From assembly GCA_016000195.1 (NCBI GenBank), contig JAECRO010000009.1:1-64000 (forward strand): 64,000 nucleotides of DNA. Reading direction: 5' to 3'. The position numbers were made by a program, and so were the translations under genes. Below the pieces are notes generated by a model. The model had not been told where the DNA came from, did no database searches, and worked only from the letters and a program-made list of their open reading frames with translations. Positions 1 through 64,000 of this stretch are shown piece after piece (position 1 is the first letter of the stretch; each line of letters starts with the position of its first letter). Source of the stretch: Burkholderiales bacterium (GTDB lineage: Bacteria > Pseudomonadota > Gammaproteobacteria > Burkholderiales > Burkholderiaceae_C).

Positions 1-1205
1 ATCTCGGTGCTGTAGCCCTTGACCAGCGGCACCATGAATTCGTAGAAGGCCAGGTTTTGCTTGCGCACATCGGCATCGGGGTGGTGATGCGTGGCGTCAT
101 AAGCTGCGGCAGCCACCGAAGCCATCGCGCGGCAGCCTTCGGTGCAGGCGCGCATCGTCATCAGCATGCGCTTGACATCGGGGTGGTGAATGATGGGCGC
201 GCTGGCCTTGATCGAGCCATCGACCGGGCGGCTTTGCACGCGGTCGCGGGCAAAAGTCACGGCCTTTTGGTAGGCGCGCTCGGCAATTGCAATGCCCTGC
301 ACGCCCACGGCATAGCGCGCCGCGTTCATCATGATGAACATGTATTCAAGGCCGCGATTTTCCTCGCCGACGATGTAGCCCACCGCGCCGCCGTGGTCGC
401 CATACTGCAGCACGGCGGTGGGCGAAGCCTTGATGCCCAGCTTGTGCTCGATGCTGACGCAATGCACATCGTTGCGCTCGCCCGGCGTGCCGTCGGCATT
501 GACCAGGAACTTGGGCACGACGAACAGGCTGATGCCCTTGACGCCTTCAGGCGCGCCACTCGCGCGGGCCAGCACCAGATGGACGATGTTCTCGGCCATG
601 TCGTGTTCGCCGTAGGTGATGAAAATCTTGGTGCCGAACACCTTGTAGCTGCCGTCGGCCTGGGGTTCGGCGCGCGAACGCACGGCGGCCAGGTCGCTGC
701 CGGCCTGGGGCTCGGTCAGGTTCATGGTGCCGGTCCACTGGCCGCTGACGAGCTTTTCAAGATAGACCGCCTTCAGGTCATCGGAGCCCGCCGTCAGCAG
801 CGCCTCGATGGCGCCGTCGCTCAGCATCGGGCACAGGGCGAAGCTCATGTTGGCCGAATTGGCCATTTCGCCGCAGGCCGCGCCTATGGTCTTGGGCAGG
901 TTCTGGCCGCCAAAATCGGCGGGGTGCTGCAGGCCTTGCCAGCCGCCGTCAACATACTGCCTGAAGGCTTGCTTGAAGCCGGGCGTCGTGGTGACGACGC
1001 CGTCTTTCCAGCTCGACGGGTTCTGGTCGCCGTCCCGGTTCAGCGGCGACAGCACGCCTTCGCTGAACCGGGCGCATTCTTGCAGCACCGCCTCGGCCGT
1101 TTCAAACCCGGCGTCTTCAAAACCCGGGATTTGCGCCACCTGGTCGATGTTGGCCAGGTGCTTGATGTCGAACAGCATGTCTTTGAGGGGTGCTTTGTAG
1201 CTCAT
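1..1205 (-). CDS. acyl-CoA dehydrogenase (3' end outside window)
   Basis: Flavoenzyme that introduces the alpha,beta double bond into acyl-CoA and passes electrons to the electron-transfer flavoprotein. About 401 codons are visible, starting at an ATG (MSYKAPLKDML) preceded by a GGAGAG-type ribosome-binding site. Family signatures seen: a WTGTMNLTEPQAGSDL segment near residue 160 (acyl-CoA dehydrogenase middle domain), a TKIFITYGEHD stretch, and an NAARYAVGVQGIAIAERAY helix starting the C-terminal domain. The opening resembles the long form of the family (about 600 residues with an extra C-terminal domain), so roughly one third is probably missing. It follows etfA and etfB on the same strand, its natural electron acceptor, but a strong terminator lies between them. 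Substrate chain length cannot be read from the sequence. Confidence 0.9.
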   Translation of the reverse strand, partial: MSYKAPLKDMLFDIKHLANIDQVAQIPGFEDAGFETAEAVLQECARFSEGVLSPLNRDGDQNPSSWKDGVVTTTPGFKQAFRQYVDGGWQGLQHPADFGGQNLPKTIGAACGEMANSANMSFALCPMLSDGAIEALLTAGSDDLKAVYLEKLVSGQWTGTMNLTEPQAGSDLAAVRSRAEPQADGSYKVFGTKIFITYGEHDMAENIVHLVLARASGAPEGVKGISLFVVPKFLVNADGTPGERNDVHCVSIEHKLGIKASPTAVLQYGDHGGAVGYIVGEENRGLEYMFIMMNAARYAVGVQGIAIAERAYQKAVTFARDRVQSRPVDGSIKASAPIIHHPDVKRMLMTMRACTEGCRAMASVAAAAYDATHHHPDADVRKQNLAFYEFMVPLVKGYSTE

Positions 1206-1256
1206 TTTTCTCTCCAATTAGGTCAACAGTTGCCCGGCAGCCCAGGCAGTCCAGAT

Positions 1257-1283
1257 AAAAAAAAGGCGTCCGGCCAGACGCCA
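1257..1283 (-). terminator. intrinsic terminator after etfA
   Basis: On the minus strand a GGCGTC/GACGCC stem (partly extended) is followed by eight T residues, between the etfA stop and the acyl-CoA dehydrogenase start. It should attenuate read-through, so the dehydrogenase is either expressed at a lower level or has its own promoter. Confidence 0.75.
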
Positions 1284-1308
1284 GACGCACCTTTTTAGCC
1301 ATCAGCGC

Positions 1309-2241
1309 TTAGAGCGCGGCGATCAGCTCCGGCACGGCGGTGAACAGATCAGCCTCCAGCCCGTAATCCGCCACGCTGAAGATGGGCGCCTCGGCATCCT
1401 TGTTGATTGCCACGATCACCTTGGAGTCCTTCATGCCGGCCAGGTGCTGGATGGCGCCCGAGATGCCCACGGCCACATACAGCTGCGGCGCGACGATCTT
1501 GCCGGTCTGCCCGACCTGCCAGTCGTTCGGCGCGTAGCCGGCATCGACGGCGGCGCGGCTCGCGCCCAGCGCGGCGCCCAGCTTGTCGGCCAGGGGTTCG
1601 AGCACTTCATGGAACTTCTCGGAGGAGCCCAGCGCCCGGCCGCCCGAGACGATGATCTTGGCGGCGGTCAGCTCGGGGCGGTCGTTTTTGGCGATTTCCG
1701 CGCCGAGAAAGGACGACTTGCCGCTGTCGGCCACGCCGGTTTGCGTTTCAATGGCGGCGCTGCCGCCGGTGCTGGCCGCCGCATCAAAGCCGGTGGTGCG
1801 CACGGTGATGACCTTGACCGCGTCCAGGCTCTGCACGATGGCAATGGCGTTGCCCGCGTAGATCGGGCGCTCGAAGGTATCGAGCGCATCGACCTTGGTG
1901 ATGTCGGAGATCTGGCCCACGTCAAGCAGCGCGGCCACGCGCGGGGCGATGTTCTTGCCCGAGGCGGTGGCCGGAAACAGGATGTGGCTGTAGCTGCCGG
2001 CCAGGGCGATGACCTGCGCGGCCATGTTTTCGGCCAGGCCGTGGGCGAAGTGCGCGCCCTCGACATGGATGACCTTGGCGACGCCGGCAATCTGGGCGGC
2101 GGCCTGCGCGGCGGCAGCGGCATTCTGGCCGGCCACCAGCACATGCACCTCGCCGCCGCACTGGCTGGCGGCGGTCACGGTGTTCAGGGTCGCGGGGCGG
2201 ATGCTGGCGTTGTCGTGTTCTGCGATGACTAATGCGGTCAT
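1309..2241 (-). CDS. etfA: electron transfer flavoprotein alpha subunit
   Basis: Alpha subunit of the FAD-containing heterodimer that collects electrons from acyl-CoA dehydrogenases and hands them to ETF:quinone oxidoreductase. The protein is 310 residues, the usual bacterial length. The start chosen is the ATG of [20 protein letters not shown]; the open frame extends upstream but that part is low-quality sequence. The C-terminal FAD-binding domain is clear: [16 protein letters not shown], the [25 protein letters not shown] segment and [11 protein letters not shown]. The gene lies 34 bp downstream of etfB on the same strand and is surely co-transcribed with it. Confidence 0.96.
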
Positions 2242-2275
2242 GGTGGGGTACTTCCGTGTTTTCTCAAGGTTGTTC

Positions 2276-3025
2276 TTAGATGACTTTGGCTTCGTTGCGC
2301 AGCTTGTCGACCAGGGCGGCGACATCCGCGACCTTGATGCCGGCGCTGCGCCTGGCCGGCTCGCTGACCTTGAGCGTCTTGATGCGCGGGGCCACATCGA
2401 CGCCCAGATCGGCGGGCTTGACGTTTTCCAGCGGCTTTTTCTTGGCCTTCATGATGTTGGGCAGCGTGACGTAGCGCGGCTCGTTGAGGCGCAAATCCGT
2501 CGTGATGATCGCCGGCAGCGTGAGCGACAGGGTTTCCAGGCCGCCATCGACTTCGCGCGTGACCTTGACCACGCCGTCAGCCACTTCGACCTTGGAGGCA
2601 AACGTGGCTTGCCCCCAGCCCAGCAGCGCGGCCAGCATCTGGCCGGTCTGGTTGCAGTCATCGTCGATGGCCTGCTTGCCCAGGATGACAAGTTGGGGTT
2701 GTTCCTTCTCGACCAGCGCTTTCAAGAGCTTGGCGACGGCCAGCGGCTGCAGTTCCTCTAGAGTTTCGACCAGGATGGCGCGGTCGGCGCCGATGGCCAT
2801 GGCCGTGCGCAGGGTTTCCTGGCACTGCAGCACGCCGCACGACACGGCGATGACTTCGGTGGCCACGCCTTTTTCCTTCAGCCGCACGGCTTCCTCGATG
2901 GCAATCTCGTCGAACGGATTCATGCTCATCTTGACGTTGGCGATATCCACTCCGGTGCCGTCGCTCTTGACGCGCACTTTCACGTTGTAATCGACTACTC
3001 GCTTGACAGGGATCAGGACCTTCAT
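2276..3025 (-). CDS. etfB: electron transfer flavoprotein beta subunit
   Basis: Beta subunit of the electron-transfer flavoprotein, 249 residues as expected. The N-terminus [19 protein letters not shown] is canonical. The AMP-binding region ([25 protein letters not shown]) and the recognition-loop area ([20 protein letters not shown]) are visible. The ATG is preceded by GGAG at about 8 nt. It is the first gene of the etfBA unit; two palindromic sites directly upstream suggest control by fatty-acid or branched-chain acyl-CoA catabolism regulators. Confidence 0.97.
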
Positions 3026-3047
3026 GACGGGGCTCCAAAATTGTTAA

Positions 3048-3069
3048 TTGACGTTGACGTAAACGTAAG
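3048..3069 (-). promoter_or_regulatory. ACGT-repeat operator upstream of etfB (LiuR-like)
   Basis: Three ACGT cores spaced exactly 6 bp apart make two overlapping near-palindromes, TTGACGTTGACGTAAA (3048-3063) and TTGACGTAAACGTAAG (3054-3069). The layout resembles the site I recall for LiuR, a MerR-family regulator of branched-chain amino acid and fatty-acid catabolism in proteobacteria. It lies about 25 bp before the etfB start. The palindromes are seen directly; the regulator is inferred. Confidence 0.5.
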
Positions 3070-3151
3070 CTCTGCATTCTATGCCGGGGCACTCGTGATG
3101 CCCTACAACCATCCCGCGAAAGCAGCGTATAGCCTGCTGCAGGAACAAAAA

Positions 3152-3165
3152 AGAACGGTCGTTCT
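3152..3165. promoter_or_regulatory. perfect palindrome AGAACGGTCGTTCT upstream of etfB
   Basis: Six-base half-sites AGAACG/CGTTCT are separated by two bases, about 130 bp upstream of etfB. The form fits a TetR-type operator and resembles sites attributed to FadP-like fatty-acid regulators in betaproteobacteria. The regulator is inferred by analogy. Confidence 0.45.
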
Positions 3166-3224
3166 ATTTCATTATAAATGGCCTTTCGCGGCCAATTAGA
3201 GCATTCTCGCGAACTTGCAGCCCT

Positions 3225-4616
3225 TCAGGCGTCAGGCAGGGACGGCTCGGGCGTGGCGGCGCGCATGGGTGCATCGGGACTGGCCCGCGCGGCCGGGCCG
3301 GGCCGGGTATGAATCACCCGCTGCGGGTAGGGAATGTCGATATGGTGCTCGCGCAATGATTTCAGGATGGCCAGATTGATCAGCGAGCGCACGTTCTGAA
3401 ACCCGTTTTCTGGATCATCAATCCAGTAGTTCAGCGTGAACTCCAGGCCATCCGCGCCGAAATTGGTCAGATTGACGCCTGGCGCCGGCTCTGCCAGCAC
3501 GCGCTGCTGGGCCAGCGCCGCTTCAGTCAGCAAACGCATCACCAGCGCCGCGTCGCTGTCATAGCCCACCGACACCACGGTGGACTGCAGCACCCGCGTG
3601 TCCGAGAGCGACAGGTTTTCGATGCGGTTGCTGATGAACATTTCGTTCGGCACGATGGACTCGCGCCCGGACAGCGCACGCACCACGGTGTACCGGGCCT
3701 TGATGTCGGTGATGCGTCCTTCAAAGGTATCGATGCGCACGTTGTCGCCAATGCGCACGCTGCGCTCGGCCAGCATGACAAAGCCGCTCACGTAGTTGGC
3801 GGCGAGCTTTTGCAGGCCAAAGCCCACGCCCACGCCAATCGCGCCGCCCAGCACCGACAGCGCCGTCAGGTCGATGCCAACCGAAGACAGCGCCAGCAGC
3901 AGGCCGACAAACATCAGCCCTGCGCGGGTCGCATTGCTGACCACCTTGCGCAATGACAGCTCGCTGCCGGTGGCCGAGCGCAGCAGCCGGCTTTCAATGG
4001 CCGACGAAACCCACAAGGTGATGAGCAGCACGACGCCGGCCGTCAGCGCGCCCTGCAGCAGGGTGCGCACCGACAGCAGCGAGCCGCCGACCTTCCACTT
4101 GATGTTGTCCAGCTCGTCCAGGATGATGGGCAGCAGGCCGCTGACCCAGAGCACCATCAGCGCCCAGGCCAGCCATGAAACGGTGCGCTCCAGCGCCCGC
4201 ACCACCGGCGCATCTTTAAAGGCGACCTGCAGCACCTTGACGCTCAGGCGAATGGCGGCCAGCGCCAGCAGCACCGGCAGCGCGACCCTGAACAGCGCCA
4301 GCGGAAACAGCCGCCCCAGCAGGGTCTGCATGACATAGGCAAGGCACAGCAGCAGCAGCGGAAACAGCACGCCATCGACAATGCGCCGGCCAAAAAGAAT
4401 CGACGAGCCATCCCGCAGTGGCTGCGTGCGGCTCAACACCCGCGCCACCAGCCAGGCCAGCAGCACGCAAGCCAGCAGCGCACCCAGTTCAGCCAGTGCG
4501 CTGGGCCGGGTCAGCGCGCTCAGCCAGCCCTGCAGCCCCTCCACCTGCGGTCCGGAAGCCGCCGGCACGGGGAAAAGCGAAAAAGCAGCCAGGCTCACGG
4601 CGCCGGCGCTGGCCAT
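3225..4616 (-). CDS. MscS-family mechanosensitive ion channel
   Basis: Inner-membrane channel that opens on membrane tension and releases solutes on hypo-osmotic shock. At 463 residues it is longer than MscS (about 286), with several extra N-terminal transmembrane helices before the conserved core. The pore helix and start of the beta domain are plain at about residues 255-300: GGAIGVGVGFGLQKLAANYV, then RSVRIGDNVRIDTFEGRITDI. The C-terminal vestibule (VVSVGYDSDAALVMRLLTEA) follows, and the protein ends in a Pro/Ala-rich tail. The ATG overlaps the 3' end of the upstream enoyl-CoA hydratase gene by 22 bp, suggesting coupled translation, though the functional link is not obvious. Confidence 0.9.
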   Translation of the reverse strand: MASAGAVSLAAFSLFPVPAASGPQVEGLQGWLSALTRPSALAELGALLACVLLAWLVARVLSRTQPLRDGSSILFGRRIVDGVLFPLLLLCLAYVMQTLLGRLFPLALFRVALPVLLALAAIRLSVKVLQVAFKDAPVVRALERTVSWLAWALMVLWVSGLLPIILDELDNIKWKVGGSLLSVRTLLQGALTAGVVLLITLWVSSAIESRLLRSATGSELSLRKVVSNATRAGLMFVGLLLALSSVGIDLTALSVLGGAIGVGVGFGLQKLAANYVSGFVMLAERSVRIGDNVRIDTFEGRITDIKARYTVVRALSGRESIVPNEMFISNRIENLSLSDTRVLQSTVVSVGYDSDAALVMRLLTEAALAQQRVLAEPAPGVNLTNFGADGLEFTLNYWIDDPENGFQNVRSLINLAILKSLREHHIDIPYPQRVIHTRPGPAARASPDAPMRAATPEPSLPDA

Positions 4617-5404
4617 TGCGGTTTTCTTTTCTCGATGAAGGCCTGCACGCCCTCCTGCGCCACCGGCTGCATCATGTTGCAGGCCATGGTCTGGCCGGCC
4701 AGCTGGTAGGCGGCCTCGACGCCGGTTTCACGCTGCCTGTAGAACAGCGCCTTGCCCATGGCCACGGCCTCGCGCGGCTTGGACAATATCGCCCGCACCA
4801 TCTTCTCGACCTCGGCATCGAGCGCTTCAAGCGGCGCGACGCGGTTCACCAGGCCCCGCGCAAGCGCCTCGCCGGCGGTGATGAAGCCGCCGGTCAGCAG
4901 CATTTCCATCGCCTGCTTGGGCAGCATGTTGCGCACCAGCGGCACGCTGGGCGTGGCGCAGAACAGGCCGACATCAATGCCGTTCACGCCAAAGCTGGCC
5001 TGGCTGGCCGCCACCGCCAGGTCGCTTTGCGCCACCAGCTGGCAACCGGCAGCGGTCGCCAGCCCCTGCACCCTGGCAATCACCGGCACCGGCAGGTTCT
5101 GGATGCTGAGCATCATGCGGGTGCATTGGGCAAACAGCTTCTGGTAGTAGGCCAGCGCGGGCTGGGCGCGCATTTCCTTGAGGTTGTGGCCGGCGCAAAA
5201 CGCCTTGCCCTGGGCCGACAGCACCACGATGCGGGCTGACCCGTCAATCGCAATCGCATCGAGCGCCGTTTGCAGCCCGGCCAGCATGTCCTCGCTCAGG
5301 GCGTTGAAGGTGGCTGGCCGGTTGAGCACCAGGCTGTGGACGCCGCGCCCGTCACGGGCATGCAGCACCGGCGGCGAAACGTCGGCAAAAGAAATAGCGC
5401 TCAT
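4595..5404 (-). CDS. enoyl-CoA hydratase/isomerase family protein
   Basis: Crotonase-fold protein of 269 residues, acting on acyl-CoA thioesters. Oxyanion-hole segments are visible: KAFCAGHNLKEM near residue 68 and a second region NGIDVGLFCATPSVPLVRN. The C-terminal part (KPREAVAMGKALFYRQRETG followed by YQLAGQTMACNMM) resembles the ECHDC3-like branch, often annotated simply as enoyl-CoA hydratase. The usual catalytic Glu pair of crotonase is not evident in the second segment (GLFCATPSV), so hydratase activity itself is uncertain. It is transcribed ahead of the mechanosensitive channel gene and 8 bp after the deacetylase-like gene, all on the minus strand. Confidence 0.88.
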   Translation of the reverse strand: MSAISFADVSPPVLHARDGRGVHSLVLNRPATFNALSEDMLAGLQTALDAIAIDGSARIVVLSAQGKAFCAGHNLKEMRAQPALAYYQKLFAQCTRMMLSIQNLPVPVIARVQGLATAAGCQLVAQSDLAVAASQASFGVNGIDVGLFCATPSVPLVRNMLPKQAMEMLLTGGFITAGEALARGLVNRVAPLEALDAEVEKMVRAILSKPREAVAMGKALFYRQRETGVEAAYQLAGQTMACNMMQPVAQEGVQAFIEKRKPQWPAPAP

Positions 5405-5412
5405 GAAAATTC

Positions 5413-6366
5413 CTATAGATCAGCCAGCACGCGGATATGCGCCTCGACGCTGCGCCCCAGCGCGCCGAGGTTGTAGCCGCCTTCGAGCGCGGACACGATC
5501 CGGCCTTTGGCATGGCGTCTGGCAACATTTTTGATGCGCTCGGTGATCCAGGCGTAATCCTGCTCGTTCAGGTTCATCTGGCCGAGGTCATCGTCGCGGT
5601 GGGCGTCAAACCCGGCGCTGATGAAGATCATCTCGGGCTTGAACGCCTCCAGGCGCGGAATCCACATCAGGTCGATCAATTCACGCACATCCATGCCCCT
5701 GGTGTAGGCCGGCACCGGCAAATTCACCATGTTGGGCTCCACCGTGTCCGCGCCGCTGAAGGGAAACAGCGGATGCTGGAAAAAGCTCACCATCAAAATA
5801 CGTTCATCGCCCCGGATGATGTCTTCGGTGCCGTTGCCGTGGTGCACGTCAAAGTCAACAATCGCCACGCGCTTCAGGCCGTGGCGCTCCAGCGCGTACT
5901 TGGCCCCAATGGCGATGTTGCTGAAAAAGCAGAATCCCATGGCCTTGCTGCGCTCGGCATGGTGGCCGGGCGGGCGTACCGCGCAAAAGGCGTTCTCCAT
6001 CTCGCCGGCAATCACCGCGTCGGTGGCGGCAATCACGGCGCCGGCCGCGCGCAGGGCGGCGTTCCAGGTGTGCACGTTCAGTGCCGTGTCGGGGTCGATC
6101 TGGACGTAGGCCGGGCCGCCGGCCCGGATGTCGTCGGCCAGCTGGTCGCTCAGGCCGCGAATCGCCGCCACCAGCATGCGGTCGTGCGCCAGCTCGATGT
6201 CGCCGATGGCGGCCAGCGGCGCATCCTGCTGGTCCAGCGCATCCTTCACGCCCGTCACCAGCAGCCGGTCTTCAATGGCATCGAGCCGCTCGGGACATTC
6301 TGGATGACCTGGGCCCATTTCGTGCAGCTTGCAGTCTGTGTGGGTGAAATAGCCAGTCTTGTTCAC
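5413..6366 (-). CDS. histone deacetylase-like amidohydrolase
   Basis: Zinc-dependent deacetylase of the arginase/HDAC fold. Bacterial members act on acetylated proteins, polyamines or small amides. The metal and catalytic motifs are intact: RPPGHHAERSKAMGFCFF (tandem His near residue 135), VDFDVHHGNGTED (zinc ligands Asp and His), SAGFDAHRDDDLG (third ligand Asp) and EGGYN. Length 317 is typical of class II-like bacterial enzymes. Translation starts at GTG (MNKTGYFTHTDC), with no strong ribosome-binding site visible. It is the first gene of a three-gene minus-strand run and is divergent from the moxR-like gene 30 bp away. Confidence 0.9.
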   Translation of the reverse strand: MNKTGYFTHTDCKLHEMGPGHPECPERLDAIEDRLLVTGVKDALDQQDAPLAAIGDIELAHDRMLVAAIRGLSDQLADDIRAGGPAYVQIDPDTALNVHTWNAALRAAGAVIAATDAVIAGEMENAFCAVRPPGHHAERSKAMGFCFFSNIAIGAKYALERHGLKRVAIVDFDVHHGNGTEDIIRGDERILMVSFFQHPLFPFSGADTVEPNMVNLPVPAYTRGMDVRELIDLMWIPRLEAFKPEMIFISAGFDAHRDDDLGQMNLNEQDYAWITERIKNVARRHAKGRIVSALEGGYNLGALGRSVEAHIRVLADL

Positions 6367-6395
6367 GATAAGTAAATCATGTTAAAAATTACGTT

Positions 6396-7328
<933 letters not shown>

Positions 7329-7350
7329 GCCGCCGGCCTGGGTTCTTTTC

Positions 7351-8379
7351 ATGGCCGCGTTCGCCTTCCTCCCCCATCCGGTGTCGCTCCTCAGGGCACG
7401 CTTTCAGCGCTGGTTCGAGTCGCGCATTGCCTTGACCGACAGCGTCACGCTGACCCAGCGAACCGTCTATATTTTGCCGACACGCCCCGGCCTGATGCTG
7501 TTCCTGACGCTGGCGGTGCTGCTGGTCGCCTCGATCAATTACCAGCTCAACCTGGGCTACCTGCTGACGTTTTTGCTGGCCGGCACCGCGCTGGTCGGCA
7601 TGCATGTCTGCCACGGCACGCTGCGCGGGCTTGCCATGAATTTGATAGCACCTCATGCCCAGTACGCGGGCGCAAACACCGCTTTTGACATCAAACTCAC
7701 GAATGCGCGGCGCAGCGTGCGCCACGGCATCGGCCTGAGCGTGCTCAACCCGCAGGACGTGGATGCGCAAAAAGGCGCCGCGCGGCACTGGGCCTGGACC
7801 GACGTGCCGGCCCAGGGCAGCAGCGTGGTGCAGGTGGCCTTCACGCCGGCCCGGCGCGGCCTGCACCGCCTGCCCACGCTGACGGCCGAAACCCGGTTTC
7901 CGCTGGGCACCTTCCGTGTCTGGACGGTCTGGCGGCCCGCCGCGCAGGTCATGGTCTATCCGGCGCCCGAGCCAAGTCCGCCGCCGCTGCCGCCCGGCGA
8001 GCCGCGCGCGCAAGGTGCGGGCAGCGCCGCACGGGCGCAAAGCAGCGGCGAATTCGACGGCGTGCGCGCTTACCGGCGCGGCGATCCGCTGAAGAACGTG
8101 CTCTGGAAAAAAGCCGCCAAGGCCGGCGAACACAGCAGCGCAAGCGGCGGCCTGGTGGTGCGCGACACCCAGCAGGCCGAGCGCCATGAGCTTTGGCTCG
8201 ATGTCCGGCAGGCCGGCGCGCTGGAGCTGGAGCGCAAGCTCTCGCGGCTGTGCGCCTGGGTGCTGCAGGCCGACCGGCTTGGCCTGAGCTACGGCCTGCG
8301 CCTTGCCGCGCTGGAGATCGCCCCGGCCAGCGGCGAAGCCCACAAACGCCGTTGCCTGGAAGCGCTCGCCACATGCTGA
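7351..8379 (+). CDS. DUF58 domain-containing membrane protein
   Basis: 342-residue protein with two transmembrane helices near residues 48-90 and a C-terminal DUF58 motif, SSGEFDGVRAYRRGDPLKNV followed by LWKKAAKAGEH, at about residues 230-260. DUF58 proteins usually carry a von Willebrand A-like fold and pair with MoxR ATPases. It lies 22 bp after the moxR-like gene and overlaps the next gene. One copy of the dispersed GCTAT/ATAGC repeat (7641-7690) is embedded in its coding sequence. The precise role is unknown. Confidence 0.9.
   Translation: MAAFAFLPHPVSLLRARFQRWFESRIALTDSVTLTQRTVYILPTRPGLMLFLTLAVLLVASINYQLNLGYLLTFLLAGTALVGMHVCHGTLRGLAMNLIAPHAQYAGANTAFDIKLTNARRSVRHGIGLSVLNPQDVDAQKGAARHWAWTDVPAQGSSVVQVAFTPARRGLHRLPTLTAETRFPLGTFRVWTVWRPAAQVMVYPAPEPSPPPLPPGEPRAQGAGSAARAQSSGEFDGVRAYRRGDPLKNVLWKKAAKAGEHSSASGGLVVRDTQQAERHELWLDVRQAGALELERKLSRLCAWVLQADRLGLSYGLRLAALEIAPASGEAHKRRCLEALATC
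7641..7690 (+). repeat. dispersed GCTAT/ATAGC repeat, copy inside DUF58 gene
   Basis: Partial copy: TTTGATAGC followed by the GCGGGCGCAAA block and a T-rich end. The reading frame stays open through it. The consensus is best seen in the copy at 40917-40993. Confidence 0.4.
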
Positions 8380-10415
8380 TGCCCACCCCCGCCACGCTGC
8401 GAACGCTGCCGCGCGAAGGCCGCGACACGCTGTTTTTGCTCGCCGTGATTGCCTGGGTGCTGCTGCCGCAGGCCAGCCGTCTGCCGCTGTGGTGCAGCCT
8501 GGGCGCCGGCGCGGTGCTGCTGTGGCGCGGCTGGCTGGCGCTGAACGCACGCGCCCTGCCCCGCAAAATCTGGCTGCTGCTGCTGCTGGCGCTGACCCTG
8601 GGCGCCACCTTTGCCACGCACGGCACGCTGATCGGGCGCGATGCCGGCGTGACCCTGCTGGTGGTGCTGCTCACGCTCAAGACGCTGGAGCTGCGCGCCC
8701 GGCGCGATGCCTTCGTGATTTTTTTCCTCGGCTTTTTCTGCATGCTGAGCAATTTTTTCTACTCGCAGTCGCTGCTGACGGCCATCGGCATGGTGATCGG
8801 GCTGCTCGGCCTGCTGACCGCGCTGGTCAATGCGCACATGCCGGTCGGCAAGCCGCCGCTGGCGCAGGCCGCCAAAACCGCCGGCTCGATGGCCCTGCTG
8901 GGCGCGCCCATCATGCTGGTGCTGTTCATGCTGTTTCCGCGCATGGCGCCGCTGTGGGGCATGCCCAGCGAGGCCATGACCGGGCGCAGCGGCCTGAGCG
9001 CCCGCATGGAAGTCGGCACGCTGGCCACGCTGGCGCTGGACGACAGCGTGGCCATGCGCATCCGCTTCGAAGGCCAGGCGCCGCCGCAGCGCGAGATGTA
9101 TTTTCGCGGCCCGGTGCTGTCCGGCTTTGACGGGCGGCAGTGGCTGCCCCTGCGCGACAGCCTGCCGACGCGCTACGCGCTGCCGGCCAACCTGCAGGTC
9201 AGCGGCGATCCGGTGCGCTACGAAGTCACGCAGGAGCCGACCCAGCGGCCCTGGCTGTTCGTGATGGAGGCGGCCCCGCAAGGCCCCGAACTGCCCGGCT
9301 CCCGCAGCGTCATGCAGGACGATTTGCAGTGGCTCGCCAGCCGGCCGCTGACCGAACGGGTGCGCTACCAGGTCAGCAGCTACCCGTCGTTCACCCATGG
9401 GCCGATGCAGACCACGCTCGGGCTGCTGGAATATGTCGATCTGCCGCCGGGCTTCAACCCGCGCACGCTGGCGCTGGCCGCAGAGATCCGGCGCGATCCG
9501 CGTTATGCCCAGGCCAATGCCGCCGCCCTGGTGCAGGTGGCGCTGGAGCGGCTGCGCACTGGCGGCTACACCTACACGCTGGAGCCCGGCGTCTATGGCC
9601 GGGACACGGCCGACGAGTTCTGGTTCGACCGCAAGGAAGGTTTTTGCGAGCACATTGCCACCAGCTTTGTCATCCTGATGCGGGCGCTCCACATCCCGGC
9701 GCGCATCGTCACCGGCTACCAGGGCGGCGAGCTGAACAGCGTGGACGGATTCTGGGTCGTGCGCCAAAGCGATGCCCACGCCTGGGCCGAGGTCTGGCAG
9801 GCCGGGCGCGGCTGGGTGCGGGTCGATCCGACCTCGGCCGTGGCGCCCGGGCGCACCGGCGCCTTCCAGCGGCTGGCCGCGCCCCGGGGCGTGGTCGCGC
9901 AGGCCTTCGGCGATTTCAGCCCGACCACGCTGGCCCAGCTGCGCGCCACCTGGGAAGCCGTCAACAACGCCTGGTCGCAGTGGGTGCTCAACTACACCCA
10001 GGGCAAGCAGCTCAAGCTGCTGAAAAACATCGGCTTCGAGTCCCCCGACTGGCAAGACCTGAGCCGCCTGCTGATCGTCGCCATCGTGCTGGCCAGCCTG
10101 GCGGGCGGCGGCTGGGCCTGGTGGGACCGCAGCCAGCACGACCCGTGGCTGCGCCTGCTGGGCCGCGTGCGCAAGCGGCTGGCCCGGGCCGGCATCGAAA
10201 GCACGCCCGCCACCTCGCCGCGCCAGCTGGCCCGTCTGGTGCGGCAAAAATACGGCGCCCAGGGGCAGTCGCTGCACGACTGGCTGATGCAGCTGGAGAG
10301 GCAGCGCTATGCCCCGGCCGCCCCCAGCGCCACGGCGCCCGCCACGCTGAAAAGCCAGCCCGCCCAGCTGGGCCAGCTCAGGCAGGCATTCAGCCGCATT
10401 CGCTGGCCTGCTTAA
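8373..10415 (+). CDS. TgpA-like transglutaminase membrane protein (DUF3488)
   Basis: 680-residue integral membrane protein. A bundle of N-terminal transmembrane helices (DUF3488 region, about residues 15-190) is followed by a periplasmic transglutaminase-like domain and one C-terminal helix near residue 560 before a short cytoplasmic tail. The catalytic triad is complete: Cys425 in EGFCEHIATSF, His469 in DAHAWAEVW and Asp485 in VDPTSA. The start chosen is the first ATG of ATGCTGATG, overlapping the DUF58 stop; the longer open frame upstream is only the shadow of that gene. In Pseudomonas the homologue TgpA is essential for viability. Together with the two genes before it this forms a conserved MoxR/DUF58/TgpA unit. 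Confidence 0.92.
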   Translation: MLMPTPATLRTLPREGRDTLFLLAVIAWVLLPQASRLPLWCSLGAGAVLLWRGWLALNARALPRKIWLLLLLALTLGATFATHGTLIGRDAGVTLLVVLLTLKTLELRARRDAFVIFFLGFFCMLSNFFYSQSLLTAIGMVIGLLGLLTALVNAHMPVGKPPLAQAAKTAGSMALLGAPIMLVLFMLFPRMAPLWGMPSEAMTGRSGLSARMEVGTLATLALDDSVAMRIRFEGQAPPQREMYFRGPVLSGFDGRQWLPLRDSLPTRYALPANLQVSGDPVRYEVTQEPTQRPWLFVMEAAPQGPELPGSRSVMQDDLQWLASRPLTERVRYQVSSYPSFTHGPMQTTLGLLEYVDLPPGFNPRTLALAAEIRRDPRYAQANAAALVQVALERLRTGGYTYTLEPGVYGRDTADEFWFDRKEGFCEHIATSFVILMRALHIPARIVTGYQGGELNSVDGFWVVRQSDAHAWAEVWQAGRGWVRVDPTSAVAPGRTGAFQRLAAPRGVVAQAFGDFSPTTLAQLRATWEAVNNAWSQWVLNYTQGKQLKLLKNIGFESPDWQDLSRLLIVAIVLASLAGGGWAWWDRSQHDPWLRLLGRVRKRLARAGIESTPATSPRQLARLVRQKYGAQGQSLHDWLMQLERQRYAPAAPSATAPATLKSQPAQLGQLRQAFSRIRWPA

Positions 10416-10446
10416 AATCTGCCTTCAGCCCACCCACTTTCCGCGC

Positions 10447-11538
10447 ATGACACTTAAAACCGCTTCTTTTCGCTTCAAGATTGCTATATTTTTAATAGCT
10501 ACCATCGCAGGCGCAGCAAGCGCAAGAGATGTAAAACCCTTAAAAAAGAAGGTTTCAGCCAGCGCCCCGCAGGCCGAGGGGCCGCTGTACGCCAGCCGCG
10601 CCGACGCCATGCAGTTTGCCGACGACCTGGCCAGCCGCCGCAGCCTTGACCCGGCGTGGGTGCGGCAGGTGATTGGCCGGTCGCGCTTCAACCCCACCGT
10701 GGCGCGGCTGATGCAGCCGCCCGCGCAAGCCTTCGTCAAGAACTGGCGCGTGTACCGCAGCCGCTTCATCGACCCGATCCGCATCCGGGCCGGCGTGAAT
10801 TTCTGGCAGGCCAACCGCTCGGCGCTGGAGCGCGCGGAAAAGGAATACGGCGTTCCGGCGGAAATCATCGTCGGCATCATCGGCGTCGAAACCATTTACG
10901 GCCGCGACACCGGCAGCTTCCGGGTGATGGATTCGCTGGCCACGCTGGCCTTCGACTTTCCGTCCGGCCACCCGCGCGCGCTGGAGCGCAGCGCCTATTT
11001 CAAGGGCGAGATCGAGCAGTTTCTGACCATGGAAAGCCGCAAGGGAGCCGACCCGTTCGAGCCCCTGGGCAGTTACGCCGGCGCCATGGGCATGCCGCAG
11101 TTCATGCCGTCGAGCTGGGCCAAATTTGCCGTGGACTTCGACGGCGACAGCGTCGTGGACCTGTGGAACAGCCCGGCCGACGTGATTGGCTCGGTGGCCA
11201 ATTACTTCAAGGCTTACGGCTGGAAAAGCGGCATGCCGACGCATTACCCGGTGCATTTTGACGCCAGCCGGCTGGACATGGACGCGCTGATGGCGCCCGA
11301 CATCTTGCCGACCTTCGGTGTCACCAGCTTCACCGCCAAGGGCGCGGTGCTCGAAGGCCAGGCGCTCGAACACCCCGGCCCGCTGGCGCTGATCGAGCTG
11401 CTCAACGGCCCGGACGCGCCCAGCTACGTGGCCGGCACCGAGAACTTCTACGTCATCACGCGCTACAACTGGAGCAGCTACTACGCCATGGCGGTGATTG
11501 AGCTGGGGCGGGAAGTGGCGGCGCGGCTCACGCCGTGA
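10447..11538 (+). CDS. mltB: membrane-bound lytic murein transglycosylase B
   Basis: Cleaves the MurNAc-GlcNAc bond of peptidoglycan with formation of 1,6-anhydro-MurNAc. The catalytic glutamate is Glu148 in IIGVETIYGRDTGSFRVMD; further family blocks are PLGSYAGAMGMPQFMPSSWA, DLWNSPADVIGSVANYF and YAMAVIELGREVA. 363 residues, with an N-terminal signal peptide (FKIAIFLIATIAGAASA). No lipobox is seen, so it may be soluble in the periplasm. The bases encoding the signal peptide coincide with a copy of the dispersed GCTAT/ATAGC repeat. The gene follows the transglutaminase gene by 31 bp. Confidence 0.93.
   Translation: MTLKTASFRFKIAIFLIATIAGAASARDVKPLKKKVSASAPQAEGPLYASRADAMQFADDLASRRSLDPAWVRQVIGRSRFNPTVARLMQPPAQAFVKNWRVYRSRFIDPIRIRAGVNFWQANRSALERAEKEYGVPAEIIVGIIGVETIYGRDTGSFRVMDSLATLAFDFPSGHPRALERSAYFKGEIEQFLTMESRKGADPFEPLGSYAGAMGMPQFMPSSWAKFAVDFDGDSVVDLWNSPADVIGSVANYFKAYGWKSGMPTHYPVHFDASRLDMDALMAPDILPTFGVTSFTAKGAVLEGQALEHPGPLALIELLNGPDAPSYVAGTENFYVITRYNWSSYYAMAVIELGREVAARLTP
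10481..10548 (+). repeat. dispersed GCTAT/ATAGC repeat encoding the mltB signal peptide
   Basis: Well-preserved copy: TTGCTAT, T-rich centre, AATAGCTAC, then the GCAGCAAGCGCAAGAGA block and a run ending CTTAAAAAA. It supplies the hydrophobic core of the MltB signal peptide. Confidence 0.6.
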
Positions 11539-11547
11539 ATGGCTGGG

Positions 11548-11670
11548 TCATTCGGTCCTGAACTTCACGCCCTGCTTGACCCTGTGCTTCTCCGGGCAAT
11601 CACTCTCGTGAAGACGAATGTAGATTTTTTTGCTGGCACGATAAATCAAAACTTCATCGCGCCAGCTCAA
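11548..11670 (-). pseudogene. possible short gene remnant (40 residues)
   Basis: An open frame between mltB and the lipoprotein gene reads LSWRDEVLIYRASKKIYIRL and continues to RTE-stop. The composition looks protein-like (many charged and aromatic residues), but there is an in-frame stop just upstream, only a TTG as possible start and no ribosome-binding site. It may be the 3' end of a lost gene, or chance. Confidence 0.22.
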
Positions 11671-11685
11671 TAATGCAAATCAGCC

Positions 11686-13381
11686 TTACTCGCTACCACC
11701 AGTGGGACCAGTGGAGCAATTACTCATGATGAAATTGAACGCTGCCGTGGCGGTGTTGTTGGCGGTCACAGTAACAGACTGGCTCTCATACCTAGAATTT
11801 CGCGGGTTATAGGCATAAGCCGTGCTCGTGCCCGCCACCACCGTACGAAAGTCCTTGCGTGCCACCGGGGCCCCGGCGACCGGAAGGGTGTAACCAACGC
11901 GCCAATTGCCTGCATTATTCACGTTAACCCATGCAAAGGTCGGCAGCGCACGTTTTTGGGAACCGTTAGCGCAAGACTCCGACGTATCAACCCGTATCAC
12001 CGTGCCAACCGCGATGGGCAGCAATGTCATTGGGACGGTGAGCGGGTTTGGCTGATTGGCAGCAGTGCATAGCAAGACGTTGGATGCCCGTCCGACTACA
12101 ACGCCCTGATCCCGCACCTTCACATTAACTTTGACATTGACGGGTGCGCGGTAAATGCTGAGCTGCGAGTCCGTCATGTAGCCAATCCTACCGAAACGCT
12201 GCCCGGCCACACCGGAAACTTCGACTGCCAACTGGCGCTCGTCGTTAACAGGCCGACCCGTCAGGTTGATCTGGGCCGTGCAGGAGGGGGTGGCAAAGTC
12301 CAGATTCCAGGCAGACAGGTGATTGGTGGAAAACGCCACCGTGTAGTTGTTAGGATCAACGGGTGATTTTTCACTTACCGTGCCCATCCGCTCGAATTTC
12401 CACTTGCCTGTGGCATCGTCATAGCTCCAGACCGGGTACTCCGACCCTGCCAGCACCGGATTGCCATTGATATCCAGAGACGTTTTGGGCAAGTCGATGC
12501 TGACATTGATAGGCTGATCGAAATTCCTGATCGCCTTGCCGGTGCTGTCGGTCACGCTGAACTGGGCGAAACCGCCGGTGATGAACGCAACATCGGAAGC
12601 CGTTGTACCGTTCAGCAGGCTGGCGGGCGCCCCTGTGACCGACGCCGCAAACCCGCCCGGAAACGCCAACAGAGCGCCAACGCTGGCATTGGAAAAGAGC
12701 GTCGCCGACACCGTGAGCGGGCCAGCCGCCGCGACCGTGCCGTCTGCGGCCCGGCCCGTGGTGCCAGCCTTCAGCGCAAGGCTGGCACTGCCGATGGTTT
12801 CCGCCATGCCCTCGGCGTTGGTGACCGTCTTGGGTGCAGTCACCAAGGTCACTGGCCCAGCCAGCGCACCGCTCGCCGTGGTCGTGACCGTGGCCACCCG
12901 CATCGCCACCGACTCGGGAGAGGCATTGACCGACGCCGCTTTATTGGTATTGACCAGCCGCAGTTCCAGCGTCCGGTCACCCGTGACGGAGGTGTCGCCC
13001 ACCACGCGGGTGCCGGTCTCGAGCCAGCCCAGGGTGCGGTTGCCTGCCAGCACCGAAAAATCCTTGGCGCTGGCGCTGAACGTGGCGCCCAGCCCCACCA
13101 GTCCATCGGTGGTGGTAATGGTTTTGCCGTTGAGGGAAGTGCCATCCGCCGCCTTGAGTGCAGCATCGCCCGTGAACGTGATGGACAGGCTGTCAGTAAT
13201 GCGTTGACCCGTAATGGCATCCTTCAGCACTATTTCGTAACGGGCTTGGGAGTCCATCTCCTGAATGGGAGCGGGCGCGCTTGTTCCGCCACCCCATGCG
13301 CCCCCCCCCCCCGTCACTGCAGGCAGACAAGAACATGCCAGCGATGCATGCACTGATTAAAGACAATTTGTTCATTCTCAT
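11686..13381 (-). CDS. surface lipoprotein, frame broken at a G12 tract (putatively phase-variable)
   Basis: The N-terminal part starts at ATG 13381 (MRMNKLSLISACIAG) behind AAAGGGG and has a clear lipoprotein signal ending in LSAC, followed by SDGGGG. The long C-terminal part (up to about 550 residues) lies in another frame, starting around GGAWGGGTSAPAP. The two are separated exactly by a run of 12 G (C on the plus strand, 13301-13312). Losing one G, or gaining two, joins them into one lipoprotein of about 564 residues. The mature part is rich in Ser, Thr, Val and Ala with beta-sandwich-like repeats and a VWSYDDATGKWKFERMGT segment seen in adhesin-like or regulatory beta domains; its function is unknown. 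It lies directly downstream of the YjbH-like gene. The break could also be a sequencing error in the homopolymer. Confidence 0.65.
13301..13312. repeat. 12-base homopolymer (poly-C plus / poly-G minus)
   Basis: Twelve identical bases sit directly behind the codons for the lipobox cysteine, Ser and Asp. With 12 the reading frame is off; 11 or 14 would restore it. Tracts of this length are prone to slipped-strand mispairing. Confidence 0.85.
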
Positions 13382-13463
13382 TTCATACCCCTTTAGTTAA
13401 CGACAAAGTTCCGGAGCGGAACACAGCGAAAGGCCTCATCCTCCGAGGGACGGGCACCCAACA

Positions 13464-15593
13464 TTATTCAGCCATAAGCCCACGGGCATGCAAATAGAAT
13501 GACTCGCGCAGGCGCGGCACTTGCGCACGCATGTACTCGGGCGTGATGCGCCCCGAATTGAGCAACTCCACTTCTGGCTGGTAATTCAGCGCCACCGGGC
13601 GCACGGCATTGGGCTGCACCCAGTTAGCCGTGTTGCCACCGCCGATCCTTAAGGTACGGATGGACTGCGCAAAACGTGGCGTGCCCGTCAGTTGCACCGG
13701 GCCGGCACCCATGCCTTCGCGCGGCGTCAGCGGCAGACTCAACTCCATGCCCACATACGTGTTGTGGCCCCCCTTGCGGACAAACGCCTGCACCGCCACA
13801 TCGCCAAACCAGCGGGTGAGTGCCAGCGCCGGACCCGTGGAGCGGTCGGTGTACTGGTGGTAACCGCCCTCGACCCAAGTCTGAGGGTCGAACTTCCAGC
13901 GGTAGGACGCCGCATAAGCTTCTTCATGGTTTGGCGGCGCGTCGCTCTGATGGCGCTGGTAGCTGCCTTTGAGGTGCATCGTATCCTCGTTCCAAGGCAG
14001 AAACAGGATGGACTCACCCTCGGCGCCATGGCTGCTGTAGTTATATTTCCCTACCCCTGCGCTGATGAACAGACGCGGGCCAAACCAGAATGACTGCTGC
14101 AGGGCCAGCGTTTTCAAGCCGTTGCGGTGCAGTGAACTTTCAAACAAGCGGCCCGGCTCCATATTGTCAGAGTTGTTCAGGCGCTGCACCACGTCGGTAT
14201 AAACCTCGGCGCCCCGCCACAAGCTGGCCGTGCCGCGCACATTGGCCGCCAGCGAATAATCGAAGGCGCCGTACTCAGTGCCCAAGGTGTAATTGAGCAG
14301 CGGCTTGAGTTCCACGCGCAGCAGGGAGCGGTGCTGCGCCGCACCCGCCTCGCCCGAGGCCCACTGCACGGCGGCAGCATCGTAGCCTGCGAGCCGGCTA
14401 AAACCCATGGTGTCTTTCACACGCCCGGCATCGCCGTCGCGCAGGAAGCTGCGAAACGCTGCCACCTCGACCGAGGTTTCAAACACCACCTGACCGGCCT
14501 TGAGCGTGAGCGCATTCACGCGTGCAATGCCGGCCGGCGCGTACTCGGCCGCCAGGCCCAGCACCACGCCCAGGGCATCGGCCTCGTTGTGCAGGTAGCG
14601 GTAGTTTTCATACTCCACCACCCACTCGTTGCCCAGTGTGCCAACGCGCACACGGTCCAAGCCGCTGGCGCGCAAGGTGCGCGCCAAGGTATCCATCCGA
14701 TCCTCGGCTGTAGCGGCCATGCCGCCGCTCTGGCCCCGTGCAAGAGGCGGCAAGGGTTTTTGCGCGGCATCGGCCCGGGCCTTGCGGGCGGCGTCCTTCG
14801 TACCCAATGGCAAGACCAGCGAAACATTGAAACTCGTCGCATCGGCCGCGCGCCCGACCCGGTCGGTGGCGCCAAACGAGCGCTGGAGGGTGCCCACTAC
14901 CTGCCCGTCGCCCAACCAAGGCAGCACCTCGGAGTAATAGCGCAAGCCGGCGTGGCGCTGCGTACCGTCGGTTTCGGCCAGCACGGTGGCGCGGGTACTG
15001 CCAAGTTTGAATTCGGCGCCGCCAAATGCGCCATCCAGCACCCTGGCACCGTTCACGCTGCCTAGCGCGGGTTTTCCCCTGGCGTAACCCAGAGACCAGC
15101 GCAACGGGCCATATTCATCACTGGCCACCGCATACTTTGAACTGAAATACACCGCACCGCCGCTCATGTCGGTGGCGCCTACGGCAAGCTTGGGCAGACC
15201 GGGCATGTCCAAGGGCAACTGCCATTTGACGTTGGCCGAGATATCACGTGGGCCACTGACATCAGTCGCTCCGGGCAATGTGGTCCGTGGGTTCTGGTAC
15301 TCAACGAACCGCCCGAACACCTCTACCCGTGGCAGCAATCCAAATCCCAAGCTGTAGTTCTGCCGGCGGCTGAAGGTGCCTAGCTTCGGCGCTTGGTAGT
15401 TACCCACGTTCAGCGCCATATCGCCCGATTCCAGCACATAAGCCGACGGAATGGTGAGCCCGCCGGTAGCGCCCAAGCTAGCCACGCCCAGCCCTTGCGC
15501 CTGTACGACCACTGTCTGGCACATGACCAGCCCCATTACAGTAGCTGTCAAACAGGGGAACGGCAAACTTCGGAACGGCGAGGTTACGGTCAT
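13464..15593 (-). CDS. YjbH-like outer-membrane beta-barrel protein
   Basis: 709 residues with a signal peptide (cleavage probably after VVVQAQG) and the N-terminal motif GATGGLTIPSAYVLESGDMA typical of the YjbH/GfcD exopolysaccharide-associated family (E. coli YjbH is about 698 residues). Alternating amphipathic strands with aromatic girdles run through the protein, consistent with a barrel (for example FGLLPRVEVFGRFVEYQNP). The middle section (residues about 270-390) looks like a soluble domain. YjbH proteins usually accompany YjbE, YjbF and YjbG in an exopolysaccharide operon; those partners are not seen here. The start ATG is followed by a signal sequence; no obvious promoter could be assigned. 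The predicted lipoprotein lies 82 bp downstream on the same strand. Confidence 0.75.
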   Translation of the reverse strand: MTVTSPFRSLPFPCLTATVMGLVMCQTVVVQAQGLGVASLGATGGLTIPSAYVLESGDMALNVGNYQAPKLGTFSRRQNYSLGFGLLPRVEVFGRFVEYQNPRTTLPGATDVSGPRDISANVKWQLPLDMPGLPKLAVGATDMSGGAVYFSSKYAVASDEYGPLRWSLGYARGKPALGSVNGARVLDGAFGGAEFKLGSTRATVLAETDGTQRHAGLRYYSEVLPWLGDGQVVGTLQRSFGATDRVGRAADATSFNVSLVLPLGTKDAARKARADAAQKPLPPLARGQSGGMAATAEDRMDTLARTLRASGLDRVRVGTLGNEWVVEYENYRYLHNEADALGVVLGLAAEYAPAGIARVNALTLKAGQVVFETSVEVAAFRSFLRDGDAGRVKDTMGFSRLAGYDAAAVQWASGEAGAAQHRSLLRVELKPLLNYTLGTEYGAFDYSLAANVRGTASLWRGAEVYTDVVQRLNNSDNMEPGRLFESSLHRNGLKTLALQQSFWFGPRLFISAGVGKYNYSSHGAEGESILFLPWNEDTMHLKGSYQRHQSDAPPNHEEAYAASYRWKFDPQTWVEGGYHQYTDRSTGPALALTRWFGDVAVQAFVRKGGHNTYVGMELSLPLTPREGMGAGPVQLTGTPRFAQSIRTLRIGGGNTANWVQPNAVRPVALNYQPEVELLNSGRITPEYMRAQVPRLRESFYLHARGLMAE

Positions 15594-15906
15594 TAAGTTG
15601 CTTTTTCAAAACTAACAATTTGGAACAACAAAAGTCTTCCAAATTATAGGGGCATCTTTTAGTCGTCAACAAATACGCTGAATCCAGATGCACCTAGAAA
15701 AAGCAGTTGACTGAGCACCGAAACGCTTGAACCCAATATCCATGCGGGTTACACCAGTTTTTCAGTATCTGCGGAGCAGTACCAAATGGGTGAAACTGCA
15801 TGGCGCTGAATTCCGTTGTGCCGCAAGCACTTAGCGGGCTTTCGTCATCTCAACTTCTTTTTCTAGGATGAATGCGAAATTTCAGTATCCGACACGCCAA
15901 TTTCGC

Positions 15907-16089
15907 AACTACTAACCTACCCTCCACCCTATATAAATCAATGGCTTACGAGTTCTACCTTAGCTTGTGTAGCTAAAAATGGATGGTTTTTGACGAAAAA
16001 AGCTTAATTTTTGAGCATTTTTCGCCTGCATTCTCTCTAAATTGTTGATTTATATAGGGTGAGCACGGAACGGGAGCAGGTTAGTAGTT
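15907..16089. repeat. MITE-like element with two-part inverted termini
   Basis: Outer inverted repeat AACTACTAACCT (15907-15918) pairs with AGGTTAGTAGTT (16078-16089). Inner 17-bp perfect repeat CACCCTATATAAATCAA (15925-15941) pairs with its complement at 16045-16061. The 103-bp centre codes for nothing and carries a smaller CGAAAAA/TTTTTCG pair. The spacers between outer and inner repeats differ in length (6 and 16 bp). The shape is that of a non-autonomous transposable element or a recombinase target; the family is unknown. Confidence 0.6.
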
Positions 16090-16100
16090 ACCAATTTCTA

Positions 16101-16159
16101 GTAAAAACTGCCGCCAGCGCAATGGCTGCCTGCACAAGCAGCTATCATAAAAATAGCAA
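16101..16159 (-). repeat. dispersed GCTAT/ATAGC repeat, intergenic copy
   Basis: On the minus strand: TTGCTATTTTTATGATAGC, then TGCTTGTGCA, a GCGCTGGCGG block and TTTTTA. It lies just downstream of the stop of the giant helicase gene. Confidence 0.6.
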
Positions 16160-16173
16160 CCACCGCGCCGCCG

Positions 16174-19100
16174 TCAGTCCACCAGACGCACCTGGCCCGC
16201 GATGTCCACGACCAGTTCCGAGGCAATCAGCCGGTTCATGGCCTCGTTGGCCCGCGCTTCGGCCTCTTCGGGGATGCGGCTCATGCCCAGCAGCCGGCAG
16301 ACCGAGCGCGCGCTGTCCTGCCGCGACGAAGCGCCGGCCTGCTGCAGCACATGGTGGGCCAGCGCGGCCAGCTCCTCAAGGCAGACCTCGTCCACATGGC
16401 GGCGCGACGGCTCGCTGGCGTCGGCGATGCGGAACTGCTCCCATGCGGCGGTGTCGGATTGCGCCGGCCAGTAAAAGATCGCCTCTTCCTCGATGGTGCG
16501 AACGAAGCGCTCGGGCGTCAGCGTTCGGAGCCGCTCGGAAACCTTGGCGCCAATGCGCTCAATGCCCCAGGCGTGGGCAACCTTTCGGAACAAGGCCGTT
16601 TCGGTCAGCGGGCCTTCGGCTTCAATGACGTGGGCAAGATGCCCGATCAGCGCCTGCGCAGCGCTTGCGCCATGAAACAGCAGCGGGTCGCCTGCCGGCA
16701 GCGTTGCCGGGCGGTAGATGGCCAGGGCCGCTTGTTCGCTGACGGCGGCCTCTGGTTCGGGCGCGGCCTCAAGCGGGCCTGATTCGGGTGAACCGGGCCA
16801 GTCTGGCGCCTGCGCGGCGTCGCTTTCAGGCGCCGGATCAGGCCCGGCCTGAAGCGCCACGGGCGCCGGCAGCGCGCTGTCTGCCGGCGCTGCATCCGGT
16901 GTTTCGACCATGGCCTTCAGGCGCTGGCTGATCTTCTCGATCTCGCCTTCGGGGTTGAGCCACCAGTCGGTGGACCAGATGCGCAGAATGTTCCAGCCCA
17001 GGCCTTCAAGCACATGCTGGCGCAGCCGGTCGCGGTCGCGCGCGGTGGCGGCTGAATGGTAGGTCGCGCCGTCGCATTCGATGCCGGCCAGGTAGCGGCC
17101 CGGCGCGCGCGGATCGACCACGCCGATGTCTAGCCGGTAGCCCGAGCAGCCGACCTGCGGATGCACCTCCCAGCCCTGGCTGCGCAGCAGGCGAATCACC
17201 GCCACCTCGAACGGGCTGTCGGGCTCGCGGCCGGTCGGCAGGCTTTGCGCCACCAGCGCGCGGTAGCCCTTGATGGCGAACTCCAGGTAATGCTTGAGGT
17301 CGCGCACGCCGGCGGCGCGCACCCGGGCCAGGTCGATCTGCCCGGGCAGCAGGGTGCTGTAGATGACCACGGCTTCGCGCGCCCGCGAGATGGCGACATT
17401 GAGCCGGCGCTGGCCGCCCTCGCCGTTCAGCGGCCCGAAGTTCATGGTCGTCTTGCCGGCGGCGTCAGGCCCGTAGGTAATCGAGAAAAAGATCACGTCG
17501 CGCTCGTCGCCCTGCACGTTTTCCAGGTTCTTGATGAACAGCGGCTCGCTGGCGCGCGCCGCAATGGCGCGGTCGAGTTCCGGGCTGGCGCGGCGCCTAG
17601 CATCGACCAGCGTTTCAATCAGCAGTTGCTGGGTCTGGTTGAAGGTGACGACGCCCAGCGTCAGGCGCTTCTTGCCGGGCGACAGGTAATGCTCGGCGAT
17701 GCCCTCGACAATCGCGTCGGCCTCGGCACGGTTGGTGCGGCTGCCGCCCCGGTCGTACACGCCCGCCACGTGCTCGAAGCGCACGGCGCTGTCACGGGTG
17801 ACGGGCGAGGGAAAGGTGACGAGGCTGGAGTCGTAGTAGTTGACGTTGCTGAAGGTGATCAGGCTTTCGTGGCGGCTGCGGTAATGCCACTGCAGGCTCA
17901 GCCGGTTCATGCCGGCGCCCAGGCATTCGTCCAGGATGCTTTCCAGGTCTTCGACCGGCTCCTCGCCCACGCCAGGAGTCGCGCCTTCCGGGTCGCCGGA
18001 CTTGCTGAAAAAGCTGGTCGGCGGCAGCTGCCTCGGGTCGCCCACCACCACCAGCTGCCGGCCACGGGCAATCGCACCGACGGCATCCCAGACCGGAATC
18101 TGCGAGGCTTCGTCAAACACCACCAGGTCAAACGGCGCATAGCCGGCGTCCAGGTACTGCGCCACCGACAGCGGCGACATCAGCAAGCAGGGCTTGAGCT
18201 TGGGCAGCAGCGTCGGCAGGCCGTGGACCAGCTGGCGCACCGGCATCTGCCGGCGCTGCTTTTGCAGCTCGCGCCGCAGGCGGCCCAGTTCACTGTCGGG
18301 GCCGACCGCATCGCCGGAAATCGAAGGAATGCGCCCGGACAGGGTGGCGACGATGTAATGCCCGGTCAGCGTCTGAAAGCGCGCGTCGGCATCACGGAAC
18401 TCGCGAATCTTGCGCCCATGGTCGGCGCTGGAAAAGCCGCGCAGCACCGGGTCGTTGTCGATGGTTTTCTTCAGCCACCAGTGGCCGTAGCTGAACCTGA
18501 AATGCGACTCCACCTCGCCCAGCGGCACCGCTCCGGTTTCAAGGCGGGCGACCAGCGCCTGCAGGCCCTGGTCGATGGCCTGCTCGCGCACCTGGCGCCA
18601 CAGGCACCAGGGCTGGATCAGCCGCCGGTTGATGTGCCAGGCGCTCAGCACGCCCTGGATGCGTTCGAGTGCGCCACCGGCATCGGCAGGGCCTTGCAGC
18701 GGCCGGGCCGGCCGGGCCAACGCGGCCAGGGCATCGAGTTTCTGGCTGAATTCCCGCCAGGCGTCGCGGTAGGCCAGCAGCGCGCGGCCTGCTGCTCCCC
18801 CGGCGGCCAGGGCGGCCCGGCTGCTGGACACCAGCGGCGCCAGCGCCTGATGCAGCGGCTTGGCCTGCCCCAGGTCAGCCCCGGCGACCCGCGTCACCGC
18901 ATCGGCGAACTGCTTCGCCCACAGCTCATGAGCAGCCAGGCGGGCCCAGTCGGTCTTGAGGCCGGCGTAGGACTCCTGCAGCAGCGCCTCGGCGTCCGGC
19001 TGCAGGCTGCGCAGCACCCGGTCTTCCTCGTTCAGCGCCGCCAGCGGCGCCAGCAGGGCCTGCACGGCGGCCTCGGCCGGGCGCTGGCTGTCGGTGCGAA

Positions 19101-22100
19101 AGCCGCTCAGGCGGCCAATGAGGGCGCGCTGGGCCAGCATGGACTTGGGCCACCAGTCGGAGCGGGCCTGCGCCCATTGCCCCTGCAGCTCCGCCGCGTT
19201 GAGCGTGGCCACCTGTTCGGTCCAGCCGGGACCAATTTGCTGCCAGTGCTGGTTGCGCGCCAGGCCGTGCTGCGCCAGCGCATGCACCCGCGCCCGCGCG
19301 CCCGGATCATGCGCCTGCCCGGCCAGGCCTGCGGGCACGCCGGGCGCCAGCAGCAGCAGCACGTCGGCCAGCTGGTCGAGCGCTGCATAAGCGTCCAGGC
19401 TCAGGCCGGTGCTGGACTGGCCGGTCAGATTCCCCATGGCCGGTGATTTTTCCTGCAAGGATTGGATGGCGGCTTCCAGCGCCCTGGCGGCGCCCAGCAA
19501 CTCGTCCTGCCACGAGGGCGACCAGTCGGTCTGGCCGATAAGCGACAGCGGATGATTCTCAAGCGTCTGCAGCGCGCCGGCCAGCGAGGCCATGCGCCGG
19601 ACGGTTTCCTCCAGCCGGTCCAGGTCGGCCCGGTCGTGCGTCAAGGGGTCTGACCACGGCATGGCCGAAGCCTCCTGGCCGCTGTGGGCAATGCAGGTTC
19701 CTGTCGCCTCAAAGACAGTGAAGCCGTTGGGATGCTCGTGGTGCAGCGAATCGACCAGCCCGTTGAGCGACTGGCGCAACTGCCCCAGCCGCCCGGCTTC
19801 GCGCGCCCAGTCGTCGGCCGTGCGCTGGGCGCTGATGGCCAGCGACTTGCCGAGCTGCTGCAGCACGTCGGTCTTCTTGGCCTTGGACGAATGCAGCTCC
19901 AGGCAAAACGGCCCCAGCCCGATGCTGGAGAGGCGCCGGTGCACCACTTCGAGCGCGGCCATCTTTTCAGACACGAACAGCACGGTCTTGCCCTTGGCCA
20001 GGCTGTGCGCGATCAGGTTGGTGATGGTCTGGCTCTTGCCGGTGCCGGGCGGGCCTTCGAGCACCAGGTCGCGCCCGGCATCGACGGCGCAAATCGCCTT
20101 GAGCTGCGACGAGTCGGACAGCAGCGGCGCCAGGATGTCCTGCGGGCGGTGGGTGACATCGAGCCGGTCGAATTCGCCGTCCGTGCCTTCGCGCGCAAAC
20201 GCCTCGCCCGGGTTGTCGATCAGGTGCCTGACGACGCGGCTTTGCCTGAGCTGTTCGGTGCGGTCCTGCAAATCCTTCCACATCAAATACTTGGTGAAGG
20301 AAAAAATGCCCAGGTGCGCCTGCTCCAGCACTTCCCACTGGGCAATCTCGCGCACCGCCAGCCGGAAGGACTGCAGCACCTGGGCCACGTCAACGCCCTT
20401 GTCGCCGGTCAGCAGCACGTCCAGGCCGGCCACCTTCAGCTCGAAACTGGTTTTCAGCAGGTGCAGCAGCGTCGGGTTGACGATGGCCTCGTCGTCGTGC
20501 CGCGTCAGGCGAAAGCCGCTGCGCACCGACTGGCGCTGCAGCGTGACCGGAATCAGGAGCAGCGGCGCCAGATGCACGGCCTCGGCCTTGTCGGCTTCGG
20601 TCCAGCGCAGCAGGCCCAGCGCCAGGTAGAGCGTGTTGGCGCCGCCCTCTTCCAGCCCGGTGCGGGCGGCGCTGTAGATGGCCAGCAGGTTGCCCTCCAG
20701 CGCTTCCTTGGAAGCCCGGGCCAGCAATTCCTTGTTGCCCAGCGCTTCGAGCGCCATGTCGTCCAGCGGCGTGCTGCCGGCGCGCTGGGTATGCACCTCG
20801 GCCATGCGCGGGTCGGCGCCCTCCATGAGTTCGGGCAGCGGCCTGATCCTGAACTCGGCGCCCTCGGCCAGCGCGTCTTCGAGCCGGGCCAGCTCGGGCG
20901 CGACAAACTGCAGCGTCGCCTTGGCCGGCTTGAAGTTGAGCAGCCGGTTGCGCAGCGTCAGGTCGAGCAGCCGGGATTTCCAGGTGGACAGCCGGCCTTC
21001 AGGCGTGTCGTCTGCGCGCGCATCCAGCGGCGCCAGCGAATCGGCGTCCAGCGGCGGCAGCAGCGGCATCGACTCAATGGCCGCAGGCGCATCCTCGGGC
21101 GCCAGCTCGCCCGGCGCCAGGGGAAGCGCGCGCGACGGCAGCGGCTTGATCTGCACTTCCCGGGCGCGGTGGATGTCAATCGCGTAGCGAAAGCTGGCGT
21201 CTTCGAGCAAATGGGCATGGCCCTGCTCCATCGCCACCCGCAGCGAAGGCCGGGAGCTGGCGTGCCGGGCCGCACCGGTGGTTTCAAACACCAGCAGCTC
21301 GCCGCTGTCCACCCGCTTGCGGATGGCCTGCACGTCATCGACCAGCACATCGGAAAAAGACGCCAGGTGCAGCCAGACGCCGACCCAGGCATGGCCTTCC
21401 TTGAGCAGGATGACCGGGCGCAGGCCGGCCTGCTCCAGGCACGAGGCGAACAGCATCGCCAGGTCCAGGCAGGTGGCGACGCACGCATCGAGAATGCGGT
21501 CGGGCGTGCGGATTTTCTGGCCGTCGGAGCCGAACGAGGCGGGTGGCTCCACATATTGCAGGTTCCCGGCCGCAATCGTGCTGTAGATGCTGGAGACCTG
21601 ATTCCAGACGACATCGCGGCTTTTCGACTGGTAGCCGTTCATCGACAGTTCGGGATGGGTGGCGCGCAGCAGCCTGGAGGCCTTGCCGATCAGCAGATCG
21701 ACGGCCGGGTTGTTGGGCATGCAAAACGCCGCCAGCAGCTCGGGCAATGCGCGCGTTCCGGCCCACTGGTCATAGGCCAGCACCTGGACCGGCTGGGAGG
21801 CAGCGGCCAGCTCCTGGCCGCCGGCTTCGGCCACGACCCGGATGGAGGCGTTGACCGACTCCTTCAGGTCGGCCAGGAAGGCATGGTCGGGCGGCAGGTC
21901 GAGCGGCGAGATGCGGCGCGTTTCACCAGCGGCCAGCTTGTCAAAGCGCAGCCTGAGGCCCCGGGCAAACGCCGGGCTGCAGGAAACCACGACCTCCAGG
22001 CTGTCTATGGCCTCTGGCAGCAGGCTGGTCAGCCGAAGCGCGCGCACGACCGGCACGGCGTTTTGTATGGCGGCATAGCCCATCGTGGCATCGGCCTCGA

Positions 22101-22203
22101 TGTCGATCCGTATTTTGGGCTCAGGGGCGGCAGCGGGCGCGGCTGCCATCGCGGCGTCCATGGCCAGAGGTTCGGCCAGTGGTTCGTTCTGCAAATAGCT
22201 CAT
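16174..22203 (-). CDS. giant transglutaminase-like/DUF4011/SF1 helicase/DUF559-type nuclease/DUF3320 protein
   Basis: 2009 residues from the ATG at 22203. Domain order: an Ig- or arrestin-like N-terminal domain (about 30-150); a transglutaminase-like fold with Cys near 247 (CVATCLDLAMLFASC), His near 271 (EGHAWVGVWL) and Asp near 290; DUF4011 (STWKSRLLDLTLRNRLLNF, about 410); a superfamily 1 helicase with Walker A EGPPGTGKSQTITNL near 720, DEAS box LVVFDEASQIPVWDA near 1360, GDPRQLPPTSFF, QWHYRSRHESL, and motifs VQGDERDVIFFS and LNVAISRAREAVV; a Vsr/DUF559-like nuclease near 1710 (GIECDGATYHSAATARDRDR, then ILRIWSTDWW); and C-terminal DUF3320. Related COG1112 helicase-nucleases occur in bacterial defence loci; antiviral function here is an inference. 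It stands alone, next to a MITE-like element and a repeat. Confidence 0.82.
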   Translation of the reverse strand: MSYLQNEPLAEPLAMDAAMAAAPAAAPEPKIRIDIEADATMGYAAIQNAVPVVRALRLTSLLPEAIDSLEVVVSCSPAFARGLRLRFDKLAAGETRRISPLDLPPDHAFLADLKESVNASIRVVAEAGGQELAAASQPVQVLAYDQWAGTRALPELLAAFCMPNNPAVDLLIGKASRLLRATHPELSMNGYQSKSRDVVWNQVSSIYSTIAAGNLQYVEPPASFGSDGQKIRTPDRILDACVATCLDLAMLFASCLEQAGLRPVILLKEGHAWVGVWLHLASFSDVLVDDVQAIRKRVDSGELLVFETTGAARHASSRPSLRVAMEQGHAHLLEDASFRYAIDIHRAREVQIKPLPSRALPLAPGELAPEDAPAAIESMPLLPPLDADSLAPLDARADDTPEGRLSTWKSRLLDLTLRNRLLNFKPAKATLQFVAPELARLEDALAEGAEFRIRPLPELMEGADPRMAEVHTQRAGSTPLDDMALEALGNKELLARASKEALEGNLLAIYSAARTGLEEGGANTLYLALGLLRWTEADKAEAVHLAPLLLIPVTLQRQSVRSGFRLTRHDDEAIVNPTLLHLLKTSFELKVAGLDVLLTGDKGVDVAQVLQSFRLAVREIAQWEVLEQAHLGIFSFTKYLMWKDLQDRTEQLRQSRVVRHLIDNPGEAFAREGTDGEFDRLDVTHRPQDILAPLLSDSSQLKAICAVDAGRDLVLEGPPGTGKSQTITNLIAHSLAKGKTVLFVSEKMAALEVVHRRLSSIGLGPFCLELHSSKAKKTDVLQQLGKSLAISAQRTADDWAREAGRLGQLRQSLNGLVDSLHHEHPNGFTVFEATGTCIAHSGQEASAMPWSDPLTHDRADLDRLEETVRRMASLAGALQTLENHPLSLIGQTDWSPSWQDELLGAARALEAAIQSLQEKSPAMGNLTGQSSTGLSLDAYAALDQLADVLLLLAPGVPAGLAGQAHDPGARARVHALAQHGLARNQHWQQIGPGWTEQVATLNAAELQGQWAQARSDWWPKSMLAQRALIGRLSGFRTDSQRPAEAAVQALLAPLAALNEEDRVLRSLQPDAEALLQESYAGLKTDWARLAAHELWAKQFADAVTRVAGADLGQAKPLHQALAPLVSSSRAALAAGGAAGRALLAYRDAWREFSQKLDALAALARPARPLQGPADAGGALERIQGVLSAWHINRRLIQPWCLWRQVREQAIDQGLQALVARLETGAVPLGEVESHFRFSYGHWWLKKTIDNDPVLRGFSSADHGRKIREFRDADARFQTLTGHYIVATLSGRIPSISGDAVGPDSELGRLRRELQKQRRQMPVRQLVHGLPTLLPKLKPCLLMSPLSVAQYLDAGYAPFDLVVFDEASQIPVWDAVGAIARGRQLVVVGDPRQLPPTSFFSKSGDPEGATPGVGEEPVEDLESILDECLGAGMNRLSLQWHYRSRHESLITFSNVNYYDSSLVTFPSPVTRDSAVRFEHVAGVYDRGGSRTNRAEADAIVEGIAEHYLSPGKKRLTLGVVTFNQTQQLLIETLVDARRRASPELDRAIAARASEPLFIKNLENVQGDERDVIFFSITYGPDAAGKTTMNFGPLNGEGGQRRLNVAISRAREAVVIYSTLLPGQIDLARVRAAGVRDLKHYLEFAIKGYRALVAQSLPTGREPDSPFEVAVIRLLRSQGWEVHPQVGCSGYRLDIGVVDPRAPGRYLAGIECDGATYHSAATARDRDRLRQHVLEGLGWNILRIWSTDWWLNPEGEIEKISQRLKAMVETPDAAPADSALPAPVALQAGPDPAPESDAAQAPDWPGSPESGPLEAAPEPEAAVSEQAALAIYRPATLPAGDPLLFHGASAAQALIGHLAHVIEAEGPLTETALFRKVAHAWGIERIGAKVSERLRTLTPERFVRTIEEEAIFYWPAQSDTAAWEQFRIADASEPSRRHVDEVCLEELAALAHHVLQQAGASSRQDSARSVCRLLGMSRIPEEAEARANEAMNRLIASELVVDIAGQVRLVD

Positions 22204-22494
22204 CAAGACTCAACTTTTCGGGGAATTTCTGACGGGACGAATGTCCCGGTTTCAGGGGCAGCCCACGTGCGCGGGTACGGTGGAATTATGCGGCGAGTTG
22301 CCGCGTGAAATCCGGCCGCCAACGACAAGGATGCGCTGGCCAGCGCACACCGCCACACGCTGGCAAATGCCTGCGCAGGCCGCAAGCAGGACGGCACCGC
22401 CGCAGCCTGCAGCCTGGCGCCATTTTTTCATGCTGCAGACACAAAACTCCTCTGTAATCGCTTTTCTTACAGGGAATTACCAGGAGTTTCAAAC

Positions 22495-24306
22495 ATGTCA
22501 GAAGTTACCAGCCGTCGTGAGTTTTTGCTGAAAGCGGCCGCTGCCATTGCTGCCGGCAGCTCGGTCGTGGCCTGCGGCGGCAGCGACGACGACGACAGCA
22601 CGCCTGTCATACCCGCAGTCCCGGCGCAGTTCACCTACGGCGTGGCCAGCGGCGACCCGCTGTCTGACCGCGTGATGCTGTGGACTTACGCCAAAGTCGC
22701 GGACAGCACTGCCGCCGTGCCCCTCACCTGGCAGGTTGCCACTGACAGCAGCTTCACCACCGTCGTCAACTCCGGTGCGGTCGATGCGCTCCCGGCCAAC
22801 GGTTTCACCGCCAAGGTCGATGCCACCGGCCTGACGCCGGGCGCAACCTACTTCTACCGCTTTCGCGACGCGGCCGGAACCACTTCCACGGTGGGCACCA
22901 CGCGCACCCTGCCTGCCGCCGCCGTGGCCAGCGTCAAGTTCGCGGTGTTTTCCTGCTCGCTGTACTCGGAAGGCTATTTCAACGCCTATGCCGACGCCGC
23001 CAAATCGGATGCGCTGTATGCGCTGCACCTCGGCGACTACATCTACGAGTACGGCTCGGACGCCACCAAATACGGCAACAAGGATGCCGTGGCGCTGGGC
23101 CGCGTGGCCTCCCCGGCGAACGACATCGTCAGCCTGGCCGACTACCGCCAGCGCTATGCGCAGTACAAGGCGGATGCCGACCTGCAGGCCCTGCACGCCA
23201 AAATGCCGTGGATCACGATCTGGGACGACCACGAATTCGCCAACAACGCCTACGTCGGCGGCGCGGAAAACCACAACCCGGCCACCCAGGGCGACTGGGC
23301 CACGCGCAAGGCCATGGCGGCCAAGGCCTACCACGAGTGGTTGCCGATTCGCTCGCCCGATCCGGTGAATCTGCTGAAGATTTATCGCCACTTTGACTTC
23401 GGCAAGCTGCTGTCGCTGCACATGCTGGACACCCGCATCGAAGGCCGCGACCGCCAGTACGACAACTTCGGCGATGCCGATGGCGGCATCGGGCGCTACA
23501 TCACGGGCCTGACCCCGGTGGGCGGCGTCATGCCGGACGCCTCGCGCCACATGATGAGCACCGAGCAGCAGTCCTGGCTGACCACGGGCTTGACCACCTC
23601 CAGCGCCACCTGGCAGTTCCTGGGCAACCAGGACATCATGGCGCGCATGTGGTTTCCGGCGTCGGTGCTGCAGGTGCAGGCCAAGGCCGCCGCCACGCCG
23701 CCCACGGCCACCCTGGCCGATGTGAGTGCCGCCATCACGGACTACCTGACCGCCAAGGCCACGCGCGCTGCCGCCGGCACAGGCGCGCTGACGCCAGCGC
23801 AGGCCGCCCTGCTCAACCCGGCGCTCAACCCGACGCTGCCCTACAACCTGGACGCCTGGGACGGCTACCCGGCCCAGCGCGATGCGATTCTGAGCACGGT
23901 AAAAAGCCTGAACAAAAACCTGGTGGTGCTGTCGGGCGACTCGCACAACGGCTGGTTCACCCAGCTCACCACGCTGGCCGGCGTCAAGGTGGGCGTCGAG
24001 TTTGCCGGCAGTTCGGTGACTTCCACCGGATTCGAGGCGGTCGGCCTGGGCGAGCTGGCTTCGTCGCTGGACGGCAGCGCGCTGGTGCCGCAACTCGGCG
24101 CAGCGGCCATCGGCGCCGGCCTGGGCCTGGTGGACGACCTCGGCTATGCCGACACAAAGCGCCGGGGCTATCTGCGCATGACGGTGACGGCCGCCAGCGT
24201 CAAGGGCGAGTATGTGTTTGTCGATACGGTCAAGTCAAAAACCTACACGGCCAGCGTTGGCAAAACCATCACGGTGGCCAGCTCGGGGGCCGTGACCTAC
24301 GCCTGA
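22495..24306 (+). CDS. phoD: PhoD-family alkaline phosphatase (Tat-exported)
   Basis: Secreted metal-dependent phosphodiesterase/phosphomonoesterase that frees phosphate from organic esters. The N-terminus has a twin-arginine motif (SRREFLLK) and ends in VVACGG, so it may be a Tat-exported lipoprotein. The PhoD N-terminal domain (YGVASGDPLSDRVMLWTYAK) precedes the catalytic domain: FSCSLYSEGYFNAY, HLGDYIYEYGSD, WDDHEFANNAY, LGNQDIM and LSGDSHNGWF hold the metal-binding Asp, Asn and His residues. 603 residues. AGGAG lies 10 nt before the ATG. An inverted repeat CTGTAA-N9-TTACAG at 22452-22472 lies in the 5' region, but I do not see a canonical Pho box. Confidence 0.9.
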   Translation: MSEVTSRREFLLKAAAAIAAGSSVVACGGSDDDDSTPVIPAVPAQFTYGVASGDPLSDRVMLWTYAKVADSTAAVPLTWQVATDSSFTTVVNSGAVDALPANGFTAKVDATGLTPGATYFYRFRDAAGTTSTVGTTRTLPAAAVASVKFAVFSCSLYSEGYFNAYADAAKSDALYALHLGDYIYEYGSDATKYGNKDAVALGRVASPANDIVSLADYRQRYAQYKADADLQALHAKMPWITIWDDHEFANNAYVGGAENHNPATQGDWATRKAMAAKAYHEWLPIRSPDPVNLLKIYRHFDFGKLLSLHMLDTRIEGRDRQYDNFGDADGGIGRYITGLTPVGGVMPDASRHMMSTEQQSWLTTGLTTSSATWQFLGNQDIMARMWFPASVLQVQAKAAATPPTATLADVSAAITDYLTAKATRAAAGTGALTPAQAALLNPALNPTLPYNLDAWDGYPAQRDAILSTVKSLNKNLVVLSGDSHNGWFTQLTTLAGVKVGVEFAGSSVTSTGFEAVGLGELASSLDGSALVPQLGAAAIGAGLGLVDDLGYADTKRRGYLRMTVTAASVKGEYVFVDTVKSKTYTASVGKTITVASSGAVTYA

Positions 24307-24368
24307 GCGCCCGGGCGCGGCGCCGGGTTGCCAGCAAACACAAGCCGGGCCGGTCATGGCCGGCATGC

Positions 24369-25190
24369 TCAGGCTGGCTCAATGGTGATGGTGACGGTCA
24401 TCGACTCCTCGCCGCCGCCGTGCCGCACGCCCTTGATGGGCGGGCAGGCGTTGTAGTCGGTGCCCATTGCCAGGCGCACATGGCGCTCGTCGATCAGGCA
24501 GCGGTGCGTCACGTCAATGCTGACCCAGCGCTGCCCGGCCATGTCCAGGCACACATCGGCCCAGGCGTGGCTGGCCAGGTCGGGCTCGTTGGCGGCGTAA
24601 AAATAGCCGCTGACGTAGCGCGCCGGAATGCCCAGGCTGCGGCAGACCGCGACCATCACATGCGCCTGGTCCTGGCACACGCCGGCGCCTGCCTCAAACG
24701 CCTGCAACGCGGTGGTGGTGACGTTGGTACTATGCTTTTGATAGCTGACAGCGCCCGCCACGCCTGCGCTCAAGGCTAAAAGCTCTTGTAAATCAGCCTT
24801 TCCGTCGCCCGCTTGCGCGGTGACGAAGCGGCGGCCAAAGTCAGCCAGGTGCGGATGCGGCTGGGCCAGCGATGAGGCGCGCAGGTAAAGCTGCGCCAGC
24901 GGCATGCCCGGCGCATCGGTAAATTCCGCGACACCCAGGGTTTGCACCTGGCCAGCCGCATTGACCAGGCTCCAGCGCACGTTGTCGGCCAGCTCGCCGA
25001 CAAAGGTATAGGAGTGGATGCTGTTGCCAAAGGCATCCACCTGGGCAAACAGCTTTTCAGGCGCGCCGAGGCTCCAGAAATCCACGGTTTGCGCCGGCCC
25101 GGTCAGCGGCGTGAGCCAGAGCGTCTGCAGCGCATAGCGCAAGGGCTCGGTGTAGCGGTAATCGGTGGTGTGCTTGACGTGCAGCTTCAT
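24369..25190 (-). CDS. transglutaminase-like cysteine peptidase family protein
   Basis: 273 residues, starting MKLHVKHTTDYRYTEPLRYA, the standard opening of the bacterial transglutaminase N-terminal domain. The catalytic triad is visible: Cys in GAGVCQDQAHVMVAVCRSLG, His in ASHAWADVCLD and Asp in VSIDVTHRC. It ends in RLAMGTDYNACPPIKGVRHG, typical of the family. It is the third gene of a conserved minus-strand operon (circularly permuted ATP-grasp, alpha-E, transglutaminase) widespread in bacteria, possibly linked to peptide synthesis and processing; the biochemical role is not established. A copy of the dispersed repeat (24731-24785) is embedded before the Cys motif without apparent change of protein length. 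Confidence 0.9.
   Translation of the reverse strand: MKLHVKHTTDYRYTEPLRYALQTLWLTPLTGPAQTVDFWSLGAPEKLFAQVDAFGNSIHSYTFVGELADNVRWSLVNAAGQVQTLGVAEFTDAPGMPLAQLYLRASSLAQPHPHLADFGRRFVTAQAGDGKADLQELLALSAGVAGAVSYQKHSTNVTTTALQAFEAGAGVCQDQAHVMVAVCRSLGIPARYVSGYFYAANEPDLASHAWADVCLDMAGQRWVSIDVTHRCLIDERHVRLAMGTDYNACPPIKGVRHGGGEESMTVTITIEPA
24731..24785 (+). repeat. dispersed GCTAT/ATAGC repeat, copy inside transglutaminase gene
   Basis: CTATGCTTTTGATAGCTGAC followed by a CTGCGCTCAAGGCTAAAAGC block, antisense to the gene. The frame remains open. Confidence 0.5.
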
Positions 25191-25227
25191 CGCAAGGCCT
25201 TTACAGGTGTGCCGGCCACTACCGCCT

Positions 25228-26190
25228 TCAACGCGTGACCGGAACCAGGAACTCCCGGCTGATGTGCGCGCCCAGCTCGTTGACCCGATCCAGGAACTGC
25301 ATCAGGAAGGCATGCAGGCCGGCTGACAATATTTCGTCAATCCGGGCGTATTGCAGATCGGCCCGCAATTTTCCGGCGCGGCGCTGGGTTTCGCTGAGCG
25401 GGTCGCTGGTGACCATGGACAGGTTCATGATGACCTCGTTGAGGCAGCCCAGCAGCGAGCGCGGCATGTCGGGACGCAAGATCAGCAGTTCGGCCACCCG
25501 CTCGGGCTTGATGACATCGCGGTACACCTTGCGGTACACCTCGAAGGCCGAGACGCTGCGCAGGATGGCGCTCCAGTGGTAGAAATCGTGCTCCTGCTCT
25601 TCCTCGCCGGCAACGCTCGGAAAGTCGCTCTGGATGGCATGGAACTTCACATCGACCAGCCGGGCGGTGTTGTCGGCCCGCTCCAGGAAGGTGCCCAGCC
25701 GCAGGAAGTGAAAGGCCTCGTCCTGCAGCATGGTGCCGGCCGTGACGCCGCGCGACAGGTGCGAGCGGAACTTGACCCATTCAAAGAACTTGCCCGGATC
25801 GCGCTCGAAGTCGCCGTGGCGCAGCATGCGGACGACTTCAAGGTAAGTCTGGTTCTGGGTTTCCCAGACCTCGGTGGTCAGCGTGCCGCGCACGGCGCGG
25901 GCGTTTTCACGCGCGTTGCGCAGGCAGGAAACGATGCTGGACGGGTTTTTTTCATCCCGCACCATGAAGTCCATGACATCTTGCGCGGTGATGTTCTCGC
26001 CGTACTTGGCGGCATAGGCGGGTTTGAGTTCGCTGATGCTGAGCAGGCCGCGCCAGCCCGTTTGCACGTCGGCCGTGGATTGCGGCAGCAGCGAGGTCTG
26101 GTAGTTCACATCGAGCAGGCGGGCGGTGTTTTCGGCGCGCTCGGTGTAGCGGGACATCCAGAACAGGTGATCGGCAGTGCGTGACAACAT
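25228..26190 (-). CDS. alpha-E domain-containing protein
   Basis: 320 residues from MLSRTADHLFWMSRYTERAE, the hallmark opening of the alpha-E family, an all-helical domain of unknown function. Other recognisable blocks are VDVKFHAIQSDF, LRSVSAFEVYRKVYRD and FLILRP-like LLILRPDMPRSLLGCLNEV. The longer open frame upstream is a shadow of the ATP-grasp gene. Only 2 bp separate the stop of the ATP-grasp gene from this start, so translation is coupled. Family members are regularly encoded with a circularly permuted ATP-grasp and a transglutaminase, as here. Confidence 0.93.
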   Translation of the reverse strand: MLSRTADHLFWMSRYTERAENTARLLDVNYQTSLLPQSTADVQTGWRGLLSISELKPAYAAKYGENITAQDVMDFMVRDEKNPSSIVSCLRNARENARAVRGTLTTEVWETQNQTYLEVVRMLRHGDFERDPGKFFEWVKFRSHLSRGVTAGTMLQDEAFHFLRLGTFLERADNTARLVDVKFHAIQSDFPSVAGEEEQEHDFYHWSAILRSVSAFEVYRKVYRDVIKPERVAELLILRPDMPRSLLGCLNEVIMNLSMVTSDPLSETQRRAGKLRADLQYARIDEILSAGLHAFLMQFLDRVNELGAHISREFLVPVTR

Positions 26191-26192
26191 GT

Positions 26193-27701
26193 TCAGACTC
26201 CCACGGCGATGGTTTGCGACTGGGCCTGCATTTGCGCGGCCAGGGGGACGGGAGGCGCGGAATCCGCTTCCAGTATCCAGGTGTCCTTGGTGCCGCCGCC
26301 CTGCGACGAATTGACCACCAGCGAGCCGTCCTTCAGCGCCACGCGCGTCAGCCCGCCGGGCACCATCTGCACTTCCTTGCCGCTCAGCACGAAGGGGCGC
26401 AGGTCGATGTGGCGCGGGGCAATGCCGCTTTCCACATAGGTCGGGCAGGTGGACAGGCTCAGCGTGGGCTGGGCGATGTAGCCCGCAGGATTGGCCAGCA
26501 GCGCGGCGCGGAAGTCCTCGATTTCGGCCTTGGTCGAGGCCGGCCCGACCAGCATGCCGTAGCCGCCGGCGCCATGGACTTCCTTGACAACCAGATCCTT
26601 CAGGTTGGCCAGGGTGTAGTTCAGGTCGTCCTTGTTGCGGCACATGTAGGTCGGAACGTTCTTGAGGATCGGCTTTTCGCCGAGGTAAAACTCGATCATC
26701 TTCGGCACGTAGGGGTAAATCGACTTGTCGTCGGCCACGCCGGTGCCGATGGCGTTGCAGATGGCGACGTTGCCGCTGCGGTACACGTTGAGCAGGCCGG
26801 CGCAGCCCAGCGTTGAGTTGGGCCTGAAGGCCAGCGGGTCGAGGAAGTCGTCATCGACACGGCGATAGATCACATCGACGCGCCTGGGGCCGCGCGTGGT
26901 GCGCATGTACACAAAGTTGTCCTTGACGAACAGGTCCAGGCCCTCGACCAGCTCGACGCCCATTTGCTGGGCCAGGAAGGCGTGTTCAAAATAAGCCGAG
27001 TTGTGCATGCCGGGCGTCAGCACCACCACGGTGGGCTCGGCGGTCGCGGGCGGTGCCATGGCGCGCAGGGTTTCCAGCAGCAGGTCGGGGTAATGCTCGA
27101 CCGGGGCGACGCGGTTCTGGCTGAACAGCTCGGGGAAAAGCCGCATCATCATCTTGCGGTCTTCCAGCATGTAGCTCACGCCGCTGGGCACGCGCAGGTT
27201 GTCTTCGAGCACGTAATACTCGCCCTCGCCCTGCGCGTCAGGAGCGCGCACGATGTCGATGCCGCTGATGTGCGAGTAGATGTTGCCCGGCACGGTGACG
27301 CCGATCATTTCGGGGCGGAACTGCGCATTCTGGAAAATCTGCTCCGACGGAATCACGCCGGCCTTGATGATTTCCTGGTCGTGGTACACGTCGTGGATGA
27401 AGCGGTTGAGCGCCGTGACCCGCTGGATCAGGCCCTTTTCCATCGAGGCCCATTCGTGCGCCGGAATGATGCGGGGAATCAGGTCAAAGGGAATCAGCCG
27501 CTCGGTGCCCGAGCCGTCTTCGTCCTTGTCGCCATAGACCGCAAAGGTGATGCCGACGCGGCGGAAAATCATTTCTGCCTCGGCGCGGCGCGCCTGCATC
27601 ACATCGGCGGGCTGCCGGGCCAGCCAGCGCTGATAGCTCTGGTAGTGTTTGCGCACGCTGGAAGTGCTTTCATTCATCTCGTCAAACATCGGTCGGCTCA
27701 T
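26193..27701 (-). CDS. circularly permuted ATP-grasp protein (DUF404/DUF407)
   Basis: 502-residue predicted ATP-dependent carboxylate-amine/thiol ligase with permuted ATP-grasp fold. Visible blocks: FRRVGITFAVYGDKDEDG, RIIPAHEWASMEKGLIQRV, YVLEDNLRVPSGVSYMLEDR, VVVLTPGMHNSAYFEHAFLA, VKEVHGAGGYGMLVGP and SLSTCPTYVESGIAPRHIDL. It is the first gene of the operon with alpha-E and transglutaminase genes. Homologous clusters have been proposed to make and process a peptide-like product, but no substrate is known. The start is the ATG of MSRPMFDEMNES. Confidence 0.93.
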   Translation of the reverse strand: MSRPMFDEMNESTSSVRKHYQSYQRWLARQPADVMQARRAEAEMIFRRVGITFAVYGDKDEDGSGTERLIPFDLIPRIIPAHEWASMEKGLIQRVTALNRFIHDVYHDQEIIKAGVIPSEQIFQNAQFRPEMIGVTVPGNIYSHISGIDIVRAPDAQGEGEYYVLEDNLRVPSGVSYMLEDRKMMMRLFPELFSQNRVAPVEHYPDLLLETLRAMAPPATAEPTVVVLTPGMHNSAYFEHAFLAQQMGVELVEGLDLFVKDNFVYMRTTRGPRRVDVIYRRVDDDFLDPLAFRPNSTLGCAGLLNVYRSGNVAICNAIGTGVADDKSIYPYVPKMIEFYLGEKPILKNVPTYMCRNKDDLNYTLANLKDLVVKEVHGAGGYGMLVGPASTKAEIEDFRAALLANPAGYIAQPTLSLSTCPTYVESGIAPRHIDLRPFVLSGKEVQMVPGGLTRVALKDGSLVVNSSQGGGTKDTWILEADSAPPVPLAAQMQAQSQTIAVGV

Positions 27702-27794
27702 AAGCTTAAATTTCCGTCTTGGTTTGCAATCAGCAAGGTGCCTTCACCATAGCTTAGCAAGTTGTGCGCCATATAAGTGCATGGGACCGCATAT

Positions 27795-30344
27795 TTAAGG
27801 CCCCTGCGCAGGCTGCCAGTAACGCTGGCCGGCCTGGCGCTGGCAGCCAATCTCCGCCGGCGCCACGCTCCGCCAGCTGGCCGCGCCGCACTGCGGCGAG
27901 CGGACCAGCCGGATGCCGCGCTCGCCGTAGCGCGCCACCACCCCGGCGACCGGATGGCCGAAGCGGTTGCGGTAGCCCGCCTGGACCAGCGCCAGCTGCG
28001 GCCGCACCGCATCCAGAAACACCGCGCTCGACGAAGTCTTGCTGCCATGGTGCGGCACCAGCAAAAAGTCGGCCTTCAGGCGCTCCGGGTTGCTTGAAGC
28101 CAGTTTCAACTCCTGCGGCGCTTCGATGTCGCCGGCCAGCAGGGCGGTCCGGGCGCCGCTGGAGATGCGCAGCACGCAGCTCATGGCATTGGACTTGCCG
28201 GGCAGCGCGTAGTCGGCGGCCGCCGGGTGCAGCACCTCGAAATCCACCCCGTCCCAGGTCCAGCGCTGGCCGGCGGTGCAGCGGGTTGACGGGCGCAAGG
28301 CCTGCAATTCATGGCCGTCCGCAATCGAGCTGAGCAGGCTGGCCTGCGGCTGCATGACCAGCACGGCCAGCGCGCCGCCGGTGTGGTCGCTGTCGCGGTG
28401 GCTGAGCATCAGGATGTCGATGCGCTCGCCCAATGCCCGCAGCAGCGGCACCAGCACACGGTTGCCGGCATCGCTTTCGCGCGAGAAGCGCGGGCCGGTG
28501 TCGTACAGCAAGGTGTGGCCGGCCGTGCGCACCAGCACCGCATTGCCCTGGCCGATGTCAGCGGCCAGCAGTTCGAACTGGCCGGGCGCCACCCGCGCAG
28601 GCTGCCACAGCAAGACTGGCAGCAGCAGCGGAATGCCCAGCAGGCGCCAGTTCCAGGGCAGGCGCATCGCAATCAGGCCCCCGCCCAGCACTCCGGCCAC
28701 GGCGCACCATAACGGTGCAGACGCCCCACTAAGCGACGCCAGAGGCCAGCTAGCCAGCCCCTGGAGGAACAGCGCAAGCAAGCCCACGGCCCAGGCAGCA
28801 ACGCTCCATATTGGTGCATACAGAACGCCCAGCATGGCCAGCGGCGTGACCAGCAGCGTCACCCACGGAATCGCCACCGCATTGGCCAGCAAGCCGACCA
28901 GCGACACCTGGTTGAACAGCAGCAGCGACAGCGGCGTCAGCGCCAGCGTGACCACCCACTGTTCGCGCATAGCGTGCAGCAGGCCGGCCAGCGGCCTGGC
29001 CAGCCAGCGGGGCAAAAAATTTGAATCAAACTGGCCTTCCGCGCTTGTCCCGCTTGCGCCAGCAGCTCCTGAATCCGTAGCAAACAGCACGCCGACCGCG
29101 ACAAATGACAGCCAGAATCCGGCCTGCATCAAGGCCCACGGGTCCAGCACCACCACCATGGCCATGGCCAGCAGCCAGGTTTGCAGCCACGGCCACTGCC
29201 GGCCGCTGCGGCGCAGCAGCACCACCGTGGCAAGCATCAAAATGGTGCGCTGGGCCGGCACGCCCCAGCCCGAAAACAGGGCGTACAAGGCCGCCAGCAG
29301 CAGCCCACCCAAGGCCCCGGCGCTGCTTGCCGGCAGGGCCAGGCAGAGCCAGGGCGTCAGCCGGGCCGAGCGCCGCCACAGTCTGCCGATCAGCAGGGAC
29401 GCGACCCAGGCAAACATCGTGATGTGCAGGCCCGAGATGCTCATCAGGTGCGCGACTCCGGTTGCGCGAAACACGTCCCAGTCGGCGCGCTCGATGGCAT
29501 TTTGGTCGCCCACCACCAGCGCGGCCAGCACGCCGGCGCGCTGCCGGTCGTCCACGCGCGCCTCAATCGCCTCGCGCACCGACTGGCGCGCGCGCTCCAC
29601 GCCGTAGCGCCAGCGGCTGCCTGAAAGCCTGAGCGGCGGCGCATCGTGCAGCGTGGCGCGCACGTAGCCGGTGGCCTGCACGCCCTGCTCCCAGAGCCAG
29701 AGTTCGTAGTCGAAGCCGTGCGGGTTGCTGTTGCCGTGCGGCGCCTTCAGGCGCACCGTCATCTGCCAGCGCTCGCCGGCACGCAGCCGCTGCGGCTGGC
29801 GCTGCAGGTCCAGCGCCAGCTCGGACGCATCGCTGCTTTCGACCGACGCGCTTTTCGTCTCGCGCGGCGCAAAACCCGCATACCAGCCCAGCATGATCTG
29901 CGGCGGCAGCGCCACCGCCCGGCCATCAAGCGACGCCGATTCGATGCCCAGGCGAAAGCGCAGCGCGTCTTCACTGAACTGCGGCATCGCCAGCACCGTT
30001 CCCATGACGTCAATGTCGCGCCCTTCCAGCGCCGGGTTCAGCGCCGTCGCCTGAAAAGCGCCGGCCCGCCAGCCGGTCAGCGCAAAGCCCAGCAAAGCGG
30101 CCATCAAGAACACCATCAGGCGGGCAATGACCGAAGCCGGGCGTGGCTGGATTCGCCTTGAAACCTTCAGGCCCGGCAGACCGCAGGCCATGGCAAACGC
30201 CAGCGCCGCCAAGCCGGCATAGCCTTCGGCAGGCCACAGCGCGGGCTGCTGCAACTGCGCCGCCACGCCGGCGATGAAGCCGGCCAGCGCAAGCCCAAAG
30301 CTTGCCGGGCTGGCGGGCGGCCGGGCGACAAGGGGAAAAACCAC
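27795..30344 (-). CDS. comEC: DNA internalization competence protein ComEC/Rec2
   Basis: Inner-membrane channel for uptake of single-stranded DNA in natural transformation. 849 residues, GTG start. Order: N-terminal transmembrane helices and DUF4131 region, the competence domain with HLMSISGLHITMFAWVASLL (about residues 300-320) and a bundle of helices, then a C-terminal metallo-beta-lactamase domain (LAADIGQGNAVLVRTAGHTL, LSHRDSDHTGGALAVL, FLLVPHHGSKTSSS). The full set of motifs suggests a functional protein. Uptake pilus genes are not in this window. Confidence 0.93.
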   Translation of the reverse strand: MVFPLVARPPASPASFGLALAGFIAGVAAQLQQPALWPAEGYAGLAALAFAMACGLPGLKVSRRIQPRPASVIARLMVFLMAALLGFALTGWRAGAFQATALNPALEGRDIDVMGTVLAMPQFSEDALRFRLGIESASLDGRAVALPPQIMLGWYAGFAPRETKSASVESSDASELALDLQRQPQRLRAGERWQMTVRLKAPHGNSNPHGFDYELWLWEQGVQATGYVRATLHDAPPLRLSGSRWRYGVERARQSVREAIEARVDDRQRAGVLAALVVGDQNAIERADWDVFRATGVAHLMSISGLHITMFAWVASLLIGRLWRRSARLTPWLCLALPASSAGALGGLLLAALYALFSGWGVPAQRTILMLATVVLLRRSGRQWPWLQTWLLAMAMVVVLDPWALMQAGFWLSFVAVGVLFATDSGAAGASGTSAEGQFDSNFLPRWLARPLAGLLHAMREQWVVTLALTPLSLLLFNQVSLVGLLANAVAIPWVTLLVTPLAMLGVLYAPIWSVAAWAVGLLALFLQGLASWPLASLSGASAPLWCAVAGVLGGGLIAMRLPWNWRLLGIPLLLPVLLWQPARVAPGQFELLAADIGQGNAVLVRTAGHTLLYDTGPRFSRESDAGNRVLVPLLRALGERIDILMLSHRDSDHTGGALAVLVMQPQASLLSSIADGHELQALRPSTRCTAGQRWTWDGVDFEVLHPAAADYALPGKSNAMSCVLRISSGARTALLAGDIEAPQELKLASSNPERLKADFLLVPHHGSKTSSSAVFLDAVRPQLALVQAGYRNRFGHPVAGVVARYGERGIRLVRSPQCGAASWRSVAPAEIGCQRQAGQRYWQPAQGP

Positions 30345-30481
30345 GGGCGTGCCTTTCTTGGCTTGTGACGGGTTCGACAGGCTCGCACCGGCTCAAAAAA
30401 CCGGGCGAATGGCAGAGCTTAACGCGCGGCATCGGGCGGGCCGGCAGTGCGTTAATATGCAACAGTCCGAAAGCCCAATTC

Positions 30482-30547
30482 GCTACTTTATTGATAGCAT
30501 CAGGTGCATGCGCTGATTGCGCAAACACTGTATTTGATTCGTTTTTC
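30482..30547 (+). repeat. dispersed GCTAT/ATAGC repeat upstream of ridA-like gene
   Basis: TACTTTATTGATAGCATCAG, then GCATGCGCTGATTGCGCAAA and a T-rich end. It occupies the stretch 20-85 bp before the start codon and probably overlaps the promoter or 5' leader. Confidence 0.5.
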
Positions 30548-30566
30548 ACCCTTTACACCCAGCCCC

Positions 30567-31037
30567 ATGACCACCAGCACCCACCCCATCTACGCAAAGC
30601 TCAAGTCCCTCAACATCACGCTGCCCGAAGTGGCCGCGCCAGCCGCCGCCTACCTGCCCTTCGTGCAGACCGGCAAGCTGGTGTTCCTGAGCGGCCACCT
30701 GGCCAAGCGGGACGGCCAGGTCATCGTCGGCCAGCTCGGCAAGAACGTGAGCACCGAGGAAGGCAAGGCTGCGGCCCGCCTGATCGCGATTGACCTGATG
30801 GGCACGCTGCACGCCGCCGTCGGCGACCTGGGCAAAATCAAGCGCATCGTGAAAGTCATGAGCCTGGTCAACTCGACCGGCGACTTCACCGAACACCACC
30901 TGGTCACCAACGGCTGCAGCGAGCTGCTGGGCGAAGTGTTTGGTGACGCCGGCAAGCACGCCCGCAGTGCCTTCGGCGTGGCGCAGATCCCGCTGGGCGC
31001 GTGCGTGGAAATCGAGCTGATTGCCGAGGTGGACTGA
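30567..31037 (+). CDS. RidA/YjgF-family protein
   Basis: 156 residues. The family includes enamine/imine deaminases that clear reactive 2-aminoacrylate, though several subfamilies have other or unknown roles. Visible blocks: FVQTGKLVFLSGHLAKRDGQ, GKNVSTEEGKAAARLIAIDL, and the C-terminal HARSAFGVAQIPLGACVEIE with the substrate-binding Arg. At 156 residues it belongs to the longer subfamily rather than the 128-residue RidA proper, so deaminase activity is uncertain. The start is the ATG of MTTSTHPIYAKL; the open frame upstream runs through the dispersed repeat. Confidence 0.88.
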   Translation: MTTSTHPIYAKLKSLNITLPEVAAPAAAYLPFVQTGKLVFLSGHLAKRDGQVIVGQLGKNVSTEEGKAAARLIAIDLMGTLHAAVGDLGKIKRIVKVMSLVNSTGDFTEHHLVTNGCSELLGEVFGDAGKHARSAFGVAQIPLGACVEIELIAEVD

Positions 31038-31104
31038 CGCTTGCCCGCCCTGTGATTTGGAACTGCCGGGCGGACGTTTCAAATCATGAAGTGTGTAAGA
31101 CTTG

Positions 31105-31131
31105 GCAAGGCGCCGATGGCGCCCGGTTTTT
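31105..31131 (+). terminator. probable terminator after ridA-like gene
   Basis: A perfect GGCGCC-GAT-GGCGCC hairpin followed within three bases by five T residues, about 70 bp after the ridA-like stop. Confidence 0.5.
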
Positions 31132-31300
31132 CTCCTTCCCCCAAAGGCGGGAATGAGCAAGTCAGTACGCCCGGCGGGCGATTCGCGCAGCACGCGCCAA
31201 AGGCCAGCGGCGTTTTACAGCGCAGGCAGGGTAACGTCCCGCATTCAAACCTCATCCTGCGGGTGTAGAGTGGGCGCCCACTCGTCACACGGGATGCACC

Positions 31301-33613
31301 ATGCCGACACCCACCTTCCAGCGCCTGTCGCCGGAGCAGTTCGAGCAACTGCTGGAGAATTTTCCCTTCACCCGGAAAATCGACGCGGTGCACATGCACC
31401 ACACCTGGCGGCCCCGGCAGGCCGACTTTCGCGGCCACGACACGATTGTCTCGATGTGGCGCCACCACACACAGGTCAACGGCTGGAGCGACATCGCGCA
31501 GCACATCACCATCGACCCCGAGGGCATGATCTGGCTGGGCCGCAACTGGAACCTGCCGCCGGCCAGCGCCGCCGGGCACAACGGCAACAAGGCCTTCGGC
31601 CCCTTCATGTTCGAGATGATCGGCGACTTCGACCAGGGCCGCGACCCGTTCGGCGGCCTGCAAAAGGAAACCGCGCTGCGGGTCGTGGCGCTGGTGCAGG
31701 CGCGCTTTCACCTGCCGGCCGGCAGCCTGCGCTTTCACAACGCCATGTCGCCCAAGTCGTGCCCCGGCAGCGCGCTGGTGTACCAAGACATCCTGGCCGA
31801 GGTCGAGCTCGTCAGGCAGGAGCTGCAGGCGGCGGGCACGCGCGATGCCGCCCGGCAGCAGCCTTTTCCTGATGAAACCGGCAGGAACATCGCCGAAGCC
31901 ATCCGCTCGCTGTCGCGCGTCACCGACAACGCCGGCGAGTCCGGCGACGCCGAGCTGTCGCATGACGAGCGCGAAGCCGGCCTCACCCCGGCGGCAGGCC
32001 CCAGCCCCGCCGCCAGCGTGCAAAGCCGTGATTCAGGCCTGGACACGGCAGCGCTGAACGCCCTGCGGCCGCACCTGGTCAACCTGAAGGCCGGCCGCCT
32101 TTCAGGCGAGGGTGAAGCCAGTTCGACCCCTGAAGACATTGATGCGATTTTCGAGCAGCATTTGCCGCAGGCGGTCAGCGAACTACCCACCGGCCAGAAG
32201 CTGCGCCTGCTGTTTTATGCACACGGCGGCCTGGTGTCCGAAGCCAGCGGACTGCAGATCGCCCACAAGCACATCGACTGGTGGCGCCGCAACGGCGTCT
32301 ATCCGGTCTATTTCATCTGGGAAACCGGCTTTTTCGAGACCATCGGCCAGTTGCTCGGCCGCGCGCAGCAGGGCAGCCGCGCCGTGTCGCGCGGTCTTGC
32401 CGACTTCACGACCGACCCGCTGATCGAGATTGGCGCGCGCGTCCTGCAGGGGCCGCGCATCTGGGGCGGCATGAAGTCGAGCGCCGAGCATGCGGTGGAT
32501 CCACCGTCAGGCAGCGGCGACATCGGCGGCGGCGCGCACTATGTCGCCCGCCAGCTGAAGGCGTTTTGCGACGCCCACGCCGGGCAGGTTGAACTGCATG
32601 CGGTCGGGCACAGCGCGGGCTCGATTTTTCACAGCCACTTCCTGCCGCTGGCGCACGGGCTGGGCGTGCCGGCGTTCAGGACGGCGCATTTCCTGGCGCC
32701 CGCAGTGCGCGTCGATACCTTCAGGCAGCACCTGCTGGAGCACATCGGGCCAGGGCGGGCGGTGGAATCCCTGACGCTCTACACCATGCGCCGGGATTTC
32801 GAGCGCCAGGACAACTGCGCGCAGATCTACCGCAAGTCGCTGCTCTACCTGATCTTCAACGCCCTGGAAGAGCGGCGCGCCACCGCCATCCTCGGGCTGG
32901 AGGAAAGCCTGCGCGGCGACGCCGGCCTCAAGCGCCTGTTCGGCCTGGGCGCAACGGCTGCAACGCCTTCGAGCGTGGTCTGGTCGCCCACGCCGGGCGA
33001 CACCGGCCGCTCGGCCAGCACCTCCCAGTCGCACGGCGGCTTTGACGACGATGCGCCGACCATGAACAGCGTCGTGCGCCGGGTTCTGGACAAGCCCGAC
33101 GCCGCCGACATCGCCGCCTATCCGGCCGCGCGCGCCGCATCGCGGCCCTGGATCGAGGAAGTTGACTGGCCCGCCGACTTCGACTTCACGGCCGTACCCC
33201 CGGCAGGCGCCGGTTATGTGGCGGCGGCGGTGGCGCCACCCGCCAAAACGCCGGTTCCAGCGCTACCCTGCATGCCACTGGCGGGCAATGGCAGCGGCGA
33301 CTTCACCCGGCGCGCGACGAAGGTGCTGGCCGCAGGCATCGACGGCCTGAGCAACGAGGAGTTCCTGCGCCGCGTGCTGGCCGAGTTCGGCTGCGCGGCA
33401 CATCAGGCGCCGATGCTCGATTGCGCCGACGATGCGCGCGCGGGCGCACTGCTGCAGCCGCTGGCCGCCGGCAGCCGGGCGCCAAAAAGCAGGGAACCGG
33501 CCACGACTTCAGGCCCGCCCGGTGACGCCGCCTTGCTGCAGGCCGTGAACGGGCTGGCGCAGGCGGTGCAGGCGCTGGCCGCCGCGCGAGAGCCTTTTTG
33601 CACTGGTGCATAG
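31301..33613 (+). CDS. N-acetylmuramoyl-L-alanine amidase-like / alpha-beta hydrolase fusion protein
   Basis: 770 residues. The N-terminal third looks like a zinc amidase of the Amidase_2/PGRP fold: tandem His33-His34 (VHMHHTW), QHITIDPEGMIWLGRNWNLP, and His146...Cys154 (FHNAMSPKSCPG) as probable zinc ligands. Residues about 290-560 form an alpha/beta-hydrolase: LRLLFYAHGGLVSEASG (oxyanion-hole region) and the nucleophile elbow AVGHSAGSIFHSHF with Ser438. The last 200 residues are low-complexity, Ala/Pro-rich, with a Cys-containing segment. No signal peptide or transmembrane helix is visible. I do not recognise this combination from a named family. It could be a cell-wall/lipid-active effector or a housekeeping enzyme; no secretion or immunity gene is adjacent. 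It stands alone behind a terminator. Confidence 0.7.
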   Translation: MPTPTFQRLSPEQFEQLLENFPFTRKIDAVHMHHTWRPRQADFRGHDTIVSMWRHHTQVNGWSDIAQHITIDPEGMIWLGRNWNLPPASAAGHNGNKAFGPFMFEMIGDFDQGRDPFGGLQKETALRVVALVQARFHLPAGSLRFHNAMSPKSCPGSALVYQDILAEVELVRQELQAAGTRDAARQQPFPDETGRNIAEAIRSLSRVTDNAGESGDAELSHDEREAGLTPAAGPSPAASVQSRDSGLDTAALNALRPHLVNLKAGRLSGEGEASSTPEDIDAIFEQHLPQAVSELPTGQKLRLLFYAHGGLVSEASGLQIAHKHIDWWRRNGVYPVYFIWETGFFETIGQLLGRAQQGSRAVSRGLADFTTDPLIEIGARVLQGPRIWGGMKSSAEHAVDPPSGSGDIGGGAHYVARQLKAFCDAHAGQVELHAVGHSAGSIFHSHFLPLAHGLGVPAFRTAHFLAPAVRVDTFRQHLLEHIGPGRAVESLTLYTMRRDFERQDNCAQIYRKSLLYLIFNALEERRATAILGLEESLRGDAGLKRLFGLGATAATPSSVVWSPTPGDTGRSASTSQSHGGFDDDAPTMNSVVRRVLDKPDAADIAAYPAARAASRPWIEEVDWPADFDFTAVPPAGAGYVAAAVAPPAKTPVPALPCMPLAGNGSGDFTRRATKVLAAGIDGLSNEEFLRRVLAEFGCAAHQAPMLDCADDARAGALLQPLAAGSRAPKSREPATTSGPPGDAALLQAVNGLAQAVQALAAAREPFCTGA

Positions 33614-33680
33614 CGGGCATTGAAGGCTTGCGCCGGTCTTGCAGCCATGAATGGCAGCGCTGGAACGGCGGGCAGACCAA

Positions 33681-33740
33681 CCGCTATTAAATTAATAGCT
33701 TTTTTCGCCCGTCACCAAAGCGCCAGCAGCCATTTTTATC
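33681..33740 (+). repeat. dispersed GCTAT/ATAGC repeat, intergenic copy
   Basis: CCGCTATTAAATTAATAGC with a TTTTTTCGCCCGTC extension and an AAAGCGCCAGCAG block, in the gap between the convergent fusion-protein and parC genes. Confidence 0.5.
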
Positions 33741-36093
33741 AATCAATCCGGACAATATCGGTCGGTTTGAAGCCCAGATCAGCCGCCTTGCCCTTGCGCG
33801 CCCTGGCCGCGCGGGCGTTGTTCAGGCTGCGGATTTCCAGCGTTTCCTCGCGCGGCTTGGCGCCGCGTCCGATGCCGTCTATGCGAATGCTGCGGGTGTA
33901 GGCGGCCGCGCCGGCCAGCGTGTCCTTGTCTTCCAGGTCGATCAGCATCAGGCCGCGCCCGCCTTTTTCCATCTGCTTGAGTTCGGCAATGTCAAAGGTC
34001 AGGATGCGCTGGCCGGTCGAGGCGCAGGCCACATGCGTGGCGGGCGGCAAGGGCTGGCTGCCCGAGGCGCCGCTGACGTGGGACGGGCGGCACAGCGTTT
34101 CGCCCTCGCCCAGCGTGATGAAGGCCTTGCCGCTCTTGTTGCGCGAAATCATGTTTTCCACCGTCGCCAGAAAGCCATAGCCGCCCGAACTCGACAGCAG
34201 CAGCAGCGCGCCCGCCGGGCCGGCAAAGTAATGCAGCAATTGCGTGCCCGATTCGAGTTCGATCAGCGTCGTGACCGGCTGGCCATCGCCGCGCGCGCCG
34301 GGCAGCATGGCCACCGGCACCGAATACAGGCGGCCATTGCTGCCAAAGGCCAGCAGCGTATCGACGGTGCGGCATTCAAACGTGCCATACAGCGCGTCGC
34401 CCGCCTTGAAGGCAAAGCTGGCCGGCGCGTGGCCGTGGCCGCCGCGTGCGCGCACCCAGCCCTTGCCGCTGACCACGACCGTGACCGGCTCGTCGAGCAC
34501 CTTGACTTCGAGCACGGATTTTTTCTCCGCCTGAATCAAGGTGCGGCGCGGGTCGGCGAACTGCTTGGCGTCGGCCTCGATTTCCTTGATCATCAGCCGG
34601 CGCAGCGCCGTCGGGTTGCCCAGGATGTCTTCGAGCCTGCCCTGCTCTTCGCGCAGGCTTTTCAGCTCCTGCTCGATCTTGATGGCTTCGAGCCGGGCCA
34701 ATTGGCGCAGCCGGATTTCCAGGATGTCCTCGGCCTGCCGGTCGCTTAAGGAGAAACGCGCGATCAGCGCCGATTTCGGCTCGTCGGACTGGCGGATGAT
34801 GGCGATCACCTCGTCGATGTTGAGCAGCACGGTTTGCCGCCCTTCAAGGATGTGGATGCGCGCCAGCACCTTGTCGAGCCGGTGCTCCGAGCGCTTTTCA
34901 ATCGTCGTCTGGCGAAACGCGATCCACTCGTTCAGCATCTGCCGCAATGACTTTTGCGTCGGCCGGCCATCGAGCCCGATCATGGTCATGTTGATCGGCG
35001 ACGAGCTTTCCAGGCTGGTGTGCGACAGCAGCGTGTTGATGAGTTCGGCCTGGGCGGTCCGGCTGGTCTTGGGCTCGAACACCAGGCGCACGGCGGCGTC
35101 CTTGCTCGATTCGTCGCGCACCACGTCGAGCACCGCCAGCATGGCCTGCTTGAGTTGCACCTGGTCGAGGCTGAGCGCCTTTTTGCCGAGCTTGATCTTG
35201 GGGTTGGTGATTTCCTCGATTTCCTCCAGCACGCGCTGGGTGCTGGAGCCGGGCGGCAGCTCCTGCACGACAAGCTGCCACTGGCCGCGCGCCAGCTCTT
35301 CAATCTTCCAGCGCGCGCGCACCTTGAGCGAGCCGCGTCCGGTGCGGTAGGCGGCGGCAATCTCGGCGCCGCTGGAGATGATCTGGCCGCCGCCGGGGTA
35401 GTCCGGCCCGGCGATCAGCGCGTACAGCTCCTCGTCGGTCAGCTTGGGGCTTTTGATCAGCGCGACGCAGGCATCGGCGACTTCGCGCAGGTTGTGGCTG
35501 GGAATTTCGGTCGCCAGTCCGACGGCAATGCCGCTGGCGCCGTTGAGCAGCGTGAACGGCAGGCGCGCCGGCAACTGGCGGGGTTCTTCGGTCGAGCCGT
35601 CGTAGTTGGGGATGAAATCGACCGTTCCTTCGTCGATCTCGTCCATCAGCAGCGTGGTGATGCGCGCCAGCCGGGCTTCGGTGTAGCGCATGGCGGCGGC
35701 ACCGTCGCCGTCGCGGGAGCCGAAATTGCCCTGCCCGTCAATCAGCGGGTAGCGCTGCGAAAAGTCCTGCGCCATGCGCACCAGCGCGTCATACGCCGCC
35801 TGGTCGCCGTGCGGGTGAAAGCGGCCCAGCACATCGCCGACCACGCGCGCGCATTTGACCGGCCGGGCGCCGGTCGCGCCATTGGGACCGCCAAAGGCCA
35901 GGCCCATGCGCGCCATGCTGTACAAGATGCGCCGCTGTACGGGTTTCTGGCCGTCGCAGACATCGGGCAGCGCCCGGCCCTTGACGACGCTCAGCGCGTA
36001 TTCAAGGTAGGCGCGCTGGGCGTAGGCGGCCAGGCTGTCCTCATCGGGGGTTTCAGGAGTTTGCGCATCGGCGTCCGGCGTGAAAAGATCCAT
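33739..36093 (-). CDS. parC: DNA topoisomerase IV subunit A
   Basis: ATP-dependent decatenase subunit that breaks and rejoins DNA. 784 residues from MDLFTPDADAQ; the longer open frame upstream lacks family resemblance. The active-site Tyr137 lies in AAAMRYTEARLARI. The quinolone-region segment ARVVGDVLGRFHPHGDQAAY and the GNFGSRDGDGAAAM loop are intact. The C-terminal domain carries beta-pinwheel blades. The C-terminus ends close to residue 784 with PTDIVRID. It is the last gene of the parE / lytic transglycosylase / parC run. Confidence 0.96.
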   Translation of the reverse strand: MDLFTPDADAQTPETPDEDSLAAYAQRAYLEYALSVVKGRALPDVCDGQKPVQRRILYSMARMGLAFGGPNGATGARPVKCARVVGDVLGRFHPHGDQAAYDALVRMAQDFSQRYPLIDGQGNFGSRDGDGAAAMRYTEARLARITTLLMDEIDEGTVDFIPNYDGSTEEPRQLPARLPFTLLNGASGIAVGLATEIPSHNLREVADACVALIKSPKLTDEELYALIAGPDYPGGGQIISSGAEIAAAYRTGRGSLKVRARWKIEELARGQWQLVVQELPPGSSTQRVLEEIEEITNPKIKLGKKALSLDQVQLKQAMLAVLDVVRDESSKDAAVRLVFEPKTSRTAQAELINTLLSHTSLESSSPINMTMIGLDGRPTQKSLRQMLNEWIAFRQTTIEKRSEHRLDKVLARIHILEGRQTVLLNIDEVIAIIRQSDEPKSALIARFSLSDRQAEDILEIRLRQLARLEAIKIEQELKSLREEQGRLEDILGNPTALRRLMIKEIEADAKQFADPRRTLIQAEKKSVLEVKVLDEPVTVVVSGKGWVRARGGHGHAPASFAFKAGDALYGTFECRTVDTLLAFGSNGRLYSVPVAMLPGARGDGQPVTTLIELESGTQLLHYFAGPAGALLLLSSSGGYGFLATVENMISRNKSGKAFITLGEGETLCRPSHVSGASGSQPLPPATHVACASTGQRILTFDIAELKQMEKGGRGLMLIDLEDKDTLAGAAAYTRSIRIDGIGRGAKPREETLEIRSLNNARAARARKGKAADLGFKPTDIVRID

Positions 36094-36375
36094 ATTTATT
36101 CGGCAGTCAGTAAGAAGTAAAGCGTTGCGCCATGCTCGTGCCGCTGCACTGGCAGGCGTTTTCGCCAGGCCTGCAGAGGCAACAAAAGCAAGCAAATGTG
36201 TTCACTGGATGAAAAAATTCGTCATCAGGGTATGAAACGCATCAGAGGGGGAAGCCGGCATCGGATGCGATGCCGAGAATACAAGAAGTGGGAACCCAGG
36301 GTGGCGGCCATGCTGAAAAATCAAATTTTCCAGCGCACGAGCGCATCAGCCGCTGTGAAACAGCATTTACAGCAT

Positions 36376-37293
36376 TTATTCTTGCGACAAATCAGCGCGC
36401 AGCAAGGGCGGCGCGGATTCGGCCAGCGGCGGCAGGTTGCTGCGTCCCGCGCTGCTGCCCTTCATTTCCAGACGCACGCGCCCGGTGGCTGGCGTTTTGA
36501 AGGAGACAGGTGCCAGGCCGTTGTAGAGCTGCATGACGGTTTTCACATAATTCCGGGTTTCGGGATAGTTGGGAATCCTGTTTCCGGCGCGTTGCACGGC
36601 GCCTTCTCCGGCGTTGTAGGCGGCCAGCGCCAGTTCCAGCCGGCCCGGAAACATGTTGATCAGATAGGCCAGATACCGGGCGCCGGCCTTGATGTTGATT
36701 TTTGGGTCGGTCAGTTTTTTCTCAATCGTGGCGCCCTTGCCGGCGGTGACGCCGTAGCGCTCCGCCGTGGGCGGGATCAGCTGCATCAGGCCGACCGCCC
36801 CTTTGGGCGAGACGGCGAAGGTGTTGAAGCCGGACTCGGTGGCAATCAAGGCCTTGAGCAATGAATAGTCGATGCCGTGGGTGGTGGATGCCTCGCGCAG
36901 CAGGGGGCTGACGGCCTTGTAGTTTTCCGAGTGTTCGAAAAAAGCCAGCAGCCTGGGCGAGACCGGACTGATTGCGCTGGCCGCAGCCGGCCCGGCAGGC
37001 TCTGCGGCGGATGACGCTTCGAGCGCGCCCGGCGCATCATCCTGCGCCTTGGCGGGCAGGTCCATCAGCCGATACGGCTCGACACTGTCGCGCAGAAAGA
37101 GTTCATAGCGCTCATCCAGGCGGCTGGAGGCGAAATGCGGCATGCGCTCCGCGTCCACATAACCCCAGATGTCGGCCCTGGCCGGTGTTGCGTGCAAGGC
37201 CAGCAGAACCAGCACCGCCGCGCAGCTACCCATCGCGCGCCAGAACGGCTTGGCAGGGGCGCCTGCTGCGGGCGGTATTGGTTCAGGTTTCAT
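36376..37293 (-). CDS. lytic transglycosylase (SLT domain)
   Basis: 305 residues. A signal peptide or membrane anchor (AVLVLLALHATPARA) precedes a DUF4124-like DIWGYVDAERMPHFASSRLD segment and the SLT domain with catalytic Glu in LIATESGFNTFAVSPKGAVG, LMQLIPPTAERYGV and ALAAYNAGEGAV. The start is the ATG at 37293 (MKPEPIPPAAG), placed by GGAG about ten bases upstream; an in-frame TTG nine bases earlier is less likely. The gene sits between parE and parC on the same strand. Its leader is shared with an unrelated gene near 61.4 kb (see the leader entry). Confidence 0.92.
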   Translation of the reverse strand: MKPEPIPPAAGAPAKPFWRAMGSCAAVLVLLALHATPARADIWGYVDAERMPHFASSRLDERYELFLRDSVEPYRLMDLPAKAQDDAPGALEASSAAEPAGPAAASAISPVSPRLLAFFEHSENYKAVSPLLREASTTHGIDYSLLKALIATESGFNTFAVSPKGAVGLMQLIPPTAERYGVTAGKGATIEKKLTDPKINIKAGARYLAYLINMFPGRLELALAAYNAGEGAVQRAGNRIPNYPETRNYVKTVMQLYNGLAPVSFKTPATGRVRLEMKGSSAGRSNLPPLAESAPPLLRADLSQE

Positions 37294-37408
37294 CAAAAAC
37301 AAACTCCGTTTTGAAACTTCCCCTTTCAGGGGCGATAGGATTTATTTGGGAGAGGGACAGGCTCTTGCAAATTTCGCTCAAGCTGTGCCTGGGCGCGGAT
37401 TGAAACAT
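37283..37408 (-). CDS. possible 41-residue leader peptide between parE and the transglycosylase
   Basis: An uninterrupted frame starts with an ATG overlapping the parE stop (TAATG) and ends eight bases inside the transglycosylase gene. It reads MFQSAPRHSLSEICKSLSLS and ends EFVFDET. The overlapping termini would allow coupled translation of parE, leader and transglycosylase. The corresponding segment at 61.4 kb has an indel that shifts the frame midway, so conservation may be at the RNA rather than protein level. Confidence 0.3.
   Translation of the reverse strand: MFQSAPRHSLSEICKSLSLSQINPIAPERGSFKTEFVFDET
37291..37408 (-). promoter_or_regulatory. leader element, copy 1 (upstream of lytic transglycosylase)
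   Basis: Sequence closely similar to 61351-61461: both begin ATGTTTCAATCC, share GAAATTTG/GCGAATTTG, CCCTCTCCCAAAT, AATCCTATC, a hairpin (here CCCCT-GAA-AGGGG), GTTTCAAA and CGGAGTTTGTTTTTGATGAA, which contains the ribosome-binding site and start codon. The two downstream genes are unrelated. The hairpin is kept in both copies although the base pairs differ in sequence (CCCCT/AGGGG against CCCCC/GGGGG), which hints at a structured RNA. Confidence 0.6.
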
Positions 37409-39387
37409 TAAACGTCAATCTCCACAGCGTCACCGTGCAACTCCATCAACTCGCGGCGGGCCGCCGCTTCTCCCTTTCCCATCAGTTTAGTGATCAGGCT
37501 TTCGGTCTGCAAGAAGTCCTGGTTACCCAGCTGGACCGGCAGCAGGCGGCGGGTGTCCGGATTGAGTGTCGTGTCCCACAATTGTTCCGCGCTCATTTCG
37601 CCCAGGCCCTTGAAGCGGCTGATGCTCCAGGCGTTTTCACGCACGCCGTCCTTGCGCAGCTTGTCCAGGATGGCGGTCAGCTCGCCTTCGTCCAGCGCAT
37701 AGACCTTGGACGCCGGCTTCTTGCCGCGTGCCGGCGCATCGATTCGGTACAGCGGCGGCCGCGCCACATAGACATGGCCGGCGTCAATCAGCTTGGGGAA
37801 ATGCCGGAAGAACAGCGTCAGCAGCAGCACCTGGATGTGCGAGCCGTCCACGTCGGCATCGGACAGGATGCAGACCTTGCCGTAGCGCAGGCCGCTCAGG
37901 TCGGGCGTGTCGTTCGGGCCGTGCGGATCAACGCCGATGGCGACCGAGATATCGTGGATTTCGGTGTTGGCAAAGAGCCGGTCGCGGTCCACTTCCCAGG
38001 TGTTGAGCACCTTGCCGCGCAGCGGCAGCACGGCCTGGTTTTCCTTGTCGCGGCCCATCTTGGCGCTGCCGCCGGCCGAGTCGCCCTCGACCAGAAACAC
38101 CTCGTTGTTCGCCAGGTCCTTGCTTTCGCAGTCGGTCAGCTTGCCGGGCAGCACGGCCACGCCCGAGCCCTTGCGCTTTTCGACCTTCTGGCCGGCCTTC
38201 TGGCGGCTTTGCGCGGCCTTGATGGCGAGTTCGGCCAGCTTTTTGCCGTAATCGACATGCTGGTTCAGCCACAGCTCCAACGCCGGGCGCACGAAGCTGG
38301 ACACCAGCCGCACCGCATCGCGCGAATTGAGCCGCTCCTTGATCTGGCCCTGGAACTGCGGGTCCAGCACCTTGGCGCTCAGCACGTAGCTGGCGCGGGC
38401 AAACACGTCCTCGGGCAGCAGCTTGACGCCCTTGGGCAGCAGCGAATGCAGTTCGATAAAGCTTTTCACCGCCGTGAACAGGCCGTCGCGCAGGCCGCTT
38501 TCGTGCGTGCCGCCGGCGCTGGTCGGAATCAGGTTGACATAGCTTTCGCGCACCGGCTGGCCGTCTTCGGTAAAGGCGACGCACCAGCTCGCGCCCTCGC
38601 CTTCGGCAAAGGTTTCGTGCGCGGCATCGGCAAAGCCTTCCTCTTCAAACATCGGGATCACCGGGTCGGCGGTGAGCGTCTGCATCAGGTAGTCGCGCAG
38701 CCCGCCCTTGAAGACCCAGGTCTGGACATCCTTTGTTTTTTCATTCGTCAGCGTCACGCTCACGCCGGGCATCAGCACCGCCTTGCTGCGCAGCAGGTGC
38801 GTCAGTTCGGCCATCGGCAGGGCCGGTGATTCAAAATATTTGGCGTCGGGCCAGGCGCGCACCGTGGTGCCGGATTTGCGGTCGCCATTGCCGTTCGGGC
38901 GCAGCACCAGCGGCTCGATCACGTCGCCGCCGGAAAATGCCAGGCTGGCGACCTTGCCCTCGCGGTACGACGTCACTTCGAGCCGGGTGGACAGCGCATT
39001 CGTCACGCTGACGCCGACGCCATGCAGGCCGCCCGAAAAACTGTAGGCGCCGCCCTTGCCCTTGTCGAACTTGCCGCCGGCATGCAGCCGGGTGAACACC
39101 AGCTCGACCACCGGCGCTTTTTCTTCCGGGTGCAGGCCGAACGGAATGCCGCGCCCGTCGTCTTCAATCGTCACCGAACCGTCGATGTGCAGCGTGACCT
39201 TGATCTTTTTGCCGTGTCCGGCCAGCGCCTCGTCGGCCGAGTTGTCGAGCACTTCCTGGATGATGTGCAGCGGGTTGTCGGTTCGGGTGTACATGCCCGG
39301 GCGTTGCTTGACGGGCTCCAGTCCCTTCAGAACGCGGATCGAGCTTTCGGAATAAACAGGGGAAGCGGAAGTATTTTTGTCGGCCAT
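37408..39387 (-). CDS. parE: DNA topoisomerase IV subunit B
   Basis: ATPase subunit of topoisomerase IV, 659 residues. The start is the ATG of MADKNTSASPVYSES; the upstream extension of the open frame is not protein-like. GHKL ATPase motifs are visible (LDNSADEALAGHGKK, DDGRGIPFG, GGLHGVGVSVTNALS), as is the TOPRIM domain (FLVEGDSAGGSAKMGRDKEN, LSDADVDGSHIQVLLLT) and the C-terminal RFKGLGEMSAEQLWDTT. It is the first gene of the parE / transglycosylase / parC set; its stop codon overlaps the ATG of the possible leader peptide. Confidence 0.96.
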   Translation of the reverse strand: MADKNTSASPVYSESSIRVLKGLEPVKQRPGMYTRTDNPLHIIQEVLDNSADEALAGHGKKIKVTLHIDGSVTIEDDGRGIPFGLHPEEKAPVVELVFTRLHAGGKFDKGKGGAYSFSGGLHGVGVSVTNALSTRLEVTSYREGKVASLAFSGGDVIEPLVLRPNGNGDRKSGTTVRAWPDAKYFESPALPMAELTHLLRSKAVLMPGVSVTLTNEKTKDVQTWVFKGGLRDYLMQTLTADPVIPMFEEEGFADAAHETFAEGEGASWCVAFTEDGQPVRESYVNLIPTSAGGTHESGLRDGLFTAVKSFIELHSLLPKGVKLLPEDVFARASYVLSAKVLDPQFQGQIKERLNSRDAVRLVSSFVRPALELWLNQHVDYGKKLAELAIKAAQSRQKAGQKVEKRKGSGVAVLPGKLTDCESKDLANNEVFLVEGDSAGGSAKMGRDKENQAVLPLRGKVLNTWEVDRDRLFANTEIHDISVAIGVDPHGPNDTPDLSGLRYGKVCILSDADVDGSHIQVLLLTLFFRHFPKLIDAGHVYVARPPLYRIDAPARGKKPASKVYALDEGELTAILDKLRKDGVRENAWSISRFKGLGEMSAEQLWDTTLNPDTRRLLPVQLGNQDFLQTESLITKLMGKGEAAARRELMELHGDAVEIDV

Positions 39388-39545
39388 GGCGGTTGAAGTG
39401 ATTAAAAGAAATTGTAGACCCGGCCCTTGACGCCGCCCGGCAAACCCAAAACCATCCCCGCGAAAAACCCGGCCAGGCACGACAGGCACCAAATCCACAC
39501 GGCGGCGACAATTGCGGACATCTTCGTTATCGTTAAAGTCCGCCC

Positions 39546-40787
39546 ATGGCCTCAAGCACCCTTTCTTCTCCAAAACCCCTGTCCATGTTCCAGGTTCTGG
39601 CCTGCGGCGCGGCCATTGTCACCCTGTCCATGGGCATCCGGCACGGCTTTGGCCTGTGGCTGCAGCCCATCACCCAGGCGCAGGGCTGGAGGCGTGAAAC
39701 CTTTGCCTTTGCGATTGCAATACAGAACCTGTCGTGGGGCATTTTTGGCATTTTCGCCGGCATGGTGGCCGACCGCTTCGGCGCTTTCCGGGTGATTGCA
39801 GGCGGCGCCGTGCTGTATGCGCTGGGCCTCGTCGGCATGGCGCTGTCACCCACGGGACTGCTGTTCACGCTGACCGCCGGAGTGCTGATTGGCGCGGCGC
39901 AGGCGGGCACCACCTATGCCGTGATCTACGGCGTGATTGGCCGCAATATCCCGGCCGACAGGCGCTCGTGGGCCATGGGCGTGGCAGCGGCGGCGGGCTC
40001 CTTCGGCCAGTTTTTGATGGTGCCCACCGAAGACTGGCTGATCACCAGCCTGGGCTGGCAGACGGCCCTGCTGGTGCTGGGCGGCGCCGTGCTGCTGATC
40101 GTGCCGATGGCGCTGGGCCTGCGTGAAACCGGCTTTGCGGGCGCGACGCCCGCCAGGCGCGAGCAGAGCATTGGCCAGGCGCTGCGCGAGGCGCTCAAAT
40201 ACCCGAGCTTCCAGCTGCTGATGGCGGGCTACTTCGTCTGCGGCTTTCAGGTCGTGTTCATCGGCGTTCACATGCCCAGCTACCTGAAGGACAAGGGGCT
40301 GTCGCCGCAGGTGGCCGGCTATGCGCTGGCGCTGATCGGCCTCTTTAATGTGTTTGGCACCTACATTGCCGGCGCGCTGGGCCAGCGCATTGCCAAGCGC
40401 AAAATCCTGGCAACGATTTATTTATCGCGCGCCGTCGTCATCGCCGTGTTCCTGGCCGCGCCGTTCAGCCCGGCCAGCGTGTACATCTTTGCCAGCCTGA
40501 TGGGCCTGCTGTGGCTGTCAACCATTCCACCCACCAACGCGATGGTGGCGCAGATCTTCGGCATCCAGCACCTGTCGATGCTGAGCGGCTTCATCTTCTT
40601 CAGCCACCAGATCGGCTCGTTCATGGGCGTGTGGCTGGGCGGCTTTCTGTATGACCGCACCGGCAGCTACGACATCGTCTGGTACGTCGCGATTGCGCTG
40701 GGCGTGTTTGCCGCGCTGGTGAACCTGCCGGTCAGGGAAGCGCCGATTCACCGCAGCGGCCACGGCGGACTGCCGCAGGGCGTCTGA
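39546..40787 (+). CDS. major facilitator superfamily transporter
   Basis: 413 residues with 12 predicted transmembrane helices; a secondary transporter of the inner membrane. The first loop and helix (MSMGIRHGFGLWLQPITQAQ region, then RETFAFAIAIQNL) resemble the oxalate/formate antiporter and monocarboxylate-like branch, and a conserved GRNIPADRRSWAMG cytoplasmic loop is visible. The substrate cannot be read from the sequence; a small organic acid is a fair guess. A 39-residue peptide gene follows by 2 bp. Confidence 0.9.
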   Translation: MASSTLSSPKPLSMFQVLACGAAIVTLSMGIRHGFGLWLQPITQAQGWRRETFAFAIAIQNLSWGIFGIFAGMVADRFGAFRVIAGGAVLYALGLVGMALSPTGLLFTLTAGVLIGAAQAGTTYAVIYGVIGRNIPADRRSWAMGVAAAAGSFGQFLMVPTEDWLITSLGWQTALLVLGGAVLLIVPMALGLRETGFAGATPARREQSIGQALREALKYPSFQLLMAGYFVCGFQVVFIGVHMPSYLKDKGLSPQVAGYALALIGLFNVFGTYIAGALGQRIAKRKILATIYLSRAVVIAVFLAAPFSPASVYIFASLMGLLWLSTIPPTNAMVAQIFGIQHLSMLSGFIFFSHQIGSFMGVWLGGFLYDRTGSYDIVWYVAIALGVFAALVNLPVREAPIHRSGHGGLPQGV

Positions 40788-40789
40788 AG

Positions 40790-40909
40790 GTGATCAAGAA
40801 ATTCGCGCTCTGCAGCCTTGCCCTCGCGGCATTGCTGGGCGTGTTTGCCCTGTACACCCGGCCTGACTTCCTGCTCACGCTGGCCAACCAGATGTGGAAC
40901 TGCTTTTAG
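40790..40909 (+). CDS. 39-residue membrane or secreted small protein
   Basis: GTG start 2 bp after the MFS stop; GAAGG at the end of the MFS gene could serve as a ribosome-binding site. It reads VIKKFALCSLALAALLGVFA and ends LANQMWNCF. The first half is one hydrophobic helix (signal-anchor-like); the second half is short with Pro, Asp and a terminal Trp-Asn-Cys-Phe. Position and codon use fit a real co-transcribed gene that length cut-offs would miss. I recall similar small proteins beside this transporter in Comamonadaceae but could not check. Confidence 0.6.
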   Translation: MIKKFALCSLALAALLGVFALYTRPDFLLTLANQMWNCF

Positions 40910-40916
40910 GCCGCTC

Positions 40917-40993
40917 CTTACCTGAATTTCAAGCCATTTCGGCCTCCTGCGCAGTATAGACGTGCTTCATCAGCTACAAAAATGATAGTAAAA
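40917..40993 (-). repeat. dispersed GCTAT/ATAGC repeat, most complete copy
   Basis: On the minus strand: TACTATCATTTTTGTAGC, TGATGAAGCACG, then CTGCGCAGGAGGCCGAAATG and GCTTGAAATTC. It overlaps the start codon and first codons of the methyltransferase gene. It serves as reference for the other copies. Confidence 0.65.
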
Positions 40994-41611
40994 AGCCCCA
41001 TTTCCGAATGTCTCGACACCGACGCCGCGCCCCCTTCCGCCTGGGTGCGGCGCTGGTCGCACCTGGTGGCGCCTGGCGGCACGGTGCTGGACGTGGCCTG
41101 CGGACAAGGCCGCCATGCGCGCTGGTTTCATGAACGAAATCACCCTGTCGTGCTAGTGGACCGGGCACGGGCAGCTATTGAATCCATAGCAATCCCGGCG
41201 CAGGCCTGCGAAGCGGTCGTGGCCGATATCGAAAACGGCCCGTGGCCATTCGCGGGCCGGCAGTTCGATGCGGTGGTGGTCGCCCACTACCTGTGGCGCC
41301 CGCTCATGCCGACCCTGCTGGACAGCCTGGCGCCCGGTGGCGTCCTGATTTACGAAACCTTTACGCAAGGCAATGAAACCGTGGGCAAGCCTTCAAGGCC
41401 TGATTTTCTGCTCAGGACCGGAGAACTGCTGACGCTGTGCCGCGGACTTCGGATCATCGCCTTCGAAGACGGTTTTCAGGAGGCACCGCCCGGGCAGTCC
41501 GCGCGCTTTGTCCAGCGCATCGCCGCCGTCCGGGAGGCCGCGAATCCGGCCGGCTTGAACGATCCGGCATCACCGAAGGTGTCCGGCCCGCCCAGATACC
41601 CCCTGCTTTAA
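40982..41611 (+). CDS. class I SAM-dependent methyltransferase
   Basis: 209 residues. The SAM-binding motif I is GTVLDVACGQGRHARWF near residue 35; acidic motif II is PVVLVDRARAAIES; FDAVVVAHYLWRPLMPTLLD and LAPGGVLIYETFTQGNE follow. It resembles the small TehB/UbiG-like group, substrate unknown. The ATG lies inside a copy of the dispersed repeat and no ribosome-binding site is visible upstream, so the true start could be further downstream. A second repeat copy (41130-41191) lies inside the coding sequence over VDRARAAIESIAIP. It is followed by dapA at 93 bp. Confidence 0.85.
   Translation: MIVKSPISECLDTDAAPPSAWVRRWSHLVAPGGTVLDVACGQGRHARWFHERNHPVVLVDRARAAIESIAIPAQACEAVVADIENGPWPFAGRQFDAVVVAHYLWRPLMPTLLDSLAPGGVLIYETFTQGNETVGKPSRPDFLLRTGELLTLCRGLRIIAFEDGFQEAPPGQSARFVQRIAAVREAANPAGLNDPASPKVSGPPRYPLL
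41130..41191 (-). repeat. dispersed GCTAT/ATAGC repeat, copy inside methyltransferase gene
   Basis: On the minus strand: TTGCTATGGATTCAATAGC then TGCCCGTGCC. The tail is degenerate. The reading frame stays open. Confidence 0.45.
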
Positions 41612-41704
41612 GCTCTGGGTAGAATGCACAATTGGCTTTTTGGGCCGGTCGCCAAGCCCCTTGACGCCGCCCCACCACTCCAGCCATCACGTTACAAGCA
41701 CGAC

Positions 41705-42589
41705 ATGAACCCCATTACTGGCAGCATTGTTGCACTGGCAACTCCTTTGCATGAAGACGGCAGCGTGGACTACGCCACCCTGCGCAAACTCGTTGACTGG
41801 CATATTGCCGAAGGCACCGACTGCATCGGCGTGGTCGGCACCACCGGCGAGTCGCCGACGGTGAACGTCGAGGAGCATTGCGAAATCATCCGTGTCTCGG
41901 TCGAGCAGGCCGCCAAACGCGTACCCATCATGGCTGGCTGCGGCGCCAACTCGACGGCTGAAGCCATCGAACTGGCCAAATTTGCAAGGCAAGTGGGCGC
42001 CGACTGCCAGTTGCAGGTCGTCCCCTACTACAACAAGCCAACGCAGCAAGGCCAGTACCTGCACTTCAAGGCGATTGCCGAGGCCGTGGGCGACTTGCCC
42101 CTCGTGCTCTACAACGTCCCCGGCCGCTCCGTGGCCGATATGCAGCACGCCACCGTGCTGCGCCTGGCCGAAGTGCCCGGCATTGTCGGCATCAAGGAAG
42201 CCACCGGCAACATCGAGCGCGCCCAGTGGCTGATCAAGGAAGTGCCCAGGGGCTTTGCCGTGTATTCGGGCGACGACCCGACGGCGGTCGCCCTGATGCT
42301 GTGCGGCGGCCAGGGCAATATCAGCGTGACGGCCAACGTCGCGCCCCGGCTCATGCACGAGCTGTGCGTGGCGGCCGTGGCCGGGGATGTCAAACGCGCC
42401 ATGGAGCTGCAATTCAGGCTGATGCCGCTGCACCGGAACCTGTTCATTGAAGCCAATCCGATTCCCGTCAAATGGGCCATGGCCCGGATGGGACTGTGCG
42501 GCAACACCCTGCGCCTGCCCATGACACCGCTTGAATCAAGCAACGAAACCGCCGTCGAAAACGCCTTGCGCGTGTGCGGCCTGATCTGA
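41705..42589 (+). CDS. dapA: 4-hydroxy-tetrahydrodipicolinate synthase
   Basis: Condenses pyruvate with aspartate semialdehyde at the branch to lysine and meso-diaminopimelate. 294 residues from [20 protein letters not shown]. The Schiff-base lysine is Lys164 in VGIKEATGN, and the proton-relay Tyr136 is in [29 protein letters not shown] binds pyruvate. It is followed 17 bp later by bamC, the order found in many proteobacteria. Confidence 0.96.
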
Positions 42590-42606
42590 TTTTTAAGGGA
42601 ATCCAA

Positions 42607-43746
42607 GTGAAGACATTGCCGACATTACCCCAGCGCCCTGCCTTGCTGAAAGCCCGAAGCGCTGCCGCCCTTTCCGCACTGGTGGCCGTCAGCCTTCTGG
42701 CCGGCTGCACCACGATCAGGGACACCATGGATGGCGAACGGGTCGATTACAAATCAAACGGCGTCAAAGGGCCTTCGCTGGATGTTCCTCCGGACCTGAC
42801 GCAGCTCAGCCGCGACACCCGCTACGTGGTTCCCGGCACGGCCGTCAGCGCCAGCAGCTACCAGGTCGGACAGCCGACCCAGACGGTGGCGACCGCCGCC
42901 AATGCGGTCGGCGATGTTCGGATCGAGCGCGCCGGCACCCAGCGCTGGCTGGTGGTCAACCGCCCGGCCGACAAGCTCTGGACGCCAGTGCGCGACTTCT
43001 GGCTGGAAAGCGGATTTTTGCTGGCCCAGGACCAGGAAAACCTCGGCATCATGGAAACCGACTATGCCGAAAACCGCGCCAAGCTGCCGCAGGACTTCAT
43101 CCGCAACGCCTTGGGCAAGGTGTTCGACAGCCTTTACTCCACCGGCGAGCGCGACAAGTTCCGCACCCGCCTGGAACGCCGGCCCGACGGCGGCACCGAA
43201 ATCTACATCAGCCATCGCGGCATGGAAGAAGTCATTACCGGCGCCAAGGGCGACAGCACCGTGTGGCAGCCACGCGCGACCGACCCTGAACTGGAAGCCG
43301 AATTCTTGCGCCGCCTGATGGTCAAGCTGGGCGTGACGCAGGAGCAATCCAAGGCCCTGATTGCCGCCGGCGCAACACCGCAGACATCCCGCGTGGCGCT
43401 GGTGAACAACCTGCCCGTGGTGCAGATGGACGAAGGCTTTGAGCGCGCCTGGCGCCGCGTCGGCCTGGCGCTGGACCGCACCGGCTTTACCGTCGAAGAC
43501 CGCGACCGCAGCCAGGGCACCTACTTCGTGCGTTATGTCGAGCCTGTCGCCAACAAGAGCGAGCCGGGCTTTTTCAGCAAGCTGTTCGGCGGTTCCGCAG
43601 CCGCCCAGGCGCCGCTGAAATACCGCATCACGCTCAAGAGCGAGGGCGACAAAACCACGGTTTCGGTCCTGAATGCCCAGGGCACGCCTGAATCGTCTGC
43701 CAATGCCCAGCGCATTGTCCAGGTGATTGCCGACGACCTGAAGTAA
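42607..43746 (+). CDS. bamC: outer membrane assembly lipoprotein BamC
   Basis: Lipoprotein of the BAM complex that inserts beta-barrel proteins into the outer membrane. 379 residues from a GTG behind AAGGGAATCC. Lipobox LLAGC near residue 37, followed by the unstructured SNGVKGPSLDVPPDLTQLSR segment characteristic of BamC. Two helix-grip domains follow. The gene lies directly after dapA, as in E. coli (dapA-bamC). Confidence 0.92.
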   Translation: MKTLPTLPQRPALLKARSAAALSALVAVSLLAGCTTIRDTMDGERVDYKSNGVKGPSLDVPPDLTQLSRDTRYVVPGTAVSASSYQVGQPTQTVATAANAVGDVRIERAGTQRWLVVNRPADKLWTPVRDFWLESGFLLAQDQENLGIMETDYAENRAKLPQDFIRNALGKVFDSLYSTGERDKFRTRLERRPDGGTEIYISHRGMEEVITGAKGDSTVWQPRATDPELEAEFLRRLMVKLGVTQEQSKALIAAGATPQTSRVALVNNLPVVQMDEGFERAWRRVGLALDRTGFTVEDRDRSQGTYFVRYVEPVANKSEPGFFSKLFGGSAAAQAPLKYRITLKSEGDKTTVSVLNAQGTPESSANAQRIVQVIADDLK

Positions 43747-43787
43747 ACGCAGTCCAGCTTGCAAGCCGACAAGCGGATTTTTTCGCC

Positions 43788-44561
43788 GTGTTGAGATTCA
43801 GGAGCCTGGGCAGCGGCAGCGGGGGCAACTCAACACTGGTTGAAGCTTGCGGCCTGGTGCCGTTTCGCATGCTGATTGACTGCGGGCTGGGCATCCGTCA
43901 GCTCGCGCTTCGACTCGCCGAATCCGGCCTGCAGTCCGAAGACATCAATGCGGTCTTCATTACCCATGAACATGGCGACCACATTGGCTGCGCTCGCTCG
44001 CTGGCGCTGCGCCACCGGATCCCGGTCTGGATGAGCCGGGGCACCCATTCGGCGATTGGCGCCCCTGATTTTGACGGCCTGCTGCATACCGCGCGCGATG
44101 GCAAAGCGATTGACCTGGGCGGCCTGCAACTGATGCCGTTTACCGTTCCCCACGACGCCAGGGAACCGCTGCACCTCAGTTGCACCGATGGCTCGGCAAA
44201 GCTGGGCATCCTGACGGATCTGGGTCATGCAACGCCGCATGTGATGGCGCACCTGCAGGCCTGCGACGCCTTGCTGCTGGAATCCAACCACGACACCCAG
44301 CTGCTGAACCAGTCGGTTTACCCACCCTTTTTGAAGCGCCGCGTGGGAGGTGATTACGGCCATTTGTCCAATGCGGCGGCGGCTGATATTGCCTGCGCCG
44401 TGACCCACGGCGGCCTGAAGCATCTGGTGGCCGCGCATTTGAGCGCGCAAAACAACCGGCCCGATTTGGTACGGGGCGTGTTATCCGATGCCTTGGGCTG
44501 CAACCGCAGCGACATTGTGGTGGCGGGTGCCAGCAGCGGTACACCGTGGCTGCAAATTTGA
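43788..44561 (+). CDS. MBL-fold metallo-hydrolase (YycJ/WalJ-like)
   Basis: 257 residues, GTG start (MLRFRSLGSGSGGNSTLVEA). The metal motif FITHEHGDHIGC, then FTVPHDAREPLHLSC, LTDLGHATPHVM and LESNHDTQLL are those of the small predicted nuclease/phosphodiesterase group that includes YycJ. The gene is 41 bp after bamC on the same strand and likely in one operon with dapA and bamC. Confidence 0.9.
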   Translation: MLRFRSLGSGSGGNSTLVEACGLVPFRMLIDCGLGIRQLALRLAESGLQSEDINAVFITHEHGDHIGCARSLALRHRIPVWMSRGTHSAIGAPDFDGLLHTARDGKAIDLGGLQLMPFTVPHDAREPLHLSCTDGSAKLGILTDLGHATPHVMAHLQACDALLLESNHDTQLLNQSVYPPFLKRRVGGDYGHLSNAAAADIACAVTHGGLKHLVAAHLSAQNNRPDLVRGVLSDALGCNRSDIVVAGASSGTPWLQI

Positions 44562-44620
44562 GGATGGTTTGCAGTCAGGCAAATTAAACCCTGCAAAAAC
44601 TGGCGTTTGGCCGCATCACG

Positions 44621-44645
44621 AAAAAAGCCGCCCGGAGGCGGCTTT
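44621..44645 (-). terminator. intrinsic terminator after Ala-rich lipoprotein gene
   Basis: On the minus strand a GCCGCC-TCC-GGGCGGC-type stem is followed by six T. The A/T flanks on both sides make it usable from the plus strand as well, ending the metallo-hydrolase transcript. Confidence 0.75.
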
Positions 44646-44662
44646 CAGGAAGTCTGAAAGAA

Positions 44663-44935
44663 TTACTTCGCGGCGGCAGATGCAGCGGAAGTAGCTGCGT
44701 CAGCTGCGCTGCCTGCAGCGGAAGCTGCATCAGTGGCGGCGCTTGCAGCGGAAGCGGCGGAGTCAGCAGCAGCGGATGCGGCGCCGGTGGCAGCAGCTGC
44801 AGCGGCGCTGGCGGATGGAGCTTCTGCAGGCACGACGACAACTGAAGGTGCAGGTGCAGCGGCTTCTTCCTTTTTACCGCAGGCAGCCAGGGCAAGAGCG
44901 GCAACGATGGCTGCCAGTACGAGGGACTTGTTCAT
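44663..44935 (-). CDS. small alanine-rich lipoprotein
   Basis: 90 residues: signal peptide MNKSLVLAAIVAALALAAC with lipobox LAAC, then GKKEEAAAPAPS and a tail made almost only of Ala, Ser, Asp and Thr in repeats such as AASAA and DAAS. It is probably a periplasmic lipid-anchored spacer-like or stress-related lipoprotein; function unknown. The repetitive DNA (GCAGCG-type) could vary in length. A terminator follows. Confidence 0.78.
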   Translation of the reverse strand: MNKSLVLAAIVAALALAACGKKEEAAAPAPSVVVVPAEAPSASAAAAAATGAASAAADSAASAASAATDAASAAGSAADAATSAASAAAK

Positions 44936-45148
44936 TTTTACGATCCTTGATGATATTTAAGAAAACAATTTCCGGAAATTGTCAAAACCCAAACCCAAAC
45001 CAATGTTCAAGTTATGTCCTGACCTGGAGGAAAGGACTCGAGCTCTTTCTACCCAGCTTCAAATTATATGCTGCTATACACAAGCATGAGAACCCTTAAC
45101 CGTCCGAAATAAGCAGTCGGGCACTGGCGGGCAACCGGAAAACCACAC

Positions 45149-45661
45149 TTACAGACCCAGCACCGTCGCCGAAAAAGCCGGTGAACTGTTCAAAAGGCGC
45201 TCATTCAGGCGCTCTTTCAGGGCGATGCGGCCAGCCGTATCGGAACCGGCGACGCCCGTACTGCGCTCCCTATCGAGCCGCTCGAATATCCAGCCTGGAC
45301 TCCACAAGGCACTGGGCAGGCTGCTCGCCGAGGCCGCTTCGCTTTTGCGGCATTCCACAATATGCGACCAGGTTCGCCGCCAGGTCACGAACCGCGCATG
45401 CTGCCTGGGAACGGCATCGTAATTTGCGGCCAGCAGCGTGAGCTTGCGGCCACTTTTCGACCAGTCGTTCAGCGCCTGGGCCACCGCGCGCTCGCCCAGC
45501 GGCCAGTCGGCAAAGTCCGGATCGCTCCAGATGACTTCGCGCCATCCCTGTGCGGCCGCTACCGCCAGAGCCTGTCGGATCAGTTCGGCGAATTCGGTAC
45601 GGCCGTTGAAGCGGCCTTCCAGCAAAACCGCAGGCGCAGCGCCTGATGGCCCGGAAGTCAT
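45149..45661 (-). CDS. conserved hypothetical protein beside the cupin gene
   Basis: 170 residues, no signal peptide. Visible features: LLEGRFNGRTEFAELIRQAL, a REVIWSDPDFADWPLGERAV stretch and a basic FVTWRRTWSHIVECRK segment. It faintly resembles the nucleotidyl/phospholipase-D-like fragment found downstream of ribosomal-oxygenase cupins in Burkholderiales, but I do not recognise a named family. The 32-bp gap to the cupin gene on the same strand suggests co-transcription. Confidence 0.75.
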   Translation of the reverse strand: MTSGPSGAAPAVLLEGRFNGRTEFAELIRQALAVAAAQGWREVIWSDPDFADWPLGERAVAQALNDWSKSGRKLTLLAANYDAVPRQHARFVTWRRTWSHIVECRKSEAASASSLPSALWSPGWIFERLDRERSTGVAGSDTAGRIALKERLNERLLNSSPAFSATVLGL

Positions 45662-45693
45662 GTTGCTTTTCCCCTTGAAGTGAAACGCAGTCC

Positions 45694-46950
45694 CTATGCC
45701 TTATGCAGGTTCGCATCGCCTGACGAGTCATGCCCGATTTGCTGCAGCCAGCCCGCTTCGTGCCAGTCTCCCAGCAATTCGACAGCGCTTGCGCCGGCCT
45801 TGCGCAACTCGCGCGCCGCCAGATGCCGCTGATCGGCCAGTCGCTGCATCAGGCTGGCATCGGCTCCCTTGGCGCGGTAGCTTTCGCCGTTGATGAAAAC
45901 ATGATCGCTGTCATACATCATGCGGGTACGTGCATCCAGTGCAACCCCGGTCTGGCCGGCTTTGGCGGCTTCGCCATTCCAGGCTTGCTCCGGCTCGTCA
46001 AACCAGACGCCGGGTTTGGGCTCCGTCATGCATTCGCCCAGTGCGCAAGCCAGCGCCAGCGGATCCTTGAGCGCTTCGCGCACCGCCTGCCCGGCAAAAG
46101 CGGCCAGTCCTGCCGGCATGGCCGCCGGCGTTTCGGTGGCAGGCTGGGCCGGGTCGCGGTACATGGGCTGCGGACGGGCGGGCTTTCGGGCCGCTTTGGC
46201 GCCAGACGCTTCAGCCTGAGCTTCAGCCGCATCTTCACCCATTTCAGCCAGGCGATGCAGCAGTTCCGAAGCCAGCTCGGTTTTCGAGGGCGAACGAAAA
46301 CCGATGGAATACGTCATGCAGTCAGCCGGCTTGCCATTCACGCCGACGCTGGCCTCGGCAATGCCATCGTGCGCATAGCGCGGCGGCAGGTAGAGCATGT
46401 CGCCCGCTTCGAGCACAAACTCTTCGTCAGCCTCGAAGTTCTGCAAGATTTTCAGCGGCACGTCCGGCTGCAGCGTGAAGTCTTTTTGCAGGCCAATTTT
46501 CCATCGCCGGCGGCCGCTGGCCTGGAACAGGAACACGTCATAACTGTCAAAGTGCGGGCCCACGCCGCCACCCGGCGTGGCAAACGAGATCATCAAATCA
46601 TCCAGCCGCGCATCGGGCACAAAACGAAATTGCTGCAGCAGCGCATGCCCGGCGGGCTCATGCAGATCGACGCCCTGCACCAGCAGCGTCCAGCCTTCCT
46701 GGGCCAGCGGCGGCAGGCTTTTGGGCGCGAACGGGCCTTTTCTCATGCTCCAGCCTTTGCCCTTCTGGACAATCAGGCGCGATTCGACCTGCTCGCGCGC
46801 CGCCAGCTTGAGCAAGGCCGGCCGGCTGAGAAAAGGCTCGAAGCCGGGAATCGCCTGGCGCACGAGAAGCGGCTTTTTTTGCCAGTGGCGGCGCATGAAC
46901 TGGGCGGGGGTAAGACCGGCGAGAAGGGAGAGGGGCTGATTGACATCCAT
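45694..46950 (-). CDS. JmjC-type cupin, ribosomal oxygenase (RoxA/YcfD-like)
   Basis: 418-residue 2-oxoglutarate/Fe(II) oxygenase. E. coli YcfD (RoxA) hydroxylates an arginine of ribosomal protein L16; this relative is longer. The N-terminus MDVNQPLSLLAGLTPAQFMR followed by HWQKKPLLVRQAIPGF is standard. Metal ligands: His and Asp in VGPHFDSYDVFLFQASGRRR, and the distal His in MLYLPPRYAHDGIAE. An insert rich in Ala, Pro and Arg is present around residue 250 before the C-terminal winged-helix part. It is divergent from the SlyD-like gene with only 14 bp between starts, so the two promoters must lie inside each other's coding regions. Confidence 0.88.
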   Translation of the reverse strand: MDVNQPLSLLAGLTPAQFMRRHWQKKPLLVRQAIPGFEPFLSRPALLKLAAREQVESRLIVQKGKGWSMRKGPFAPKSLPPLAQEGWTLLVQGVDLHEPAGHALLQQFRFVPDARLDDLMISFATPGGGVGPHFDSYDVFLFQASGRRRWKIGLQKDFTLQPDVPLKILQNFEADEEFVLEAGDMLYLPPRYAHDGIAEASVGVNGKPADCMTYSIGFRSPSKTELASELLHRLAEMGEDAAEAQAEASGAKAARKPARPQPMYRDPAQPATETPAAMPAGLAAFAGQAVREALKDPLALACALGECMTEPKPGVWFDEPEQAWNGEAAKAGQTGVALDARTRMMYDSDHVFINGESYRAKGADASLMQRLADQRHLAARELRKAGASAVELLGDWHEAGWLQQIGHDSSGDANLHKA

Positions 46951-46964
46951 GGGACAATTGTCCG

Positions 46965-47489
46965 ATGAAAATCACCCCGCAATGCGTTGTAGCCCTGACA
47001 TGGACGCTGAAAGATACTTTGGGCGACATGCTGGACGAACTCGATGAGCCGGTCGAGTTTTTGCTCGGCGGCAACGATCTGCTGGCCGCCATTGAAGAAG
47101 CGCTGCAAGGCCATGTGGCCAAAGACCGCCTGGAACTGCATCTGGAGCCTGAAAACGCCTTCGGCGACTACGATGAAAACCTGGTTTTTCTTGAACTCCG
47201 CAGCATTTTTCCGGCCGAACTTGAAGAAGGCATGACCTTCGACGGCGCGGCCATGCCTGCAGGCGCAAGCGCGCAAATTCCACCCGAGCATATTTACACC
47301 GTCAGCGAAATTTACCCGGAGCATGTGGTGCTGGACGGCAACCATCCGCTGGGCGGCATTGCCATTCGTCTGGCGCTAACGGTTGAATCGGTGCGCGAAG
47401 CCACCGAACAGGAAATCGGCCAGGGTTCGCTGGGCGCCGGGTTCTTCAAGCTCGAACCCTTCGCCTCCGGCAACGACACGCTGCACTGA
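46965..47489 (+). CDS. SlyD-like FKBP-type peptidyl-prolyl isomerase
   Basis: 174 residues; FKBP domain with an inserted chaperone flap. Visible blocks: VALTWTLKDTLGDMLDELDE, LEPENAFGDYDENLVFLE and VVLDGNHPLGGIAIRLALTV. The His/Cys-rich metal-binding tail of E. coli SlyD is absent, so nickel handling is unlikely. The start is 14 bp from the divergent cupin gene. A strong bidirectional terminator follows. Confidence 0.9.
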   Translation: MKITPQCVVALTWTLKDTLGDMLDELDEPVEFLLGGNDLLAAIEEALQGHVAKDRLELHLEPENAFGDYDENLVFLELRSIFPAELEEGMTFDGAAMPAGASAQIPPEHIYTVSEIYPEHVVLDGNHPLGGIAIRLALTVESVREATEQEIGQGSLGAGFFKLEPFASGNDTLH

Positions 47490-47515
47490 ACCGGGCTGGT
47501 TCAACGCCCTACAGC

Positions 47516-47555
47516 AAAAAGCGGCGCTGCAGTTAAAACTGCAGCGCCGCTTTTG
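47516..47555. terminator. bidirectional terminator
   Basis: A perfect stem GCGGCGCTGCAGTT / AACTGCAGCGCCGC with an A-run before and a T-run after, between the convergent SlyD-like and glycine-zipper genes. Confidence 0.85.
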
Positions 47556-47573
47556 CGTCAGGAAGGGCAGCGA

Positions 47574-48128
47574 TCAATAACGGAACAGCTGGCCGTTTTG
47601 AATCCTGACGCGGTCGCCGATGCGCAAATCGCCGGTTGCCGGCACGTCATAGGCGCGCGCGCCGCCGTTGTCCAGCTGGACCGTCACGCGATAAGCCTGG
47701 CTCACATTCGGGTTGCGGTTCTTCTCGATGGCATTGCCGGCCACGGCGCCACCTACGGCGCCAGCGACCGTCGCAATATCACGGCCCGTGCCGCCGCCAA
47801 TCTGGTGCCCAACGACCGCGCCAGCTACTCCGCCCAAAACCGCGCCAAGACCCGAACCCTGGGCTTGCTGCTGGGTCTGGAAGACCTCGATATTGTTGAC
47901 GCGCCCGTATTCAACAGAATTGCCCTGCTGGTTCTGGGCGGGGTACTGGGTTTGCGCCGGATACTGATTGGGGTACTGGTTCGGATATTGACCCTGGGTT
48001 GGGTAGGTTGATGCCGGATAAGACGACATCTGCCCCTGGGAATTCATGGGTACGGTGCCGCAGGCGGCCAGACCCGCCAGCACAAGCACTGACGAGGTCA
48101 CTGAAATTAAGCGGGAAACACGACGCAT
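47574..48128 (-). CDS. glycine-zipper 2TM lipoprotein (SlyB-like)
   Basis: 184 residues from ATG 48128 with CAGGAG seven bases upstream; the longer open frame upstream is not supported. Lipobox LAAC follows a 20-residue signal. A Tyr/Pro/Gln-rich linker (TYPTQGQYPNQYPNQYPAQT) precedes the glycine-zipper helix pair GAVLGGVAGAVVGHQIGGGT and GAVGGAVAGNAIEKN. Outer-membrane lipoproteins of this type are associated with envelope integrity. Confidence 0.88.
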   Translation of the reverse strand: MRRVSRLISVTSSVLVLAGLAACGTVPMNSQGQMSSYPASTYPTQGQYPNQYPNQYPAQTQYPAQNQQGNSVEYGRVNNIEVFQTQQQAQGSGLGAVLGGVAGAVVGHQIGGGTGRDIATVAGAVGGAVAGNAIEKNRNPNVSQAYRVTVQLDNGGARAYDVPATGDLRIGDRVRIQNGQLFRY

Positions 48129-48333
48129 GCAATTCTCCTGAAATAAATTTAACGACTCTCGATACACCTGCTTGCTTTTTTGATTCAGCAGATACAAATG
48201 GAATTTCATGGATTGATTAGAAGGGCAATCTGAAATGTTTCAGGTGGGGGTCAAAGCTTACGGCATGTGGGATGCCGCAATCAATCGGCGTAGGACAAGC
48301 CTGACGCTCAACGGGCCTATGGACCAGGTTGCT

Positions 48334-48780
48334 TCAGCCTTTCCCGGTCGAGCCGTAGCCGCCCTCGCCTCTTTCGGTGGCGACAAACTCGCTGACCACA
48401 TTGAACTGCGCCTGCACCACCGGCACGATGACCAGCTGGGCAATGCGCTCCATCGGCGCTATGGTGAAAGGCACGTCGCTGCGGTTCCAGGCGCTGACCA
48501 TGAGTTGCCCCTGGTAGTCGCTGTCGATCAGGCCGACCAGGTTGCCCAGCACAATGCCGTGCTTGTGGCCCAGCCCCGAGCGCGGCAGGATCAGCGCGGC
48601 ATAGCCGGGGTTGTGCAGGTAGATGGCCATGCCGGTGGGAATCAGCTGCCAGGCATTGGCGCCCAGCGTCAGCGGGGCGTCCAGGCAGGCGCGCAGATCC
48701 AGCCCGGCACTGCCGGGGGTGGCATAGGCGGGCAGATTGTCCTGAAGGCGCGGATCGAGAATTTTGATGTCGATGTTCAT
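48334..48780 (-). CDS. dut: dUTP diphosphatase
   Basis: Hydrolyses dUTP to dUMP, preventing uracil incorporation. 148 residues from [17 protein letters not shown]. All five motifs are visible: [52 protein letters not shown] and [13 protein letters not shown]. Its ATG overlaps the stop of the membrane-protein gene upstream by four bases (ATGA), in the run coaBC - membrane protein - dut. Confidence 0.97.
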
Positions 48781-49214
48781 GATTTGTTTTTTGACTTGTT
48801 GATCCGGGCTTTGCGGGCTTCTTCCGAAGCGCGCCTGGCCAGCCCGCTCAATTCCCGGAGGAAAGCGCCCGGCGGCTTGCGGCTGATGCTGAAAACCACC
48901 CATGCGGCATACAGCACCAGCACGGGAATGAATAGAAATCCGGTGCCGGGTACAAACCGGGCCAGCGCCTGCGTGGCAATCCAGAGCGCGACCACCCACT
49001 TGACGTGCCTCAAAAAAGGAATTTGCGTCAGGGCCTCAAGCCCTGTCTTGACCGCAGGCTGGGTCGGACTGGCCGAAAACGATGCTTCGGCCGGCGCACC
49101 TTCCTTGGGCGCCAACGGGTTTCCCTGCGCGCCAGGCGCCGCCTTGCCGGCCGTCAGGCGTTCAACATATGCCGCGAAATCGCCGTCGGGCGGGGTGTTC
49201 GAAGGTTGCATCAT
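48777..49214 (-). CDS. two-helix membrane protein between coaBC and dut
   Basis: 145 residues. A Pro/Ala-rich cytoplasmic N-terminus is followed by two adjacent hydrophobic helices ([20 protein letters not shown] and [18 protein letters not shown]) and a basic C-terminus ending in KNKS. The gene overlaps both neighbours by four bases (ATGA type), so the three genes are translationally coupled. I do not recognise its family; the tight coupling with two nucleotide/coenzyme genes is a mark of conserved order, not of function. Confidence 0.82.
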
Positions 49215-50491
49215 GAGAGGGTGGCTTTCTGGCTGGCTGGCGCGCAAGCCGCCATCCTGTCGGCAATTTCCCGGACCAGCTTGCGCGCCAGCGACAGCTT
49301 GGATGCCCGGGGCAATTCGAGGCTGCCTTGCGCGTCAATCAGCAGCAGCGCATTGTGGTCCTGCCCGAAAGTGTCGGGGCCGATGTTGCCGACCAGCAGC
49401 GGCACTTTCTTGCGCAGCCGCTTGGCCTGGGCGTTTTCCAGTAAGTCATGGCTTTCGGCGGCAAAGCCGACACAAAAGAGCCCGCCAGTTTGCGCCGCCG
49501 GCGACTGGGCGACGGTCGCCAGAATGTCAACGTTTTCGGTGAATTGCAGTTGCGGCGTCTGGCCGGAGCCGTCTTTCTTGATTTTTTGCGCGGATGGCGC
49601 AGCAGGCCGCCAGTCGGCCACGGCCGCTGTTGCTATTAAAACAGTAGCTGACTGCGCCCGTGCAGTAACCGCAGAGAGCATATTTGATGCTGATTTCACG
49701 TCAACGCGGTTCACACCGCGCGGCGTGGCCAGGCTGACCGGCCCGGCGACCAGCGTGACCTCCGCCCCGGCCTCGCGCGCCGCGCGCGCAATCGCAAAGC
49801 CCATTTTTCCGCTCGACAAATTGGTGATGCCGCGCACCGGATCAATCGCCTCATAGGTCGGCCCGGCCGTGACCAGCACGCGCTGGCCCTTGAGCACCTT
49901 GGGCGTGAAGAACGCAATGAGGTCTTCGAGCAGCTCGTCGGGCTCCAGCATGCGGCCATCGCCGGTTTCGCCGCAGGCCTGGGAGCCCGTGCCCACGCCC
50001 AGCACGGTCGCGCCATCGGCCTGCAATTGCGCCAGGTTGCGCTGCGTCGCCGGGTGCGCGTACATCTCGCGGTTCATCGCCGGCGCCACCAAGAGCGGCA
50101 CCCGGTCCATCGGACGCGCCAGGCACATCAGGCTCAGCAGTTCATCGGCGCGGCCCTGGACCAGCCGGGCGATGAAGTCGGCGCTGCACGGCGCAATCAA
50201 TAGGGCGTCGGCTTCGCGCGACAGGTTGATGTGCGCCATGGAGTTCGGCTCGCGGCCGTCCCACTGGCTGGTGTAGACCGGCCGCCCGCTCAGCGCCTGC
50301 ATCGTGACCGGCGTGATGAACTGGGCAGCGGCCTCGGTCATCACCACCTGCACGGTGGCGCCGGCCTTGACCAGCGCGCGGCACAGCTCGGCCGACTTGT
50401 AGCAGGCAATGCCGCCCGACAGTCCGAGCACGATATGTCTGCCCGCCAGGTCAAGGTTTTCGGCGGCTGGCTGGTTTGCTTCATTTGTCAT
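49211..50491 (-). CDS. coaBC: bifunctional phosphopantothenoylcysteine decarboxylase/synthetase
   Basis: Two steps of coenzyme A synthesis: ligation of cysteine to 4'-phosphopantothenate (CoaB) and FMN-dependent decarboxylation (CoaC). 426 residues from MTNEANQPAAENLDLAG; the longer open frame upstream was not used. The CoaC part has LGLSGGIACYKSAELCR, the active-site His in SMAHINLSR, PAMNREMY and GSQACGETGDGRM. The CoaB part has VTAGPTYEAIDPVRGITN and AAVADWRP. A copy of the dispersed repeat (49630-49690) lies in the CoaB part without changing the protein length. Confidence 0.96.
   Translation of the reverse strand: MTNEANQPAAENLDLAGRHIVLGLSGGIACYKSAELCRALVKAGATVQVVMTEAAAQFITPVTMQALSGRPVYTSQWDGREPNSMAHINLSREADALLIAPCSADFIARLVQGRADELLSLMCLARPMDRVPLLVAPAMNREMYAHPATQRNLAQLQADGATVLGVGTGSQACGETGDGRMLEPDELLEDLIAFFTPKVLKGQRVLVTAGPTYEAIDPVRGITNLSSGKMGFAIARAAREAGAEVTLVAGPVSLATPRGVNRVDVKSASNMLSAVTARAQSATVLIATAAVADWRPAAPSAQKIKKDGSGQTPQLQFTENVDILATVAQSPAAQTGGLFCVGFAAESHDLLENAQAKRLRKKVPLLVGNIGPDTFGQDHNALLLIDAQGSLELPRASKLSLARKLVREIADRMAACAPASQKATLS
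49630..49690 (+). repeat. dispersed GCTAT/ATAGC repeat, copy inside coaBC
   Basis: TTGCTATTAAAACAGTAGC then TGACTGCGCC and a CCGCAGAGAGCATAT block. It encodes part of the conserved segment before AAVADWRP on the opposite strand. Confidence 0.5.
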
Positions 50492-50616
50492 GGCAGGCAA
50501 TGTATCAGCTAAACCATGCTGCTCCCAGGCTCGAATAAAGGCGCCAAGCTGGCGCGGCAACCCATGGCCCGGTTTACTGAATGGGCCGGCAAGGGCCTGG
50601 CAGCCAACCCCTATAA

Positions 50617-53213
<2,597 letters not shown>

Positions 53214-53230
53214 TTTTGATTTTTGACTGA

Positions 53231-54529
<1,299 letters not shown>

Positions 54530-54544
54530 CGCTTTCGCCAGCAC

Positions 54545-54823
54545 GTGGGCAAGCGCTTATTCGTTCCTGTCGTTCTGCTCATGCTGCTGGCGCTGTTCCA
54601 TGCCCAGCTCTGGAGGGGCCGGGGCAGCGTTCCCAACGTGCGTGAAATGCAGCAACGGCTTGGCGAACAGCTGGCCAGCAACAAGCTGCGCCAGGCCGCC
54701 AACGACCAGCTGGCTTTGGAGATCAAGGACTTGCAGGAAGGCCTGGAGATGGTCGAGGAAAAAGCCCGCAGTGAACTCGGCATGGTCAAGCCCAATGAAA
54801 TGTTTGTGCAGTTCACGGAATAA
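54545..54823 (+). CDS. ftsB: cell division protein FtsB
   Basis: 92-residue bitopic membrane protein of the FtsQLB divisome complex. GTG start 15 bp after eno. One N-terminal transmembrane helix (VPVVLLMLLALFHAQLW) is followed by a coiled coil with the motif NDQLALEIKDLQEGLEMVEE and the family ending EKARSELGMVKPNEMFVQF. Confidence 0.93.
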   Translation: MGKRLFVPVVLLMLLALFHAQLWRGRGSVPNVREMQQRLGEQLASNKLRQAANDQLALEIKDLQEGLEMVEEKARSELGMVKPNEMFVQFTE

Positions 54824-54970
54824 GTCTTCGACAATGCTGCTCGCCCTGATACGGCCATCATGGGCGTGCTGAAAATCGCGCTGCTTGGCGCGTCCGCCAT
54901 GAACGTTAAAGTGGACCCCGGATTTAAGACAAAAATTTAAGATGGTCTCAAATCCAGGAAATCCCAGATC

Positions 54971-55270
54971 ATGAGTGAAACCAAGAAACGCAAAGTCCAC
55001 ACGCCAGAGTACAAAGCCCGGGTCGCCTTGGAAGCCTTGCGCAGTGGCAAAACCATCAACCAGATAGGTCAGGAATTCGACGTCCATCCAGTGCAGGTAG
55101 GCCAGTGGAAGAAAGCCATCCAGGAACAAGCCAAAACGCTGTTTGAAGGCAAACGCGGCCCCAAGCCAGTCGATGCCCAAAGTGCGCCCGAACGCCTGTA
55201 CAGCGAAATCGGCCGCCTCAAGATGGAACTGGACTGGCTCAAAAAAAAGTCCGGGATCAGCCTGTCATGA
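54971..55270 (+). CDS. IS3-family transposase OrfA
   Basis: 99 residues, helix-turn-helix DNA-binding subunit: KRKVHTPEYKARVALEALRS, then GQEFDVHPVQVGQWKKAIQE and a leucine-zipper-like C-terminus (LYSEIGRLKMELDWLKKKSG). The 3' part contains a run of eight A followed by G (55241-55249), the classical site for -1 ribosomal frameshifting that would make the OrfAB transposase. The stop overlaps the orfB start (ATGA). Confidence 0.93.
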   Translation: MSETKKRKVHTPEYKARVALEALRSGKTINQIGQEFDVHPVQVGQWKKAIQEQAKTLFEGKRGPKPVDAQSAPERLYSEIGRLKMELDWLKKKSGISLS

Positions 55271-56214
55271 TGCGCCAAGACTGGATCGACATGAATGACG
55301 AGCTGGCAGTCACGCGCCAGTGCGAACTTGCCAGCGTCTCACGCGCCACCATTTACACCCACCAGCAACCCCTGGTGGTCAGCGAAGACGAGCTGCTGCT
55401 AAGCCGCCTGATCGACGAGCAATACACCTGCCACCCGTTCTACGGCAGCAGGCGCATGGTCGTCATCATCAGCGCTGCCGTGGGTTACCGGGTCAACCGC
55501 AAACGCATCCGACGCCTGATGCAAGCCATGGGACTGCAAGGCATGGCCCCCGGCCCCAACACCAGCCGGGCCCACCCAAAGCACCCGGTCTACCCTTACC
55601 TGCTGCGCGGCCTTGAGGTCACCCGTCCCAACCAGGTCTGGGGCACCGACATCACCTACATCCGCCTGGCCAAAGGCTTCGTTTACCTGGTGGCGGTGAT
55701 GGACTGGTATAGCCGCAAGGTGCTGAGCTGGCGCATCAGCAACAGCATGGATGCCAGCTTCTGCGTGGACTGCCTGGAAGAAGCGCTGCGCAACCTCGGC
55801 AAGCCTGACATCTTCAACAGCGACCAAGGCTCGCAGTTCACCAGTGAAAGATTCACGGGCGTACTCCAGCGCGAAGGCGTCACCATCAGCATGGACGGGC
55901 GTGGCCGGGCTTTTGACAACATCTTTGTCGAACGGTTGTGGCGCAACGTCAAATACGAGGACGTCTACCTCAAAGGCTACGCCACGGTCGACGAACTGCT
56001 GCCGGGACTGGGCGAATACTTTGTGCTCTACAACAGCCAGCGCCCACACCAGGCCTTGCAGTACCAAACGCCCGATGCGGTGTACGCCAGCGCCAGCGGC
56101 GGTGGGGCCATGATCGTCGACAAATATGCAGAAAAAACTGCCGTCAAAAAGCAGAGCATCGAAATACCGAAGTCCCCGAACACGAACGCTGATGCCGCGC
56201 TACTTGATGGATAA
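55267..56214 (+). CDS. IS3-family transposase OrfB
   Basis: 315 residues with the DDE integrase core: first Asp in QVWGTDITYIRLAKGFVYLV, second in FNSDQGSQFTSERF, Glu in FVERLWRNVKYEDVYLKGY, plus an HTH_21-like N-terminal part (YGSRRMVVIISAAVGYRVNR). It ends with a C-terminal tail after LQYQTPDAVYASASGG. The ATG overlaps orfA; the active transposase is probably the frameshift fusion. Confidence 0.94.
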   Translation: MMRQDWIDMNDELAVTRQCELASVSRATIYTHQQPLVVSEDELLLSRLIDEQYTCHPFYGSRRMVVIISAAVGYRVNRKRIRRLMQAMGLQGMAPGPNTSRAHPKHPVYPYLLRGLEVTRPNQVWGTDITYIRLAKGFVYLVAVMDWYSRKVLSWRISNSMDASFCVDCLEEALRNLGKPDIFNSDQGSQFTSERFTGVLQREGVTISMDGRGRAFDNIFVERLWRNVKYEDVYLKGYATVDELLPGLGEYFVLYNSQRPHQALQYQTPDAVYASASGGGAMIVDKYAEKTAVKKQSIEIPKSPNTNADAALLDG

Positions 56215-57103
56215 GCAGGGGGTCGCTATGGACATGTGGACAAGCTTGCAGCTTGCCCACATCCCCACAGTTCCCACCCGTGCTTACCCACAAGGGTAAG
56301 CCTACGGCCTGGCGCGCTTCTCTTGCCATTCAGCCATTTGAAATTGAAGAAAGGAAGTCCGAAAACCAAGTCAAAAAACCGGGGCAACGCCGTGCAGTTG
56401 CGATGAAAACGGGGCCAGCTTAAATTGACTGAAAAATTGTCTTGACAATGGGGTCCACTTTACGTGTCGCAACTTGCCGCCGCGCTGAATGAAGCGGTGA
56501 ACGCCACCGGCTGGCAAGCGCTCGTCACACCCGTCGCAAATCCTCTGACACTTCCGGCTGACCTGGCCGGCTTTGGCTTGCTGCTGCTGATGGGCCTGGA
56601 GTTCAGAATGCCCTTTCCGGCTTCATCCATCCCTTCAGGAACCATGGGCTTTGCACAGGAAGCGGCAGACCAGTCGATTCGCGCCGCGCTGGCCCATGCG
56701 GCGCTTTCTTATCAGGTCTTATATGGTGCAAACAAGGAGCGCCTCGCCCATGCGCTGTGCGCCATTGAACGCCAGTTGCCGCACGCCAAGGCCCGCACAC
56801 GCCAGAGCGCCCTTTCAGGCGGCGCGAAAAACAAGCCCTGGGTATGGATGTGCGACAAATGCAGCGACCCTCAATGCGAACACCGACTGTTGACCGCCCT
56901 GCGGACACAGGGCAAGCCCGAAAAGAAGTAGAGCCATGAACAACCGGGGTTTTTAAGCCCAGAATTGATTTCATCGAGTTCTTTCAGCTTTGCCGGGTCG
57001 TGATGAGTTCGGGCCGCTTGAATCGCCTGTTGGTCAAAATTTGTCATCAAATTTAAAAGATGTATCCATAGACTTACATTTTTTTAACAACCAAAGCATT
57101 CCA

Positions 57104-58516
57104 ATGTCGCCCATCCGGTTTTCATTTATACCCTCGTCTTTGTCCTGTTCCGCTGGAAAACTAAGCGCCCTGTTCGTGCTGGCTGCCGCCGCACTGGCCC
57201 CGCTGGCGGCCGGCGCGGCCACTGCGCGCCAAGCCTATGTGACACAAGAGGTTTACACCCAGAACCACCCCTACAAGGAGCAATTGCCGCAAGAGCTGTT
57301 CACCAAAATGGACAAGATGGCGCTGAGTCCCTTCATGTTCTTTCGCGGCACGGCCCATCTTTATCACAAGGATATGCGCAGCGTGTCGTCGGCCTTCCTG
57401 ACCAGCGGTACCTCGCTGGTCTGGCTTGATGGCGACATGCATCTGCAGAACTTCGGCGCGGTGCTCAATTCAGCCGGCAACGCCGTGTTTGACACCAATG
57501 ACTTCGACGAAGGCGCCTGGGGCCCGTTCAACCTGGACGTTTACCGCCTGGCGACCAGCATCCAGCTGGCCGCCAAAGAAATGGGCGTGTCCAGCGCCGA
57601 CCGCGACAGCCTCGTGCGAACCTTCGCCGAGAGCTACTCCAAAAAAATGACCGACTTCAAAGGCAGCGACGAAGAACTGAACTATGGCTTGAGCAGCAGC
57701 AGCAACACCAGCGGCGTGGTGCAAGACACCGTCAACAAGGTAGCCGGCAATACACGCAGCAGCTTCCTGGGCAAATACACCACTTCCGCCAGTCCGCGCC
57801 GCTTTCAGACCACGGCCGAGCTGATTACCGTCTCCAGCAGCACCAGCAGCGCCATTGCAACGGCCATGTCGAGCTACATCGGCAGCATTCCCGCCAGCAA
57901 GCTGCCGGCCTCGGCCAGCTACTTCAACATCAAGGACATCCGCCTGAAACTCGGCTCCGGCACCGGCAGCCTGGGCCGCTATCGCTACTGGATTCTGGTC
58001 GAAGGCGCCAGCAGTTCCAACAGCGATGACGTGATTTTGGAAATGAAGGAATCGGTGGCCAGCGCGGTCAATTTGTCCAACCAGAACACCATGCCCGCGA
58101 GCGTGTACAACAGCCACTTCGGCTACCGCGTGGTGCGCAGCCTCAAGGCGCAGACCAGTTACGCCGACCCGCTGGCGGGCTACACCAGCATGTCGGGCAA
58201 GGCCTTTTTCATTCGCGAAAAATCGGCTTTCGCGCAAGACTTTGACTACACCTTGCTCACCAGCTACGGCAAATGGAGCACCGCCGTGAGCTATTTCGGC
58301 AAGGCGCTGGCCAAGAACCACGCCCTGTCCGACAAGGACTACGACCCCAACCTGATCGGCTCATCGGTTGACAAGGCGGTCAGCGATGCCGTCACCGGCT
58401 ACACCTCGGCCTTCAAGGACGAAGTGATGTACTTCGCCAGGGACTACGCCGCCCAGGTGGAACTCGACTGGCAGGAATTCGTCAAGGCCAGGAATGCCGG
58501 CGCGACGCTGTATTAA
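57104..58516 (+). CDS. exported DUF2252 family protein
   Basis: 470 residues from the ATG at 57104 (MSPIRFSFIPSSLSCSAGKL), chosen because it opens a signal peptide (LFVLAAAALAPLAAGAATA). DUF2252 signatures: PFMFFRGTAHLYHKDM, VWLDGDMHLQNFGAVLNSAG and FDTNDFDEGAWGPFNLDVYR, which recall the catalytic Asp/Asn motifs of kinase-like enzymes. Most DUF2252 proteins are cytoplasmic; an exported one without ATP supply outside the cell would be unusual. The function is unknown. A terminator follows. Confidence 0.85.
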   Translation: MSPIRFSFIPSSLSCSAGKLSALFVLAAAALAPLAAGAATARQAYVTQEVYTQNHPYKEQLPQELFTKMDKMALSPFMFFRGTAHLYHKDMRSVSSAFLTSGTSLVWLDGDMHLQNFGAVLNSAGNAVFDTNDFDEGAWGPFNLDVYRLATSIQLAAKEMGVSSADRDSLVRTFAESYSKKMTDFKGSDEELNYGLSSSSNTSGVVQDTVNKVAGNTRSSFLGKYTTSASPRRFQTTAELITVSSSTSSAIATAMSSYIGSIPASKLPASASYFNIKDIRLKLGSGTGSLGRYRYWILVEGASSSNSDDVILEMKESVASAVNLSNQNTMPASVYNSHFGYRVVRSLKAQTSYADPLAGYTSMSGKAFFIREKSAFAQDFDYTLLTSYGKWSTAVSYFGKALAKNHALSDKDYDPNLIGSSVDKAVSDAVTGYTSAFKDEVMYFARDYAAQVELDWQEFVKARNAGATLY

Positions 58517-58522
58517 AAAAGC

Positions 58523-58550
58523 AAAAAAATGCTGCCACGCGGCAGCTTTT
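58523..58550. terminator. intrinsic terminator (both directions)
   Basis: GCTGCC-ACGC-GGCAGC stem with A-run before and T-run after, between the convergent DUF2252 and hslO genes. Confidence 0.8.
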
Positions 58551-58574
58551 GCGCCTGGCTGCTGATTGAAGCGT

Positions 58575-59543
58575 TTACTGCACCGTCGAGGTCGGCGGCT
58601 GCTGCTGGACCTGGTGGGTGAAAAGCTGCGCGGCATCAACCGGATCAAATTCATACTGCGCACCGCAAAACTCGCACGCCACATCAACCTTGCCGCGCTC
58701 GGCAATGATGCTTTCAATTTCCGCCGTGCCCAGCCCGCGCAGCATGTTGCCAACCCGCTCGCGCGAGCAGCTGCAGGCAAAGCTCGGCGTTAGCGGCTCA
58801 AAACGGGTGATAGGTTCTTCCCAGAACAGCCGGCGCAAGATCGTATCGACATCCAGCGTGAGCAGCTCTTCGCGCTTGAGGGTGCCGGCCAGCATGGCGA
58901 TGCGCTGGTAGTCTTCATTCACGCCGATCTGGTCTTCATTGGCTTCGCGGTCAATCTGGCCTTCGAGGTTGCCCTGCCCCTTGACCGGCAGGCGCTGGAT
59001 CAGCAGGCCGGCGGCCACATGGCCGTCGGCAGCCAGGATCAGGCGGGTGTCGAGCTGCTCGCTTTGCAGCATGTAATGCTCCAGCACTTCGCTCAGTTTC
59101 TCGATTTTTTCATGCTGGTCGCCAAACAGCGGCACCACGCCCTGGTAGGGCTGCTGGCCCGGGAACTTGTCCTTCGGGTCCAGCGTGATGGCGCAGCGGC
59201 CTTCGTTCTTCACGTTGACCAGCCGGCTCAATGAACTGCCCTCCGGCACCTCGCCGGTCACGGTGGCGGTGGCGCGCAGGCTCAGGTCGGGTTGCACCTC
59301 GGCCACGGCCAGCTTGACCGGACCGTCGCCAAATATCTGCAGGATCAGCGCGCCGTTGAAGCTGATACTGCTTTGCATCAAGGCCCCTGCCGCCGTCATT
59401 TCGCCCAGCAGCTGCATGACCTCGGGCGGGTAGCCGCCGGCATCCTCGCGGCGCTTGAGGATTTCCTGCCACGAGTCGGTCAGGCGCACGATCATGCCGC
59501 GCACCGGCAGGCCGTCAAAGATAAATTTATGAAGTTCAGACAT
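58575..59543 (-). CDS. hslO: redox-regulated chaperone Hsp33
   Basis: Holdase activated by oxidation. 322 residues. The C-terminal redox switch is intact: CSCSRERV and CEFCGAQYEFD (CXC and CXXC zinc ligands, about 25 residues apart). N-terminal blocks HKFIFDGLPVRGMIVRLTDS and LQIFGDGPVKLAVAEV are typical. The stretch upstream of the start consists of a repeat, so the ribosome-binding site is supplied by repeat sequence. Confidence 0.94.
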   Translation of the reverse strand: MSELHKFIFDGLPVRGMIVRLTDSWQEILKRREDAGGYPPEVMQLLGEMTAAGALMQSSISFNGALILQIFGDGPVKLAVAEVQPDLSLRATATVTGEVPEGSSLSRLVNVKNEGRCAITLDPKDKFPGQQPYQGVVPLFGDQHEKIEKLSEVLEHYMLQSEQLDTRLILAADGHVAAGLLIQRLPVKGQGNLEGQIDREANEDQIGVNEDYQRIAMLAGTLKREELLTLDVDTILRRLFWEEPITRFEPLTPSFACSCSRERVGNMLRGLGTAEIESIIAERGKVDVACEFCGAQYEFDPVDAAQLFTHQVQQQPPTSTVQ

Positions 59544-59549
59544 GGCTGC

Positions 59550-59635
59550 TTGTAACCCCCACGCTTTTCGCTTCGTGGCTTGGAACCCCCACGCTTTTCG
59601 CTTCGCGTAATGCGCTGCCCCCCGAGGGGGCGCTG
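59550..59635. repeat. two 30-bp direct repeats plus G/C hairpin upstream of hslO
   Basis: Two tandem copies (59550-59579 and 59580-59609) share the core AACCCCCACGCTTTTCGCTT. They are followed by a hairpin GCGCTGCCCCCCGAGGGGGC. This type of element is, as far as I recall, dispersed in Comamonadaceae. Confidence 0.65.
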
Positions 59636-59700
59636 CGCCTGCGGCCCGGCGAAGCCGGTTCCGCGGCCCCTGCTGGCTTGTGGGTGGTTTGGGACGGTGG

Positions 59701-59766
59701 GATGTTGGAGATGTTGGAGATGTTGGGGGTGTTGGAGATGTTGGGGATGTTCATGTTGTTGGTGCC
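59701..59766. repeat. 9-bp minisatellite
   Basis: Seven tandem near-copies of GATGTTGGA (variants with GGG, GGTGTTGGA and a final CATGTTGTT). It lies between hslO and the gamma-carbonic anhydrase gene and ends two bases before that gene's stop. Confidence 0.8.
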
Positions 59767-59768
59767 GT

Positions 59769-60293
59769 TCAGCCCAGTTTCTTGAGCCCGGTCTTGTAGC
59801 GCCGGGCATTGTCCATATAGTGCTGCGCGCTCATTTTTAAACCCTCGATCTGACCGGGCGAGAGTTGCCGCACCACCTTGGCCGGGCTGCCCAGGATCAT
59901 GCAGCCATCGGGGAACTCCTTGCCTTCAGTCACCAGCGCGCCGGCGCCGACCAGGCAATTCTTGCCGATCTTCGCGCCGTTGAGCACCACCGCCTGGATG
60001 CCGATCAGCGAGCCGTCGCCAATCGTGCAGCCGTGCAGCATGACCTGGTGGCCCACCGTCACGTTCTCGCCAATCACCAGCGGCATGCCGTGGTCGGCGT
60101 GCAGCACGCTGTTGTCCTGGATGTTCGAGCCCTTGCCGACCGTGATGGTGTCGGTATCGCCCCGGACCACCACGCCAAACCAGACGCTGCTGTCCTCGGC
60201 CAGCGTCACATGGCCCATGACCTGCGCGCTGTCGGCCACCCAGGCCGAGGCGTGAATGGCGGGTTTCAGATCGTCCAGCTGGTAAATGGCCAT
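59769..60293 (-). CDS. gamma-carbonic anhydrase family protein
   Basis: 174-residue trimeric left-handed beta-helix built of hexapeptide repeats (family members called YrdA/PaaY). Start MAIYQLDDLKPAIHASAWVA. Metal-site His residues are visible in VLHADHGMPLVIG and TVGHQVMLHGC. Catalytic status is unknown; many members are not proven carbonic anhydrases. The longer open frame upstream was rejected. Confidence 0.92.
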   Translation of the reverse strand: MAIYQLDDLKPAIHASAWVADSAQVMGHVTLAEDSSVWFGVVVRGDTDTITVGKGSNIQDNSVLHADHGMPLVIGENVTVGHQVMLHGCTIGDGSLIGIQAVVLNGAKIGKNCLVGAGALVTEGKEFPDGCMILGSPAKVVRQLSPGQIEGLKMSAQHYMDNARRYKTGLKKLG

Positions 60294-60405
60294 GGGGTTC
60301 CTTGATGATGGGGTGGTGAAAACGGCTTTTGATTGTAGGCAAGCGGCGGCAGCAGCGTCTGGGCCAGGTTTCTGACGGCCAGGCCGCATCGCCGACAATT
60401 CAGCC

Positions 60406-61230
60406 ATGACCGCCCTGCCCCGACCCGCCCCCGAACTGCGCCAGCTTGCCCTGCAGGCGCTGCTGCTGCCTGATTTAGAACAAAAAGTGCTTCTTGCGCA
60501 GTCCCTGCATGCACAGGCAGCTACGCTTTTAATAGCATTCGATGCTGATTTCCAGGCCCCAGCCGGCCTGCCCGGTTGCCCGGTGCGGCCGGAACTGCGC
60601 TCGCATCTGGATGTTGCCAAGCGCTCGCCTTTCACGGCCGAAGGCCTGGCCGCCCTGCTCCACGCGCTCACTCACATCGAGTTCAATGCGATCAACCTGG
60701 CGCTCGATGCCGCCTGGCGCTTTGGCGGCATGCCGCGCGCCTATTACCTGGACTGGCTGAAAGTGGCGGCCGAGGAAGCCCGGCACTTCAGCCTGCTGCG
60801 CGCCGAACTGCAAGCCATGGGCTACGACTATGGCGACTTTGCGGCCCACACCGGCCTGTGGGACATGACGCAGAAAACCGACAGCGACGTGCTGGCGCGC
60901 ATGGCGCTGGTGCCGCGCACGCTGGAGGCGCGCGGGCTGGACGCCACGCCGCCGATGCAGGCCAAGCTGCGCAAGGTCGGCACGCCCGGCGCCCTGCGCA
61001 CAGTCGGCATCCTGGACATCATCCTGCGCGACGAAATCGGCCATGTGGCGATTGGCAACCGCTGGTACCGCTATTTGTGCGCCGAGCGCGGCCTGGAGCC
61101 GGTGGCCACCTATGCCGTGCTGGCCGGTCAGTACGGCGCGCCGCGCCTGAAGGGCCCCTTCAACCTGCAGGCGCGCCAGCTGGCGGGTTTTGACGTGGCC
61201 GAACTGGCACTGCTGGGCGCCAGCGCCTGA
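60406..61230 (+). CDS. ferritin-like DUF455 family protein
   Basis: 274 residues, all-helical. Di-metal ligand helices: THIEFNAINLALDAAWRFGG, VAAEEARHFSLLRAELQAMG and IILRDEIGHVAIGNRWYRYL, each with the Glu and His-containing pattern of ferritin-like proteins. The role of DUF455 is not established. A copy of the dispersed repeat (60482-60540) encodes part of the N-terminus over AQAATLLIAFDADF without breaking the frame. The gene starts 113 bp from the divergent gamma-carbonic anhydrase gene. Confidence 0.9.
   Translation: MTALPRPAPELRQLALQALLLPDLEQKVLLAQSLHAQAATLLIAFDADFQAPAGLPGCPVRPELRSHLDVAKRSPFTAEGLAALLHALTHIEFNAINLALDAAWRFGGMPRAYYLDWLKVAAEEARHFSLLRAELQAMGYDYGDFAAHTGLWDMTQKTDSDVLARMALVPRTLEARGLDATPPMQAKLRKVGTPGALRTVGILDIILRDEIGHVAIGNRWYRYLCAERGLEPVATYAVLAGQYGAPRLKGPFNLQARQLAGFDVAELALLGASA
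60482..60540 (-). repeat. dispersed GCTAT/ATAGC repeat, copy inside DUF455 gene
   Basis: On the minus strand: TGCTATTAAAAGCGTAGC, TGCCTGTGCATG, then GACTGCGCAAGAAGCACTTT. Clear match to the copies at 40917 and 16101. Confidence 0.6.
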
Positions 61231-61475
61231 TGGCGAGTTGCCGTAGTCCAAACGGCTCAATCGCTTTTTTGCACAAGGAAAGAGCATCCCGATACATTTT
61301 AAAGCGCCAGCAACAATTCATTGAACGACTCAAACAGGAGATTCAAGATGATGTTTCAATCCACGCCCCTTTCGAGGCGAATTTGGAAGAGGTTACCCCT
61401 CTCCCAAATGAATCCTATCCCCCTGAAGGGGGAGGTTTCAAACCGGAGTTTGTTTTTGATGAAGCAACTGATTAA
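61230..61475 (+). CDS. possible 81-residue upstream reading frame
   Basis: A frame that starts on the DUF455 stop (TGATG) and ends 17 bases inside the next gene, with EFVFDEATD at its end. The same EFVFDE ending occurs in the leader frame upstream of the transglycosylase at 37.3 kb. Its wobble positions are less GC-rich than neighbouring genes, so it may not be translated. Confidence 0.28.
   Translation: MASCRSPNGSIAFLHKERASRYILKRQQQFIERLKQEIQDDVSIHAPFEANLEEVTPLPNESYPPEGGGFKPEFVFDEATD
61351..61461 (+). promoter_or_regulatory. leader element, copy 2 (upstream of coiled-coil gene)
   Basis: Counterpart of 37291-37408 with about 80 percent identity by eye, including TTTCAATCC, CCCCTCTCCCAAAT, AATCCTATC, the hairpin CCCCC-TGAA-GGGGG and CGGAGTTTGTTTTTGATGAA. 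The last bases are the ribosome-binding site and ATG of the gene at 61459. Confidence 0.6.
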
Positions 61476-61788
61476 AAAGGCAAAATTCATGCTTTTTGAA
61501 CCCGATGAAGTCAGCGAGACGGCGGCTCGGCAAGGGATCGGCCAGCAGCGCCCCGCAGATATTCCGGATCAGCCGCTCACGGGCCATTGGATGAGCGCTG
61601 AGCAGCAGCGCATCCAGCTGCTGGAATCCCAGAACCAGCAATTGCGCGCGGACATTGCCGTGCTGAAGAATTTTTCAATCGGTTTTGCCCAGGAGATTCG
61701 AGAGTTGCTGACGGATGTTACGCAACTGGGGTTTTCCACGGGCGCAAGAACGGCCCAGGCCGCCCCGACTCAGGCCGAGCGGAGCTAA
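61459..61788 (+). CDS. small coiled-coil protein
   Basis: 109 residues from MKQLIKKAKFMLFEPDEVSE; GGAG lies ten bases upstream of the ATG, as at the transglycosylase gene. An in-frame ATG ten codons on (MLFEPDEVSET) is an alternative. The middle predicts a coiled coil (SAEQQRIQLLESQNQQLRAD, then IAVLKNFSIGFAQEIRELL). No signal peptide or known domain; function unknown. Confidence 0.7.
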   Translation: MKQLIKKAKFMLFEPDEVSETAARQGIGQQRPADIPDQPLTGHWMSAEQQRIQLLESQNQQLRADIAVLKNFSIGFAQEIRELLTDVTQLGFSTGARTAQAAPTQAERS

Positions 61789-61946
61789 AGACCCGCTAGA
61801 CCCGCGCGCGGGGAATCGCGTGCAGCATATCCGGTTGTCAACGCCACAGGGCAGCGGCGGTTCAACCGTTTTGCGGCGCAAAACAGGTGATGGCAGCGAT
61901 TTTCCAGGCGCGCTAGACTTGTCTCCGACACCGAAAGGATTTGCGC

Positions 61947-63212
61947 ATGTTTCAGTCTCTGATCTCCGGCCATCCCTCTCACATGTCGGGCCTGCCGCCG
62001 GAAATTGCCCTGCAGCTGCCGCAAGGCCAGCAGCTGGGCGCGGCAAATGCACTGGTCAGGGTGTCGTTTTCCAAATGGTCGAGCATTGCCCGCCTGAAGG
62101 CAGGCCAGATCGGCGCCCTGGCCGAAGACTACGTGGAGGGCAAGCTGCAGTTCGAAGGCGCCATGCGCGACGTGATGCGCGCCATGCTCAAGGTGCTGCC
62201 CGGCAATCCGGTTGAAAGCGATACCGGCTGGTGGACGGGCCTGCTGCACCGAGCCAGATCCCTGGCGGCCCACACGCTGGTCAAAGATGCCGCGCAGATA
62301 CAGTTTCATTACGATGTTTCAGATGCTTTCTATGCGCTGTGGCTGGACCCGCGCCGCGTCTATTCATGCGCCTACTACCGCCAGGACAGCATGACGCTGG
62401 CTCAGGCGCAGGAAGCCAAGCTCGACCATATCTGCCGCAAGCTGATGCTCCAGCCCGGCGAACGCTTTCTTGATATTGGCGCCGGCTGGGGCGCTTTGCT
62501 GCTGTGGGCGGCCGAGCATTACGGCGTCGATGCCACCGGCATCACGCTGTCAAAAAACCAGCACGCGCATGTGCAGCAACTGATTGACGCCAAAGGCCTG
62601 GGCCAGCGCGTGCACATCGAACTGCGCGACTACCGCGACCTGCAGCAAGACCGGCCGTTTGACAAAATATCATCCGTCGGCATGTTCGAGCATGTCGGCC
62701 AGGCCAACATGAACGCCTACTTCGGCAAGGTCATGCAGCTGCTGGCGCCGGGCGGGCTGGTCCTGAACCACGGCATTACCGCCGGCGGTGTTGAAAACCG
62801 GCAACTGGGCGCGGGCATGGGCGACTTCATCGGCAAATACATCTTTCCGGGCGGCGAGTTGCTGCACATCAGTGCCGTGCTGGAGCACCTGGCGCACTCC
62901 GGCCTGGAAATGGTCGATACCGAAAACCTGCGGCCGCACTATGGGCGCACGCTGTGGGACTGGTCCGATGCGCTGGAAGCGCGGCTGGGCGAGGCGCGCG
63001 CGGTGCTGGCAAGCGGCGGCAGCGCCGAACGGGCCGAAAAAATACTGCGCGCCTACCGCCTGTACCTGGCGGGCAGCGCCATGAGTTTCGAGCAGGGCTG
63101 GATTGCGCTGCACCAGGTGCTGGCCACCCGGCCCGCCCAGGACAGGCAGGGCGACGCCATCAAGGGTGCGCAGTCGGTCTATCCCTTCAACCGGGAATAC
63201 ATCTACCGCTGA
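61947..63212 (+). CDS. cfa: cyclopropane-fatty-acyl-phospholipid synthase
   Basis: Transfers a methylene group from S-adenosylmethionine to unsaturated acyl chains of membrane phospholipids. 421 residues from MFQSLISG with AAAGGA eight bases upstream. The SAM-binding site is FLDIGAGWGALLLWAAEHYG, followed by GITLSKNQHAHVQQ, SVGMFEHVGQANMNAYF and FIGKYIFPGGELLHIS. The N-terminal lipid-binding domain is present. Confidence 0.94.
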   Translation: MFQSLISGHPSHMSGLPPEIALQLPQGQQLGAANALVRVSFSKWSSIARLKAGQIGALAEDYVEGKLQFEGAMRDVMRAMLKVLPGNPVESDTGWWTGLLHRARSLAAHTLVKDAAQIQFHYDVSDAFYALWLDPRRVYSCAYYRQDSMTLAQAQEAKLDHICRKLMLQPGERFLDIGAGWGALLLWAAEHYGVDATGITLSKNQHAHVQQLIDAKGLGQRVHIELRDYRDLQQDRPFDKISSVGMFEHVGQANMNAYFGKVMQLLAPGGLVLNHGITAGGVENRQLGAGMGDFIGKYIFPGGELLHISAVLEHLAHSGLEMVDTENLRPHYGRTLWDWSDALEARLGEARAVLASGGSAERAEKILRAYRLYLAGSAMSFEQGWIALHQVLATRPAQDRQGDAIKGAQSVYPFNREYIYR

Positions 63213-63233
63213 AGCATTCCGGTTGTTTGCCGC

Positions 63234-64000
63234 TCAGCCGCGCGGATGATGCTCGGCATGAATCGACTTCAGGCGTTCGCGCGCCACATGGGTGTAGATC
63301 GTGGTGGTTGAAATATCGGCATGCCCGAGCAGCATCTGCACCGCCCGCAAGTCGGCGCCGTGGTTCAGCAAATGCGTGGCAAAGGCATGCCGCAGGGTGT
63401 GCGGCGACAGCGGCGAATGAATGCCCGCCAGCAGCGCATACTTCTTGACCAGCATCCAGAACATCACCCGGCTCATGCCATGGCCGTGGCTGGTGACAAA
63501 CAGGTCGTCGGTCTGCTGGCCGCCCAGGATGGCGGGCCGCGCCTCGGCGATGTAGCGCACGATCCATTCGCGCGCCACCTGGCCAAAAGGCACCAGCCGC
63601 TCGGCGCTGCCCTTGCCCATGACGCGCAGCACGCCTTCGTTCAGGCCGACATGAAAGGTCTTGAGCCCGACCAGCTCGCTCACGCGCAGGCCGCTGGCAT
63701 ACATCAGCTCCAGCATGGCCCGGTCGCGCAGGCCGAGCGGCGTGTCGTCATCCGGGGCCGCCAGCAAGGATTCGACCTGCGCCTCGGACATGACCTTGGG
63801 CACGCGCAAAGCCTGCCTGGCCGACTGGAGCTTGAGCGTCGGGTCGGCGGCAATCAGGTTTTCGCGCAGCGCCCAGCGAAAGTAGCGCTTGAACACGGTC
63901 AGGCAGCGGTTGGCCGAGGTGGCCTTGGTCACGGCATGCCGGAATGAAAAATAGGCTTTCAGGCTGTCCTCGTCGGTATCGTCGAGCTTGCGGTGCTGCT
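63234..64000 (-). CDS. xerD: tyrosine recombinase XerD (5' end outside window)
   Basis: Site-specific recombinase that resolves chromosome dimers at dif with XerC. About 255 codons are visible; reading continues past the window edge with QHRKLDDTDEDSLKAYFSF. The catalytic residues are all present: Arg in YASGLRVSELVGL, Lys region GVLRVMGKGSAERLVP, His and Arg in SPHTLRHAFATHLL, His in LLGHADISTTTIYTH with the nucleophilic Tyr. The protein ends HAEHHPRG, typical of XerD. Confidence 0.93.
   Translation of the reverse strand, partial: QHRKLDDTDEDSLKAYFSFRHAVTKATSANRCLTVFKRYFRWALRENLIAADPTLKLQSARQALRVPKVMSEAQVESLLAAPDDDTPLGLRDRAMLELMYASGLRVSELVGLKTFHVGLNEGVLRVMGKGSAERLVPFGQVAREWIVRYIAEARPAILGGQQTDDLFVTSHGHGMSRVMFWMLVKKYALLAGIHSPLSPHTLRHAFATHLLNHGADLRAVQMLLGHADISTTTIYTHVARERLKSIHAEHHPRG

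What the first reader, a model, noticed from the sequence alone, without database searches (positions are those of the whole stretch)
37291..37408. A ~115-nt structured leader is shared by two unrelated genes 24 kb apart
The stretch from the parE stop to the start codon of the lytic transglycosylase is closely similar to 61351-61461, which leads into an unrelated coiled-coil gene. Both contain CCCTCTCCCAAAT, AATCCTATC, a G/C hairpin and the same CGGAGTTTGTTTTTGATGAA around the start. The hairpin arms differ yet still pair (CCCCT/AGGGG against CCCCC/GGGGG). Neither downstream protein resembles the other, and the reading frame is not conserved across the element, so the unit kept is more likely RNA than peptide. 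It could be a cis-regulatory RNA, a small-RNA target, or a duplicated leader that moved to a new gene.
Basis: partly seen in the sequence, partly recalled or inferred. Interest (0 to 1): 0.7.

Follow-up and report, generated by a model that had tools for sequence, protein, structure and literature searches.

The report
Mobile repeat that splits start codons
The shared leader is one of about 20 copies of a tiny mobile DNA element that tends to insert itself at the start signals of genes, bringing its own ribosome-binding site, and distant relatives of it occur in Neisseria.

Summary
They are copies of a mobile element of roughly 100-115 bp that codes for nothing. For 11 of 17 tested copies, relatives have the site without the element. 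The insertion point is AT|GAA (TTCAT on the other strand), with AT at both junctions. Because of this target the element often splits a native start codon (ATG-AA, or TTC-ATG on the other side). At 37294 it separated the overlapping parE stop and transglycosylase start (TAATG). Its right end carries GGAG ten bases before the ATG, so a gene there keeps a ribosome-binding site. Three hairpins are conserved with compensatory changes, but the better-folding strand is the opposite of the leader mRNA in the window copy folded as RNA. A model built from these copies finds Neisseria gonorrhoeae elements (best E=9e-8) with the same junctions, probably the known REP2/CREN repeats. I read it as a non-autonomous, single-strand-transposed element (PATE-like) that is often kept as a leader. 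The mobilising enzyme was not found, and regulation in this genome is untested.

The parts
37294..37406 (-). Copy 1 of the mobile element (113 bp). The GTTTCAATCC end abuts 37407-37408 (AT); the ...GTTTTTG end abuts 37293-37292 (AT).
   Evidence: element-free site in three relatives (L213, L214, L219)
37407..37408 (-). AT at the left junction (duplicated target dinucleotide, or shared end of the cleavage sites)
   Evidence: one AT in the element-free alleles
37289..37293 (+). TTCAT target; read on the - strand it is ATGAA, the start of the transglycosylase gene
36376..37293 (-). Downstream gene, SLT-domain lytic transglycosylase, 305 aa. Its ATG overlapped the parE stop (TAATG) before the insertion.
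   Evidence: Pfam PF01464
37408..39573 (-). Upstream gene parE, whose stop codon shares its last base with the AT
61353..61458 (+). Copy 2 of the mobile element (106 bp)
   Evidence: in the rows listed no relative spanned this site
61351..61352 (+). AT at the left junction of copy 2
61459..61463 (+). ATGAA at the right junction of copy 2, start of a 109-aa reading frame
61459..61788 (+).
61364..61379 (+). Hairpin 1, next to the conserved GTTTCAATCC end; CRISPR-repeat-like; GNRA-type loop on the - strand in most short-form copies
61381..61409 (+). Hairpin 2, the central hairpin; the region is 92% identical over 37 nt in Neisseria
61419..61432 (+). Hairpin 3 (CCCCC/GGGGG with a TGAA loop)
61445..61448 (+). 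GGAG, Shine-Dalgarno-like, 10 nt before the ATG; supplied by the element
   Evidence: read directly

Best explanation
Each 'leader' is a copy of a short non-autonomous mobile element. A transposase supplied in trans, most likely of the single-strand IS200/IS605 (Y1) type, recognises its hairpins and inserts it 3' of TTCAT. The inserted strand then reads TTCAT|CAAAAAC...GGATTGAAAC|AT. TTCAT is the reverse complement of ATGAA, so landing sites are often start codons. If the gene reads away from the 'right' end, the gene's own ATG-AA is the target; if it reads away from the 'left' end, its ATG preceded by TTC is the target. The element then lies between the old Shine-Dalgarno sequence and the ATG. 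At the right end it supplies a new one (GGAG-N10-ATG), so insertion is tolerated, and many copies persist as the gene's leader. Shown here: multiple copies, element-free sites in relatives, the AT junction, the preferred target, start-codon junctions, conserved hairpins, the better-folding strand, and homology to Neisseria elements. Inferred: the transposase type, tolerance through the supplied ribosome-binding site, and any regulatory effect.
For: 21 places in the genome. Near-identical copies at unrelated loci: 5 copies at 98-100% in Rhodoferax antarcticus, and 39 matches, some partial, in one MAG. Patchy spread, own genome counted: 5 of 61 genus, 10 of 399 family (7 of 141 genera) and 5 of 369 class genomes (lower bounds, few candidates scored per genome). 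Element-free sites aligned through the junction at 11 of 17 loci; one AT there in all 20 aligned relative stretches. In right-type loci the relatives have ATGAA in 13 of 16 of those stretches. Of 97 listed copies, 66 have a reading frame of at least 80 aa starting exactly at a junction: 44 of 72 right ATGs against 31% for ordinary ATGAA sites, and 26 of 38 left CATs against 35% for ordinary ATGs in the window. In 18 of 31 such proteins scanned, a family profile begins within the first 7 residues, so the start is native: GshB, Der, YifB, PlsX, IspZ, TrpS, NadE, LeuB, SurE, PurU, NrdR and others. TTC directly before the native ATG in relatives of left-type genes: 8 of 39 in register, about 0.6 expected. 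14 of 27 pairs with changes on both sides, 0 of 500 shuffles as high. The TTCAT strand folds with z -4.3 to -4.7, the other with -1.6 to -3.1 (three copies). Hairpins lie 26 and 11-13 nt from the ends (counted); Borrelia IS605B has 25 and 9 (PMC2775950 passages).
Against: No transposase with these ends was found: 47 Y1 loci (21, 26) and the 30 TnpB loci fetched showed none within their flanks, and the one IS200/IS605 whose right end I could define ends differently. The window's genome has one ordinary IS200-type Y1 gene, three longer Y1/RAYT-like genes and one marginal TnpB match. A 2-bp AT duplication, if that is what it is, is not typical of IS200/IS605, which make none. The central hairpin is conserved across families although such elements need mainly their ends. 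Start codons preceded by TTC seem commoner than the target alone would give (a rough estimate of mine, no call); my test of selective retention was not significant (Fisher p=0.13). For TrmD, Der and LpxL no relative has TTC before the ATG (0 of 12).
Confidence: 0.72

Rival explanations
1. Cis-regulatory RNA or regulon tag: the leader is kept because a protein, ligand or small RNA binds it and co-regulates the downstream genes, as reported for REP2/CREN in Neisseria.
For: Hairpins are conserved with covariation. Probable relatives in Neisseria resemble REP2/CREN, said to influence pilC1 and crgA (PMC3898611 passages) and to precede nhba and control pptB as a contact regulon (passages).
Against: Either end of the element, so either strand, can serve as leader; some copies have no gene start at a junction; the genes are unrelated, many of them housekeeping genes; near relatives lack the element at the same genes; the better-folding strand is antisense in the three right-end copies folded as RNA.
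Confidence: 0.15
2. Site-specific recombinase element (IS110/bridge-RNA-like or IS607-like serine recombinase) with a 2-bp AT core rather than Y1 single-strand transposition.
For: AT is present once in element-free alleles and on both sides in filled ones; no terminal inverted repeats; the element is largely a structured, RNA-like sequence, which a bridge RNA would need.
Against: Target is only about 5 bp; hairpins sit just inside both ends. No IS110 or IS607 family search was made.
Confidence: 0.15
3. CRISPR-derived element moved or kept by Cas proteins: the GTTTCAATCC end is a CRISPR repeat.
For: 16 exact bases plus hairpin position and GCGAA shared with a real array of at least 8 repeats in the same MAG; weak CRISPR-DR matches.
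Against: Below Rfam thresholds (14.6-23.2 bits against 45); the window's genome has no array with this repeat and its only Cas1 match sits next to a Cas2-3-like protein (type I-F by recall); 5 of 15 element-bearing genomes have no Cas1 match.
Confidence: 0.04

Closest known systems
REP2 / CREN repeats of pathogenic Neisseria
   Same: Dispersed, about 150 bp, directly before genes; the gonococcal elements share AT|GTTTCAA, the central hairpin, GGTTTCAACC, an AAGGA motif and GATGAA at the gene start, e.g. ftsB and creA. REP2 is listed as 59-154 bp, 26 copies (PMC2267715 passages).
   Different: The Comamonadaceae element is roughly 100-115 bp with short hairpins 1 and 3; in the gonococcal copies these are much longer. 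Identity of the gonococcal elements with REP2 was not checked by sequence: Morelle 2003 and Parkhill 2000 were not held.
PATEs (palindrome-associated transposable elements) of the IS200/IS605 group
   Same: No terminal inverted repeats, palindromes near both ends, no transposase gene (definition from PMC3119063 passages); insertion next to a fixed 4-5 nt target as in IS200/IS605 (PMC7290912 passages).
   Different: No parent IS605-type element was found; a conserved central hairpin; frequent start-codon landing.
Betaproteobacterial repeat element (BRE), Hot et al. 2011, PMC3110155
   Same: Dispersed, mostly intergenic repeat reported in Polaromonas JS666 (29) and Rhodoferax ferrireducens (4) (section 14 read; other passages).
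   Different: In Bordetella 75-91 bp, 69% GC, partly in tandem arrays; sequence not in the text I saw, so identity could not be tested.
LOOT RNA, Rfam RF03000
   Same: A serial-hairpin layout aligned over the whole model on the - strand of the 61351 copy (19 bits, E=0.17).
   Different: Gathering score 46.4; not in the list for 20 loci, the locus of that same copy included.

Membership tests
REP2/CREN (Neisseria) | Sequence and structure homology of the element | tested here: inconclusive
   Model R2 finds gonococcal elements full length at E=9e-8 and 3e-7, others at 0.001-0.19; that those are REP2 rests on size, copy number and position, not on a reference sequence.
REP2/CREN (Neisseria) | Lies directly before genes at their start codon | tested here: met
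   66 of 97 listed copies, native starts; the rest are not at a start by this test.
REP2/CREN (Neisseria) | Induction of the downstream genes on host-cell contact | not testable with these tools
   Needs expression data.
PATE / non-autonomous IS200-IS605 | No terminal inverted repeats; near-terminal palindromes; too short to code for a transposase | tested here: met
PATE / non-autonomous IS200-IS605 | Insertion 3' of a fixed 4-5 nt target, no target duplication | tested here: inconclusive
   Target TTCAT supported; AT at both ends could be a 2-bp duplication or a shared end.
PATE / non-autonomous IS200-IS605 | Ends related to a TnpA/TnpB-bearing element | tested here: not met
   None among the 47 Y1 and 30 TnpB loci scanned, which are part of the matches and have limited flanks.
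Classical MITE (DDE transposase) | Terminal inverted repeats | tested here: not met
   The ends GTTTCAATCC and CAAAAACAAAC are unrelated.
LOOT RNA (RF03000) | Gathering score 46.4 bits | tested here: not met
   19 bits; absent from the list.
CRISPR repeat | Regularly spaced array | tested here: not met
   Only scattered single sites in G000, G003, G024 and G042.
BRE (Hot 2011) | Sequence identity | not testable with these tools
   Sequence not in the text seen; supplements not available.

The most novel reading that the evidence does not exclude
The element is a stand-alone guide-RNA transposon. The structured (TTCAT) strand is transcribed into a three-hairpin scaffold ending in GGAUUGAAAC, like a crRNA handle or TnpB omega-RNA, and the host sequence that follows serves as the guide. 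TTCAT is the target-adjacent motif. A nuclease in trans then cuts the empty allele, and repair copies the element back into the start codon. This would explain why the central hairpin and the CRISPR-like end are the best-kept parts across families, and why copies persist at start codons.
Probability: 0.08. Interest if true: 0.85.

Novelty: new variant of a known kind. Interest (0 to 1): 0.58.

Why it matters
A mobile element whose 5-bp target makes start codons a usual landing place, and whose one end carries a ribosome-binding site, is a simple way to swap gene leaders across a genome without killing genes. The link to Neisseria would mean that REP2/CREN, studied as a regulatory sequence, belongs to a wider betaproteobacterial transposon family. 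That would give a testable origin for the CREN regulon and a natural series of filled and empty start codons for measuring what such leaders do.

Tried and rejected
Rfam at gathering level: no match in the window. A solo-Cas1 integrase idea was rejected: the divergent Cas1 in the window's genome sits next to a Cas2-3-like protein (subtype named from recall). Y1 transposases as parents: 21 loci and 26 scanned, none with these ends; the IS in G042 ends ...GGGTCA. One Y1-bearing contig of G589 that also holds a related element was read separately, without result. TnpB loci: the 30 fetched of the more than 100 matches listed were scanned, none with these ends. Selective keeping of the left end when a gene starts there: 5 of 9 left-type copies lost the right end against 7 of 27 others, p=0.13, not significant. 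Guide-sequence matching by the IS608 rule (recalled) gave no clear answer and is not used. Hypothesis that GATGAA belongs to the element: rejected for right-type copies, because relatives without the element have ATGAA there in 13 of 16 stretches. Viral contigs (pattern), phages and E. coli (blastn): no match. A pattern with a spacing error found nothing; the corrected pattern is. A first count of junction classes read three loci in the wrong orientation; the corrected count is.

Dropped before counts: L012 (no right end), L017, L020 and L021 were not in the 17-copy composite; the 61351 copy was in it, but no relative in the listed rows spanned its site. In one search one SspB row was out of register and is left out of the 39. 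The 97 copies include truncated ones and some loci shared by related genomes, so they are not independent.

Full report
What is there. A search of the window's own genome gives 21 places at E<=1e-3, on many contigs and in both orientations; the alignment of these is. So this is a dispersed repeat, not a pair.

Spread. Counting the window's own genome, the element is found in 5 of 61 genomes of the genus (one of the five by a weak 28-base match), 10 of 399 of the family, 7 of 141 genera, and 5 of 369 of the class (the class hits outside the family are mostly weaker and some look like related but different elements). Searches scored only about ten candidates per genome, so these are lower bounds. 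Named carriers are Rhodoferax antarcticus, Simplicispira metamorpha, and Polaromonas, Rhodoferax, Giesbergeria and unclassified MAGs, plus one Acidithiobacillus MAG (22 loci). R. antarcticus has 5 copies that are 98-100% identical at different loci, and one MAG has 39 matches, some of them partial. No match in viral contigs, phages or E. coli. This patchiness and recent duplication point to mobility.

Empty sites. I joined the flanks of 17 own copies and searched 40 relatives and the own genome. For 11 of the 17 loci a relative aligns through the junction without the element: 7 in one genome (G024) alone. I aligned 20 relative stretches; all have one AT at the junction where the filled allele has AT on both sides (in the NadC copy the left AT is followed by extra GTTT units). 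Some alignments have gaps near the junction, the largest 29 bases (for L015). For copy 1 three relatives show the parE stop overlapping the next start (TAATG or TGATG), which the insertion separated. For copy 2 no listed relative spanned the site.

Target. In right-type loci the relatives read ATGAA at the junction in 13 of 16 stretches (L001 1 of 3, L018 0 of 1, the rest all; NrdR begins MK everywhere, so its 4 say little). So the target is ATGAA, or TTCAT on the strand that folds. On the left side the gene's own ATG follows the element directly. TTC stands before that ATG in 8 of 39 in-register relatives (GlnD 3 of 5, SspB 2 of 2 with a third out of register, RbfA 1 of 9, YaeQ 1 of 10, one gene 1 of 1, TrmD 0 of 4, Der 0 of 7, LpxL 0 of 1), about 0.6 expected by chance; the left-type loci L004 and L015 have it in 1 of 3 and 0 of 1. 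The support is uneven, and relatives are not independent.

Start codons. Of 97 listed copies, 71 have AT at the left junction and 38 have CAT; 26 of the 38 begin a frame of at least 80 aa. 72 have ATG at the right junction; 44 of these begin such a frame; 66 of 97 have one on at least one side. Ordinary sites give 31% (ATGAA, window 43 of 137; 450 of 1460 in loci) and 35% (ATG, window 657 of 1895; 30% in loci). The excess gives p about 2e-7 and 2e-5, though copies in related genomes are not independent. I scanned 31 of these proteins against NCBIfam; in 18 a profile begins within the first 7 residues (within the first 10 of the profile), so the start is native: left side cobC-like, GshB, LeuS, Der, YifB, PlsX, MobA, GlnD, LpxL-like, ABC-F, IspZ, TrpS, NadE; right side PurU, LeuB, SurE, EarP, NrdR. 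In the other 13 there was no match or the profile begins later (for example ParC at 17, NadC at 20, CobT at 15). Not all copies are at starts: L011, L003, L017 and L110 have none at either junction, and L002 seems to lie at the end of a gene.

Structure. Three hairpins plus a small one: 27 pairs, 84.7% of cells paired, 14 pairs with changes on both sides (shuffles 6.5, 0 of 500 as high), and sliding the partner by 1-3 columns gives 4-8. The structure was drawn from the consensus, which favours it somewhat. RNAalifold on its own found only 4 pairs on this alignment, a result against strong signal that I put down to alignment gaps. Leaving out one usually mismatched pair, A-C mismatches (G-U on the other strand) occur 96 times and G-U 47 times, p=5e-5 by cells but only 16 to 7 pairs, p=0.09. 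Folding as RNA gives z -4.65, -4.29, -4.26 for the TTCAT strand and -1.61, -2.26, -3.13 for the leader strand of three right-end copies (in one of them, L097, the best fold pairs hairpin 1 with hairpin 3 instead). As DNA the 61351 copy gives -4.47 against -2.89, the 37291 copy only -1.45 against -0.54. So the structured strand is mostly not the leader mRNA in the window.

Function of the ends. The right end carries GGAG ten bases before the ATG (read); the left end has only GTGGATTGAAAC before its ATG, a poor Shine-Dalgarno. That both ends work as leaders is inferred from the genes being intact.

Neisseria. The consensus finds 37 nt at 92% in two N. gonorrhoeae records of 2.17 Mb filed as plasmids. 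The full element there, between a gene that reads like eno and ftsB, has the same order of parts and 18 places in that record. Model R2, built only from the other copies, finds it at E=9e-8 and a second at 3e-7; three more full-length matches have E 0.001-0.03 (E-values of such models are rough). In nine 50-kb stretches (about 450 kb of 2.17 Mb) BLAST gave 7 matches: 3 end at a reading frame with ATGAA next to an AAGGA motif (a sulfatase-domain gene, creA, and a 141-aa frame); the other 4 are truncated or end at no clear start. This looks like REP2/CREN: REP2 59-154 bp, 26 copies (PMC2267715 passages); influence on pilC1 and crgA (PMC3898611 passages); a 150-bp CREN before nhba (PMC9031163 and PMC5079597 passages); pptB in the CREN regulon (PMC8445170 passages). 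I recalled the link first; Morelle 2003 and Parkhill 2000 were not held.

How it moves. No terminal inverted repeats, hairpins 26 and 11-13 nt from the ends, a preferred target on one side and one better-folding strand fit IS200/IS605-type single-strand transposition, whose features I took from passages of PMC8266576, PMC2775950, PMC3119063 and PMC7290912. Against it, no parent was found, and IS200/IS605 make no target duplication, so the second AT must be the element's own end. A recombinase with a 2-bp core remains open and was not searched for.

CRISPR likeness. The left end shares 16 exact bases and the hairpin position with a real CRISPR repeat in one carrier MAG. Rfam matches to CRISPR families are far below threshold, the window's genome has no such array, and 5 of 15 carriers have no Cas1 match. 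I treat it as unexplained.

Literature. In the listings of searches I saw no paper on an element that inserts at start codons in these bacteria; the listings show only the top of long hit lists and the library is incomplete, so this is not proof of absence. BRE (PMC3110155) is the nearest report from related hosts and could be the same or another repeat.

Noticed in passing
L054:4507-5091: A CRISPR array of at least 8 repeats (GTTTCAATCCACGCCCGTCATCACTGACGAGCGAAC) in the MAG contig that also carries an element; its first 16 bases equal the element's left end.
   Followed up: partly
L016, L081, L087, L050, L079, L096: The left end can carry tandem GTTT units (GTTTGTTTC, GTTTGTTTGTTTC) between the AT and the element, as if by slippage.
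   Followed up: partly
L048, L057, L079, L082, L085, L078: Internal-deletion derivatives that keep both ends or only the first hairpin.
   Followed up: no
L025, L239, L248, L242, L238: Related but different elements with CTTCAG hairpins and a GGTTTCAAACC...GATGA-like end in other genomes; one ends at a start that reads like coaD (by eye).
   Followed up: partly
L100 (G000 contig C9:47013 and 48862): Two copies 1.8 kb apart in opposite orientation; what lies between them was not examined.
   Followed up: no
L064: A good copy in an Acidithiobacillus MAG, far from the family; transfer or a mis-binned contig.
   Followed up: no
L235 (G000 contig C22): Cas1 next to a Cas2-3-like protein (type I-F by recall) in the window's genome.
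   Followed up: partly
L347, NZ_CP119140.1: Two N. gonorrhoeae records of about 2.17 Mb, by size chromosomes, are filed as plasmids in PLSDB.
   Followed up: no
L155 and L161; L154 and L168; L157 and L165: Divergent copies at what look like the same genes in different genomes, which suggests that some insertions are old and inherited.
   Followed up: no
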